Origin: a virus
Direction: 5' to 3' (one strand)
Virus record (IMG/VR): IMGVR_UViG_3300032116_000355
Span: 1 to 47,059 of that record
DNA: 47,059 nt
Shown here: positions 1 through 47,059 of the stretch, one piece after another
Position numbering within the stretch: position 1 is the first letter of the stretch
Layout: every line of letters begins with the position of its first letter
Position numbers and translations under genes: made by a program
Notes under the pieces: model-generated
The model's database searches: none
What the model saw: the letters and a program-made list of their open reading frames with translations, nothing else
What the model was told of the DNA's origin: nothing

Positions 1-871
1 TCTTGGCGCTTTCTTCTTTACGGTTGATCCCTTGGATGTAATCCGCAGCTCGCTGAGCTTTACCGCTGGCGCTGATGATCAGTGATGGATCATTCTTTAA
101 AGCTTTCAACCATCCGGCGAGGTACGATGCCGAATTCTGCATGTCGTAATTAATACCGTTAGAGCTGAGGAGAATCTGCGCTCCGATATCTGCGACGAGC
201 TCTTCTCGTGCGTAGTTAGCATCGCCAAATCGTGCCGGCTTATCATCTTCGCTAAACCGGTCTAAGCGTGATTGGTGCCCGGTTGAATGAATCATCTCAT
301 GGCATAGAGTGTAAGCGTGACTCTCTGCATCATCGAATGCGGCCAATGGTGGCAAGGTGATCGAATCGGTTAGCGTGTTATAAAACGCGGCGCCTTGTTC
401 CTTATAGTAAATCTCCGGCTTGTTAGCGTACCCGGACACGATGGAATTTAAAGCTGGCAAGGTGTCGACCGGCTCGCGCTTGATGTCATAAATGGCCGGG
501 ATGGTAATCCCGTCGCATTGCTCAACGTTGAACACGCTATAGAATTTCATAAATGCACCCTTAGAGACCGGCTTGCCATCCTCGCCGGGCTTGATGATGC
601 GTGACCAATACACGACGGGCAGACTCTTCTCACCCTTGCGGACGTTACCGCCTAGGGCTTGCGCTTGCTTATAGGTAACCCATAGTGAGCGCTTATATTG
701 TGCGCCACATATTGCTAGCACTAGGGCATTGATACCCGAATATTCTTTATTGCTGGTTAAGCTCATTGGCATATAGCCGCTTGAATTCCATGGTTTATGC
801 CATGGCGCGATACCATTCTCCAATTGTTCAATTACTAGGGCGTTAATTCGCTCCACTAGTTCCTTGTTCAT
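1..871 (-). CDS. ArdC-like antirestriction protein (3' end cut by window edge)
   Basis: The first 290 codons are visible and the frame is still open at base 1. The N-terminal part (about residues 1-115) fits the ArdC ssDNA-binding domain: an amphipathic start, a PWHKPW motif at 23-28, YSGINAL at 44-50 and a KGEKS turn at 79-83. The second part is a zincin-type metallopeptidase domain with HEMIH at 191-195 and a downstream REELVAD (222-228) that could supply the third zinc ligand. In known family members ArdC protects incoming DNA from host restriction and binds ssDNA. ATG at 871 is chosen because AGGGGA lies 5 bases upstream. It is the most distal gene of the leftward region and has its own promoter box (944-976). 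The family call is firm; the role in this phage is inferred. Confidence 0.85.
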   Translation of the reverse strand, partial: MNKELVERINALVIEQLENGIAPWHKPWNSSGYMPMSLTSNKEYSGINALVLAICGAQYKRSLWVTYKQAQALGGNVRKGEKSLPVVYWSRIIKPGEDGKPVSKGAFMKFYSVFNVEQCDGITIPAIYDIKREPVDTLPALNSIVSGYANKPEIYYKEQGAAFYNTLTDSITLPPLAAFDDAESHAYTLCHEMIHSTGHQSRLDRFSEDDKPARFGDANYAREELVADIGAQILLSSNGINYDMQNSASYLAGWLKALKNDPSLIISASGKAQRAADYIQGINRKEESAK

Positions 872-912
872 GTTATCCCCTATCATAGGTGCGCCTTGTT
901 GCGCTAGGTAGA

Positions 913-976
913 AAATTACCGCATATGAAGATATTCACCAACACGACACGCCGCGCATATATAACGATTTGATAAC
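913..976 (-). promoter_or_regulatory. Leftward promoter with conserved upstream box, copy 1
   Basis: Read on the minus strand, a 33-base box (944-976) contains GTTATCAAATCGTTAT, a 7-base spacer and CGGCGTGTCG. Three bases later comes TTGGTG (936-941, candidate -35), then 17 bases, then TAATTT (913-918, candidate -10). The ArdC start lies 73 bases from the box edge. The same arrangement occurs before two other leftward units (1640-1672 and 2693-2726), which is the main support. The box could be an operator, an activator site or an AT-rich UP-like element. Confidence 0.6.
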
Positions 977-1059
977 AATCTCTCTCACAACAACTCCCTT
1001 ACGAAGTAAGTCAGAGACAGGGTGGGCGGGTCTCAACACAAACATTTTGGCAAGCGAAA

Positions 1060-1089
1060 CGCCCGCCCCCGGGGAAGTGGGAGCGGGCG
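1060..1089 (-). terminator. Probable leftward terminator hairpin
   Basis: CGCCCGC (1060-1066) pairs with GCGGGCG (1083-1089) around a 16-base loop that itself contains CCCCGGGG. On the minus strand the stem is followed by TTTCGCTTG, a weak T-rich tail. It sits directly after the stop of the 1099-1371 gene and would close that operon. Upstream on the plus strand, GGGCGGG (1024-1030) could form a competing longer stem. The rest of the 872-1098 gap holds the promoter box and the CAACACAAACATT motif at 1034-1046. Confidence 0.55.
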
Positions 1090-1098
1090 CTGATCTGC

Positions 1099-1371
1099 TT
1101 ACTTATCTAAATCTTCTAGATAAGCCACCGCGTCGTATATCGCGTCGGTATCTGACACCTCGGGCAATAGTCGCCATAAAGCATTTGCTATCGCTTGCGC
1201 TGATTCATACTTTGCCATTTTTCGTTTCCCCATTTCTACTTCGTAGTCCTCGCATTGAGAACATGTCCTTGAATTGTAATCCCGTTCATCATATTCATTG
1301 TCGCACCTATCGCATTTGACCCATATTGAGTCATCATAGAAGGCGGGGTCTGCCATTGGTGGATAACTCAT
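1099..1371 (-). CDS. Small zinc-ribbon protein, unknown function
   Basis: This 90-aa protein has two Cys pairs, CDRC and CSQC, about 14 residues apart, a compact zinc-ribbon arrangement (residues 20-40). The C-terminal half is a predicted helical segment ending in acidic residues. Its ATG overlaps the stop of the upstream gene at 1368 by four bases, so translation is probably coupled. The operon is headed by the 1368-1565 gene and the promoter box at 1640-1672. Such proteins are common in the early regions of actinophages, but no specific role can be assigned. Confidence 0.7.
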   Translation of the reverse strand: MSYPPMADPAFYDDSIWVKCDRCDNEYDERDYNSRTCSQCEDYEVEMGKRKMAKYESAQAIANALWRLLPEVSDTDAIYDAVAYLEDLDK

Positions 1372-1565
1372 TTCATCAACCCCTCATCTATGAAATCGCC
1401 ACATGGATATTCAATGGCTACTGGTGGAAGGTAAGTAGTCCAACGCTCACCCTCTGCGGTATTCAATCTCACTCTAAATGACCCTGTGCGATTTGGAACA
1501 ATTTCCATAATCTGACCAACAACGCCACTCTTTTGAGTTGTGTATGTCTGACCTATTTCTAACAC
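1368..1565 (-). CDS. Small beta-rich protein, conserved in actinophages, unknown function
   Basis: The 65-aa product begins with a GQTYTTQKSGVVGQI segment followed by alternating hydrophobic strands and RWTTYLP, suggesting a small beta-barrel (SH3-like) fold. Similar short proteins occur in actinophage early regions as I recall them, without known function. The start is GTG at 1565, preceded by AGGGGA, the same ribosome binding site as the other leftward operon heads. It is the first gene of a two-gene operon with the zinc-ribbon gene. Confidence 0.7.
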   Translation of the reverse strand: MLEIGQTYTTQKSGVVGQIMEIVPNRTGSFRVRLNTAEGERWTTYLPPVAIEYPCGDFIDEGLMK

Positions 1566-1607
1566 TTGCTTCCCCTATCTACCAAACCAATTTGATTTGA
1601 TGAGTTA

Positions 1608-1672
1608 ATAATAATCATGACCTCTGACAATACTCAAAACGACACGCCGTAGTTATATAACAATTTGATAAC
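1608..1672 (-). promoter_or_regulatory. Leftward promoter with conserved upstream box, copy 2
   Basis: The box at 1640-1672 (minus strand GTTATCAAATTGTTAT, 7-base spacer, CGGCGTGTCG) is followed by TTGAGT (1632-1637) as -35. A -10 candidate, TTATTA or TATTAT, lies 17-18 bases further on (1608-1614). The GTG start of the operon is 75 bases from the box edge, nearly the same geometry as copies 1 and 3. The rest of the 1566-1803 gap holds the terminator at 1764-1784 and the CAACACAAACATT motif at 1732-1744. Confidence 0.6.
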
Positions 1673-1757
1673 GAAGTTATCCACAACTCTCTTATATATA
1701 TATTCCCTTGAAAAGAATGGGGAGGGCGGGCCAACACAAACATTCGCGGCGAGCAAT

Positions 1758-1784
1758 GCGAAACCCCCGGCTCATCACCGGGGG
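1758..1784 (-). terminator. Leftward intrinsic terminator
   Basis: CCCCCGG (1764-1770) pairs with CCGGGGG (1778-1784) around a 7-base loop. On the minus strand the stem runs into TTTCGC. It lies 19 bases after the stop of the last gene of the four-gene leftward operon (1804-2615). The T tract is short, so efficiency is uncertain. Confidence 0.6.
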
Positions 1785-1803
1785 CTCGCTCTTAGTTAGG
1801 GGA

Positions 1804-1953
1804 CTAAGCCTTGACTGTCTCCAGATATCTGGAGATCTCGTAGAAAGCTCTGGCACATCTGTGGCAGAACTTCTCTGTCACTCCGATTCCATACATAAGG
1901 GCGTCTGTCCCTGAGTAGACAACCTCATCGCTTTCGCAGATTAAGCATTTCAC
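1804..1953 (-). CDS. 49-aa zinc-knuckle protein, unknown function
   Basis: A GTG start overlaps the upstream stop by four bases (GTGA). The product has CLIC at residues 3-6 and CHRC at 30-33, a four-cysteine zinc site, followed by a short basic helix ending ETVKA. It is the last gene of a four-gene leftward operon and sits just before a terminator. Its support is the frame, the start/stop coupling and the paired cysteines. Function unknown; a nucleic-acid or protein-binding role is only a guess. Confidence 0.65.
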   Translation of the reverse strand: MKCLICESDEVVYSGTDALMYGIGVTEKFCHRCARAFYEISRYLETVKA

Positions 1954-2105
1954 TTGACTGCCTCCAATGCTAGATACTCAACGCAGATGCGGATTGCATC
2001 ATCTGGTCCTGTGCAGTTGTTAATCTCTGACTCAAATCGAGCCGTGGTCTCTGAGTCGTTGCGGAACTTCTCATAAACCTTTGCCATAAATAATCTTGGA
2101 TCCAT
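1950..2105 (-). CDS. 51-aa hypothetical protein
   Basis: The product begins MDPRLFMAKVYEKF and is predicted helical and acidic, with no recognised domain. AAAGGGAA lies just before the ATG. The stop of the upstream gene is two bases away and the downstream zinc-knuckle gene overlaps its stop, so it is embedded in a tightly packed operon. This coupling is the main reason to accept it as a gene. Confidence 0.6.
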   Translation of the reverse strand: MDPRLFMAKVYEKFRNDSETTARFESEINNCTGPDDAIRICVEYLALEAVK

Positions 2106-2107
2106 CT

Positions 2108-2263
2108 TTATTCCCTTTCCCACTTGATTAAATCACATGAACGACCATCGGGTGTCTGTTGGCAATTGCCATAGACTGGATTGTAGAAGGCGTGGAGATA
2201 CATAACTCCGAGGAGTAGGAGCGCCCCGAGGAGCGCCCCTACCTTTTCGACGATGTTAAGCAC
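2108..2263 (-). CDS. 51-aa single-pass membrane protein
   Basis: The GTG start at 2263 lies inside the last codons of the upstream gene (8-base overlap). Residues 8-26 form one strongly hydrophobic segment (GALLGALLLLGVMYL), followed by a polar tail with two cysteines (NCQQ and SCDL). It is a small inner-membrane protein in the leftward, probably early, operon. Such proteins sometimes act in superinfection exclusion or host membrane control; here that is only a possibility. Confidence 0.6.
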   Translation of the reverse strand: MLNIVEKVGALLGALLLLGVMYLHAFYNPVYGNCQQTPDGRSCDLIKWERE

Positions 2264-2615
2264 TGACTGATTCCTTGTAGTTGGCTACGCGGTCGTAGTC
2301 AGCCATGAGGTTTTTAGCCATGCGGGTGAGCCACTTGGTCTTGGACTCGGTGTTGCCGTTGGTGTGGAGACCGATACGGCGCTTGATGTCTGCGACTGTG
2401 TAGAAGTAGTCGTTTCCATCGACGTAGACGAAGGAGCCGATAGCACCCTCGAGGATTTTAATACGAGCGTAGAACTCGTTGGCATTGGTGTCGGTAATCT
2501 GATTCATACCGATTGACATAGTTGCGAAGATAAGTGCCTCGGTCTTAGACCACTCGGCGCCTTCCTTCAATTCAGACCAGTTATTAACACTGGTCATATC
2601 CCACGTAAGTGGCAT
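2256..2615 (-). CDS. Hypothetical early protein, operon head
   Basis: This 119-aa, mostly helical protein includes WSKTEALIFATMSIGMNQI and a C-terminal region rich in Lys and Arg (RRIGLH, TKWLTRMAKN). I do not recognise a family with certainty. TTAGGGGATAAAA precedes the ATG and the conserved promoter box (copy 3) lies 78 bases upstream. It heads the four-gene leftward operon ending at 1804. The strong ribosome binding site and position suggest early expression. Confidence 0.7.
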   Translation of the reverse strand: MPLTWDMTSVNNWSELKEGAEWSKTEALIFATMSIGMNQITDTNANEFYARIKILEGAIGSFVYVDGNDYFYTVADIKRRIGLHTNGNTESKTKWLTRMAKNLMADYDRVANYKESVSA

Positions 2616-2661
2616 TTTTATCCCCTAACGGATAGTGCCAGCGGTGTTGCTGACAGGAGTA

Positions 2662-2726
2662 ATAAAATCATAGTTCGTAAGCGTGGTCAATGCGACACGC
2701 CGTGCGCTTCATAACAATTTGATAAC
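2662..2726 (-). promoter_or_regulatory. Leftward promoter with conserved upstream box, copy 3
   Basis: The box at 2693-2726 (minus strand GTTATCAAATTGTTAT, 8-base spacer, CGGCGTGTCG) precedes TTGACC (2685-2690), the best -35 match of the three copies. A -10 candidate TTTTAT (2662-2667) follows after 17 bases, with TATGAT nearby as an alternative. It drives the 2256-2615 operon and marks the divergence point between leftward and rightward transcription. Confidence 0.6.
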
Positions 2727-2728
2727 GA

Positions 2729-2745
2729 AACCCCCCCTAGGGGTT
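2729..2745. terminator. Small GC hairpin in the divergent intergenic region
   Basis: AACCCC (2729-2734) pairs with GGGGTT (2740-2745) around five bases. It lies between the leftward promoter box and the rightward gene at 2829, where no transcript obviously ends. It could insulate the two transcription units or be part of a regulatory site. There is no T tract, so a terminator role is weakly supported. Confidence 0.3.
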
Positions 2746-2816
2746 AAATGTCGACAATTTCAAGAAAGCCACCAGGGAACCCGAACAGGTGATGCTGAAT
2801 TTGCCGGGCAGTAGCC

Positions 2817-2828
2817 TAGAATGATCCT
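2817..2828 (+). promoter_or_regulatory. Candidate leaderless promoter
   Basis: TAGAAT (2817-2822), a TANNNT-type -10, ends six bases before the ATG at 2829, and no purine-rich ribosome binding site is visible. This is the spacing expected for a leaderless transcript, common in actinobacteria. No good -35 is seen. The same layout occurs before the gene at 19234. Confidence 0.4.
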
Positions 2829-2918
2829 ATGTGTAAGAACTGCGGAGACTGTACAGCTGAACACGGCGGTAGGACAATTGATGATGCCGTTGATGAAATT
2901 TTAGATTCGCCAGTTTAG
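2829..2918 (+). CDS. 29-aa cysteine miniprotein
   Basis: The product starts MCKNCGDCTAEHGG, giving three Cys and one His within 12 residues, a possible metal site, and continues as a short acidic helix (IDDAVDEIL). It is the first rightward gene. Support is limited to the metal-binding pattern and a -10-like hexamer at leaderless spacing. It is short enough that it may not be real. Confidence 0.45.
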   Translation: MCKNCGDCTAEHGGRTIDDAVDEILDSPV

Positions 2919-2954
2919 GCAGTAGCCGGAAGCTGCGGTAGCCATACTACCTCC

Positions 2955-3182
2955 ATGAGATACACAGTATGGCTATGGGATCAGATGGATGAAGATAGCC
3001 CAATAGGCCGGTTTGCCAAGATCTGCTACGACGACGTCAACAATGGCTGCGCTAATCCAAAGTTTTCAGCTGGTGAGTGGATCTCACATTTTGAACAAGT
3101 TCATCGCGATAACAAAGAGGAGCTTATTTCAAGGTTCTTTACAACATTCACTGTGTATAACAAGTCTAACAAGGCTGAATGA
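2955..3182 (+). CDS. YozE/SAM-like small protein
   Basis: The 75-aa product opens with YTVWLWDQMDEDSPIGRFAK followed by ICYDD. This resembles the YozE SAM-like fold, whose members begin with an aromatic-rich helix, a D-SPIG-LA type turn and an acidic segment. The family is usually 65-80 aa with no established biochemical activity. No strong ribosome binding site is visible before the ATG. The family assignment is from memory of the motif and is moderate. Confidence 0.6.
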   Translation: MRYTVWLWDQMDEDSPIGRFAKICYDDVNNGCANPKFSAGEWISHFEQVHRDNKEELISRFFTTFTVYNKSNKAE

Positions 3183-3195
3183 GAGACAATTGAAT

Positions 3196-3438
3196 ATGCC
3201 TAATAACAAACGCGGAGTTAGTGATCGGTCCGGAGATAAAAAGCGTGTTATCGATCTAGAAACATTTCGTAAGACAAAAGAAATTACCGGTAAAGGTATC
3301 ATTGTCTCAGCTAGAAAAGATTCTCCCGAACTAACTAAGCATGAAGATGAAGCTATGGCACTTGGTAACGAAGGACGTAAAGGTCCTAAGTTAATTGCCG
3401 GTCCTGGTTGGATGGGAGAAAACGATGCCAAAAAGTGA
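3196..3438 (+). CDS. 80-aa basic hypothetical protein
   Basis: The frame is open further upstream, but the ATG at 3196 fits best: it falls after the preceding gene and has GAGAG 10-15 bases before it. The product is polar and basic with no recognised domain (PNNKRGVSDRSGDKKRVIDL near the N-terminus). It overlaps the next gene by 14 bases. It is the first of a run of small, highly basic proteins reaching to 5909. Confidence 0.6.
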   Translation: MPNNKRGVSDRSGDKKRVIDLETFRKTKEITGKGIIVSARKDSPELTKHEDEAMALGNEGRKGPKLIAGPGWMGENDAKK

Positions 3439-3688
3439 AGCATGGACACGCAAAGAAGGACAGAACCCTGAAGGCGGATTGAATGCTAAAGGTCGTGCAT
3501 CGTTAAAAGCTAAGGGACAAAATATCAAGCCACCTGTTTCTAAAGAACAAGCTAAGAAGTCTCCTAAGTCTGCTGCACGTCGTAAGAGTTATTGTGCACG
3601 ATCAGCTGGACAAGCAAAGATGTTTCCTAAAGCTGCAAAAGATCCAGATAGCAGATTGAACAAAGCTCGTAGGAAGTGGGACTGCTAG
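3425..3688 (+). CDS. DUF6321-like basic phage protein
   Basis: The 87-aa product starts MPKSEAWTRKEGQNPEGGLN, followed by AKGR, with RRKSYCAR in the middle and DPDSRLNKARRKWDC at the end. These are the hallmarks I associate with DUF6321, a short basic protein widespread in aquatic phages with no known function. The ATG at 3425 follows GGGAGAAAACG. The following gene begins inside its stop codon. The family call is moderately firm. Confidence 0.7.
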   Translation: MPKSEAWTRKEGQNPEGGLNAKGRASLKAKGQNIKPPVSKEQAKKSPKSAARRKSYCARSAGQAKMFPKAAKDPDSRLNKARRKWDC

Positions 3689-3846
3689 TGCTATGTGAGC
3701 ATGTTCTTACAAATATTGGCAAAGAGATTTGTCCAGATTGTGGGAATGCTACACATGAAGTTGATTGGCAGCTTCAAGCAGAACTTTTAAAAGAATGGAA
3801 GGCAGCAAACCCAGATGCTAAGTACAACGGATGGTGGTCAATTTAA
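3688..3846 (+). CDS. 52-aa zinc-binding hypothetical protein
   Basis: A GTG start shares its first base with the preceding stop codon (TAGTG). The product carries CEHVL near the start and CPDCG at 15-19, a possible Cys/His zinc site, then a helix and a WW-containing C-terminus (KYNGWWSI). Its TAA overlaps the next ATG (TAATG). The one-base couplings on both sides argue for a real gene despite its size. Confidence 0.65.
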   Translation: MLCEHVLTNIGKEICPDCGNATHEVDWQLQAELLKEWKAANPDAKYNGWWSI

Positions 3847-4043
3847 TGTCTAAGACAATTAAAGTACAAGGTATCAAGCACACCGTTAAGAAGAACAAAA
3901 AAGGTGATGTAGTTGTTGACCACGAAGCCAAGGCAAAAGCCGGCAAGTACGATAAAATTAATTTAACAAAAAAGGGCGGCTCTAAGACTGTTAAGCAGGG
4001 TGTTAAAGCTGTACGTAAATGGCATAAGGAGAACCCACACTAA
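3846..4043 (+). CDS. 65-aa lysine-rich protein
   Basis: The product begins MSKTIKVQGIKHTVKKNKKG and is Lys-rich throughout, with VKAVRKWHKENPH at the C-terminus. The high positive charge suggests DNA or RNA binding or interaction with packaged DNA. The ATG overlaps the previous stop, and its own stop overlaps the next ATG. An upstream in-frame GTG/ATG would lie inside the previous gene and is not needed. No domain recognised. Confidence 0.65.
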   Translation: MSKTIKVQGIKHTVKKNKKGDVVVDHEAKAKAGKYDKINLTKKGGSKTVKQGVKAVRKWHKENPH

Positions 4044-4510
4044 TGGCTAAAGACAAGATCACTAAGGTGACAACTCCAAAGGCACCTAAGAACAAGACTA
4101 CTCGTGTAGACAACACTGAGTGGAAGGCGTCCTCCCCACTCTCTGGTTCAGGTCAATCTTGGTCTGAATGGGGCAAGAGCAATCCCAACCGAGAAGCAAA
4201 CGCACAGTCCCGCAAGGCCGAGTTCCAAAAAGAACCTACAACCGCAACTAAAGCTAATACTCCACAGCGTGATGAGATGGTTGCTAAGTGGAAAGCTGCA
4301 CGTCCTGTTACCGGCAAAGGTGGAGCTAAGTCTGACGCAGATAAAGAAAAGAAGCGTCAAGACATGATCTCTTGGGCTAAGTGGAATCCAAACAAGGGCA
4401 CAAATGCTAACCGCGCTATCCGCGAAGAGAAAGCAAAGAAAGCTCCTACACCTCCACGTGCACCAAAAGCTAAGAAAGCTGCCGCACCAAAGCGTGGTAA
4501 GAAGAAGTGA
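4043..4510 (+). CDS. 155-aa Lys/Ala-rich, histone-tail-like protein with internal repeat
   Basis: Two related segments are visible: SWSEWGKSNPNREANAQSRK (about residues 39-58) and ISWAKWNPNKGTNANRAIRE (about 108-127). Each is followed by a Lys/Pro-rich linker, and the protein ends in an Ala/Lys/Pro tail like histone H1 or bacterial histone-like tails. This suggests a repeated short fold with basic tails that bind nucleic acid. Function is not known; a role in DNA condensation in the capsid is a guess. Confidence 0.65.
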   Translation: MAKDKITKVTTPKAPKNKTTRVDNTEWKASSPLSGSGQSWSEWGKSNPNREANAQSRKAEFQKEPTTATKANTPQRDEMVAKWKAARPVTGKGGAKSDADKEKKRQDMISWAKWNPNKGTNANRAIREEKAKKAPTPPRAPKAKKAAAPKRGKKK

Positions 4511-4728
4511 AAGATCAAGCTTGGGGAGATAGCAAGCAGACCCGTGCAGGATTAGGTGGAGTTACACCAAAAAATTCTCTGAAGGCTCCGCGTAGCAGAG
4601 TCAATGAATTCAGATACGTGCACACTGGGCAGTTTGACGGTCCGAAACCAACCTATGGAAGATACAATGTTTCCGAACAATCAGCTGATATTGTCAACAG
4701 ACAAAAGCGCAATATGGATATGAGGTAG
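4507..4728 (+). CDS. 73-aa basic hypothetical protein
   Basis: The GTG start overlaps the preceding TGA (GTGA). The product is rich in Arg, Lys, Gly and aromatic residues (FRYVHTGQFDG, GRYNV), with no recognised domain. It is translationally coupled to the gene before it and the next ATG follows two bases after its stop. It probably belongs to the same group of small virion or early DNA-binding proteins. Confidence 0.6.
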   Translation: MKDQAWGDSKQTRAGLGGVTPKNSLKAPRSRVNEFRYVHTGQFDGPKPTYGRYNVSEQSADIVNRQKRNMDMR

Positions 4729-4730
4729 CC

Positions 4731-5909
4731 ATGCCAGCACCATTAGTACCAATAGCAATTGCCGCTGGTGGAGCTATTGCACGTGCTGTTGCAGGCGCCG
4801 CCGCTAAAGAAGTTGTTAAGAAAGCAGCACCCGTTGTTGCTAAACAAGTTGTAACTAAAGCAGCACCGAAAGCAGCTGACACTGCTGCAAAAGTACTTCC
4901 ACGTACTACTGAATTTACAGTTGGTAAATCATCTGCATGGGATGATGCGTTTAATGCAGTTAAAACTGCACCTAAGACCGCACCTAAAACTGCACCTGCA
5001 ACACCTAAAGTTGATCCATTAAAGCCAGGAACACCTGCACCTAAAATTGAACCATGGCAAAAGCCTGGTCCACAATTTCCAACTATTACTCTTCCTAAGA
5101 CTGCACCTAAGACTGCGCCAGCTCCTGCTCCTAAACCAGCACCTGCGCCAAAGCCAACAACACCTGCGCCAAAGATCACACCAAAGCCAGCGCCTGCACC
5201 AAAGCCTTACACAGCACCACGTCCATCAACTCCTGCAACAAAGCCAGGAGATCTTCCAGGTGCACCAGGTTATCCAAAGGTAGCTCCTAAGACTCCTGTT
5301 AAACCAACTCCAGCTAAGCCTGCACCTAAGACGCCAACTAAGCCTGCGCCAAAGATTGAACCAAAGACTCCACCAAAGATTGAACCTAAAACTCCTACTA
5401 AGCCAGGAACTAAACCAACTGTTCCAGGTAAAGAACCATTCTTTGATCCAAAACCAGGTATTAAGCCAGGAATTAAACCAACTACAAAACCAGAAACAAA
5501 GCCAAGCACTAAGCCAGAAACAAAGCCAGAAACAAAACCAGAAACAAAACCTTCTACAAAACCAGGTAAGAAGCCAGGAACAAAGCGTCCTATTCGAACT
5601 GCGCCTGGATTACCGGGAACAGGTAAGCCTGGCACAACTAAGCCTGGAACAGATAAGCCTAAAACAGATCGTCCTAAGAGAGATAGAACTAAGCGTGAGG
5701 CTCGTAAACCAGATATAAAGATTCCTCCAGTTCTATTTCCAGAGCTAGGTCCTGTTGATGCACCAGTTGCTCAACCAGAGCCTCAGCTACAGCCAGTTCC
5801 ATTTATCCCACCTATGCTTCCTGATGTAAAGAAGAAGACTGCCGCAGCTTTCATCCCAAAGAAAGCTCCGGAAGGTGAACCTTGGAACGCACCAAGTAGG
5901 GTGATCTAA
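4731..5909 (+). CDS. 392-aa Pro/Lys/Ala-rich low-complexity protein
   Basis: Residues 1-70 are hydrophobic and Ala-rich (VPIAIAAGGAIARAVAGAAA near the start), then basic. Residues 80-330 are low complexity: repeated TKPETKP, KPGTKP and PAPKP units that should form an extended polyproline-like rod. The C-terminal 60 residues contain normal hydrophobic sequence (PPVLFPELG). The repeats resemble a basic spacer or wall-spanning stalk. With the Ala-rich N-terminus it could be membrane-associated, or a virion protein with a disordered arm. No enzymatic domain is visible. Confidence 0.65.
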   Translation: MPAPLVPIAIAAGGAIARAVAGAAAKEVVKKAAPVVAKQVVTKAAPKAADTAAKVLPRTTEFTVGKSSAWDDAFNAVKTAPKTAPKTAPATPKVDPLKPGTPAPKIEPWQKPGPQFPTITLPKTAPKTAPAPAPKPAPAPKPTTPAPKITPKPAPAPKPYTAPRPSTPATKPGDLPGAPGYPKVAPKTPVKPTPAKPAPKTPTKPAPKIEPKTPPKIEPKTPTKPGTKPTVPGKEPFFDPKPGIKPGIKPTTKPETKPSTKPETKPETKPETKPSTKPGKKPGTKRPIRTAPGLPGTGKPGTTKPGTDKPKTDRPKRDRTKREARKPDIKIPPVLFPELGPVDAPVAQPEPQLQPVPFIPPMLPDVKKKTAAAFIPKKAPEGEPWNAPSRVI

Positions 5910-6199
5910 TGGCAGAAACAAAAAAGTTTGGTCCCTACAAAGGTTCCAAAGCGAATGGAGGTCGTCCTATCTACGTCTACAAGAAAAAGGTAGACGGTAA
6001 GTGGGTCACAACATCGAAAAATAAAGCCCGTGCCGACTATGAGGGAAAAAACGGGAAGCTTCCTCGAGACACAGATGTGGATCACAAGGATAATAATCAT
6101 AGTAACGATTCCTCAAAGAATCTCCGCGCCTTAAAGCACGGAAAGAACACCGCTAAAGAAAACAAGCGCCGTGCAGGCAAGAAGGAGAATGAAAAATGA
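5909..6199 (+). CDS. HNH endonuclease
   Basis: The 96-aa protein has a basic N-terminal half and an HNH core: DVDHKDNNHSND (56-67) followed by NLRALKHGKNTAKEN (71-85), giving the central His/Asn and the final His/Asn expected of the fold. HNH nucleases nick or cut DNA with one metal ion. In phages they are homing enzymes or packaging-associated. Its ATG overlaps the previous stop by one base, so it is integrated in the operon rather than inserted in another gene. Confidence 0.8.
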   Translation: MAETKKFGPYKGSKANGGRPIYVYKKKVDGKWVTTSKNKARADYEGKNGKLPRDTDVDHKDNNHSNDSSKNLRALKHGKNTAKENKRRAGKKENEK

Positions 6200-7203
6200 G
6201 ATTAACAGAAAATCAGTTTGATGGTGGCGGGGATACACTTCCAGTTACACCGCGTAAGCCTCTTGCACCATCACCTCTTGCAGCACAAGAAAGCGGAGCA
6301 ATTGGCGCAGCATCTATGGCATCGCAAGCTAAAGCACAAGAACCAAAGCCTCTTGCACCATCAGCACTTGCAGCTCAGGAGAGCGGAGCAATTGGAGCAG
6401 CATCTATGGCTTCTCAGTCAGGCGCTTACAAAGAGCCTGGTAAAGGTGCAGGAATGAAAGTTGCAAAAGCAAAAGCTCCTGTTGATAAGAGCGGATATGA
6501 TCGCAGCATTAAAGTCCCTCAAGCGACAGTTGATGCTGTTAAGAAAGATGGAGCAAAAACTGCTGCCAACAAAGTTGCATACGGATCTCCAGGATATGTA
6601 GGAAGCACTTTGTCTCCTAACGCTCCTGTATCAAAAGAATACAAGGAAGCTACAAAGCGTGTTTATCCAAACGCAAAAGCTACATCTCCTGCCGCAGCAT
6701 CTGGTGCGACTAACCCTAAGCAAGCAGGACCTGATGAAGCAAGAGCTGCCGCAACGGCTCCTAAAGCATCAGCTCCTAAGATGTACGGTGGAGCAGCAGC
6801 AGAAAAATATAAGGCAGAAAAGAATAAAGCAGCTCTTCCTCCCATTCTACCTGGCGCACAAACCATGCCATTTAAGCCAGGATCATCATCCGGCAAAGTT
6901 GAAAAGATGCCACTTGTTCCAGGCGCAGGATCTGGCAAAGTTGAAAAGATGCCATTTAAGCCTCTTCTCCCAACACCAAAGGCATCAGCAAAAACTGGTT
7001 CAAACCCAACTAAAGTTTCACAAGCTACAGTTGATGCTGTTAAGTCTCAAGGTAAGACAAAAGCGATTGCAAACGCTAAATCAAATGTAACTAACGCTGA
7101 GTACAAAGAAGCTGTAAAGCGTATATATCAATCACCAGCAAAGCCAAAGCCAAAGGCAAAGTCTGGCGGCGGTGGTGGAAAGACTTCAAAAGCAGTACTA
7201 TAA
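6196..7203 (+). CDS. 335-aa repeat-rich Ala/Lys/Pro protein
   Basis: The N-terminus carries two near-identical copies of a 24-residue block built around LAAQESGAIGAASMASQ (about residues 27-75). Further on, QATVDAVK (about 109 and 274) and YKEATKRVYP / YKEAVKRIYQ (about 149 and 305) each occur twice, as does SGKVEKMPFKP. The pattern is short helical motifs spaced by disordered linkers, reminiscent of peptide arrays that bind a multimeric partner. No known domain. It ends with a GGGGG/Lys-rich tail. ATG overlaps the HNH stop (ATGA). Confidence 0.65.
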   Translation: MRLTENQFDGGGDTLPVTPRKPLAPSPLAAQESGAIGAASMASQAKAQEPKPLAPSALAAQESGAIGAASMASQSGAYKEPGKGAGMKVAKAKAPVDKSGYDRSIKVPQATVDAVKKDGAKTAANKVAYGSPGYVGSTLSPNAPVSKEYKEATKRVYPNAKATSPAAASGATNPKQAGPDEARAAATAPKASAPKMYGGAAAEKYKAEKNKAALPPILPGAQTMPFKPGSSSGKVEKMPLVPGAGSGKVEKMPFKPLLPTPKASAKTGSNPTKVSQATVDAVKSQGKTKAIANAKSNVTNAEYKEAVKRIYQSPAKPKPKAKSGGGGGKTSKAVL

Positions 7204-7230
7204 ATATAATCAACTACAGAGGAGCCGGGA

Positions 7231-7455
7231 ATGACAATAGTTCAAGAGCAGACCCCGGTGAGGGTAACTGATCACCCGGCTCTTCTAGCAGTTGATCGTT
7301 GCGATAAATGTAACGCAGCAGCCATGGTTATTGCTAATTTTGTAAATGGTGAGCTTATGTTTTGTGGACACCACGCAATTGAACAAAAAATTAACTTAAT
7401 GTCAAAGTGTGTATCAATCTTTGACCCAAATAATCTTTTATTTCCTGTAAACTAG
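7231..7455 (+). CDS. DUF7455-like zinc protein
   Basis: The 74-aa product has DRCDKCNAAA at 22-31, then a beta segment and FCGHHA at 44-49. This is the pattern of DUF7455, a small zinc-binding family found in actinobacteria and their phages (CxxC ... CxxH). Function in that family is not established. The ATG has GAGGAGCCGGGA upstream, a good ribosome binding site. It precedes the large exported protein gene. Confidence 0.75.
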   Translation: MTIVQEQTPVRVTDHPALLAVDRCDKCNAAAMVIANFVNGELMFCGHHAIEQKINLMSKCVSIFDPNNLLFPVN

Positions 7456-7483
7456 TTACAACTAGTTCGGGAGAGGAACTTAA

Positions 7484-10285
7484 ATAATAGCTCTGCGTCT
7501 AATCGCAGTATTATCCCTCGCACTATTCCTATTCTTATTAGGTCAACAATCCGCAAACGCAGAAGAAATTGCACCTACCACGGTGGTGGTGAGCCCTACC
7601 CCCACAACTTCCAGCGATCCCGTTCCAACTGTTGTCGTGACAGCTCCTGTCCAAGAGACCTCGACTGCAACTGTTTCAACGTCGTCTCCAACACCCGAAC
7701 CTTCATCTTCAACGGCTCCGTCCCCTGAATCCACCCAACAATCCATCCAGACCCAAAGCTCGCCAACATCAGAAACATCACAACCATCTTCGACACCTAC
7801 AGTCACCTCCGTTCAAGAAAAAATTGAGACAGCAACTGTAACACTAAACACTGCTGTATCTGCGGCAACTCCAGAGCAAATTTCTGCTGCGGCAACTCCA
7901 GTAGCGGAAGCCACCACAGCAATTCAAACTGCTGAGTCAGCTACAGTTGTAGCCGTAGCGGCTGTTCAAGCTGTGGACTCTCAGACCGCGGTGGTTGCTA
8001 CCGCAACTACAGCTGTAGATTCTGCAACAGCAGTAGTGGCTACAGCTACAACAGCGGTTGAATCTCAAACTGCGGTAGTGGCTACTGCAACAACTAATCT
8101 TACAAACGCTCAAAATACTTTGACCCAGCTTCAAAACACCCCATCAGATAGCAAAACTTATACAACTTCTGGTTATGTAGCCCCAGTAGCCCCTGAAACA
8201 CCAACAGTAACAACAACAACTTTGCCACCTATGTATGATGCTGCAACTAAAATTAACACACCATTTGATATCAAAATGGGCAACACAGTGTACGAAGGTC
8301 AAGGAACAGCTAGCCAGATCTACGTTACTTCTAAAGCAACTATTACATTTGGCACTGGCGACTTTAACTGGTGGGATTTCCCAGCAGGACCTCACATATC
8401 CGTCTTTGCTTCTGATTTTATGAGTGCTGGTCCTGGAGCAAGCATCACTGTTACAACTACTGAAACTACATTAGCGGTTGATTGGGACTTGCATAAATTT
8501 GGGGACAATAACAGCCCTCTTACTAACGTTAACTGGACAATGACAGTAAACCCAACAACAGGTGAGTGGACAGGCGTTGGAACTGTTGCTGGCAATAAAA
8601 CTGACTTGTATAACGGACCTCGTATTGGAGTTCGTGAAACTGCTGGTGCTCCAGTACAGCAAATGACTAATGTAACTAACGAAACTTTAACTGCTCAAAT
8701 TACTGAGCAAACAGCTGTTGTAGCTGATAAGACAGAGGTTAAAACAGAAGCAGTTGCAACTTTAGCAACTCTTACAACAGCGAAGACAACAGCAGAGACA
8801 ACGCTTGCAACAGCTCAGACCACACTAACAACAGAAACTCAAACATTAACTACCCTCCAAACATCGGCTACTACAGCGATCACAACTGCTAATACTTTAG
8901 CTGACACAGCAACAGCTACAGTTGCTGTTGCAGTTGCCGCTATACAATCAGTAACACCAACGCCTTCAGTAGTAGTACCACCAACGACAGAACAATCAAA
9001 CCCGGGATCAAACCAATCACAAACTTCGCCGCCGGATCAAAACTCTTCCAGTGGGGGCGAACAAAATACCCAATCACCAACCACGCCGGAATCGACCACA
9101 GGTGGAACGCAAAATCCTGAATCTTCACCTACTCCTCCTTCTCCTCAACCAGAACCTACACCAACTCCAGTAGAACCTACAACTCCACCAATGGACCCGG
9201 TCCCAACAAATCCTGATCCTGCACCACAACCTGAGCCTGTTCCTGTGCCAAATCCTGTTGAACCTTCACCAGAGCCACAACCACAGCCTGAGCCTTTACC
9301 AGAGCCAACCCCAGAGCCTGAACCTGTTCCTGAGCCATCACCTTTACCTGATCCTGAGCCTTCTCAAGAAGAGCAACCTCAGCCCGAGCCTGAACCAGAG
9401 CCGCTTCCAGAGCCCGCACCTACTGAGCCCTCCACAGAAGAGCCAGAGACACCCACAGAACCCCAACCAGAGCCGGTAGAGCCCGAAGAGCAACCCGTAG
9501 AGCCCGAGGCGCCTGTTGAGGAAGTTGATACACCCGAGGAATCAACACCAGAACCAGAGTCACCAGAGCCAGAGCAAGAAAATCCGTCCACAGAACCATT
9601 AGAACCTCCTATTGAAGAACAGGAGCCTAGCACACCTGAAGAGGAAGTCGCTAGTGCCGTAGAGGATGTTTTATCTGATGGCAAACTTTCTGCTTCTGAT
9701 GCTGAAGCGGTTATGGATGCTTTAAATGCAGACGGAGAAGTTACAGTTGAAGAAGTAACCGCTCTTTCTGATGCCTTAGCTGCTGACGGTAAATTGACTA
9801 CCGCTGAAAAAGAATTGGTTGCAGAAGCTCTTATTGAATCAGTAGCTCCTGGAGAAACACTTACAAAAGAACAGATCCAGGACGCTGGTATTGAGTATAA
9901 AGACCTTCCAGCAGAGACTCCTGTGGAGGTTAGGCAGGATGAAAACGGTAATGAAGTTATAATTACAGCAGACGTAGCTGCGGCTCTAGTTTTACTAGAG
10001 AACCCATCAGAATTAGTTGGCGCAATATTTAGCGACCCGGGGGAAGCACTACAAGCACTTGGAAGTATCGGTGCGGATATGTCTCCTGAAGAACGTGAAG
10101 AAGCAACAGAAATGGTTGTTGCTGCTGTTGTTGCTGCTGGAGCTGCTATGAACGCAGTTGGTGCAGCAGCCAGTGCTGCTAGTACCACTACCGGAGGATC
10201 TTCTTCTGGTGGCGGGGGAGGAAGTTCTGGTGGGGGAGGAGCCCCTTCTGGAGATTCAAAGGGAGTAAGGAGAAGAAAGCCTTGA
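7484..10285 (+). CDS. Large exported Thr/Ala- and Pro/Glu-rich envelope protein with a non-standard start
   Basis: The first standard start in this frame (GTG, 7583) would remove an obvious signal peptide. The frame is open back to a TAA at 7481-7483 and encodes [18 protein letters not shown] and an ANA cleavage site. Only ATA (7484, 7487) or CTG (7493) can start it; GAGAGGA at 7471-7477 favours ATA. The ~933-aa protein has a Ser/Thr/Pro segment, Ala/Thr repeats ([11 protein letters not shown]) likely to be helical, a folded beta domain near [12 protein letters not shown], more Ala/Thr helix, and a long Pro-Glu rod (about 9120-9640). The C-terminal helical domain has DGKL/DGEV turns, then a hydrophobic Ala stretch, a Gly/Ser linker and a basic end. 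It looks like an envelope-spanning rod just before the lysis genes. Function unknown. Confidence 0.7.
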
Positions 10286-10452
10286 AAGTAATTAGAGACA
10301 TGATTGACCAGCTATGGACACTGCTTGGCATGTTCATTGCGTGGGTAGTACTTGATGGATCTGCTAAGACCGTTGTGGGGTACGCAATTATTGGAACGTT
10401 AATTGCCTGGGCTGTTACTTATCCACTACGTAACCCAAAGGAAGAAGATTAA
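10282..10452 (+). CDS. 56-aa two-helix membrane protein, possible holin or antiholin
   Basis: TTG starts the frame, overlapping the preceding TGA (TTGA), with AAGGAG about nine bases upstream. Two hydrophobic segments (around [11 protein letters not shown] and [15 protein letters not shown]) are separated by a short charged turn, and the tail is charged (RNPKEED). This is the size and topology of small phage holins. It sits directly before an r1t-like holin candidate and the endolysin, as expected for a lysis cassette. Which of the two is the holin cannot be told from sequence. Confidence 0.65.
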
Positions 10453-10453
10453 T

Positions 10454-10855
10454 ATGAAATCGCTTGGAAACATTTTACTTAGAATTATCGCTACCTTTGC
10501 GGCTAGCGGTCTTTCTGTTATCGGTGCTGGTGCTATTGCTGGCGTTGACACTATTACAGCAGTTACTGTAGCTGGTCTAACAGCTGTTGCAACCGTTGTT
10601 GAAAAACTAGCTCGTGGTTTTATGAACGATGGAAAGCTAGATCTTGACGAGATTAACGCTGCATTTGCTGCTGTTGATACTAAAGCAAAGAGCGAATCTG
10701 ATCTAAAAGTTGAAGCTAAGCAGAACGGTACAGATATTGTAATCAGCGCTGCTGGTGCGGTTTCATACGCAGCTACAACTAAACCAGATGGACAGGTTCC
10801 AGAAGAACAACCTGTAGATCTTGAATGGGATAAAGAGGAGCAAACTAATGGCTGA
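10454..10855 (+). CDS. Holin-like protein (r1t type) with charged C-terminal domain
   Basis: ATG at 10454 follows the previous stop by one base; an upstream in-frame start lies inside the two-helix gene. The 133-aa product begins MKSLGNILLRIIATFAASGL, then two Ala/Gly/Val-rich hydrophobic helices up to about residue 50, as in r1t-like holins (usually 60-90 aa). A basic patch, NDGKLDLDEI (an EF-hand-like turn) and a long acidic tail follow. Its stop overlaps the endolysin start by eight bases. Holins form the membrane lesion that starts lysis; the extra tail is unusual. Confidence 0.65.
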   Translation: MKSLGNILLRIIATFAASGLSVIGAGAIAGVDTITAVTVAGLTAVATVVEKLARGFMNDGKLDLDEINAAFAAVDTKAKSESDLKVEAKQNGTDIVISAAGAVSYAATTKPDGQVPEEQPVDLEWDKEEQTNG

Positions 10856-11405
10856 TCAAGGTACAGCAGCCCGTCTTATTGAGGTTGCTTCAGCAGAGCT
10901 AGGAACTATTGAAGGTCCTAAAGATAACGAAACAAAGTACGGCGCTTACACAAAGGCTAACTTTCAGCCATGGTGTGGGTCTTTTGTCAACTGGTGCGCT
11001 AACGAAGCTGGAGTAAAGGTACCTAATACCGTTTACACACCAGGTGGTGCAGCAGCATTTAAGAAAGCTGGCGCATGGATTGACGGAGACGTTGCTGATC
11101 CAGATGCTGGAGATATTGCCTATTTTGATTTCCCATCAGATGGCGTCGATAGAATTTCTCACGTAGGGATTGTTATCAAGGACAACGGAGATGGAACTGT
11201 CTGGTGTATCGAAGGAAACACTAGCCCAGATGAAAAGGGAAGCCAGCGAAATGGCGGCCAAGTTTCAAAAAAGCTTCGTGCTTATAAGAAGAATCCACGG
11301 AAGGTCCAAATCTCTATTGTTGGTTTTGGTCGTCCAAAGTTTAAAGGAGCTGCTGCGGCAGCCCCAGCCGCTCCAGTAGCTAAGTGTCCTACCTGCGGTA
11401 AGTAA
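10848..11405 (+). CDS. CHAP-domain endolysin
   Basis: Start ATG 10848 has GAGGAG upstream. The 185-aa protein matches CHAP (NlpC/P60-like) peptidoglycan amidase/endopeptidases: PWCGSFVNWC at 41-50 places the catalytic Cys at 43, SHVGIVI at 104-110 gives His 105, and IEGNTS at 121-126 supplies the polar third residue. Such enzymes cut peptide bonds in the cell wall. The C-terminus is an Ala/Pro linker ending CPTCGK, a possible small zinc hook. No signal peptide, so it would need the holin to reach the wall. Confidence 0.88.
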   Translation: MADQGTAARLIEVASAELGTIEGPKDNETKYGAYTKANFQPWCGSFVNWCANEAGVKVPNTVYTPGGAAAFKKAGAWIDGDVADPDAGDIAYFDFPSDGVDRISHVGIVIKDNGDGTVWCIEGNTSPDEKGSQRNGGQVSKKLRAYKKNPRKVQISIVGFGRPKFKGAAAAAPAAPVAKCPTCGK

Positions 11406-11500
11406 TGTACTACCTGACTCACATCACATTCCAGGGGGTGTTTATCGCAACTTTGCTTGCGGTGACACTCCTTGGGTGTTGGTGGGCGGATCGTGACTGA
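11405..11500 (+). CDS. 31-aa membrane peptide
   Basis: The ATG overlaps the endolysin stop (TAATG). The product has one hydrophobic helix (FQGVFIATLLAVTLLGCWW) and ends ADRD. It overlaps the next gene by eight bases. A tiny membrane protein in this position may be an accessory lysis protein such as an antiholin, but this rests only on location and hydrophobicity. Confidence 0.5.
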   Translation: MYYLTHITFQGVFIATLLAVTLLGCWWADRD

Positions 11501-11621
11501 CGCAGAGCGATTAAAGCGCTGGACTTGCGATATTTGCGGTCGCAGGTTTGTAGTACCTGATTTAGCAAGAATGTGCGAGCAAAAGCACTTAGACTTGGAA
11601 TATGAGCCAAGCCGTAGCTAA
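11493..11621 (+). CDS. 42-aa zinc-finger protein
   Basis: GTG start at 11493. The product has WTCDICGRRFVVP (residues 10-22) followed by MCEQKH, a Cys2-Cys/His arrangement like a single C2H2-type finger. It overlaps both neighbours. It may bind nucleic acid; function unknown. Confidence 0.55.
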   Translation: MTDAERLKRWTCDICGRRFVVPDLARMCEQKHLDLEYEPSRS

Positions 11622-12063
11622 TGCCAAACAATTTGGTGCCAGCACCAAAAGTACTGGAAACATTAAAAAACTTGTTGGTAACACCGCAGCAAAGAATTTT
11701 GTTACTCCAAAAATAGCCGATAAGCACGGCAATGATGAGAAAAACCCTTACGTTAGTCCTGCAACATTAAGGGCACAAAAGAAACAATACAAAAAAAATA
11801 TTGAAGATGCTAGAGCTGGCAAGTTTGACAAAGTTACAGGTACTGGAGGACCGGGACCTGAAAGAGATATTGTTTACGGAGAAGTGGTTGAGAACCCACC
11901 TCTTGGAGATAATCGTCTTCCTGGCCCAGAACCAGAAATTATTGATGCAGAGATTGTAGAACCAAAAGCTATTACGCAGGGTCCTCGAATGATTACTAGC
12001 GAAAGAGTGAATGGACCACAACCTGTTCCTATTGAACCAGGGCGTCAATGGTCAAATGGCTAA
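11602..12063 (+). CDS. 153-aa hypothetical protein with acidic repeats
   Basis: The N-terminal half is basic (KKLVGNTAAKNF, KKQYKKNIEDAR). The C-terminal half is Pro/Glu-rich with repeated PxPEPEIIDAEIVEP-like blocks typical of disordered or coat-associated proteins. No domain recognised. It overlaps the zinc-finger gene by 20 bases and the next gene by eight. A virion or DNA-associated role is possible. Confidence 0.55.
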   Translation: MSQAVANAKQFGASTKSTGNIKKLVGNTAAKNFVTPKIADKHGNDEKNPYVSPATLRAQKKQYKKNIEDARAGKFDKVTGTGGPGPERDIVYGEVVENPPLGDNRLPGPEPEIIDAEIVEPKAITQGPRMITSERVNGPQPVPIEPGRQWSNG

Positions 12064-12250
12064 AAAGAAAAAAGCAGCATCTAAACTAAAGTACGGTTTT
12101 GAAAACGTTGCTCCAGACAGAGCTGCCGGTTTAGCTAAAGAAGCTAGTAAGACTAGAGCCGGACGTGATGGACTTACTCGTGTTCAAAACTATAAGCCAA
12201 CTAGAGGGGCCGAGACTATGGCTCGTCAGTGGAACAGATGGTCTCCATGA
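12056..12250 (+). CDS. 64-aa basic hypothetical protein
   Basis: The frame extends upstream, but the ATG at 12056, overlapping the previous stop by eight bases, is the economical start. The product begins MAKKKKAASKLKYGFENVAP and ends METMARQWNRWSP-like (TMARQWNRWSP), basic throughout. No domain recognised. Its stop overlaps the next ATG (ATGA). Confidence 0.6.
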   Translation: MAKKKKAASKLKYGFENVAPDRAAGLAKEASKTRAGRDGLTRVQNYKPTRGAETMARQWNRWSP

Positions 12251-12408
12251 GCAAAAAGAAAGAGTTTGAAAACGCGGTATCTAAGCCAATTGTTGTAAAC
12301 GACTCTAGGTTTGGTATTAGACGTTTATTTTTAACAAAACAAGAAAGACCACGCATTGGAACATACATGAATCCAGGCAGAGGCCCAAACGGAGAATCTC
12401 AAAACTAA
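12247..12408 (+). CDS. 53-aa basic hypothetical protein
   Basis: ATG overlaps the preceding TGA. The product begins MSKKKEFENAVSKPIVVND and includes RFGIRRLFLTKQERPRIGTY. No recognised domain. It ends the run of small overlapping genes before the fibre gene at 12472. Accepted on coupling and codon pattern. Confidence 0.55.
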   Translation: MSKKKEFENAVSKPIVVNDSRFGIRRLFLTKQERPRIGTYMNPGRGPNGESQN

Positions 12409-12440
12409 TCGTTTAGGCGGAAAAACCCGAGCAATTACCC

Positions 12441-12453
12441 TACCTTAGTACTT
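12441..12453 (+). promoter_or_regulatory. Candidate late promoter motif
   Basis: TACCTTAGTACTT occurs 20 bases before the GTG of the 12472 gene. A close relative, TATCTTAGTACTA (30682-30694), precedes the gene at 30723, and TACTCTTAGACAA lies upstream of 16240. The TANNNT core suits a -10, but no shared -35 is visible. Low confidence. Confidence 0.35.
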
Positions 12454-12471
12454 AGCATTGAAAGGATCGCC

Positions 12472-13614
12472 GTGGCCACATATCCGTCCCAGATCAAGAC
12501 TTTTGTTAATAAGTCTAACGTCGTAGACCTAATTGACGCATCTCACCCAAACTTACTTCAGGATGAAGTTAGTGCTATCCAAACAGTTATTGGTACTAAC
12601 CCAGCCCGCTCTACTACGGTAACTTCAAGCGATACCTTTATCTCAACACAAACAGATTTTGACAATGTAAAGCTACGCCTAGCTAATATTGAAAAGGGTA
12701 TTGTGGCTGACACCCACTCCCAATACATTAAAAAGACTAGCGATGGCAGTAACGTCGTTATTCCTACAAACTCTACTACTAAGGGCGTTACGATCCGCGG
12801 AGTTCAGGGTCAGACTGCAAATCTACAAGAATGGCAGCAAACAGTAGCTGTAACCAACGTAGTGGCGGCTGGTGGCGGTGTTACTTTTACCGCAAACAAC
12901 AATTTTGTTATTGGACAACGAGTTACCACTACAGGTATCACACCAGGTTCGTATAACCTAACAGACCAAATAATTACTGACGCAACCCCAACTAACTTTG
13001 TAATTACTAACGGAGCTACAGGAACCTTTGTTTCTGGTGGATCTGCTACCTCTACAGTATCTTACGTAGATAGCACAGCTACTTTGGTTGGATACGCAAA
13101 GACTAGCGCGTTTACAGCTAAGGGTGATCTTGCTGTTGCAAGTGGACCTTTAACTTTAAGTAAACTTTCTGTGGGCGCAAACGGAACTTATTTAGTTGCA
13201 GACTCAACAGCGCCAAACGGAATTAAATGGTTAGAGATTACTCCTATTACTGAAACTGGTGGGGCAACTTTAAGCAACAAAGTTTTAACATCACCACAGA
13301 TTAATCTTGGAATTAACCCAATTACAACAACAGCGTATGAACCAGAATTAACAGACAACGGTAAACTTACAACTCTTGCTAACGCTGCTGCCATTGGTGT
13401 TACTATCCCACTTAATGCTACAAAAGCATTTCCAATTGGAGCACAGCTTCACTTTGCACAAATTGATGACGGAACCGTGACTTTTGTACCAGCAACTAAC
13501 GCTGTAATTATTGGAGCTACTCCAGGTTATAAGCTTCGTACTAAGTGGTCAACAGCAACTCTTACTAAAATTGCTACTAACACTTGGATTCTTGTCGGCG
13601 ATTTGAAGATCTAA
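12472..13614 (+). CDS. Fibre-like virion protein
   Basis: GTG start with AAAGGA upstream. The 380-aa product starts MATYPSQIKTFVNKSNVVDL and continues with an ASHPNLLQDEVSAIQTVIG motif seen in many phage fibre and head-fibre N-termini. The middle is beta-rich with an FTANNNFVIGQRVTTTGI module, followed by a Gly/Thr-rich C-terminal region. That module recurs in the 16240 and 33675 genes, suggesting shared structural units. It is probably a virion appendage, but cannot be assigned to head or tail. Confidence 0.65.
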   Translation: MATYPSQIKTFVNKSNVVDLIDASHPNLLQDEVSAIQTVIGTNPARSTTVTSSDTFISTQTDFDNVKLRLANIEKGIVADTHSQYIKKTSDGSNVVIPTNSTTKGVTIRGVQGQTANLQEWQQTVAVTNVVAAGGGVTFTANNNFVIGQRVTTTGITPGSYNLTDQIITDATPTNFVITNGATGTFVSGGSATSTVSYVDSTATLVGYAKTSAFTAKGDLAVASGPLTLSKLSVGANGTYLVADSTAPNGIKWLEITPITETGGATLSNKVLTSPQINLGINPITTTAYEPELTDNGKLTTLANAAAIGVTIPLNATKAFPIGAQLHFAQIDDGTVTFVPATNAVIIGATPGYKLRTKWSTATLTKIATNTWILVGDLKI

Positions 13615-13615
13615 C

Positions 13616-15712
13616 ATGCCAGTCTTAGGTATTGTACACGGTACTAAGATTGGCCCAAATTCACCAACAGTAACCTCTGTAACCGACGTAGGAATAAACA
13701 GAGAATATGACAATGGTGCGGTCGATGTTGCGTTTAGCTTACCAGCTGTTAATACTGCCGTTTCTTACAAAGTAGTCTCTAGCAATGGACAAGTAGCTAC
13801 TGGCAACTCATCACCTATTCGTGTTCAAAATTTACCAACAGGTATTAACACTACATTTACAGTGTTTGGAATTAATGATATTACTATTGAAGGCCCACCT
13901 TCAGCTGTTTCATCAGGTGTAACTGTCACCACTGTTCCATTTAAACCAACAATGGGAGTTGCAACTCCAGGTAATGGCCAAGCTTTTGTTGTCTTTAGTA
14001 TATTAAACTCTGGTGGAAAGCCCGTTATTTCTTATGCCGTAACCGGATCCCCTGCTGGAACAGCTACAGATACCGGCTCACCAATTACAGTACCTAATTT
14101 AAATAATGATGTCCCACACGCATTTACTGTTGTTGCTATAAATGCAAACGGTCCTTCTCTACCAAGTAACCCTTCAAACCTAACTGTACCTTCTACAGGT
14201 AGCGGCGGAGTGCCTGCTGGAACTTATTACTGCTATAGCTCAGATTGTTTTACATCTGATGGTACAAATTTTGCTTATCTTCAAGCTCCAATCTTTACAT
14301 CAGTATCTCCTTCTGATCAGTCTTCACTTACAAACTACTCGGGTGGTTTTGGGTTTGCTCGTGGTACTCGCGTTACTTACTGTAACACTGTGGAAAACAC
14401 CGCTCGGATTGGAGCTCAACAATCTATTTGTCAAGCTAATTATGTAGAGCCGGACCCACCACCACCATGTGACCCTACCGAATACACAAGTGAATGTGGA
14501 CCTTACACAGCCGGCCCTCAAGTAGATGGGTGCTCTCCAACATCAGCTAACTACGGCTACACAATTACAGAGACCGCTACAAAAACTAGAACTATCTATG
14601 ATTGCAACGGTATTATTATTCAAACATCTGTTCTAACTTGTACTAGAAGCACTTTTACAACAACAGTTGTAAATGATCCGCGCTGCCCTGGATATGTAGC
14701 CCAAAGAGTTAGCTCCGGCGTAACAAGTAGTGGAAATACAAATACAGCTGTATCTTCTGGAACTACCTCTGGAACTACCTCTGGAACTACAGCTACAACA
14801 GCTTCAGGTACCCTTGTTCGAGATCCAAATGGAGCTGGTTATACGGACCCAAATACTGGGGTGACTTCAACTTGGTATTCAACAGTTGATGCTGACGGAA
14901 ATACTCAACTTTATCTTCTTGAAGAAACTGCGCCTGGTGTAGTAGATCCTAATGCAACAGCAAACCAAGAGCCTATAGTTATTGAAAAAGGTGCTTTTGA
15001 TTACTGGTCTGATCCAAACGCTCAATGGAATTTTAATTGGGATGGTGGTCTTGGGGGGTCTCTTAGTGATTCATTTGCTGTAAACATTGACTATGACGCA
15101 TTAGCTGCCCTTAACGCATCTTATGAACAACCAACTACATCAGAGCCAACAGTTGATTATGGAACAGGCGGTTCAGTTACAGACTCTGCTGCTAGTGGTG
15201 GCGGTGGTGGAGGTGGTTGCTTTACCTACGGTACATCAATTTTAATGGCTGATGGGTCTATTAAGTTAATTCAAGATGTTAAAAAAGGCGATGTCCTAAA
15301 GTCTATGAAATTAACAGATTTCCCTCATGGCGATGACCCAAGTGCTTGGTATCCAAAATCAATGTGGAGCTCAGAGGATGAAGATGAGTTTGAGGTAGTT
15401 AGCTCTGTAGTAACTCACGTAAAACATAGCCAAACTCTAAATTACTTCATAATTAATGATAAGTACAAAGTTACTTACGAGCACTATGTCCTTATTAAGC
15501 GGGCCGGGTTATGGCAAATGGAGCGCGTAGATAACCTACTAGTTGGAGATTTATTTATAGCTCCAGACTCAACCACTATTGAAATTACCTCAATTAAGAA
15601 CTTAAATGAGAAAATTTGGGTTGTAGACATAGACGTTGAAGATAATGACTTCTACTTTGCCGATGGTATACTTGTACACAACTACAAGTACTACGGAAAC
15701 TTTGTTCTTTAA
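13616..15712 (+). CDS. Virion protein with fibronectin-like domains and a C-terminal Hint (intein-like) domain
   Basis: The 698-aa product starts one base after the previous stop. Residues about 20-195 contain two to three fibronectin type III-like repeats (ending in SNPSNLTVP-like turns). A Cys-rich region (residues 200-360) follows, then a Ser/Thr linker. After a run of seven Gly, the last 164 residues form a Hint fold: Cys 535 (CFTYGTSILMADGS), a TxxH motif (VTYEHYVLI, His 623) and the C-terminal YFADGILVHN (Asn 689). Only nine residues (YKYYGNFVL) follow. The +1 residue is Tyr, not Cys/Ser/Thr, so protein splicing is unlikely; self-cleavage or ligation of the upstream part is more plausible. 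Hint domains are known in phage and bacterial surface proteins as bacterial intein-like domains. Confidence 0.8.
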   Translation: MPVLGIVHGTKIGPNSPTVTSVTDVGINREYDNGAVDVAFSLPAVNTAVSYKVVSSNGQVATGNSSPIRVQNLPTGINTTFTVFGINDITIEGPPSAVSSGVTVTTVPFKPTMGVATPGNGQAFVVFSILNSGGKPVISYAVTGSPAGTATDTGSPITVPNLNNDVPHAFTVVAINANGPSLPSNPSNLTVPSTGSGGVPAGTYYCYSSDCFTSDGTNFAYLQAPIFTSVSPSDQSSLTNYSGGFGFARGTRVTYCNTVENTARIGAQQSICQANYVEPDPPPPCDPTEYTSECGPYTAGPQVDGCSPTSANYGYTITETATKTRTIYDCNGIIIQTSVLTCTRSTFTTTVVNDPRCPGYVAQRVSSGVTSSGNTNTAVSSGTTSGTTSGTTATTASGTLVRDPNGAGYTDPNTGVTSTWYSTVDADGNTQLYLLEETAPGVVDPNATANQEPIVIEKGAFDYWSDPNAQWNFNWDGGLGGSLSDSFAVNIDYDALAALNASYEQPTTSEPTVDYGTGGSVTDSAASGGGGGGGCFTYGTSILMADGSIKLIQDVKKGDVLKSMKLTDFPHGDDPSAWYPKSMWSSEDEDEFEVVSSVVTHVKHSQTLNYFIINDKYKVTYEHYVLIKRAGLWQMERVDNLLVGDLFIAPDSTTIEITSIKNLNEKIWVVDIDVEDNDFYFADGILVHNYKYYGNFVL

Positions 15713-15732
15713 AATAAGGTACAGTACGCTCT

Positions 15733-15969
15733 ATGACAGACCCTTATTCTCGCCCAGCTAGGCCCTGGGACCTATATAACAAAAACCTAGGTCGAGTGGC
15801 TGAAACAGTCGCTAAGGAGCGCCTAGAGCTTTGTAAGGCCTGTCCTAACTATATTGCCCTAACCCATCAATGCACCAAGTGCGGTTGCTTTATGGACGCT
15901 AAAACAAAGCTTCCTAATGCGGTCTGCCCTATTGGCAAGTGGGATCAAGTATTGGTTGGATATAAATGA
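15733..15969 (+). CDS. DUF6171-like zinc protein
   Basis: The 78-aa product has CKACPNYIALTHQCTKCGC (residues about 34-52) and ends CPIGKWD. This is the DUF6171 pattern of five to six cysteines ending in CPxGKW. Function in the family is not known. TACAGT lies seven bases before the ATG and no ribosome binding site is visible, so a leaderless transcript is possible. It overlaps the next gene by four bases. Confidence 0.75.
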   Translation: MTDPYSRPARPWDLYNKNLGRVAETVAKERLELCKACPNYIALTHQCTKCGCFMDAKTKLPNAVCPIGKWDQVLVGYK

Positions 15970-16163
15970 CATATGTAGCTTCCGCAGCAATGCTTGCCTT
16001 CGTCATTGACGGCGAGGTTGTTCAAGTAATGGGAACTGATGAGCGCCTAGCTGCCATCCTTCTTAGTGATCCAATCATTGTTGATGTTACTGGCGTTGAC
16101 CCAGCTCTTGTTACCTCGGCCAACTTTGACGTAACGACAAACACATTTAAAGATAAAGCCTGA
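15966..16163 (+). CDS. 65-aa hypothetical protein
   Basis: ATG overlaps the previous stop (ATGA). The small protein is mostly beta (FVIDGEVVQVMGTDERLAAI) and acidic, with no signal peptide. Short proteins of this kind accompany fibre genes in many phages; a virion role is an inference. No domain recognised. Confidence 0.6.
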   Translation: MTYVASAAMLAFVIDGEVVQVMGTDERLAAILLSDPIIVDVTGVDPALVTSANFDVTTNTFKDKA

Positions 16164-16193
16164 CAACCCTTAAATACTCTTAGACAATAGTGA

Positions 16194-16211
16194 CTGCACC
16201 CCGATCAGGTG
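16194..16211 (+). other. Small hairpin in the leader of the 16240 gene
   Basis: GCACC (about 16195-16199) and GGTGC (about 16207-16211) can pair around seven bases, about 30 bases before the ATG of the abundant-looking 16240 gene. Upstream lies TACTCTTAGACAA, a candidate -10 region. It may stabilise the leader or attenuate transcription. The stem is short and support is weak. Confidence 0.3.
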
Positions 16212-16239
16212 CTTAACCACTCTAGAGAAAAGGTAAACA

Positions 16240-17577
16240 ATGTCAAGCTACAATTCACCGCTTCCGGTGGGTTCACCAGAGGGTACAGGCGCAGCAGCTA
16301 TTGCTATCGCAGAGACTCCAGGCGGAACTAACACCAACGGTAATGCAACAGATTCAGCAGGAAACGTAAAAGTAGATTTCGTATGGGGTAACTACCCTAT
16401 GCAACCAAACGATGTACGTACAGAAGAAGCAGCTGGAAACTTCGGCGGAACAACAGGATCAGATGAACTTGCTTACAGAACTGCTGTAGTAACAGCTGCA
16501 TCTGGAAACGGAACCACTGTTACTTACACAGCGGCTAACTCATTCCATGTTGGACAGACTGTAACAATTACAGGTCTTGCTACATCAGCTCTTAATCTTT
16601 CAAACGTGCTTATTGCTTCACTTGTAGGTACAGAAGGCGCTCGTACAGGCTTCACAGTAACTAACGCAGCTTCAGGATCTGACTCAGCTCAGACAGCTGT
16701 TGCTAAGGTAGTTGTAGGAGAGATCCCTGGCGTTGGCGCTGATGCTTCATGGTCAGCTACAACAAAGGTAGCTGGAGCTCGTCTAGATGCAGCTCTTGAT
16801 AACCATGCAAATGCAGAGGCTGAATGGAACAACTATCCAGCATTTACTCCAGGAGCAGGTAACTACAAGGTTACAGCTGCTTCAGGTAACGGAACAACTG
16901 TTACATACACAGCTCAAAACAACCTTGCAGTTGGAGATGTTGTAAACATTACAGGTCTTACAGCTTCAGCTTACAACCTATCTGGAGTAACAGTTGCTAC
17001 AGCTGATGCTCTTAAGTTCACAGTAACTAACGCAGCTAACGCTGGTGAAATTACCGGACAGTGGTACGGCAAGGTAGAGTCAACTACTGCTCTAACAGCA
17101 GCTGATGGCGCTGGAATTGGCTACATCGTAGTACCTTCAGTACTTGGTGAGACAACAGCAGTTGCTCTTGATGAGCTTAAGGATGCTGGCTACGAAACAG
17201 CTAATATCACTACAGCTTCAGCAGCTACAAACACTGCTACACAGCCAACACGTATTAACGTAACAAGCACTACTGAAGCTACTGTAACTATTTCTGGCGG
17301 CACAAGCACATGGGCAGTAGGTACTAAGGTAACTATCGCTTCAGGAACAGGTATCCCAGCAGCACTTGTTGGTACTTGGCGTGTAACCGGTGGTTCAGGA
17401 AGCACACTTGTAATCGCAGGTTCAGGATGGACAGTTGCAGACACAGGCGCTATCACACCTGGTACAGCACTTACTGGTACAGCTGGAACAATCAAGACAC
17501 AGTCAACAGCAGCCGGTGCATCTTCAGTTGCAACAACAGCAACAATTACAATCACACCTTGGGCAGCAGCAGCATAA
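16240..17577 (+). CDS. Probable abundant virion protein with repeated beta modules and a PASTA-like domain
   Basis: The 445-aa product carries two copies of a GNGTTVTYTAxNxFxVGQ module, each followed by VTITGL or VNITGL and ending FTVTNA (residues about 85-145 and 205-270). A segment around VPSVLGETTAVALDELKDAG (residues about 293-312) resembles a PASTA domain, which in other proteins binds peptidoglycan or muropeptides. The C-terminal third is a beta-rich domain. AGAAAAGG precedes the ATG and a 13-bp bidirectional terminator follows, giving an isolated, probably highly expressed gene. It may be a capsid decoration or tail surface protein. Confidence 0.65.
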   Translation: MSSYNSPLPVGSPEGTGAAAIAIAETPGGTNTNGNATDSAGNVKVDFVWGNYPMQPNDVRTEEAAGNFGGTTGSDELAYRTAVVTAASGNGTTVTYTAANSFHVGQTVTITGLATSALNLSNVLIASLVGTEGARTGFTVTNAASGSDSAQTAVAKVVVGEIPGVGADASWSATTKVAGARLDAALDNHANAEAEWNNYPAFTPGAGNYKVTAASGNGTTVTYTAQNNLAVGDVVNITGLTASAYNLSGVTVATADALKFTVTNAANAGEITGQWYGKVESTTALTAADGAGIGYIVVPSVLGETTAVALDELKDAGYETANITTASAATNTATQPTRINVTSTTEATVTISGGTSTWAVGTKVTIASGTGIPAALVGTWRVTGGSGSTLVIAGSGWTVADTGAITPGTALTGTAGTIKTQSTAAGASSVATTATITITPWAAAA

Positions 17578-17593
17578 CCTTCCCAACACAAAC

Positions 17594-17626
17594 AAAAAGC
17601 CCCCGGCTAATAACCGGGGGCTTTTT
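17594..17626. terminator. Strong bidirectional intrinsic terminator
   Basis: AAAAAGCCCCCGG (17594-17606), loop CTAATAA, CCGGGGGCTTTTT (17614-17626): a 13-bp perfect stem with T tracts on both strands. It separates the rightward 16240 gene from the leftward WhiB gene that converges on it. CAACACAAACA lies immediately before the stem (17584-17594). Confidence 0.9.
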
Positions 17627-17636
17627 GATTTACATC

Positions 17637-17912
17637 TTACGTTTTAGGGACTGTTATCTTTCTTCCAAAACTACCCCGAAGCATTTCTTGTCTTTGCCCT
17701 GGAGTAGTGCCTCCCCAAATACCATCTAGCGATCGACCTTGGCTTAGCGCATACTGCAAACACTCTGAGATTATGGAGCAACGGCTACATATATCTTTTG
17801 CTTGTTTTACAGTTGTGTGCCACTCCGAGATATAGTCTTTTGGAAAAAATATATCTGGTGAAGCTGCGGTGCACGGTTTTGGTACATCAAGGGGTAAAGC
17901 GTTTAAGGGCAT
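17637..17912 (-). CDS. WhiB-family transcriptional regulator
   Basis: The 91-aa protein has the four cluster-binding cysteines of the family (14, 42, 45 and 51), with spacing C-x2-C-x5-C for the last three. GIWGGTTPGQR at 64-74 corresponds to the usual G[VI]WGG turn, followed by a basic C-terminus (RGSFGRKITVP). WhiB proteins bind a [4Fe-4S] cluster and modulate the principal sigma factor. They are confined to actinobacteria and their phages and plasmids, so this is the best host evidence here. A phage copy may redirect host transcription or block superinfection, as for TM4 WhiB. It lies 12 bases downstream of the lytic transglycosylase gene, probably in one operon. Confidence 0.92.
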   Translation of the reverse strand: MPLNALPLDVPKPCTAASPDIFFPKDYISEWHTTVKQAKDICSRCSIISECLQYALSQGRSLDGIWGGTTPGQRQEMLRGSFGRKITVPKT

Positions 17913-17924
17913 GTAGTGGTCCGT

Positions 17925-18464
17925 TCAGTTTTTTGGAAATTGTTTTAGAAAACTCTCATATCTAGCTCCATTTGTTTGACCTGGATAGACTTTCCAGGAA
18001 GACCAGTCTTCTCCACCGTTAGTCATGTGAAAAGCTATTTCCGCATTTGTAACTGGGTCAAAGAGATCTTTATTTGTTTTGAGGTCAAATTTCTCCCGTC
18101 GGTCTTCTCCGAGACTTCCCAGCATATTAATCTGGAAAACCCCGTAGGAGTTGTCTCCTGTTGAAACATCTCCGTTGTGGGCTAAGGGGCGACCGTTAGA
18201 TTCTTTCTTAGCAACCGCATAGGCGACCTTGAGAGCTTTTCCCTCAAAACCAACCGCGCTAAGCAGGTCAACTAATTCTGTATCTGACAGCTCTTTTGCT
18301 CCTCTGTATTTCTCTAGTGGGTCCACAGTGCTTACTTGTACTGTCACAGTTGATCCTTCCACCTCGTTCGCGTTAGCGAGCGCGTGTGGTAGTCCACCTA
18401 TTAACAGTGCATACATCGAAAACACCGCCACTTTTTCCATCGTATCTTTTCTGATATTGAACAT
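17925..18464 (-). CDS. Secreted lytic transglycosylase / lysozyme-like protein
   Basis: The 179-aa protein starts at ATG 18464 with AGGAG six bases upstream. Residues 1-33 form a signal peptide (MEKVAVFSMYALLIGGLPHA, cleavage near ALANA). The domain from about 75 to 160 has AVAKKESNGRP with Glu 88 as the likely acid, NSYGVFQIN (105-113) as the GLMQ-like substrate motif, and ends in EIAFHMTNGGEDWSSW. SLT-type enzymes cleave the glycan strands of peptidoglycan. With its own export signal, outside the lysis cassette and oriented against the late genes, it may act during infection or in the host rather than at final lysis. Confidence 0.82.
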   Translation of the reverse strand: MFNIRKDTMEKVAVFSMYALLIGGLPHALANANEVEGSTVTVQVSTVDPLEKYRGAKELSDTELVDLLSAVGFEGKALKVAYAVAKKESNGRPLAHNGDVSTGDNSYGVFQINMLGSLGEDRREKFDLKTNKDLFDPVTNAEIAFHMTNGGEDWSSWKVYPGQTNGARYESFLKQFPKN

Positions 18465-18479
18465 TTCTGCTCCTCTCAG

Positions 18480-18506
18480 TAATAAAAGACGCTATTGCTA
18501 GCGTCT
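18480..18506 (-). promoter_or_regulatory. Terminator-like hairpin in the transglycosylase leader (attenuator candidate)
   Basis: AGACGCTA (18487-18494), loop TTGC, TAGCGTCT (18499-18506): an 8-bp perfect stem. On the minus strand it is followed by TTTTATT and then, 10 bases on, by the AGGAG site of the 17925-18464 gene. A terminator placed inside a leader suggests attenuation or another conditional readthrough. No leftward gene lies upstream that it could terminate. A candidate promoter further up is TTGAGT with TAGAAC 17 bases later. Confidence 0.6.
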
Positions 18507-18656
18507 CTCATGTTCTAGATTGCCACAGCGTTACACTCAAGGTCAAGTCCAAACAAATATATTTTTTATATTGAGACAAATTTACGCTTAGATGGTCTAA
18601 TTTAAAGATATAAATCTCGTGATTTGAGACGGACAACATATTCTCATATTTTGAAC

Positions 18657-18684
18657 TTGACATCTTCTACAGAATGAGTATATG
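18657..18684 (+). promoter_or_regulatory. Candidate rightward promoter
   Basis: TTGACA (18657-18662) is a perfect -35. TATATG (18679-18684) follows after 16 bases and lies only three bases before the ATG at 18688. If used, the transcript would start at or inside the first codons, or a slightly different -10 is used. The 18465-18687 gap is AT-rich, with the leftward attenuator hairpin and this promoter back to back. Confidence 0.45.
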
Positions 18685-18687
18685 TAA

Positions 18688-18924
18688 ATGAGCGTATCTG
18701 ATTGGGCCGCATTAACCTCTGTTGTTCTTGGAGTAGGCGGAGTAACTATCCTTGGTATCAAGTGGACAATCAAGCATTATCTAGCTGAACTTAAGCCAAA
18801 TGGCGGATCAAGCATGCGTGATTCCATTAATAAAATAGCTACCGACGTAACGGAAATGCGAGTCTCTTTAGCTCGTCTAGAAGGCCGGTTTGACCAGCAC
18901 GTTGACGAATCTCCTGAGTGGTAG
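18688..18924 (+). CDS. Small membrane protein with coiled coil (DUF2746-like)
   Basis: The 78-aa product has one membrane helix (ALTSVVLGVGGVTILGIKW) and then KPNGGSSMRDSINKI, followed by a heptad-patterned coiled coil (VTEMRVSLARLEGRF). Membrane helix, KPN-GGS linker and amphipathic coil are typical of the DUF2746-type proteins in actinophages, which have been suggested as holin-like. It starts the rightward unit after the WhiB island. The family call is moderate. Confidence 0.6.
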   Translation: MSVSDWAALTSVVLGVGGVTILGIKWTIKHYLAELKPNGGSSMRDSINKIATDVTEMRVSLARLEGRFDQHVDESPEW

Positions 18925-18938
18925 TACTTTTATAGTAC

Positions 18939-18955
18939 TGGGGTCTTGTACCCCA
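18939..18955 (+). terminator. Short hairpin pair after the 18688 gene
   Basis: TGGGGT (18939-18944) pairs with ACCCCA (18950-18955) around five bases. Just upstream, AGTACT repeats (18923-18928 and 18934-18939) can form a second small hairpin. The next gene starts 22 bases later. No T tract is present, so it may be a processing or attenuation structure. Confidence 0.35.
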
Positions 18956-18976
18956 CCTACAAGGAAAGAGAGAAAA

Positions 18977-19171
18977 ATGAATATAGCTCAGCTTCAAGCT
19001 GCGTTTGGTTCGTACCTTAGAGCCTCAATTGCGGCAGTAGCAGCTCTTTACATGAGCGGTATTACTGACCCAAAGACGCTCCTTAACGCTTTTATTGCAG
19101 GTCTTATCGGACCGCTTGCTAAAGCCGTTAATCCAAAAGACACGTCAATAGGAATAAACGCGTCTAAGTAA
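18977..19171 (+). CDS. Holin-like membrane protein
   Basis: ATG at 18977 with AAGGAAAGAGAG upstream; earlier in-frame codons fall in the previous gene. The 64-aa product has a hydrophobic stretch from YLRASIAAVAALYMSG to LLNAFIAGLIGPL and ends AVNPKDTSIGINASK. This pattern (helix, TDPKTLLNA turn, helix, NPKD) is like small holin or holin-associated proteins in other phages. Together with 18688 it may form a second lysis-related pair. It is closed by a strong terminator. Confidence 0.6.
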   Translation: MNIAQLQAAFGSYLRASIAAVAALYMSGITDPKTLLNAFIAGLIGPLAKAVNPKDTSIGINASK

Positions 19172-19187
19172 ATAAACTTACATAAAG

Positions 19188-19217
19188 GGAGCTGATGGGG
19201 ATATCAGCTCCTTTTTT
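19188..19217 (+). terminator. Strong intrinsic terminator
   Basis: GGAGCTGAT (19188-19196) and ATCAGCTCC (19203-19211) form a 9-bp stem around a 6-base loop, followed by TTTTTT (19212-19217). It closes the 18688-19171 unit. Confidence 0.9.
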
Positions 19218-19221
19218 GTTG

Positions 19222-19233
19222 TATACTGAAGGC
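19222..19233 (+). promoter_or_regulatory. Candidate leaderless promoter
   Basis: TATACT (19222-19227) lies six bases before the ATG at 19234, the same layout as TAGAAT before the 2829 gene. It comes immediately after the terminator, where a new promoter is expected. There is no clear ribosome binding site; no good -35 is visible. Confidence 0.5.
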
Positions 19234-19473
19234 ATGATCAAATGTGCTAACTGCTCTCTAGCGGCTGTTTATACAATAAGCGAGCCGGGAGCAAATCCTG
19301 TTGACTACTGCTCTACCTGCCTACCACGTTGGCTTCTAACAGATGCAGCTGAAGGTAAGTTTGTTCTTCGCTCTGAAGATGTAAAAAAGGACGTTGTTGA
19401 GGAAAAGCCAAAGACTATTAAAAAGAAAGCAGCGGCGCCTGTAGAGGAAACGTCTGCCGATGAGAGTAACTAG
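19234..19473 (+). CDS. 79-aa zinc-ribbon protein with Lys/Glu tail
   Basis: The product starts MIKCANCSLAAVYTI with CSTC at about residue 26, a four-cysteine zinc-ribbon, and has a Lys/Glu-rich C-terminal tail (KKDVVEEKPKTIKKKAAAP). The upstream in-frame start at 19195 lies inside the terminator stem, so 19234 is chosen. It overlaps the following gene by 14 bases. Function unknown. Confidence 0.65.
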   Translation: MIKCANCSLAAVYTISEPGANPVDYCSTCLPRWLLTDAAEGKFVLRSEDVKKDVVEEKPKTIKKKAAAPVEETSADESN

Positions 19474-19723
19474 TAAACCTGCTATTCAAGTACACCCCGT
19501 TCCCCACACCGTAACGGATCCAAAAGGCCCTTTTCCTAGAGAGCTGTTTGACGAGCCAGATATTGTGGTTGATTATGAACCTCAAGATAATGAAGATGGA
19601 AGCAACTTTCCACTAGGCGCTACCTCTCAAAACAATTTTAAACCTGTAAGATATCTACGTTGTTCAGTATGCTTAGTGCGAGTCCTAGAAACAGAGACTG
19701 AAAATCACGTTTGTGAGGAATAA
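19460..19723 (+). CDS. 87-aa protein with C-terminal zinc motif
   Basis: The N-terminal 65 residues are Pro- and Asp-rich with little hydrophobicity. The end has RCSVCLVRVLETETENHVCEE, a CxxC...HxC site that could bind one zinc. The last base of its stop codon is the first of the next ATG. Function unknown. Confidence 0.6.
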   Translation: MRVTSKPAIQVHPVPHTVTDPKGPFPRELFDEPDIVVDYEPQDNEDGSNFPLGATSQNNFKPVRYLRCSVCLVRVLETETENHVCEE

Positions 19724-20268
19724 TGGCTAGAAGAAGCAAAGCTTATATTGAAGGAATGAACCGGGTAAGCGAAGAGCTAGCCCGAGTAAAAAACAATGAA
19801 TCTACTCGTGTAGCAAAGCGTGAGCTTAAAGAAAGCCAAAACGAAGTATTTGAAAACACTGAGTGGCTTGTCAGCGTACCTAAAGAGCTAAAGAACGCTG
19901 GATCAGAAGTTAAGAACGCCCCTACAACAAATCCTGAGCGCCCTAGAGCTTGGACGATTGCTTACCACCCAAATGATAAAAAGCTTGTAGTTGTGTTTAG
20001 AGACAACACTTGGTGGGAATACCGAAACGTGCCTACTCATTTGTGGGAAGGCTTAAAAGCCAGCGGATCTACCGGTAAGTATCTAAGAACCTCTGGTCTT
20101 GATCAGTGGCCGGATATGGGCCCAGCAAATATGGATGAGTTCTCATCAGGAGCAAAAGAAAAGATTAGCCAAACAGCCCTAATTAGTAGCAAACTAGGTA
20201 AGCCTCTTCCAGAGGACTTTAACATTAGACACTTCACAGCAAAGGAACTATTTAACGAAATCTTATGA
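19723..20268 (+). CDS. KTSC-domain protein
   Basis: The 181-aa product begins with a basic helical segment. Residues about 76-125 carry a KTSC domain: WTIAYHPNDKKLVVVFRDN, WWEYRNVPTHLWEGL and STGKYLR. KTSC is a roughly 60-residue fold first noted in lysyl-tRNA synthetase C-termini and frequent in phages. Its role is unknown and it likely binds protein or nucleic acid. The C-terminus is helical. It is coupled to the gene at 20265 by a 4-base overlap. Confidence 0.75.
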   Translation: MARRSKAYIEGMNRVSEELARVKNNESTRVAKRELKESQNEVFENTEWLVSVPKELKNAGSEVKNAPTTNPERPRAWTIAYHPNDKKLVVVFRDNTWWEYRNVPTHLWEGLKASGSTGKYLRTSGLDQWPDMGPANMDEFSSGAKEKISQTALISSKLGKPLPEDFNIRHFTAKELFNEIL

Positions 20269-20564
20269 AAACATACGGTCAACTATACGTCGGAAAACTT
20301 GAGTACTACCACCGCAAGCCTTTACCAATTGTTGAGATTGGATGGACCCAGGAAACGGATCACCCCTACCGTAAAGGCACTTGTTTAGTATTTAGGTTGC
20401 CTTTTACTAAGCCAGGGTTTTATATGGGTAAGTGGATCATTGGATCTGAGTTGCCATTTGAAGCAGATAATGCAATAGACTCCCGCCTATCGGATGCTAT
20501 GAAGGTCCGCAATGTTTGGAAGCCGGAGGATGGCAGTTATGAAGAAGCTTTTTTCAAAGAGTAA
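20265..20564 (+). CDS. 99-aa hypothetical protein
   Basis: ATG overlaps the previous stop (ATGA). The product is rich in aromatic residues (YGQLYVGKLEYYHRKP, TKPGFYMGKWIIG), suggesting a small beta-sheet protein. I do not recognise the family. It overlaps the next gene by 26 bases. Confidence 0.6.
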   Translation: MKTYGQLYVGKLEYYHRKPLPIVEIGWTQETDHPYRKGTCLVFRLPFTKPGFYMGKWIIGSELPFEADNAIDSRLSDAMKVRNVWKPEDGSYEEAFFKE

Positions 20565-20790
20565 CAAAGACTGGGATAAACCATTCTCAGAAAAAGTAGC
20601 AAAACGGGTATCTCGAATCCCTACTGCTGAGCTAGAAATGTGGCTAGAGCAATCTATTTATGAGGTTGGTCGATGCCTTTCTGGTTACACAAAAAGTCGG
20701 GAAATGGTTTACCTACAAGAAGCTAGGACTGGTGCAGAAGCTTTACATGCAGTTGTAGAAGAGCTGTACAAAAGGAACGCTAAGCCGTAA
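20539..20790 (+). CDS. 83-aa conserved actinophage helical protein
   Basis: ATG 20539 follows GGAGG by nine bases; an upstream in-frame ATG at 20512 has no such site. The product is helical with ELEMWLEQSIYEVGRCLSGY and ARTGAEALHAVVEELYKR, segments I recall from proteins near the terminase of many actinophages. A small terminase role is possible from position but no DNA-binding motif is visible. The gene ends about 120 bases before the large terminase. Confidence 0.6.
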   Translation: MKKLFSKSNKDWDKPFSEKVAKRVSRIPTAELEMWLEQSIYEVGRCLSGYTKSREMVYLQEARTGAEALHAVVEELYKRNAKP

Positions 20791-20864
20791 GTAGATTTGT
20801 CGACTTTATGATAAACTAGGTCTTGCCTCTCTCTTCCTCTCCCCGTGTGGTGGCAGCAAAGGGC

Positions 20865-20896
20865 CCTGGGTTTAATAGCCCAGGCTTTTTGTTTTT
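20865..20896 (+). terminator. Intrinsic terminator upstream of the terminase gene
   Basis: CCTGGG (20865-20870) pairs with CCCAGG (20879-20884) around eight bases, followed by CTTTTTGTTTTT. It lies after the 20539 gene and 20 bases before the large terminase start, so terminase may need its own start or readthrough. TTTGTCGACTTTAT (20796-20809), related to motifs at 2747 and 23376, lies upstream. Confidence 0.75.
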
Positions 20897-20915
20897 AACT
20901 AGACTTAAGGTTAAT

Positions 20916-22505
20916 ATGGAAAACAACATTGTTTTAGAAGATGATGACGAAGAGTTCTTCCCGGTAGACGCGGAGGAAGAAGATCTTGCGCCCGAAGAAG
21001 AGTTTGAAGAACTTGATGAATTATCTAGGGAGTTTGTTAAAAAAATAACTGACAGAACTGTTCAGTTTATGACAGCTCTTGTTGGTCATGAGTTACACCC
21101 ATACCAAATGCCGTTAGCTCGTCGCATCATTGAATCTGTAATTATTAATGACGGTGAAGAAATTACTGCGCTTGCAGCACGTCAGTCAGGTAAATCAGAA
21201 ACTATTGCTAACACTGTAGCTACACTTATGGTTTTACTTCCAAGGCTTGCAAAGATGTACCCGGATCTTCTTGGTAAGTTTAAAGATGGAATTTGGATCG
21301 GTATGTTTGCTCCTGTTGAAGGTCAGGTAGAAACTTTATTTGGTCGTACAGTAAATCGCCTTACATCAGAGCGAGCTCTTGAAATTCTTGGTGATCCAGA
21401 GATTGATGATTCTCTTGGAAAAGTTCCGGGTGTAACACGGCAAATTAAACTTAAAAACTCAGGTAGCAGTCTTATGATGATGACAGCTAACCCTAGAGCT
21501 AAAATTGAATCTAAGTCTTTTCATTTAATTGTTATTGACGAGTGCCAGGAGGCGGACGACTTTGTTGTATCAAAATCTATTAGCCCTATGCTTGCTTACT
21601 ACTCAGGAACTATGGTTAAGACAGGCACTCCAACTACAAGTAAAAACAATTTTTACCGTTCTATCCAATTAAACAAAAGACGGCAAACTGGCAGAACTTC
21701 ACGTCAAAACCACTTTGAGTGGGATTGGCGAGACGTAGCTAAGGTAAATGTTAACTACGGCAAGTTTATTAAAAAAGAGATGCTTCGTATTGGGGAGGAC
21801 TCTGATGAGTTCCAGATGTCGTACTCATGCAAATGGTTGCTGGAGCGAGGAATGTTCGTTACATCAGCTATTATGGACGAGCTCGGTGACACCTCGCAAG
21901 AAACTGTTAAAGCTTGGCACAGAACACCAGTCGTTGTGGGAATTGACCCTGCAAGAAAGCTTGACTCCACAGTAGTTACAGTTGTCTGGGTAGATTGGGA
22001 TCGCCCAGATGAGTTTGGTTATTACGACCACCGCGTACTTAACTGGTTAGAGATTCAAGGCGACGACTGGGAAGATCAGTACTTCCAGATTGTTAACTTC
22101 TTAAATAACTATGACGTATTAGCTGTTGGTATTGACGCTAATGGTGTTGGAGACGCGGTAGCTCAAAGAATGAAACTTCTTCTACCAAGAGCTGAAGTTC
22201 ATTCAATAGGCAGCAGCCAACCTGAGCAATCAAAGCGTTGGAAGCACCTAAAAGCTTTAATTGATCGACGTATGGTTGGGTGGCCAGCTCACGCAAAAAC
22301 CCGTCGCCTTAGAACCTGGAAAAGGTTCTATCAACAAATGACAGACTTAGAAACAAAGTTCCAAGGCCCTAACTTCTTAGCTCATGCCCCAGAGGAAGCC
22401 CATGCTCATGACGATTACGCCGACTCTTTGGCTATTGCTTGCGCCCTAACCATGGATCTGACAATGCCGCAGGTAGAAGTCTCCTCATCCCCATTTTTTA
22501 GATAA
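20916..22505 (+). CDS. terL: Terminase large subunit
   Basis: ATG 20916 is chosen because earlier in-frame codons lie in the terminator region. The 529-aa protein starts with an acidic segment. The ATPase domain has a Walker A-type AARQSGKSET (87-96) and Walker B LIVIDEC (204-210). The C-terminal RNase H-like nuclease has VGIDPAR (Asp 344), VGIDANGVGD and the final HAHDDYADSLA motif, supplying the acidic metal ligands. Terminase pumps DNA into proheads and cuts the concatemer. It is the usual length and no insertion is seen. No convincing small subunit was found next to it. Confidence 0.95.
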   Translation: MENNIVLEDDDEEFFPVDAEEEDLAPEEEFEELDELSREFVKKITDRTVQFMTALVGHELHPYQMPLARRIIESVIINDGEEITALAARQSGKSETIANTVATLMVLLPRLAKMYPDLLGKFKDGIWIGMFAPVEGQVETLFGRTVNRLTSERALEILGDPEIDDSLGKVPGVTRQIKLKNSGSSLMMMTANPRAKIESKSFHLIVIDECQEADDFVVSKSISPMLAYYSGTMVKTGTPTTSKNNFYRSIQLNKRRQTGRTSRQNHFEWDWRDVAKVNVNYGKFIKKEMLRIGEDSDEFQMSYSCKWLLERGMFVTSAIMDELGDTSQETVKAWHRTPVVVGIDPARKLDSTVVTVVWVDWDRPDEFGYYDHRVLNWLEIQGDDWEDQYFQIVNFLNNYDVLAVGIDANGVGDAVAQRMKLLLPRAEVHSIGSSQPEQSKRWKHLKALIDRRMVGWPAHAKTRRLRTWKRFYQQMTDLETKFQGPNFLAHAPEEAHAHDDYADSLAIACALTMDLTMPQVEVSSSPFFR

Positions 22506-22584
22506 TTTACACTTTAGCCTGTTTATATCTCTTAAAAGTAGGACACTTTTACCGAGGTCCTCAACCGACATTTAGGAGTCATTA

Positions 22585-22983
22585 ATGACAATTGCACCAG
22601 ATCCAAAGTTCCCTGAAAAAGTAGGAGCTGTATACGACCGCAAGATGGCAGGCGCTGTCCCAGGACAACGCGGACCACTTCGTTTCGAAGAAGGCATTGC
22701 AACAGACACAGACGTACCAGCTCAGTTTACAAACGGAGCAATGCAGGGATACATGCCTGCACCAGGTCGCGCTAATCGCAATGCACCTGTTTGGCAGAAG
22801 ACAGCTGAAGAAACAATGCGTGAACGCGCACACGTTGGTTCAGCTGCATGGGTAGAAGCACCACAGAACTTGACAGACTTTGCTGCTGGAGGTTTTGCTG
22901 ATCACGGCGACAATCGTTTCGAAGAAGTTATTCGCAACGGCGCTCGTCAGAGTGCTATGAACCCTGCTGTAGTCCAGGACTAA
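22585..22983 (+). CDS. 132-aa conserved phage protein, probably virion-associated
   Basis: AGGAGTCATTA precedes the ATG. The product is soluble, with Pro/Gly-rich turns (VPGQRGPLRFEEGI, MQGYMPAPGRANRN) and a helical C-terminal half. It lies between terminase and portal and has a strong ribosome binding site and a large downstream hairpin, which suggests high expression. Function unknown; a head-associated role is an inference. Confidence 0.65.
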   Translation: MTIAPDPKFPEKVGAVYDRKMAGAVPGQRGPLRFEEGIATDTDVPAQFTNGAMQGYMPAPGRANRNAPVWQKTAEETMRERAHVGSAAWVEAPQNLTDFAAGGFADHGDNRFEEVIRNGARQSAMNPAVVQD

Positions 22984-22992
22984 TTAAATAAA

Positions 22993-23040
22993 GTTTCTCG
23001 TCCCCCGTTTCTACGGCGAATACGTGGCGGGGGCGAGAAC
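22993..23040 (+). terminator. Large GC-rich stem-loop after the 22585 gene
   Basis: GTTTCTCGTCCCCCG (22993-23007) pairs with CGGGGGCGAGAAC (23028-23040) with small bulges, around a 20-base loop, followed by TTCTTTAT. It is probably a terminator or mRNA-stabilising structure limiting readthrough into the 23060 gene. Confidence 0.65.
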
Positions 23041-23059
23041 TTCTTTATAAGGATTAAAA

Positions 23060-23371
23060 ATGCTGATTAGAGGTCAAGAAGTAAAAGAGGGTCCAAAGCA
23101 GTTACCTGCCAACCCTAAGCTTTACAACATGGTTAGAACCCAAGCAAAAACTCGTTTTTCAAAACAATCTCCTGCATCTGCTCACTGGATACACGCAAAG
23201 TATGTTCAGATGGGTGGAAAGTTTGTAGACTCAAAGAAAGACATTGATCCTCGATTCAGAGACTACGTAGAAGAAGAAAAAGAGAAAAAAGAAAAGGCAA
23301 TGAAGAAAAAGGTTACCAAGCCAGTTGGCAAGGGAACCATTGCCGGTGAATCTTTCCGACGCCACTTTTAG
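23060..23371 (+). CDS. 103-aa conserved basic phage protein
   Basis: AAGGATTAAAA precedes the ATG. The product contains RFSKQSPASAHWIHAKYVQM and MGGKFVDSKKDID, a block I associate with small proteins beside portal genes in actinophages. It has a long Lys/Glu-rich coiled tail. Function unknown; a head-assembly role is possible from its place next to the portal. Confidence 0.6.
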   Translation: MLIRGQEVKEGPKQLPANPKLYNMVRTQAKTRFSKQSPASAHWIHAKYVQMGGKFVDSKKDIDPRFRDYVEEEKEKKEKAMKKKVTKPVGKGTIAGESFRRHF

Positions 23372-23426
23372 CGGTTTGTCGACATTTGTGTTAGTCTATA
23401 CGTATTAGAAGTAGAAGGGTGTTTTG

Positions 23427-25157
23427 GTGAGCGGTAGCGGTATTGATTTCTCCCCTCCCAGTTATAGGGCAGCCTCTTCTGATTTAACAATCTCCATCTC
23501 CCCGCTTGGTTTAGTAGAGCTTGCAGATGAAGAGTTTGAAGTCCATGGCCCACGTCTAAATCGTTACTCCCTTAACTGGGCAATGTATCTAGGCCATCAC
23601 TATTCATATCGCCGTCAAACAGGCGAAACTCAGATGGTAATGAATTACTATCGTGCTTTTACCGACTTTGTACTTAACTTTACTTTTGGTAAAGGCGTTA
23701 ATTTTAGATCCCCAAAAGAAACAGAAGCTATTGTCCCAGACCTACTAGAGCGTGTGTGGGAAGTAGATAACAACAAAGCCACAGTATTGTGGGAAATCGG
23801 ACAACAAGGCGGTGTATCAGGTGATTGCTTTATTAAAGTTGCTTATGAAGAAGCGTGGACTGATCCCTCTGGCCTTATCCACCCTGGCCGTGTGCGTATT
23901 CTTCCTCTTAACTCATCTTTCGCTTTTCCAGAGTTTCATCCTCATGACCGCGAGCGCCTTATTCGTTTTAAGCTCAAGTATCGTTTCTGGGGCACTTCGC
24001 TTGAAGGAACGCGTCAAGTATTTACTTACACAGAAATCTTAACTGACGATGTTATTGAAGAGTACATCAACGACGAACTTATTGACTCTCGCCCGAACCC
24101 GCTCGGGACAATTCCTATTGTTCACATTCCAAATGTGCGTATTAGTGGCAGCCCTTGGGGTCTTTCTGATTGCAATGATATTATCAATATTAACCGCACT
24201 TACAACGAGACCGCTACGGATGTTGCTGACATTGTTAACTATCACGCAGCGCCGGTCACAATCATCATCGGTGCAAAGGCTTCTCAACTTGAGAAAGGCG
24301 CTAATAAAGTCTGGGGAGGACTACCAAAAGACGCAAAGGTAGAAAACCTAGAAGGCGGATCTCAAGGTCTTAAGGGAGCTATGGAGTTCTTGGCTTTAAT
24401 CAAGAAGTCTATGCACGAAATGATTGGTGTTCCAGAGACAGCTCTTGGCCAAGCGCAGCCAATTTCAAACACATCTGGCGTGGCATTATCTATTCAGTTC
24501 CAGCCTTTGATGAACCGCTACCATCAAAAGATCATTCAATATGCTCACGGACTAGAGCGAGTAAATGAGTTAATTTTAAGAAGCCTTGCAATTAAGGAAC
24601 CAGAAACTTTTGTTTGGAAAGCGGAAGTAAATACCCCTATTAAACCTGGTCAGTTAGACAAGTTAGATCCACAAGATCCTATTACGTACCAATCTTATGT
24701 TCACTTCCCACAGCCTCTCCCACTAGATAAGTTGATTGCTTTGAACGAAGTTCAATCACTTTTGTCATTGGGATTAGAGTCTAAAGAGGGAGCTTTACGC
24801 ACATTAGGTGAAGAGTTCCCAGCTGAAAAGCTACAAGAAATTCGCCAAGAACTTCGTGACGATGCTGTATCTGACGGAGCATTAAAGCTACTTCAAACAC
24901 AGATCGAACAAGAAATTATGCAATTAACAGGTGGAATGGCTACCCCAGAAATGGGTGGACCAGGAGTAAATGCAGGTGGTGGAGCTATGACCGCAGGTGG
25001 CGGCGGAGCTCTACAAGCTGCTGGAGTACCACCACTTATGGATGGGGCAGATATGCAAGCCCAGCAAGGTGAAGCGGCACTCCGCACATCCCTTGTAACA
25101 GAAGCTTACGGAACCGCACTACCTCGTAGACGACCTCCGGAAGAGTACGAAAAATAA
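23427..25157 (+). CDS. Portal protein
   Basis: The GTG at 23427 has GAAGGG seven bases upstream; TTG at 23424 is a possible alternative start. The 576-aa product shows portal features: an N-terminal part with NYYRAFTDFVLNFTFGKGV, a central stretch IPIVHIPNVRISGSPWGLSD, then DIININRTYNETATDVAD, the long helix region, and a Gly/Ala-rich tail. Portals form the dodecameric ring through which DNA passes. Order after terminase and before scaffold and capsid is as expected. Confidence comes mainly from order, size and helical pattern. Confidence 0.85.
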   Translation: MSGSGIDFSPPSYRAASSDLTISISPLGLVELADEEFEVHGPRLNRYSLNWAMYLGHHYSYRRQTGETQMVMNYYRAFTDFVLNFTFGKGVNFRSPKETEAIVPDLLERVWEVDNNKATVLWEIGQQGGVSGDCFIKVAYEEAWTDPSGLIHPGRVRILPLNSSFAFPEFHPHDRERLIRFKLKYRFWGTSLEGTRQVFTYTEILTDDVIEEYINDELIDSRPNPLGTIPIVHIPNVRISGSPWGLSDCNDIININRTYNETATDVADIVNYHAAPVTIIIGAKASQLEKGANKVWGGLPKDAKVENLEGGSQGLKGAMEFLALIKKSMHEMIGVPETALGQAQPISNTSGVALSIQFQPLMNRYHQKIIQYAHGLERVNELILRSLAIKEPETFVWKAEVNTPIKPGQLDKLDPQDPITYQSYVHFPQPLPLDKLIALNEVQSLLSLGLESKEGALRTLGEEFPAEKLQEIRQELRDDAVSDGALKLLQTQIEQEIMQLTGGMATPEMGGPGVNAGGGAMTAGGGGALQAAGVPPLMDGADMQAQQGEAALRTSLVTEAYGTALPRRRPPEEYEK

Positions 25158-25281
25158 ACCTACTTAGGCAGACAATTTCGTACTGAATAGAGAAAATACA
25201 TAGTAATAAACGTTAGGTCACATGTGCTACGCCCGTAAGGGCATTCGGAAAACGACCCCTAGGATACAGAAGGATGTAAGC
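25158..25281 (+). other. Gap between portal and scaffold with small hairpin
   Basis: This 124-base gap holds GCCC-GTAA-GGGC (about 25235-25246), too short and without a T tract to be a good terminator, and an AGAAGGA ribosome binding site for the next gene. TACTTAGGCAG (25161-25171) faintly resembles the candidate late promoter motif. No tRNA or open frame is seen. Confidence 0.35.
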
Positions 25282-26061
25282 ATGGAAAATGCAGAAACAA
25301 TGGCAGTTGCTTTTGAAGCAGAGGCCGGAACAGCTCCAGTCGTAAATGTGTCGGGCGTTGACGCGCCGACTGTTACTACTACAGAAAAGGTAAATAATCA
25401 GAAGTTTTATACTGATGAAGATTTAGCCAAAGTACGTTCTCAAGAAAAAGAAAAGCTCTACCCTCAGATCGAAAGTTTGAAGGAAGAACTTCTCTCAATC
25501 AAGAAGGAAAAAGAAGAAGAAGCAACTCGTAGAGCAGCAGAAGCGGAAGCAGAAGCTGCACGAATTCGAGAAGAAGCATTAGCAGAGCTTGATTCCAAGT
25601 CCTATGCGGATGCTCGACTTTCAGAGTTGCAGGAGCAGTTGGAGCGTGAGCGTGTCGAACGCGAACGAGCCTTCGCTCTACTGGAGCGGGAAAAGACTTT
25701 TGCAGACCTTCAGGCTTACCGACAAGAAGTTCTCAACCAAGAGCGCGATAACATTATTCCGGAACTAGTAGATCTCATTCAGGGTAATTCCCGTGAAGAG
25801 CTTCAGGCTAGTGTGGAAAATCTTAAAGAGCGCTCAGCAAGAATTCTTGAATCAGCGCAATCTGCAATGCAGAACGCTAGAAAAGAAATGAAGGGAACGA
25901 GTATCACTACTCCTCCCAATGGGCCACTGGAAACCAATTCGGAACAACGTAACTTTACGCCGCAAGAAATTGCAGCAATGCCGATGAACGAATACTCAAA
26001 ATACCGTAGTCGACTCTTGAGCGAACGAGCTCAAGGAAAGACTCAAGGGCTTTTAGGCTAA
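25282..26061 (+). CDS. Scaffold-like protein
   Basis: ATG 25282 has AGAAGGA upstream. The 259-aa product is mostly coiled coil: acidic start, then EEEATRRAAEAEAEAARIRE, ELQEQLERERVERERAFALL and further heptads up to about residue 200. The C-terminus is short and compact (PMNEYSKYRSRLLSERAQG). Highly charged coiled coils directly before the capsid gene are typical of scaffolding proteins that guide prohead assembly. No protease domain is visible, so it may be removed by other means. Confidence 0.8.
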   Translation: MENAETMAVAFEAEAGTAPVVNVSGVDAPTVTTTEKVNNQKFYTDEDLAKVRSQEKEKLYPQIESLKEELLSIKKEKEEEATRRAAEAEAEAARIREEALAELDSKSYADARLSELQEQLERERVERERAFALLEREKTFADLQAYRQEVLNQERDNIIPELVDLIQGNSREELQASVENLKERSARILESAQSAMQNARKEMKGTSITTPPNGPLETNSEQRNFTPQEIAAMPMNEYSKYRSRLLSERAQGKTQGLLG

Positions 26062-26101
26062 ACCAAAACTCAAACTCAAACCCAACAAGGAGTCAATTTA
26101 A

Positions 26102-27172
26102 ATGGCATCAGGTATTACAGGTACCGGCAATTTAGCCGCAGCACCTACAGCGTACTCAGGTACAAATACCCAGCTGACTCAAGCGATCCAGACAATTTGG
26201 TCAAAGGAAATTCTTTTCCAGGCCATGCCAATCTTGCGCTTTGAGCAGTTCGCGGTAAAGAAGACTGAACTAGGTGTTGCACCTGGTCTTCAGATCAACT
26301 TCATGCGTTACAACAACCTCGGCTTTGCAACTTCACTAGTTGAAGGTGTTCGCATGCAGACTAACGCACTTACAGCACAGCAATTCTCAATCACAGTATC
26401 TGAGCATGGATATGCTCTTGCTGTATCAGAGCTTTTGCTTAACGCTTCATTCGATGACGTAATGGCTTCAGCCTCACGTCTTCTAGGTCGTAACATGGCT
26501 ATCTATCTAGATCAGCTTTCACGCGACACACTTTATGCAGCTACATCAACAATCTACGGTGAAGATCGCTCAAACCTCTCAGCAGTTAACAACTGGTATG
26601 CAGATGGTACAAAGGGAACAAGCCGCGCTTCCATGACAGGTGCATTTAACTTGACACCTAAGACAGTCAAGGACGCAGTTGAGACACTTGCAACCAAGAA
26701 CATCCCTCGCCTCGGTGAGACATATGTTGCTTTCATTCACCCACACCAAAGCCGCAAGCTTCGTGACAATCCAGAATTCATTGAAGTCACAAAGTACGCA
26801 GCTCCAGGTAACTTCATGCTTGGTGAGATCGGCCGTCTATACGACACAGTATTCATTGAGACCACACAGGTTCTCAAGGTTGCTGGTGGTGCTGGTTCTG
26901 GTTACTCAGCTGATACTACAGTTGCTAACCCAGTTGTAACTCCTGGTGGAGGTTACACAACCCCAGCAACAAAGACCGGTAACGGTGCTTCAGATCGTTA
27001 TGCAGCTATCTTCATTGGAGATAACGCATTCGGTCACGCAATCTCTCTTCCAGTAGAACTCCGCGATGGCGGTATTCTTGACTTCGGTCGTGAGCATGCA
27101 CTTGCTTGGTACTCAATCTTCGGTCTTGGTCTAATCACAGATCAGTCTGTTGTTATTGCAGAAACCAACTAA
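26102..27172 (+). CDS. Major capsid protein, N4-gp56 family
   Basis: The 356-aa product is of the N4-gp56 HK97-fold family: IWSKEILFQAMPILRFEQFA near the start, HPHQSRKLRDNPEFIEVTKY and GEIGRLYDTVFIETTQV in the middle, and GREHALAWYSIFGL near the end. The family forms icosahedral shells in phages of diverse hosts. AAGGAG precedes the start and a terminator-like hairpin follows, as for a very abundant protein. It should be the most abundant gene product of the virion. Confidence 0.92.
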   Translation: MASGITGTGNLAAAPTAYSGTNTQLTQAIQTIWSKEILFQAMPILRFEQFAVKKTELGVAPGLQINFMRYNNLGFATSLVEGVRMQTNALTAQQFSITVSEHGYALAVSELLLNASFDDVMASASRLLGRNMAIYLDQLSRDTLYAATSTIYGEDRSNLSAVNNWYADGTKGTSRASMTGAFNLTPKTVKDAVETLATKNIPRLGETYVAFIHPHQSRKLRDNPEFIEVTKYAAPGNFMLGEIGRLYDTVFIETTQVLKVAGGAGSGYSADTTVANPVVTPGGGYTTPATKTGNGASDRYAAIFIGDNAFGHAISLPVELRDGGILDFGREHALAWYSIFGLGLITDQSVVIAETN

Positions 27173-27196
27173 TACAACTAAATAGCTTAAATGTTA

Positions 27197-27220
27197 GGCG
27201 GGGGTGTAAAAGCCCCCGCC
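27197..27220 (+). terminator. Hairpin after the major capsid gene
   Basis: GGCGGGGG (27197-27204) pairs with CCCCCGCC (27213-27220) around eight bases. There is no T tract; the CAACACAAACA motif follows directly (27221-27231). It may partially terminate or stabilise the capsid mRNA. Confidence 0.6.
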
Positions 27221-27257
27221 CAACACAAACACTCAGACATTAAACCGGAGGATACAA

Positions 27258-27623
27258 ATGGCAAGTAAAGTCAAACCGACCGATGTTACAGGTCGCGCCC
27301 GTGAAGCCCAGCTCGAGGAAAACGCTCAAGTACTTCAAGAAAAAGCTGCAACTATGTCTATGGCGTCAGCCACAGCACAGATCAAGCTTGAGACAGAAGT
27401 TATTGATGCAACAGTCCCAGATCGTCAAACAGTAATTGTTGACTCACCAATTGAAGTTGGTGGATCCGATGCAACTGTGGTCATTCGAGTTGTTGAAGAT
27501 ATTGAAAACATGACCCTTGGTGCAGGAAACAACTACAGCTTTAAAGCTGGACAGAAGTACTCAGTTACTCAACAGGTTGCTACTCACTTGCGAGAAAAGG
27601 GTTATCTAGCAGGCGTTATCTAA
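27258..27623 (+). CDS. 121-aa conserved virion-like protein
   Basis: CCGGAGGA precedes the ATG. The first 45 residues are helical, followed by a beta domain with VVIRVVEDIENMTLGAGNNY and a helical end (VTQQVATHLREKGYL). I recall the block from proteins just after actinophage capsid genes. Role unknown; head-tail joining or decoration is possible. A terminator follows. Confidence 0.65.
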   Translation: MASKVKPTDVTGRAREAQLEENAQVLQEKAATMSMASATAQIKLETEVIDATVPDRQTVIVDSPIEVGGSDATVVIRVVEDIENMTLGAGNNYSFKAGQKYSVTQQVATHLREKGYLAGVI

Positions 27624-27642
27624 GATTTAACTAGGCGGGGCG

Positions 27643-27670
27643 GCGGGCATATGTGCCCGCTTCTTCGTTT
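27643..27670 (+). terminator. Intrinsic terminator
   Basis: GCGGGCA (27643-27649) and TGCCCGC (27654-27660) form a 7-bp stem with a 4-base loop, followed by TTCTTCGTTTG. It ends the capsid unit. Confidence 0.7.
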
Positions 27671-27730
27671 GTAAAGATTTTTCGTAGATACTCGCTACCA
27701 TTAGATAAATACCGTGAATAGGGGTTGTGA

Positions 27731-28837
27731 GTGGCCAGAGTCTCCCAGATTGTCGATAGAGTTCGCCTAGAACTCGGCGACATGCCTAAAAAATTCACAT
27801 ATACCTCCCCAGGTGACGGAACCAGCAAAGTATTTGATACAAAAATTAAACCGCTTGAGCCATCCTCTCTTGTTGTTGAGGTAAGAAGCCCTCAAGGAAC
27901 GGTTCCAATCCCAGCTCCAGCCGGATACACGGTTGAAAAAGACTTGGGTATATTTCATTTTTATACACCTCCAGCAGCTAACGCTACTGTGACAATCACA
28001 GGTGTTTCTTATCGCTACTTTAGCGACTCAGATTTAGAGCGTTTTGTTGACACAGCTGTTGAGCAGCATACATACCAACGCGCTGACAAGTTTGGACGCC
28101 GTCTTACAATTGGTAACCTTGAAAGCGTTGAAGAGTACCCAATTGCTATCTTGGCTGCTATTGAAGCGCTCTGGTGCCTTGCTACAGACTCAGCTTTTGA
28201 TATTGATATTCAAGCTCCAGACGGAGTTATGATTCCACGATCTGAGCGTTATCGTCAGCTTACAGGCATGATTCAACAGCGTATGGAACAATATAAGCAA
28301 TTATCTTCTGCGCTTAACATCGGCCTCTGGCGTCTTGAGATTGGCGCACTACGCCGCGTCTCACGGCGTACAAACAGATTGGTCCCTATTTACATGGCTC
28401 AGGAAGTTGAAGACGCGAGATATCCGGAGCGGGTATACATTGAAAACAACCTTAAAGGGTTTGATCCTGTTCCTACAACAGCGGCTATTTACGATCTTCT
28501 TATTTATCAAGGTGATTCATTTAGCATTGAGCTTGACTTCCCAACAGATACAACAAACCTTGTCTTTAAGGCTCAAATTAGAATCTATGCAAGGGCGCCA
28601 ATCATTATTGCAGATATGACTGTAACAGTTGTTAATAATGCAACTGGGCGCATCCGTTTATCTCTGCCAAAGAGTGTTACTAAGAATCTACCTAAACGTG
28701 GAACTTGGGATCTCCAAGCAACATCTTCTGTAGATCCAGATTTCCAAAAGACTTACATAAGAGGTCAAGTTTTTGTCACTGAACAGGTAACTGTTGACGC
28801 CAATGAACAAGGCGGAGCGGGATTGGGAGGATACTAA
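27731..28837 (+). CDS. Connector-like protein with C-terminal beta domain
   Basis: GTG start. The 368-aa product begins with a short helix ([16 protein letters not shown]) and a beta segment, then a helical part ([20 protein letters not shown] to [19 protein letters not shown]) resembling head-tail adaptor proteins. The C-terminal 120 residues ([15 protein letters not shown] onward) resemble the BppU-type N-terminal domain seen in baseplate and tail proteins, so it may be a fusion of adaptor and appendage-binding functions. The order after capsid fits a neck protein. Confidence 0.65.
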
Positions 28838-28838
28838 G

Positions 28839-30641
<1,803 letters not shown>

Positions 30642-30681
30642 TTTTCTTTAGTTATAGCAGTTAATACTCCGTGTTTATAGG

Positions 30682-30694
30682 TATCTTAGTACTA
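30682..30694 (+). promoter_or_regulatory. Candidate late promoter motif
   Basis: TATCTTAGTACTA lies 29 bases before the ATG at 30723, closely matching TACCTTAGTACTT at 12441. AAAGGAAGAATAA follows as the ribosome binding site. No shared -35 seen. Confidence 0.35.
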
Positions 30695-30722
30695 GAGCGC
30701 GGATCTAAGAAAGGAAGAATAA

Positions 30723-33308
30723 ATGGCTGGTTTTCTTGGTGGTAGCTCCTCCGGCGGCTCAGGCGGAGAGATACTATTTCCAGCGGAATTTATTGATCCG
30801 GTAACCAAGCTCCGCGTTTCCGAACCAGAAACGCTAATCGATACCGACTTTGAGTACGGACTTCAGCCTACCAAGTGGGAAACAGTTGAGCTTATTAACA
30901 ACACCCCTTCTTTCTTTTCAAAGAGCGGTGACACCACAATTAATGGCATTTTGGCCATGGTTACGACTGCAACATCTCGTGAAATTAAAGTAACTACCCA
31001 GGATAACCACGGCCTTGCTGTAGGTATCCCAATTAACGTCAGTGGAACTAAATCAATTACAGCTGATGGCTCTTACATTATTAACTCTATTCCAGACCCA
31101 AAGACATTTACTTATCTTGCAAAGCAAAACCAAGACACAACTGCTTCTATCTTTGACCTTTACACATCTATTATTACTGGTGAATTCTTCCAAGGTTCAC
31201 AGATCAAGATTTCTGACTCACAAGGAATTGTTACAAACGCAGGAGCGCCTTCTGTTCTTACAGTACAAACCGACTCACCTCACGGTTTTCAGGTAGGAAC
31301 ACCCTTCTACTTCCTAAACCTTAACTCAACTGTGTCTCAGCAATTTGATGCTTCTAACACAGGCGCTAAAACTTTTGACTCTTCAAACAGCGCAACCGCT
31401 CAGACATTTGATGGTTCAAATACTCTTATCAGTTACTCAATTGATTTAAATAACAAAGCTCTTATTACAGGAACTACAAGCACAACACAGGTTCACAGCA
31501 CAGCCAACAAAACAATTACTGTTCTTCATACATCTGAAAACTTTGTTGGAAAAGTTGTAGGAACACCACTTTATTACAATGTAACTGCGGCAAGTGGCTA
31601 CTTTAACACTTACCCACGCGGAATTGTTTACCTTGCAAATAATGGATTTAACTCTTTAGGGTCCTCTACTTCAACTTTCTCTGTTTCTGCAATTCCTGGA
31701 GGAGACGCAATTGATCTTCCAACATACCCAAATGGAACATTCCAACTAGCTTCTAACGCTTCTTTATTTGCTGGAAATAACTTAGATTTAGTAAATCAAG
31801 TTACTGTTTCTCCTACTATTGCTAACGCAACAGAATTTGACGGAACTAATACAGCTGGATCTTTGTCTACAGTAAACACATATAGCGGAACTATTATTCA
31901 GTTAAATAATGATGCTGGTACTACCGTAAGCCCTGGACATTATGTAAATTCAATGGTTTTATACACAACAACCGGTACAGCGGCAACAGGACTTGCAAAC
32001 AACACAACTTACTTTGTCACTTATTACAATGAGCCTGCTGGAGCTTCTGTACCAGGATTCTATCAAATTAAAGTAGCCTCTTTGCCGGGCGGAGCTGACA
32101 TCACAGTATCTGGTGGAACAGGCACTCAAAAGTTTCGTAAAATTGGCGTGTCACTTGATAAAGACATTCTCCATGTTCCTTTCCATAACCTTGTGGTTGG
32201 TGACATGGTTAAATACAATTACCCATCTGGCGCTCCAGTAACTATGACTAATAGAACATCAGATTTTATTTATGTTTCTGCGGTTTATGATACTTACAAT
32301 ATTCAATTAGATCTTCAACCAGGTCTTGTTGCTACTGGTGGAACAATTACTACAGCTGCTGGGTATAAGATTCATACATTTACAGGAGCTGGTACTTACA
32401 CATTTGGTGTTACTGGAACTGGAACAGTCGAGTATATGGTTATCGGCGGTGGCGGAGGCGGCGGAACCGACATGGGCGGTGGCGGTGGAGCTGGCGGTTA
32501 CTTAGCTGGATCTACAACATTTAACTCAGGCAACTACACAGTTACTATCGGTGCTGCTGGTCGCGGTGCGTTGGGTTATTACGGAGGTCAGTCTCTTGCA
32601 ACTATTGACTCTAGCAGCGGTGGTAACTCCTCTGTAGTCGGTGGTTCAATTAATATTGTTGCAACTGGTGGCGGAATGGGTGGGTCACACCACCGCTGGG
32701 ATCCGGCCGGATGGATACCTGTCCCTGCTCAAAATGGCGGCTCCGGTGGAGGTATTGCCGGAAACACAAACGCATCTGGTGCAGTGCCTGGTACAGGTGT
32801 TGCGGGACCTCCTCGTCAAGGTTATGACGGAGGTACTTCTCAAGGTACAGGTTACAACGGTTCTGAATGGTATTCAGGAGGCGGCGGTGGAGCCGGTGGT
32901 GTAGGTCGCAATGGTCGTAACGAACGCCCAAGCGGCGGACCTGGTGTACAAAATTCTATTACTGGAACTTCTTATTACTGGGCCGGCGGCGGTGGTGGTG
33001 GTATTTGGTCTGGCGCATCTAATGGAGGCGTTGGACAAGCTGGTAACGGCGGACTTGGCGGTGGCGGTGGCGGTGCTGGTGGAGATGCTCACGGTGCCGG
33101 AGGCACTGGTGGTATAAACGTTGGTGCTGGTGGAACTGGTCCAACAGGTCCTTCTGGTCAATCTAACGGAGCTATTGGCGGTAACGCTGGAGCTAATACA
33201 GGTTCTGGTGGTGGCGGTGGAGCTCACAACGGTTCTAACTCAAATCCTGCATTAAGAAATGGTAACGGATCAGCGGGAGTTGTTGTACTGAGGTATCTAA
33301 ATGCCTAG
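30723..33308 (+). CDS. Tail/fibre protein with glycine-rich adhesin-like C-terminus
   Basis: The 861-aa product starts with a Gly/Ser-rich segment and LFPAEFIDPVTKLRVSEPET, a start shared by fibre proteins of other phages. The middle is a series of beta-rich modules with HGLAVGIPINV or HGFQVGTPFYF turns. Residues about 560-860 are dominated by Gly runs (GGGGGGGTDMGGGGGAGGYL onward), resembling the glycine-rich PGII sandwiches of phage adhesins that bind host receptors. It overlaps the next gene by eight bases. Probably a receptor-binding or fibre protein. Confidence 0.75.
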   Translation: MAGFLGGSSSGGSGGEILFPAEFIDPVTKLRVSEPETLIDTDFEYGLQPTKWETVELINNTPSFFSKSGDTTINGILAMVTTATSREIKVTTQDNHGLAVGIPINVSGTKSITADGSYIINSIPDPKTFTYLAKQNQDTTASIFDLYTSIITGEFFQGSQIKISDSQGIVTNAGAPSVLTVQTDSPHGFQVGTPFYFLNLNSTVSQQFDASNTGAKTFDSSNSATAQTFDGSNTLISYSIDLNNKALITGTTSTTQVHSTANKTITVLHTSENFVGKVVGTPLYYNVTAASGYFNTYPRGIVYLANNGFNSLGSSTSTFSVSAIPGGDAIDLPTYPNGTFQLASNASLFAGNNLDLVNQVTVSPTIANATEFDGTNTAGSLSTVNTYSGTIIQLNNDAGTTVSPGHYVNSMVLYTTTGTAATGLANNTTYFVTYYNEPAGASVPGFYQIKVASLPGGADITVSGGTGTQKFRKIGVSLDKDILHVPFHNLVVGDMVKYNYPSGAPVTMTNRTSDFIYVSAVYDTYNIQLDLQPGLVATGGTITTAAGYKIHTFTGAGTYTFGVTGTGTVEYMVIGGGGGGGTDMGGGGGAGGYLAGSTTFNSGNYTVTIGAAGRGALGYYGGQSLATIDSSSGGNSSVVGGSINIVATGGGMGGSHHRWDPAGWIPVPAQNGGSGGGIAGNTNASGAVPGTGVAGPPRQGYDGGTSQGTGYNGSEWYSGGGGGAGGVGRNGRNERPSGGPGVQNSITGTSYYWAGGGGGGIWSGASNGGVGQAGNGGLGGGGGGAGGDAHGAGGTGGINVGAGGTGPTGPSGQSNGAIGGNAGANTGSGGGGGAHNGSNSNPALRNGNGSAGVVVLRYLNA

Positions 33309-33675
33309 ATTTAAAACTAAATACAATGTGTTTAACGACCTTGATGAGCTGTTTCCAAAAGATGTGGCAGACGTTAATGGTGTATACCTGCCAGAAACTT
33401 GGGACTGGAATGGTAGCTCTCAAATTACTGTCGATGATGTGATTATTTGGGAATGCTTGTATGAAGAGTCTGGGTTGTCTGGTATTTATGCTGCTTGGGC
33501 TCCTTATGCTGAACTTTATATTGTTACAGAACGTCAAGTTTCAATTAAAGAGTTTTTTGGCCTATCAGCTAAAAAATTAGTAGATGAGTATTGCGTTGCT
33601 AATGGTATCCCAGTACCTGTTCGATATACTAAGCACAAAACTAAATTTCTAGAGCTAGAAGGGGTGGCTATCTAA
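33301..33675 (+). CDS. 124-aa hypothetical protein, tail-module associated
   Basis: ATG overlaps the end of the 30723 gene and its stop overlaps the start of the 33675 gene by one base. The product is mixed alpha/beta with many aromatic residues (VYLPETWDWNGSS, WAPYAELYIV) and a basic C-terminus. Given its place between two huge fibre genes, it may be a fibre assembly chaperone or a small virion protein. No family recognised. Confidence 0.6.
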   Translation: MPRFKTKYNVFNDLDELFPKDVADVNGVYLPETWDWNGSSQITVDDVIIWECLYEESGLSGIYAAWAPYAELYIVTERQVSIKEFFGLSAKKLVDEYCVANGIPVPVRYTKHKTKFLELEGVAI

Positions 33676-36600
33676 TGCCAATTGATTTTACCGCAGCAGG
33701 CGGAACCGGTACCCATTCACTAGCTAAAACTAACGTAAACCTTGACGAAAACTTTATTTATTATCGTTATGGAATAGGCGTACCTGCTAACTTAATAAAT
33801 GGTCAACCTTATATTTTCCGTAATGGAACAGGTTCTTTAACCGGTCTTACTACAAATACTTTGTATTATGCAAAGTTCCCTCAGACTTCTCAATTGCAGT
33901 TTGCTACTAGCGCTGGTGGAGCTGCGGTTGATATTACAGCTTTTGGTGCTGGTAACGTTACTCTTGACACACCTTTTGTTTACAACAACATTTTAAACGT
34001 ACCAGCAACTTATTCTGATCAACAAGCTGTTAAGTACTATACAAACGGAACGCCTCTAACAGGCTTAGTTTCAGGTAATACTTATTATCTTAGAAATTCA
34101 AATAGTGGTTTAGGATCAGCTCCTGCTTACTCATTTACTACCGCTACATTTACAAATGCTGGAGCAGTAGGTGCCGCAGGCCCAACCAGTGCAGCTGTTC
34201 AATCAGCATACTCAACAGCTGGTTATACATGGGCTGCTGCAAACGTTTCTCAAGGAGCTTTCCAAGGTTACCAAGACTGGGTTGTACCAGCTAATGGTAT
34301 TTATGAATTTGAAGTAAGAGGTGCTGGCGGACGTTCTCCATCTAACAGCGGTGCTGGTGCAGGTGGAGCCATTGTTAAAGGCCGCGTATCTCTTACAAAA
34401 GGCGAGATTATTACAATTGTTGTTGGTCAACTTGGTTCAAATGCCGGAGTAGATGGTGTTTACCCAGGATCGTCTGGTGGTACTTTTGTTGTTCGTAAAA
34501 CAGGAAACGTTCCTTTACTTGTAGCGGGTGCTGGTGCATCTGCGGTTAATGGTCAAACCGCTCCAGCTACAGCTATTACTACAGCTGGTGCAAGCGGACA
34601 ATACGCTGGTGGTACTAACGGCTCTGGTGGTATAGCAGCAGCTGACTCAGCTGGTGGTGCTGGTGGTGGATTCCTAACTGCTGGTGGTTCAGGCTACGGC
34701 GGTGGCGGTGGAAGTTTTGCTAACGGTCTTGTTGGAGGTAACGGTACATCTGGCGGTTCAGGCGGAGGTACTGGAGGCTTCGGCGGAGGCGGCGGTGGAG
34801 ATGGTTCTGTCCGCGGCGGTGCAGGCGGTGGTGGTGGATACTCTGGAGGTGCTGGAGGTAACAGCGCTAACCAGACCGGTGCTTATCATGGTGGTTCCTT
34901 TATTATCTCTTCTGCAACATCTGTTGCAACATCTACCGGTCTTTATGACGGATCATCTACATTTAACGGAACCAATATTGTTAATTTGGGTACATTTAAC
35001 CCAGCAAACACAGCTGGTTCAGTTGTAGCTACTCTTGTACAAAGCACAGGTCTTGGATTTACATTCCACCCAACAGCTGCTGATGCAAATGCTAATACAA
35101 ATACATTAGCAATTACACCTCAAGGCACTCAATACCACGCTGTTGTTCCAATTACATTAGATCTTGAAAACAATACAATTAACACCACTTCTGCACATGG
35201 TTTAATTTCTGGAGATGCTCTTACTTATCGATTTACTGGGGCTGCTGCTTCACCTCTTGCTGTTAATACTACTTACTATGTAAATAAAGTTAACAATTAC
35301 ACTTATAAGCTTAGTACAACCCCTTCACCTACATTTACTGATGTTGATTTTACTCGACCATCTTCAGCAATTGCTGAGTCTTTTGGAAAAGTAATTGTAA
35401 ACCCAGCAACCGATATCATTACAATTCCTAGCCATGGTTTCTTGGTAAATCAGCCTGTAAACTATCAAGTATCAGGAAGCACACTTAAATCAATTGCTTC
35501 AATTAGCCGTACTGGAAATGTTGCTACTGTTACTACAACAACAAACCACAATTTTGTTACTGGCCGTAATATAATTATTGAAGGTTCTGCAAATTCAGAT
35601 TTAAACGGTACATACACAATTACAAACACCGGAAACACAACTTTTACGTATACAACAACAACCACTGGAAACTTAACTTCTATTCTTGGTGGAACAGCAA
35701 ACGTAAACCACAACGTCCCTATTACTTCAGCTTCTCGTTCTGGGTCTACTGTAACCGTAACCACAACAATTCACGGATTTACAAACGGTCAAACAGTTAG
35801 AATTGCTGGAGTTTCAGCTGATCTAAATGGTACCTATACAATTACATCAGTACCAAATACCACATCATTTACATATTCAACCCCAACAAGTGGAAGTGTA
35901 ACTATATCTGGCGCGGGAACAGCTGCTGTAAACGTAGCAATTGCACCTTTGCAAGACAATGCAACTTACTACGTAAAGACCGTGGTTGATGCTAATAACA
36001 TTAGACTTAGCCAGGCCCTTAATGGCCCAGCTATTGACTTTACCGATGCCGGATTAGGAACAGCTCATTCATTCCTTTATGTTGTAGTAAACCTTGTAGA
36101 AGACAGCCTATACATCCCAGGTCATGGCTATGTAACAGGAACTAAACTTGTATACGGTAATGGTGGCGGAGCTAGTATTGGTGGCTTGACTAACGGTGCA
36201 ACCTACTTTGTATTTAAAGTTGATGACAACATTATTAAGCTAACAAGTACTGTTGGCGGCCCAATTATTAACCTTACTACACTTGGTAGCGGTAACCACA
36301 CTCTTACAACAAATGCTGTGGATTTTGTTACTAACCAAATTGCTATTCCAGACCACGGATTTAGCCAAGGTGAGCTTGTTCAATACGACTCTGTCGGTCA
36401 AACCGTAATTAACGGTTTAGTTTCAGGTAACCCTTACTATGTAATTCTAATTGATGGTAACAATATTGCTTTGGCATCTACTCTTGTAAATGCTAGTGCT
36501 GGAACTCGAGTAGATCTAATTGCTTCTCCATCACCTGTAGGAACACATAAAATTCTATCTCTCAGCAAGTCACCGGACGGCACTTACACAGTGGCTTCTG

Positions 36601-39600
36601 TGCCTAGCACAACTACCTTTACTGTAACAGCTAATGGTTTTGTGCCAACAATTGTTAAATCGTTTAACCCACGTCGCGTAGTTAACTTACAACAAAACAC
36701 CATACAAGTTCTATCGCATGGTTTTATTACCGGAACAAAAGTAACCTACTCTCATGGTGGAGACTCTGCTATCGGAGGTCTAACCAGCGGAACTGATTAC
36801 TACGCTATTAACTTAACCAAAGACTATATTCGTCTTGCCTCTTCTGCGGAAAATGCAAGCTCTGGTGTACCTATAACCTTAACTTCTTGGGGTGCCGGTA
36901 TCGGTCACTCTCTGACTACATCTCAAATTAACGGATATGTAACAGGATCTGGAACAGTAAGTGTTAACTCTGGCTCTACTCTTGTAAACGGTACTGGAAC
37001 AGCATTCTCCAAGATCTTAAAGAACGGTGACTTGTTTAGATTGTTCCCAGCAGATACCGTTGTATCTAGCACTGGAATTGGAACAGCGGCTATTGCCGTA
37101 AATCCAACAAATACATTTACAATCACCGCTCATCCATTTGTTACTGGTGATAACGTTATATTTGAAACAACTGGAACAGCCCCTACTGGTTTGGTTGCTG
37201 GTTACTACTACTTTATTCGTAAAATTGATAACAATACTATTAAACTGTTTAACTCAGCCGCTGATGCCTCTTCCAACACAAACCCAGTAACATTTACAAC
37301 TGTTGGTTCTGGAACTGTTAGCTTCCATAAGAACACACCTAATGCACCAATTATTCGTAAGATTACAGCTATTGGTTCTGACTCACAGATTACTGTTGAT
37401 CGTCCATACGCTACTTCCTTCTCAGGTCGCTCTTACTCATACGCAACCTTTATCTACGTTCGCCCACAGGGCTACAGCCTACACCGTCCATTTGACGGTG
37501 GTGTTGAAATGTCCGTTGGTACTAATACATCGTTTGGTCAGATCATTCGTCAAACACGTAAGTACTTCCGTTACCAGTCAGGTAAAGGTCTACAAACATC
37601 ATTTGGTATTAACTTTAAACCAACTATTGATATTGAGAACTTGGTTAGAGTTTCTTCAACCACGTTCCAATGTACAACACGCAGACCTCACAGCTTAATT
37701 AGCGGTCTAACTGTAAAGATTTCTGAGGCAGAAACCTCAACCGGAGCACCTAGCACAGTGTTTAACGGTAACTTCCAAGTGACTGTTCAAGATCCGTTTA
37801 CATTTACATGTATCGCTTCAACCAACATCCCTACTGGAGTCGAGTCTACAGCTTACGGATTCCCACAGTTTAACGTTTTGCAATGGCAAAACGGAGCAAT
37901 TCGTGCCGGTATGTTTGACTTCCAGAATGGTATGTTCTTTGAGTTTGACGGACAAAAGTTATATTGCGTACGTCGTTCTTCAACACAGCAGCTAGCTGGT
38001 ACAGCCTCAGCTCTTCAAGGTTCTGAGTTTGTATTTGGTACAGGTACAGCTTTTACAAAACAACTTGATCCAGGTGACATGATTGTTATGCGCGGTCAGT
38101 CTTACAAGGTTTCAAGTATTCTCAGCGACACTCGTATTACAGTTAAGCCTGAGTACAAAGGGTCTTCTGGATCAGAAGTTGAATTTATCCCAGGAGACGG
38201 AACTACAGGTGTTGTAAGAACAGCAACTAGTACTTTTGTTATCCAAAGTCATGGTTTGACACAGTTACTACCGGTTGTTTATAACTCTATTGATGGAACT
38301 CCAATTGGTGGTCTTATTAATGGACGTACTTACTACGTAGATGTTGTAGACAACAACAGTTTTGCTCTTAAGGCAACCCCAGACGCAGTATCTGATGTAA
38401 CTATTTCAACTCCTGGATCTGGCTTCCCTCACTCCTTTACACCTGCAAAGAGCGGTATTATCATCACTAAGACTGTTGATACACGTACTCCTCAAGAAGA
38501 GTTCTCAATTGACAAGCTTGATGGAACTGGCCCAACCGGCTACAACATTGATCTTACAAAGATTCAGATGGCTTATATTGACTATTCTTGGTACGGAGCT
38601 GGAAAGATCCGTTATGGATTTAAGACTCGTCAAGGTGAGGTTCAATATTGCCATGAGTATATCCACAACAACTTTAAACTTGAGTCGTACTTCCGCTCAG
38701 GTAACTTGCCTACCCGCTACGAAGTAGCAACTTTTGATACACCAACCTACATCCCATTCCTATTCCACTGGGGTACTTCGGTTATTATGGATGGTAAGTT
38801 TGATGATGATAAAGCTTACTTATTTACTCAAAATAGCCAGACACTTCAAGTTGCTGGTACTACCGCTAAATCCTTTGGATCTAGAGCGGTTACTCTTGCT
38901 AATGATCAAGTCAACATCTCAAGTCATGGTTTTAACACAGGAGATGCCGTAACTTACGTTTCTTTGCAAGCTAACGGCCAAGTTGGTTCTAATAGCCTTA
39001 ACCAAGCTATTACTTCACAAGCTGCTTACGCATTTACCCGCATGCAAAATAACAGCACATTTTATGTACGAGTTATTGATGCTAATAACATTCAGCTGCA
39101 CCCAACTTTGGCAGATGCTGGATCGGGTACAGGCGCTGGTGGAACTAACCGTATTGACTTTACTAGCCAGGGTAACTCTGAATATACCTACTACCTATAC
39201 CCTCTAGGATCTTCAAATAACACATCTGGTACAAACTACCAGCCACTTCTATCCCTACGACTATCTCCTTCTGTATCTTCTGGTTTGACCGGACGACTGG
39301 GAGACCGAGATATTATCAACCGTATGCAGTTGGCTATTAAAGAACTTGCGGTATCTACAACTAACCTTGTGGACGTTAAGGTGCTTATTAACCCTCGTCT
39401 TAATAACCTTAATTTTGCAAGCGCACCTGTACCATCACTTACTCAGTACATTCAGCATACGCTTAATGACACTGTATCTGGAGGAACTCAGATTTATAAC
39501 TTCCGTGCAGCGGGTGGAGCTAACAACGCTGAGCTTGCTTCTACAGTGGCTCTAACCGATCTTTACGATATTGGTAACTCTATCCTTGGTGGAGACAGCG

Positions 39601-39704
39601 TATTCCCTGATGGTCCAGATATCTTGACTATTGCGGTAGCTCGTTTGACCGGTAACACTACACTTACATCAGCAAAGTTAACTTGGACTGAAGCTCAGGC
39701 ATAG
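33675..39704 (+). CDS. Giant modular tail protein (2009 aa)
   Basis: The product contains about ten copies of a beta module of 50-70 residues with SHGF, V-x-Y, GGLTNGATYF and DNNxIxL signatures (for example residues about 495-545, 800-860, 880-930 and 1000-1055). A glycine-rich domain (about residues 195-410) has an N-terminal strand VPANGIYEFEVRGAGG. A conserved block HRPFDGGVEMSVGTN, RQTRKYFRYQSGKG (about residues 1270-1310), known to me from many aquatic phage tail proteins, is followed by more modules. The modules probably form a long filament or tip. It begins the fibre cluster leading to the paralogues at 39714. Confidence 0.75.
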   Translation: MPIDFTAAGGTGTHSLAKTNVNLDENFIYYRYGIGVPANLINGQPYIFRNGTGSLTGLTTNTLYYAKFPQTSQLQFATSAGGAAVDITAFGAGNVTLDTPFVYNNILNVPATYSDQQAVKYYTNGTPLTGLVSGNTYYLRNSNSGLGSAPAYSFTTATFTNAGAVGAAGPTSAAVQSAYSTAGYTWAAANVSQGAFQGYQDWVVPANGIYEFEVRGAGGRSPSNSGAGAGGAIVKGRVSLTKGEIITIVVGQLGSNAGVDGVYPGSSGGTFVVRKTGNVPLLVAGAGASAVNGQTAPATAITTAGASGQYAGGTNGSGGIAAADSAGGAGGGFLTAGGSGYGGGGGSFANGLVGGNGTSGGSGGGTGGFGGGGGGDGSVRGGAGGGGGYSGGAGGNSANQTGAYHGGSFIISSATSVATSTGLYDGSSTFNGTNIVNLGTFNPANTAGSVVATLVQSTGLGFTFHPTAADANANTNTLAITPQGTQYHAVVPITLDLENNTINTTSAHGLISGDALTYRFTGAAASPLAVNTTYYVNKVNNYTYKLSTTPSPTFTDVDFTRPSSAIAESFGKVIVNPATDIITIPSHGFLVNQPVNYQVSGSTLKSIASISRTGNVATVTTTTNHNFVTGRNIIIEGSANSDLNGTYTITNTGNTTFTYTTTTTGNLTSILGGTANVNHNVPITSASRSGSTVTVTTTIHGFTNGQTVRIAGVSADLNGTYTITSVPNTTSFTYSTPTSGSVTISGAGTAAVNVAIAPLQDNATYYVKTVVDANNIRLSQALNGPAIDFTDAGLGTAHSFLYVVVNLVEDSLYIPGHGYVTGTKLVYGNGGGASIGGLTNGATYFVFKVDDNIIKLTSTVGGPIINLTTLGSGNHTLTTNAVDFVTNQIAIPDHGFSQGELVQYDSVGQTVINGLVSGNPYYVILIDGNNIALASTLVNASAGTRVDLIASPSPVGTHKILSLSKSPDGTYTVASVPSTTTFTVTANGFVPTIVKSFNPRRVVNLQQNTIQVLSHGFITGTKVTYSHGGDSAIGGLTSGTDYYAINLTKDYIRLASSAENASSGVPITLTSWGAGIGHSLTTSQINGYVTGSGTVSVNSGSTLVNGTGTAFSKILKNGDLFRLFPADTVVSSTGIGTAAIAVNPTNTFTITAHPFVTGDNVIFETTGTAPTGLVAGYYYFIRKIDNNTIKLFNSAADASSNTNPVTFTTVGSGTVSFHKNTPNAPIIRKITAIGSDSQITVDRPYATSFSGRSYSYATFIYVRPQGYSLHRPFDGGVEMSVGTNTSFGQIIRQTRKYFRYQSGKGLQTSFGINFKPTIDIENLVRVSSTTFQCTTRRPHSLISGLTVKISEAETSTGAPSTVFNGNFQVTVQDPFTFTCIASTNIPTGVESTAYGFPQFNVLQWQNGAIRAGMFDFQNGMFFEFDGQKLYCVRRSSTQQLAGTASALQGSEFVFGTGTAFTKQLDPGDMIVMRGQSYKVSSILSDTRITVKPEYKGSSGSEVEFIPGDGTTGVVRTATSTFVIQSHGLTQLLPVVYNSIDGTPIGGLINGRTYYVDVVDNNSFALKATPDAVSDVTISTPGSGFPHSFTPAKSGIIITKTVDTRTPQEEFSIDKLDGTGPTGYNIDLTKIQMAYIDYSWYGAGKIRYGFKTRQGEVQYCHEYIHNNFKLESYFRSGNLPTRYEVATFDTPTYIPFLFHWGTSVIMDGKFDDDKAYLFTQNSQTLQVAGTTAKSFGSRAVTLANDQVNISSHGFNTGDAVTYVSLQANGQVGSNSLNQAITSQAAYAFTRMQNNSTFYVRVIDANNIQLHPTLADAGSGTGAGGTNRIDFTSQGNSEYTYYLYPLGSSNNTSGTNYQPLLSLRLSPSVSSGLTGRLGDRDIINRMQLAIKELAVSTTNLVDVKVLINPRLNNLNFASAPVPSLTQYIQHTLNDTVSGGTQIYNFRAAGGANNAELASTVALTDLYDIGNSILGGDSVFPDGPDILTIAVARLTGNTTLTSAKLTWTEAQA
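34256..34905 (+). repeat. Glycine-rich coding segment inside the giant tail protein
   Basis: This segment encodes a run of Gly, Ala, Ser and Asn with repeated GGGGG and GGTGG-like stretches, beginning with an ordered strand pattern. It matches the glycine-rich fold of adhesin tips and resembles the C-terminus of the 30723 protein, so the two genes share a domain type. Confidence 0.65.
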
Positions 39705-39713
39705 GAGGCGCCC

Positions 39714-40235
39714 ATGGCCATAACCCGTCTTGGAGTTGCGAACCCAGCCGCAAATGTTGCTACGGCTTTGTATGTAGCAAGTTACGCTACTTTAGCTTCT
39801 GTCATTGTTGCTAATAAGTCTGCTAGCACCTCTGTTCTACCCAAAGTAGATATATATGTTGTCCCAGCTGGAACAAGCCAAGAATCTCAATATGGATACA
39901 TAGTTGCAAATTTAGAAATTCAAGCGGGTCAATCGTTTGAAACAATGAAGTTTGCAGTCAATGCCTCAGACAGTGTATTTATCCGATCAACTACTTCTGA
40001 CACCTCTTTTTCGGTAAACGGGATCATTCAGGCCGATGATTACGGTGCGGGAGACTACCCACTAACATTTACTAATAAAACAATCAATGGGGATGCAAAC
40101 ACCATCTACCTAGAATCAAACACAACCGCAAGTAGACCTGTAACCGCACAAGTTGGGTATTTAAGATACAATACTGATTTTCAAGCGTTAGAAGTTTTAA
40201 CTTCAGTTGGGTGGAAGACGGTGAGTGCTAACTAA
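39714..40235 (+). CDS. Fibre/adhesin-like protein A (tandem paralogue)
   Basis: The 173-aa product starts MAITRLGVANPAANVATALY and continues as beta strands ending with VGYLRYNTDFQALEVLTSVG. The first roughly 100 residues match the N-terminal part of the next gene (RLGVANPAAN against RLAIANPSAN, GQSFETMKFAV against GQSFETFKVAL), so the pair are paralogues. GGAGG precedes the ATG. It is probably a small virion protein; function unknown. Confidence 0.65.
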   Translation: MAITRLGVANPAANVATALYVASYATLASVIVANKSASTSVLPKVDIYVVPAGTSQESQYGYIVANLEIQAGQSFETMKFAVNASDSVFIRSTTSDTSFSVNGIIQADDYGAGDYPLTFTNKTINGDANTIYLESNTTASRPVTAQVGYLRYNTDFQALEVLTSVGWKTVSAN

Positions 40236-41113
40236 TGCCAGTATCACGCCTTGCTATTGCAAACCCATCAGCTAACCTACAAAGCACTCTATATACTGCT
40301 GATAAAGCTTATATTGTTGCTGTTGTTGCAGCTAATAAAGGATCAAACCCTGTACTAGTTGACATTGCAATTGTCCCTCAAGGAGAGTCTTTAAGCACAG
40401 CCGGTTATATTGTAAAAAATTTATCCGTAGCCGGAGGGCAATCTTTTGAGACTTTTAAAGTTGCTTTAAGTGCTGGAGACACTATTAGTGTTCTTGCTAG
40501 CACAGGTTTTGCTTCATTTTCAGTAACCGGTCTTTATGAAACCCAAGGCCGACAGCTTGTTAGCGTAAAAGCTACTGCTCCAAGTGACCCTCAAATAGGA
40601 GACATTTGGATCAACTCTGTAACAAATACGACATCGTTTTGGTCAGGATCAGCTTGGAATACTTCTGTAAGCGTAGGTCCTACAGGCCCTACGGGTGCAG
40701 CTGGAACAAACGGTGCAACAGGAGCTACAGGGGCTACAGGACCTACAGGACCTTCTGGCGGGCCTACTGGCCCTACCGGAGCTACAGGACAAAACGGATT
40801 AACTATTGTTGATACTTTTAACGTAGTAAACAGCGGAACCGTAGCGTATGTGGTTAACGGTACAAGTAACGCAACCCTTACTGTTGTTCGCGGTTACTCT
40901 TACTTCTTTACTATCAATACCTCTGGAAGCAACTTCTTTATTAAGACCGCTCAAACAACCGGTCTATCTAATCAATATGGCCTTGGTGTAACCAATAACG
41001 GCACAGCTACGGGTGGTATCCTTTGGACAGTCGACGCGGGAGCTCCAAGCACCCTCTATTACCAGTCTCAGCAAAACGCTGGGCAGACAGGCACTATTAA
41101 CGTAATAGGCTAA
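40235..41113 (+). CDS. Fibre-like protein B with collagen repeats and cupredoxin-like domain
   Basis: The ATG overlaps the previous stop. The N-terminus is paralogous to the 39714 gene. A short beta module with IGDIWINSVTNTTSFWSGSA and a collagen-like stretch of about 40 residues (GPTGPTG) follow. The C-terminal roughly 95 residues match the outline of phage cupredoxin-like domains: NATLTVVRGYSYFFTINTSG, NNGTATGGILWTVDAGAPST and LYYQSQQNAGQTGTINVIG. In copper-binding members Cys and His stand where this protein has YYQSQQN, so metal binding is probably lost and the fold is purely structural. Confidence 0.65.
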   Translation: MPVSRLAIANPSANLQSTLYTADKAYIVAVVAANKGSNPVLVDIAIVPQGESLSTAGYIVKNLSVAGGQSFETFKVALSAGDTISVLASTGFASFSVTGLYETQGRQLVSVKATAPSDPQIGDIWINSVTNTTSFWSGSAWNTSVSVGPTGPTGAAGTNGATGATGATGPTGPSGGPTGPTGATGQNGLTIVDTFNVVNSGTVAYVVNGTSNATLTVVRGYSYFFTINTSGSNFFIKTAQTTGLSNQYGLGVTNNGTATGGILWTVDAGAPSTLYYQSQQNAGQTGTINVIG

Positions 41114-41130
41114 CTAACATAAGGACCATA

Positions 41131-42687
41131 ATGTCGGACCAAAGATCTCTTAAAAACATTGTTATTGTAGGCGGCGGTACAGCTGGTTGGATGACAGCTT
41201 TGTACGTCCAGCGTGTTCTACCAACTTCTACTATTACTTTAATTGAGTCTGAAGAGATTGGTATCCTTGGCGCCGGAGAAGGCTCTACCCCACAGCTTGT
41301 AAACTATTTAGACTTTGTAGGAATCCCTGCATCTCGCCTTGTAAAAGAAGCAGCAGCTACCATTAAAAATGGTATTAAATTTACAAACTGGAGAAACGAT
41401 GGAGATTATTACTACCATTCATTTTTAGCTTATCGTCAACTAGGGTTTGATGGATGTAACGTTGATAAAAAATACTTATCTACAGACGCCGCAGTTGCAC
41501 TTGCTTGGTCTAAAGATGAGAACTTAAACAATCTTGATTTTGTAGCAAAAGTCTCTGAGTCTAATAAAGTCCCGTTTATTTATAACCAAGACTATGATGG
41601 TTCTAGAGATCCTATTTTAAAATTTGATAATTTAGCCAACTTTTCGTTGCACTTTAACGCTTCAAAACTTGCAAAATGCTTAAGAGGCATAGCGGAAGAG
41701 CGGGGAGTTAAAAGAATTGAAGGGGTGGTTACTGGGTTTACCGAAGACTCATACGGAGATATTCGAACAATTAAATTAAAAAACACTACTGTAAAAGCAG
41801 ATTTTGTTTTTGATTGTTCAGGGTTTGCTCGCCTAGTTATCGGTGGACACTATAAAGCTGATTGGAAAAGCCACTCTGACCTTCTCCCTGTAGATTCAGC
41901 CGTACCATTTTTTGTACCAATTAACGATAAGAAGATACCAGCATACACAGAAGCTATAGCTATGAAATATGGCTGGATGTGGAGAATACCAACTAGAGAT
42001 CGTTTTGGTTGTGGGTACGTATATGACTCAACGCTAATCTCGGAAGAAGAAGCTGTTAAAGAGATTGAAGAGTATCTTGGTTTTGAGCCTGAGTATCCTC
42101 GTAAAAACAAAGGCGGATTTAAGTTTAAAGCTGGGTATTACAAAACCCCTTATGTAAAGAATTGTGTTGCCGTAGGTCTTTCATCTGGTTTTATTGAACC
42201 ACTTGAAGCTACCTCAATCTGGGTTGGACTAGAGTCTTTGCAAACAGCTTTAGCAAACATAGATATCTTAACCTCTAGAGATCAAGAGCTTGCGGATAAA
42301 TATAATGAACGTTTCCGAGCCATGAACGACAGCATTGTTGAGTTTATTTACTTTCACTATACCTCCGATCGGTCTGACACCCCATTTTGGGATAAGTTTA
42401 AAGACAAGGACAAAGCTCCAGACTTTGTTAAGTATCTAACTAATGTTTGGTCTAAACGCCTACCCCAAGCAGATGACCACGTCGGTAAGCATTGGGCTAT
42501 GGAAAGTTGGCTAGTAGTTGGCAGCGGTATTGGCGCCTTTGACACATCCGTTGCTAAACGCGTTGTTGCTGTAAACCCAGCTATTGGACTATCTGACTCT
42601 TTGTATGAAGAATTTAAATCACGACAAGATTTGGTATCCTCCTCTTGTTCAGATCACGCTATATTTCTTAAGGAGCTTGCAAAGTGA
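41131..42687 (+). CDS. Flavin-dependent tryptophan halogenase homologue
   Basis: The 518-aa protein matches the Trp_halogenase family (usual length 500-540). Visible motifs are FAD-binding VGGGTAGWM (13-21), GAGEGSTPQL (48-56), TIKNGIKFTNWR with Lys 79 in the position of the catalytic Lys, GWMWRIP (282-288), the family's WxWxIP motif that keeps the flavin from acting as a monooxygenase, and SGFIEPLEATSIW with Glu 360 where the catalytic Glu lies. These enzymes use FADH2, O2 and halide to make HOX, which halogenates the substrate. A reductase is normally required and none is seen here. A phage halogenase (VirX1, cyanophage Syn10) is known. The substrate is unknown. GTG of the next gene overlaps its stop. 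Confidence 0.9.
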   Translation: MSDQRSLKNIVIVGGGTAGWMTALYVQRVLPTSTITLIESEEIGILGAGEGSTPQLVNYLDFVGIPASRLVKEAAATIKNGIKFTNWRNDGDYYYHSFLAYRQLGFDGCNVDKKYLSTDAAVALAWSKDENLNNLDFVAKVSESNKVPFIYNQDYDGSRDPILKFDNLANFSLHFNASKLAKCLRGIAEERGVKRIEGVVTGFTEDSYGDIRTIKLKNTTVKADFVFDCSGFARLVIGGHYKADWKSHSDLLPVDSAVPFFVPINDKKIPAYTEAIAMKYGWMWRIPTRDRFGCGYVYDSTLISEEEAVKEIEEYLGFEPEYPRKNKGGFKFKAGYYKTPYVKNCVAVGLSSGFIEPLEATSIWVGLESLQTALANIDILTSRDQELADKYNERFRAMNDSIVEFIYFHYTSDRSDTPFWDKFKDKDKAPDFVKYLTNVWSKRLPQADDHVGKHWAMESWLVVGSGIGAFDTSVAKRVVAVNPAIGLSDSLYEEFKSRQDLVSSSCSDHAIFLKELAK

Positions 42688-42968
42688 AATTTAGAACTCA
42701 GTGGATTACTGCCCTTAAAAGCATGGGTAAACGGCAATACTGGAACCGCCCAAACACTGTAGAGTTTTTTGCTTTTATGACAAAAGCAGCAATCATTATC
42801 CCCGGTCTTCTTTTTGAAACACAGTTTTGGTGGCTTTACATTTTTGCTCTTGTAACAAGCCTTGCTCTTATTTGGTCCTCAACAGTTAAGACGTTACCTA
42901 CAATTATTTGGTTTAATATCATCTGGTCAATTCTAGCTACAGCAGCATTGGTTAAGCACTTTGTATGA
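42684..42968 (+). CDS. 94-aa membrane protein between halogenase and glycosyltransferase
   Basis: GTG start overlapping the halogenase stop (GTGA); its own TGA overlaps the next ATG (ATGA). The product has a basic amphipathic N-terminus and two to three hydrophobic segments (FAFMTKAAIIIPGLLF, WWLYIFALVTSLALIW, TIIWFNIIWSILATAALV). No family recognised. Overlaps on both sides suggest its product works with its neighbours, possibly tethering the modification enzymes to the membrane, but that is speculative. Confidence 0.65.
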   Translation: MKFRTQWITALKSMGKRQYWNRPNTVEFFAFMTKAAIIIPGLLFETQFWWLYIFALVTSLALIWSSTVKTLPTIIWFNIIWSILATAALVKHFV

Positions 42969-44041
42969 AAGTAGCTGTTTATTCGATAGCTCTCAACGAA
43001 GAGAAATTTGTAGAGAGGTGGTATGAGTGTGCCAAAGAAGCTGATTATTTACTTATTGCTGACACTGGTTCTAGCGACCGCACTATCGAGCTTGCTAAGT
43101 CTCTTGGTATTAATGTAGTTGAAATTTCAATTAAACCTTGGAGGTTTGATGATGCTCGTAATGCTAGTCTCGCTGTTATCCCTGGGGATATTGATTACTG
43201 CATTGCTTTGGATCTCGACGAAACTTTAGTACCCGGTTGGCGTAAACACTTAGAAGTAGCTTACAAGAATAAGTGGACCCGCCCTCGCTATCTGTTTACT
43301 ACAAGTTGGAACCCAGACGGGTCTCCAGGTCTTCAATTTAGCGGTATCAGAATTCACGCTAGACAAGGTTATCGTTGGGTATACCCAATTCATGAGGTTC
43401 CTGAACCTTACGGTATAACACCTACCGAAGGTTGGATTGAGCTCCAAGCTGAGCATCACCCAGATAATACAAAGTCACGCGGTCAATACTTGCCGTTATT
43501 AGAGATAGCAGCTCGTGAAAACCCACTAGATGATCGATGTGCTTTCTACTATGGGCGTGAGCTCTACTTTAGAAATAGTCATCCAGCGGCAGCAAAAGAG
43601 TTTAAGCGCTATCTATCTTTAGAAAAAGCACAATGGTTACCTCAAAGAGCTGCGGCGTATCGATACCTTGCCTTGGTTGAGCCGGACAATGCCGAAGAAT
43701 GGAACTTACGTGCTATTAGCCAAGACCCAAGTCGCCGTGAGAGTTATGTTCAAACCGCAGAGTACTACTACAACAATAAACGTTGGGAGGAGTGCCTTAA
43801 GTACGCAGAGCTTGCGGTAGCTATTACTGAAAAGCCTTTAGATTATTTCTGCGAACCTTGGGCGTGGGACTTCCGGGCATATGACTACGCCGCTATTGCA
43901 GCTTTTTGGCTTGGAAAAACTGAGCTTGCCCTTACCTACGGTGAAAAAGCCCTAGAGGTAACCCCGACAGATGAGCGTTTACAGCGTAACCTTGAGTTCT
44001 ATAAAGAAAAGGATGGGACCAATGGATCAGACTCTATTTGA
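42965..44041 (+). CDS. GT2-type glycosyltransferase with C-terminal helical repeats
   Basis: The 358-aa product has a GT-A fold: VYSIALNEEKFVERW at 5-19, IADTGSSDRTIELAK at 31-45, FDDARNAS (61-68) and ALDLDE (81-86) as the DxD-type metal motif. From about residue 180 come TPR-like helical repeats (RCAFYYGRELYFRNSH, WEECLKYAELAVAI, YGEKALEVTP). GT2 enzymes transfer a sugar from a nucleotide-sugar to an acceptor; TPRs often recruit protein. The acceptor could be a fibre protein, a host surface glycan or the halogenase product. It overlaps the next gene's start by 20 bases. Confidence 0.8.
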   Translation: MKVAVYSIALNEEKFVERWYECAKEADYLLIADTGSSDRTIELAKSLGINVVEISIKPWRFDDARNASLAVIPGDIDYCIALDLDETLVPGWRKHLEVAYKNKWTRPRYLFTTSWNPDGSPGLQFSGIRIHARQGYRWVYPIHEVPEPYGITPTEGWIELQAEHHPDNTKSRGQYLPLLEIAARENPLDDRCAFYYGRELYFRNSHPAAAKEFKRYLSLEKAQWLPQRAAAYRYLALVEPDNAEEWNLRAISQDPSRRESYVQTAEYYYNNKRWEECLKYAELAVAITEKPLDYFCEPWAWDFRAYDYAAIAAFWLGKTELALTYGEKALEVTPTDERLQRNLEFYKEKDGTNGSDSI

Positions 44042-44168
44042 TGCAGCTATAGCAACGCTTACAGCTGAGCTTGAGAACGCAACCGATGAGCGCATGAAAG
44101 AACGTCTGCGCGATGGAATTGCTAAGCTACACGCTGATTATCCTCAGTTCTCCACAGTAGCAGAGTAA
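44022..44168 (+). CDS. 48-aa helical hypothetical protein
   Basis: ATG 44022 follows AAAGGATGGGACCA. The product (start MDQTLFDAAIATLTAELENA) is acidic and helical with no recognised domain. It overlaps the end of the glycosyltransferase gene by 20 bases. Earlier in-frame starts lie inside that gene. Function unknown. Confidence 0.55.
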   Translation: MDQTLFDAAIATLTAELENATDERMKERLRDGIAKLHADYPQFSTVAE

Positions 44169-44174
44169 ATTTAA

Positions 44175-44696
44175 ATGCGGTCCTACTCTCCCGGTGGCCG
44201 GTTTGACGCAGACTTTGAGACAGATGACCTTCTTGTAGGAGTCGATACTGATCTTAAAAATCCTGTAGGAACCAAAGCTCTTTGGTATGTCTACGATCCA
44301 GTAACTTCTGTAATTGATCCTATCTACGATGTAGGTCAGGACATTAATGGCTCTGTTGGCGGTAAGCGTTGGAAAGGTCCCTTTTCACTGCCGGTTGTCC
44401 GTGCTGTTATTCAACAGGGACAGGTAAGAAACTCTCAGGGCGGTTACTACAACGCTGATATGCTTCACCTTACACTTAATATTGAAGACGTTGAAAAGAT
44501 TGCTCCCGGAGTTATCACTAACCCTGATTACCAAAATAAGGGTAGAATTATCTGGAAGAATCAGGTTTACCGTCCATACGGTGTTCAGGAACGAGGAATC
44601 ATTTCTGAAAGATTTACTCTGTTGGTAGTTGAATGTCAGCAGATCATGCCAGAAGAGATGGTCAACGATCCTCAATTCCAGGCGTACGCTAACTAA
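44175..44696 (+). CDS. 173-aa virion-like protein
   Basis: The product has a disordered Gly/Asp start, a beta region (ALWYVYDPVTSVIDPIYDV) and PYGVQERGIISERFTLLVVE near the end. The pattern fits head-completion or neck proteins of tailed phages, but the family is not certain. A short ORF gap and strong ribosome binding sites join it to the following gene. Position after the fibre/AMG block suggests return to core virion genes. Confidence 0.6.
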   Translation: MRSYSPGGRFDADFETDDLLVGVDTDLKNPVGTKALWYVYDPVTSVIDPIYDVGQDINGSVGGKRWKGPFSLPVVRAVIQQGQVRNSQGGYYNADMLHLTLNIEDVEKIAPGVITNPDYQNKGRIIWKNQVYRPYGVQERGIISERFTLLVVECQQIMPEEMVNDPQFQAYAN

Positions 44697-44705
44697 GGAG
44701 AAACA

Positions 44706-44984
44706 ATGGCATTAGCAACAACTCAAGTAGCGCTTAACGCAAGCACTGCTACAAAAATTAATACTGTAGGCGGAACACCGTCTTCACACTACAAGATTTA
44801 TGTAAAAAACTTAGATGGTTCTATCAACGTATTTGTTGGACTTACAGGAGTAACAACAGCTACTGGACTTCGCCTTAATGCTGGAGAAACTACAATTATT
44901 GACCCAGTTGTAGCTGGCACTGATCTTTATGCAATTGCAGCATCCGGCACACCTTCTGTCTCAGTAATGGTGGTGGCCTTCTAA
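44706..44984 (+). CDS. 92-aa beta-rich virion-like protein
   Basis: AAGGAGAAACA precedes the ATG. The product is a small, nearly uncharged beta protein (MALATTQVALNASTATKINT, GLRLNAGETTIIDP, SGTPSVSVMVVAF). It resembles small capsid decoration or tail-spike stem proteins. No family recognised. The stop overlaps the next ATG by one base (TAATG). Confidence 0.6.
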   Translation: MALATTQVALNASTATKINTVGGTPSSHYKIYVKNLDGSINVFVGLTGVTTATGLRLNAGETTIIDPVVAGTDLYAIAASGTPSVSVMVVAF

Positions 44985-45151
44985 TGCCAGCAAAAAAGAA
45001 AGCATTCTGGGATAAAAAAGATCCAAGCCCAGAGACAACAAGTAAACTAAGCAAAAAACAGAAAGCATCTGCAAAAGCAAAGGCTAAGGCAGCTGGCCGC
45101 CCTTACCCTAACCTTGTCGACAACGCCGCGGCCGCCAGAAAGAAGAAATAA
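44984..45151 (+). CDS. 55-aa very basic protein
   Basis: The ATG overlaps the previous stop. The product is mostly Lys/Ala (MPAKKKAFWDKKDPSPETTS, then KKQKASAKAKAKAAGRP and a final ARKKK). It is likely disordered and nucleic-acid binding. It starts the second run of small basic genes and probably serves a role similar to those at 3196-4728. Confidence 0.6.
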   Translation: MPAKKKAFWDKKDPSPETTSKLSKKQKASAKAKAKAAGRPYPNLVDNAAAARKKK

Positions 45152-45152
45152 T

Positions 45153-45317
45153 ATGTGCAAAGGATGTGGATGCGGTTGTTCAAAGCCGGGCTGTAAAGGC
45201 GCTTGCAAGAAGACTGCAAAAAAGATGACCCCAAAGCAGAAGAAACTTGATGTAGACAAAGATGGCAAGCTAGAGGGGTCAGATTTCGCTGCCCTTCGTA
45301 AGAAAAAGAAGAAGTAG
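45153..45317 (+). CDS. 54-aa Cys-rich protein with EF-hand loop
   Basis: The ATG follows the previous stop by one base; an earlier in-frame start overlaps the preceding gene. The first 18 residues contain six Cys (CKGCGCGC, CKGAC), a metal-binding cluster. A Lys-rich stretch follows, then DVDKDGKLEGSD, a canonical 12-residue EF-hand calcium loop. The combination is unusual. Function unknown. Confidence 0.6.
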   Translation: MCKGCGCGCSKPGCKGACKKTAKKMTPKQKKLDVDKDGKLEGSDFAALRKKKKK

Positions 45318-45328
45318 GGTGTGGATAG

Positions 45329-45472
45329 ATGTGCGCGACTTGCGGCTGTGGAGCTCCAAAGAACAAGCACGGGATGAAAACCCTACAAGCAGCGAACAAG
45401 AAGTTTGCTGCCAAAAAGGCTGCGCCTGCAAAAACTAAGAAGTCTTCTATGGTACGAAAGAAGGGCATGTAA
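45329..45472 (+). CDS. 47-aa Cys/Lys-rich protein
   Basis: The ATG at 45329 lies 12 bases after the previous stop, and GGTGTGGATAG gives only a weak ribosome binding site. The product begins MCATCGCGAPKNKHG, with three Cys, and continues Lys/Ala-rich to RKKGM. It resembles the preceding product in its CxxCGC start. Its stop overlaps the next ATG. Confidence 0.55.
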   Translation: MCATCGCGAPKNKHGMKTLQAANKKFAAKKAAPAKTKKSSMVRKKGM

Positions 45473-45765
45473 TGGCTACCCCATCATTTATGAAGGGCAA
45501 GTATACAAAGTCTAAAGACGAAAAGATGGATGCCCGTTTGCTTAAAAAAGCTGGTCTTACTGACAAAGAAGAAAAAGCTAAGTTTGAAAAAGCTGACAAA
45601 GCTCATGGTAAGAAAAAGAAGCCTGCAACAATTGCTGAAGATCGCAAAAAAGATGATGCAATTATTAAGAAGATTAAAGCTAAAGAAAAAGCCCACGAAG
45701 CCAAGGAAGGCAAGAAGGGCGAAAAGGCAGAAGACAAGCGTGAAAAGAAGATGGGCAAAAAGTGA
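45472..45765 (+). CDS. 97-aa Lys/Glu-rich protein
   Basis: The product is dominated by Lys, Glu, Ala and Asp (KDEKMDARLLKKAGLTDKEE, KKIKAKEKAHEAKEGKKG), suggesting a long charged helix. It is coupled on both sides: its ATG overlaps the previous stop and its last codons overlap the next GTG start. Possible DNA or capsid-interior binding. No domain. Confidence 0.6.
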   Translation: MATPSFMKGKYTKSKDEKMDARLLKKAGLTDKEEKAKFEKADKAHGKKKKPATIAEDRKKDDAIIKKIKAKEKAHEAKEGKKGEKAEDKREKKMGKK

Positions 45766-45950
45766 TTAAAAAAAGCGCTGGACTGAAAGCCTCACTTGGT
45801 AAAGCTGTAAAAATTGCGGCTACCAAGCCTGTTAAGAACGTAAGTTCTACTCAGGTTATGGGTGGCCCAAAGGTTAAAAAGATTGTGACTAAGACCGTTC
45901 ACTTTGACGGCCCAACACAAACTACGGCAAGTAAGCCAAAAAAGAAGTAA
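45762..45950 (+). CDS. 62-aa basic protein
   Basis: A GTG start overlaps the preceding stop (GTGA). The product starts MIKKSAGLKASLGKAVKIAA and ends KPKKK, basic throughout. It is the last gene before a terminator. No domain recognised. Confidence 0.55.
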   Translation: MIKKSAGLKASLGKAVKIAATKPVKNVSSTQVMGGPKVKKIVTKTVHFDGPTQTTASKPKKK

Positions 45951-45957
45951 GCGATTA

Positions 45958-45985
45958 GCCCCCGAAAGGGGGCTTCTTGCTTTAT
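45958..45985 (+). terminator. Intrinsic terminator
   Basis: GCCCCC-GAAA-GGGGGC (45958-45973), followed by TTCTTGCTTTAT. Strong stem with a stable GNRA loop. It closes the small basic gene cluster. Confidence 0.85.
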
Positions 45986-46060
45986 CCTTTAATTGATCCT
46001 GTGCGGGATCAAAGCTCTACCCCTGCGTACTACGTTGCCCTACTCCGATTGGAGATTGCC

Positions 46061-46219
46061 ATGCCCTACGATAAAAAAGTAGATGGTCCTGACACCGTTG
46101 AGTTTGTGAAAGCTGCAACTCAAGGAATGATGTCAGCAAAGGACAGTAAAAAGCTTTGGTATGGCTTAGCGGGTGCGTATACGGCGGGAAGAGTGCTTCG
46201 ACGTGTTATTAACAAGTGA
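46061..46219 (+). CDS. 52-aa hypothetical protein
   Basis: ATG 46061 with GGAG eight bases upstream; earlier in-frame codons lie in the terminator region. The product has an acidic start, then helical and basic (KLWYGLAGAYTAGRVLRRVI), perhaps weakly membrane-associated. No recognised domain. Confidence 0.55.
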   Translation: MPYDKKVDGPDTVEFVKAATQGMMSAKDSKKLWYGLAGAYTAGRVLRRVINK

Positions 46220-46538
46220 AGAAGCCGAAGCCCTTTCTCAAGAAGCAGTCGACGAGATGCTTCCAATACTTACAGAAAGCCTACGTGGCTACGCCCTATC
46301 TGCCGGGTGGCCAATCAATCTAGTTAATGCTTTAGACGTTAGCTATGCCGGTGGGATCCTCTACATAAGCTGCTCAGATGAAGAGGCGGCAGAGGCAATT
46401 GAAAATTTAGAGTATGGCAATAACGGAAGCCCAAATTCAGTTTTGCGTCCATTTGCTGAAAGAGCAGACAAGTATATTGCTGACATCATAGGTGGTAAAT
46501 CTGTCATGTTTGTCCTTGAAGAAAAGGTGGGCCTCTAA
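46203..46538 (+). CDS. 111-aa hypothetical protein near the tail module
   Basis: The frame has candidate GTG starts at 46173 and 46203; the latter is preferred as a purine-rich GGGAAGAG lies upstream and the overlap with 46219 is smaller. The product is acidic and helical (TSEEAEALSQEAVDEMLPIL, CSDEEAAEAIENLEYG), ending with a hydrophobic segment (SVMFVLEEKVGL). Its stop overlaps the next ATG. Function unknown; position suggests a head-tail joining or tail role. Confidence 0.55.
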   Translation: MLLTSEEAEALSQEAVDEMLPILTESLRGYALSAGWPINLVNALDVSYAGGILYISCSDEEAAEAIENLEYGNNGSPNSVLRPFAERADKYIADIIGGKSVMFVLEEKVGL

Positions 46539-47059
46539 TGGGTAATCCATTTATTGTTGCTGAAGACCTTGCTATTAAAACTTTATTAGGTGGGATGACC
46601 GTCTCTGATGAAAAAAATGCTGCCCGCCAAGTAAAGGTGTGGTTTGGCTACCCTGATATTGAAGTTCGCACACAGGATTTTCCATTTGTTACAATTGATC
46701 TTATCGATATTGTTCCGGCAAATGAACGTCAAACTCAAGGAAAGTTTTCAGATAATGATAACCGCGGAACACAGACTCCAGTAGGTGACTTTGTATATAC
46801 CTACGACGTTCCGGTTGCATACGATTTGATTTATCAAATTACGTCTCATGCCCGCCATCCACGGCATGACAGAGCAATAATGCTCCAACTAATGAGAAAA
46901 TTTCCATCAAAGTTCGGGTACCTAGTGGTGCCTAATGAGCTAGGGACAGAAAACTCCCGACGCCATATGTTCCTTGATGGATTTGTAAAACGGGATACCG
47001 CAGAAAGCGAAACTGGAAACAGACGTCTTTTGCGTAATGTTCTAACGATTCGTGTAATC
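46538..47059 (+). CDS. Probable tail-completion/neck-like protein (3' end cut by window edge)
   Basis: 174 codons are visible without a stop. The product is a mixed alpha/beta protein (KVWFGYPDIEVRTQDFPFVT, DFVYTYDVPVAYDLIYQIT) in the size range of tail terminator or tail-completion proteins, which are small and adjacent to tail tube genes. Its TAATG coupling with the previous gene supports the start. The right-hand continuation is outside the window, so the full length is unknown. Confidence 0.55.
   Translation, partial: MGNPFIVAEDLAIKTLLGGMTVSDEKNAARQVKVWFGYPDIEVRTQDFPFVTIDLIDIVPANERQTQGKFSDNDNRGTQTPVGDFVYTYDVPVAYDLIYQITSHARHPRHDRAIMLQLMRKFPSKFGYLVVPNELGTENSRRHMFLDGFVKRDTAESETGNRRLLRNVLTIRVI

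Follow-up and report, generated by a model that had tools for sequence, protein, structure and literature searches.

Flavin-dependent halogenases of variant A (PF04820; PrnA, PyrH, RebH, Thal and BrvH) have in common their fold, an FAD site, a WxWxIP motif and a catalytic lysine and glutamate. Those acting on free tryptophan (groups A and B of PMC8269204) are recognised by a motif named Trp4, and enzymes without this motif take indole rather than tryptophan as substrate (PMC8269204). Halogenases also occur in phages: prnA was noticed in cyanomyoviruses, as reviewed since at least 2010, and the role of phage halogenases in infection has been open ever since (PMC2984593); of 153 cyanophage genomes, 20 were counted as carrying a halogenase (PMC10452541), and the actinophage DSL-LC01, assembled from a metagenome, was noted to have one as well (PMC10611076).

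Here we analysed a 47,059-nucleotide stretch of a virus record (IMG/VR IMGVR_UViG_3300032116_000355), hereafter the window, which carries an enzyme that shares the fold, FAD site, WxWxIP motif and catalytic residues of the variant A halogenases, and that differs from their tryptophan enzymes in having no Trp4 motif, in being phage-borne and in being paired with a small predicted membrane protein, here named MEM. Both the enzyme family and the kind of carrier are known; the arrangement of halogenase and membrane protein as a portable pair is one that we believe to be undescribed, and we found no paper on it in the literature searched, which does not disprove that one exists. The best explanation, to which we assign a probability of roughly 55%, is that the intact halogenase and MEM constitute a two-gene accessory cassette whose enzyme is fed with flavin by the host, is associated with the membrane and acts on an aromatic other than tryptophan.

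The halogenase and its phage relatives

The gene (positions 41131 to 42687, plus strand) is complete and encodes 518 amino acids with zero internal stops. In a Pfam profile search the product matched PF04820 (Trp_halogenase) over residues 9 to 479 with 360.9 bits (E = 1.3e-107; the cut-off is 21 bits), and in PHROGs it matched phrog_2928 'tryptophan halogenase' (E = 2.1e-106); its sequence matches in the PDB are tryptophan 5-, 6- and 7-halogenases. The FAD-binding GGGTAGW occupies residues 14 to 20, where the GxGxxG motif is met as G14GGTAG, the WxWxIP motif reads WMWRIP (282 to 287), and the third motif of the family, of the Fx.Px.Sx.G type, is found as F354..P357....S362...G366. The first-pass annotation of this DNA had reported a halogenase with GGGTAGW, Lys 79 and GWMWRIP, all of which are borne out by the profile match and by the location of these residues, but its 'Glu 360' was wrong by four: the catalytic glutamate is E356, inside an EPLE motif, and residue 360 is alanine. 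K79 and E356 are invariant throughout an alignment of 54 phage and bacterial relatives. The structure prediction and alignment that the annotation had proposed as a check gave a lysine at position 79 and an FAD site in its place, the AlphaFold2 model (mean pLDDT 93.1) aligning to the solved structures of Thal, PyrH, PrnA and RebH with TM scores of 0.81 to 0.86. Purifying selection was detected on both the halogenase and the MEM genes. Judged by its sequence, the product is a genuine flavin-dependent halogenase whose family membership is established, and its active site is predicted to be catalytically intact.

The same annotation considered halogenases to be rare in phages, which is refuted by the 63 deposited phage records, mostly cyanophages, and the at least 208 IMG/VR loci (one scan) that matched the window halogenase. 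The best cellular relatives found are about 31 to 37% identical to it. In a tree of 116 rows, obtained by a quick search with SH-aLRT supports, the window enzyme falls in a first phage clade (clade I; 30 rows, support 99), whereas VirX1 of cyanophage Syn10 (row L355b, confirmed to be PDB 6QGM) falls in a separate, well-separated one (clade II; 20 rows, support 100). VirX1, which had been offered as the known example to compare with, is consequently not the closest relative. The two are nevertheless alike in being phage-borne, in their active-site motifs and in the lack of Trp4, and some members of the VirX1 clade also adjoin MEM, although none stands beside VirX1 in Syn10. Syn10 itself has two tandem halogenase genes (L355, 3482-6587), and the PDB entry of VirX1 corresponds to the one whose annotation reads only hypothetical protein.

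The halogenase of Pelagibacter phage HTVC008M is the top-scoring deposited phage protein (39% identity) and also belongs to clade I, but it has no MEM and adjoins terminase and neck genes. Actinophage DSL-LC01 shows the gene order of the window, with fibres, halogenase and glycosyltransferase; its halogenase differs in being 34% identical to that of the window, in having no MEM and in having WVSKIP in place of WxWxIP. This last protein (L082, 12001-13572) also sits on a long branch, and its activity may have been changed or lost.

A small membrane protein accompanying the halogenase

MEM (42684 to 42968, plus strand) has 94 amino acids and a GTG start that overlaps the halogenase stop by 4 bases (42684-42687), and its own stop overlaps the ATG of the following glycosyltransferase gene by another 4 (42965-42968). 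The coupling of the halogenase to a membrane protein and a glycosyltransferase, proposed in the first-pass annotation, is real as far as the 4-base overlaps are concerned; what was missed is that MEM, rather than the fibre or the glycosyltransferase, is the near-invariant partner. Of the 80 closest halogenase loci in IMG/VR, 79 matched its profile (the exception being L074), and gene clustering placed it as the direct downstream neighbour of the halogenase in 79 of 83 loci, counts that do not represent independent events because the loci are redundant. The overlap measures 4 bases in most loci, other values resulting in part from the start-codon choice of the ORF caller. Among the named phages, the MEM profile was not detected in DSL-LC01, HTVC008M or S-H38.

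Searches of other collections with MEM gave no match in Pfam, PHROGs or PDB families, nor among deposited phages. MEM was likewise found neither near 80 cellular halogenases nor in 24 whole genomes carrying cellular halogenases, and sampling of the phylum of a Streptomyces (397 genomes) and of that of Aquisalinus (399 genomes) did not reveal it either (a bacterial genome search of about 800 genomes in all, in which the positive control detected 6 of 6 viral records).

A scan with MEM itself yielded 554 confirmed stretches, with a halogenase adjacent in 75 of the best 80, loci being redundant here too. When a divergent MEM was used, the adjacent halogenase was present in 42 of 79 loci, and in the remaining ones MEM lay near the gene families c93 or c136, had a halogenase at a greater distance or on the opposite strand, stood alone or was cut by the contig end. 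With copies of MEM next to c93 or c136 that have no halogenase beside them, MEM may have a part in some wider pathway; these copies speak against the cassette explanation, as do the halogenases of L074 and DSL-LC01 that have no MEM. The two uncharacterised families (c93 = phrog_17480; c136 = phrog_7084, weakly DUF6065) are found clustered with MEM and phage halogenases (L164, 3273-4707). Relatives of c136 are found in many haloarchaeal tailed viruses, for example as gene 40 of HSTV-2; among deposited phages c136 is almost solely in such viruses, and c93 is in one roseophage.

MEM is conserved more strongly than the halogenase, and it accompanies halogenases of both clades, the starred branches of the tree forcing at least three label changes. 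Two clade II loci (L148 and L161) have a MEM 79% identical to that of the window and halogenases only 27% identical to the window enzyme, while the MEMs of some clade I members are less close to it (for example L011, 66%; L002, 67%). Since synonymous sites between the MEM genes of the window and L161 are saturated (dS 2.29, dN 0.17), this similarity across clades reflects strong constraint, probably with reshuffling, rather than recent transfer.

The model of MEM (pLDDT 69.5) comprises helices at residues 3-13, 22-43, 49-65 and 72-93, and the residues invariant among 46 diverse members include Y19, W20, N24, E27, K34, W49, W50, K69, P72, N78 and W81. The retention of charged and polar residues within predicted helices suggests that MEM is more than a passive anchor. 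In size and three-helix layout it resembles the half-transporters of the SemiSWEET, PQ-loop and mitochondrial pyruvate carrier families, to which it has zero sequence or profile similarity; SemiSWEET and pyruvate-carrier proteins were among its top fold matches in two libraries, at non-significant scores (best PDB E = 3.3). Homology to either is not supported, as there was no Pfam or PDB profile match and hhalign scored no better than with shuffled sequences. A transporter function suggested by the predicted fold is accordingly a lead only.

We consider it an even bet that MEM defines a previously undescribed two-component phage halogenation system, in which a single, near-invariant MEM works with halogenases from both distant clades, and perhaps with c93 and c136, by positioning them at the membrane or moving their substrate or product, and in which the pair spreads among phages as a cassette.

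The gene slot, tail fibres and tailoring enzymes

The halogenase had been described as lying directly after a fibre cluster, and this cluster is confirmed immediately upstream, all on the plus strand: a large virion or fibre protein of 2009 amino acids (33675 to 39704; phrog_5838 and phrog_1645, virion structural; phrog_2885, baseplate wedge), a tail-fibre-like protein of 173 amino acids (39714 to 40235; PHROGs) and, next to the halogenase, a collagen-like tail fibre protein of 292 amino acids (40235 to 41113; Pfam and PHROGs). On the other side is a family 2 glycosyltransferase with a TPR-like C-terminus (42965 to 44041, plus strand; phrog_13126). A sibling phage (L245) corresponds to the window as far as the fibre stop at 41113, and does so again from the glycosyltransferase start at 42965, with 12 bp between. 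The sibling is without exactly the halogenase-MEM pair (block 41114 to 42964), loss and never having gained it being indistinguishable. The glycosyltransferase is conserved beside the slot with or without the halogenase, and in two further phages (L248, 1438-2756; L249, 4683-6001) the slot contains no halogenase-MEM pair and holds instead a DUF6065-like (c136-like) gene and a methyltransferase-like gene, as assigned by sequence resemblance to c136 and to the methyltransferase of L074. With other genes taking the place of the pair in these phages, this position is a hotspot for gene exchange. Another locus (L096) combines a different halogenase, c93, MEM and the same glycosyltransferase family. 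The G+C content of the cassette genes is 0.38 to 0.40, against 0.42 to 0.45 in the flanks. The cassette occupies several sites, of which the junction between fibre and glycosyltransferase is one, and this location alone is not enough to tell what the substrate is.

Such a location raises the possibility, doubtful in our estimation, that the enzyme takes part in fibre maturation, halogenase and glycosyltransferase modifying tryptophan or tyrosine residues of the adjacent fibre proteins. Fibre, halogenase and glycosyltransferase genes are syntenic in the window, L011, L063, L074 and DSL-LC01, fibre-like genes also flank loci of clade II and of MEM such as L162/L164, L305 and L354, and the slot of L248 and L249 holds other candidate modifying genes. 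However, fibre-like genes were present within 4 kb in a minority of relatives, namely in 3 of 27 rows of clade I and in 5 of 18 of clade II when a limited set of fibre seeds was used, and on these counts fibre association was rejected as a generally defining context. Moreover, the fibre protein of L245, a phage without the halogenase, keeps all four tryptophan positions of the window fibre, which argues mildly against the fibre as dedicated substrate, and a membrane partner would be unexpected if a virion protein were modified in the cytoplasm. Fibre modification, suggested in the first-pass annotation, is thereby weakened though possible. The pairing with so small and highly conserved a membrane protein makes it more likely that the enzyme acts on a small molecule or at the membrane of the host than on tail fibres only.

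The remaining neighbours of the halogenase-MEM pair vary among phages and include APS kinase, DUF2061, SDR, GlcNAc transferase, sulfotransferase-like, nuclease and fibre genes. In many relatives the DNA upstream of the pair encodes DUF2061, a sulfotransferase, an Asp/Asn hydroxylase and an APS kinase-like protein whose C-terminal part is nucleotidyltransferase-like, a set resembling a sulfation or tailoring module (L062, 6768-7526; L065, 7801-8016; L022, 5813-6409; and L028, 6425-6988). In one locus (L320, 3992-6901) MEM is followed by a short halogenase-like protein of 398 amino acids and a carbamoyltransferase-like gene.

It is similarly doubtful, and slightly more so, that the halogenase is just one of several interchangeable enzymes (methyltransferase, sulfotransferase, carbamoyltransferase, hydroxylase and glycosyltransferase) that tailor a surface glycan or a secondary metabolite during infection, the target being a host surface molecule or a metabolite. 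Enzymes of these kinds do recur adjoining halogenase-MEM pairs, and for the gene cluster that holds the halogenase in jumbo cyanophages, Iyer and colleagues proposed either a secondary metabolite or decoration of the capsule (PMC7824862). Yet neighbours differ between phages while MEM stays, so that no fixed pathway is visible, and a common acceptor was not identified. If the tailored molecule were linked to the membrane, this explanation might overlap with the membrane-associated cassette that we favour.

Substrate, flavin supply and host

The Trp4 motif is absent from the window halogenase and from every phage row of the alignment; in the same alignment two bacterial rows used as positive controls (L209 and L215) match it exactly and a third (L229) nearly. 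Since enzymes without this motif use indole instead of tryptophan (PMC8269204), we infer from the sequence that free tryptophan would not be the natural substrate. That the enzyme makes chloro- or bromotryptophan, to serve as a precursor or an antimetabolite, is consequently very improbable, in spite of the tryptophan 5-, 6- and 7-halogenases being the nearest solved structures and of His96 and Phe98 being retained at the Trp2 region. Equally improbable is a repurposed flavin monooxygenase or oxidase, for even though activity cannot be proved from sequence and the related DSL-LC01 protein has the degraded motif GWVSKIP, the window enzyme has its three signature motifs, K79 and E356 intact and under selection.

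In the case of the flavin, Flavin_Reduct (PF01613) was not found in the window, itself a fragment, and neither this family nor FMN_red (PF03358), the two reductase families tried, was found in 13 related phage records. The earlier view that no flavin reductase is encoded nearby and that one from outside is needed is thus supported, and FADH2 is most likely supplied by the host.

Within the cassette explanation, the host would provide FADH2 to the halogenase, which would generate hypohalous acid and hand it to Lys79, and an electron-rich aromatic other than free tryptophan would be halogenated. MEM would be required in order to hold the enzyme at the inner membrane beside a membrane-bound substrate or to carry substrate or product across; both the membrane action and the substrate are what we infer. 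Under this explanation, interest would turn away from fibres and free tryptophan and towards substrates that are transported or linked to the membrane. A small partner that is constant while most else changes offers a direct handle for co-expression, localisation and product searches, and the phage loci indicate a large set of uncharacterised enzymes predicted to be inactive on free tryptophan.

With regard to the host, the virus is one of freshwater bacteria. A WhiB-like gene is located in the window (17637 to 17912, minus strand), WhiB-like genes recur near relatives, and among the named relatives of the module the nearest is an actinophage, so that an actinobacterial host is likely.
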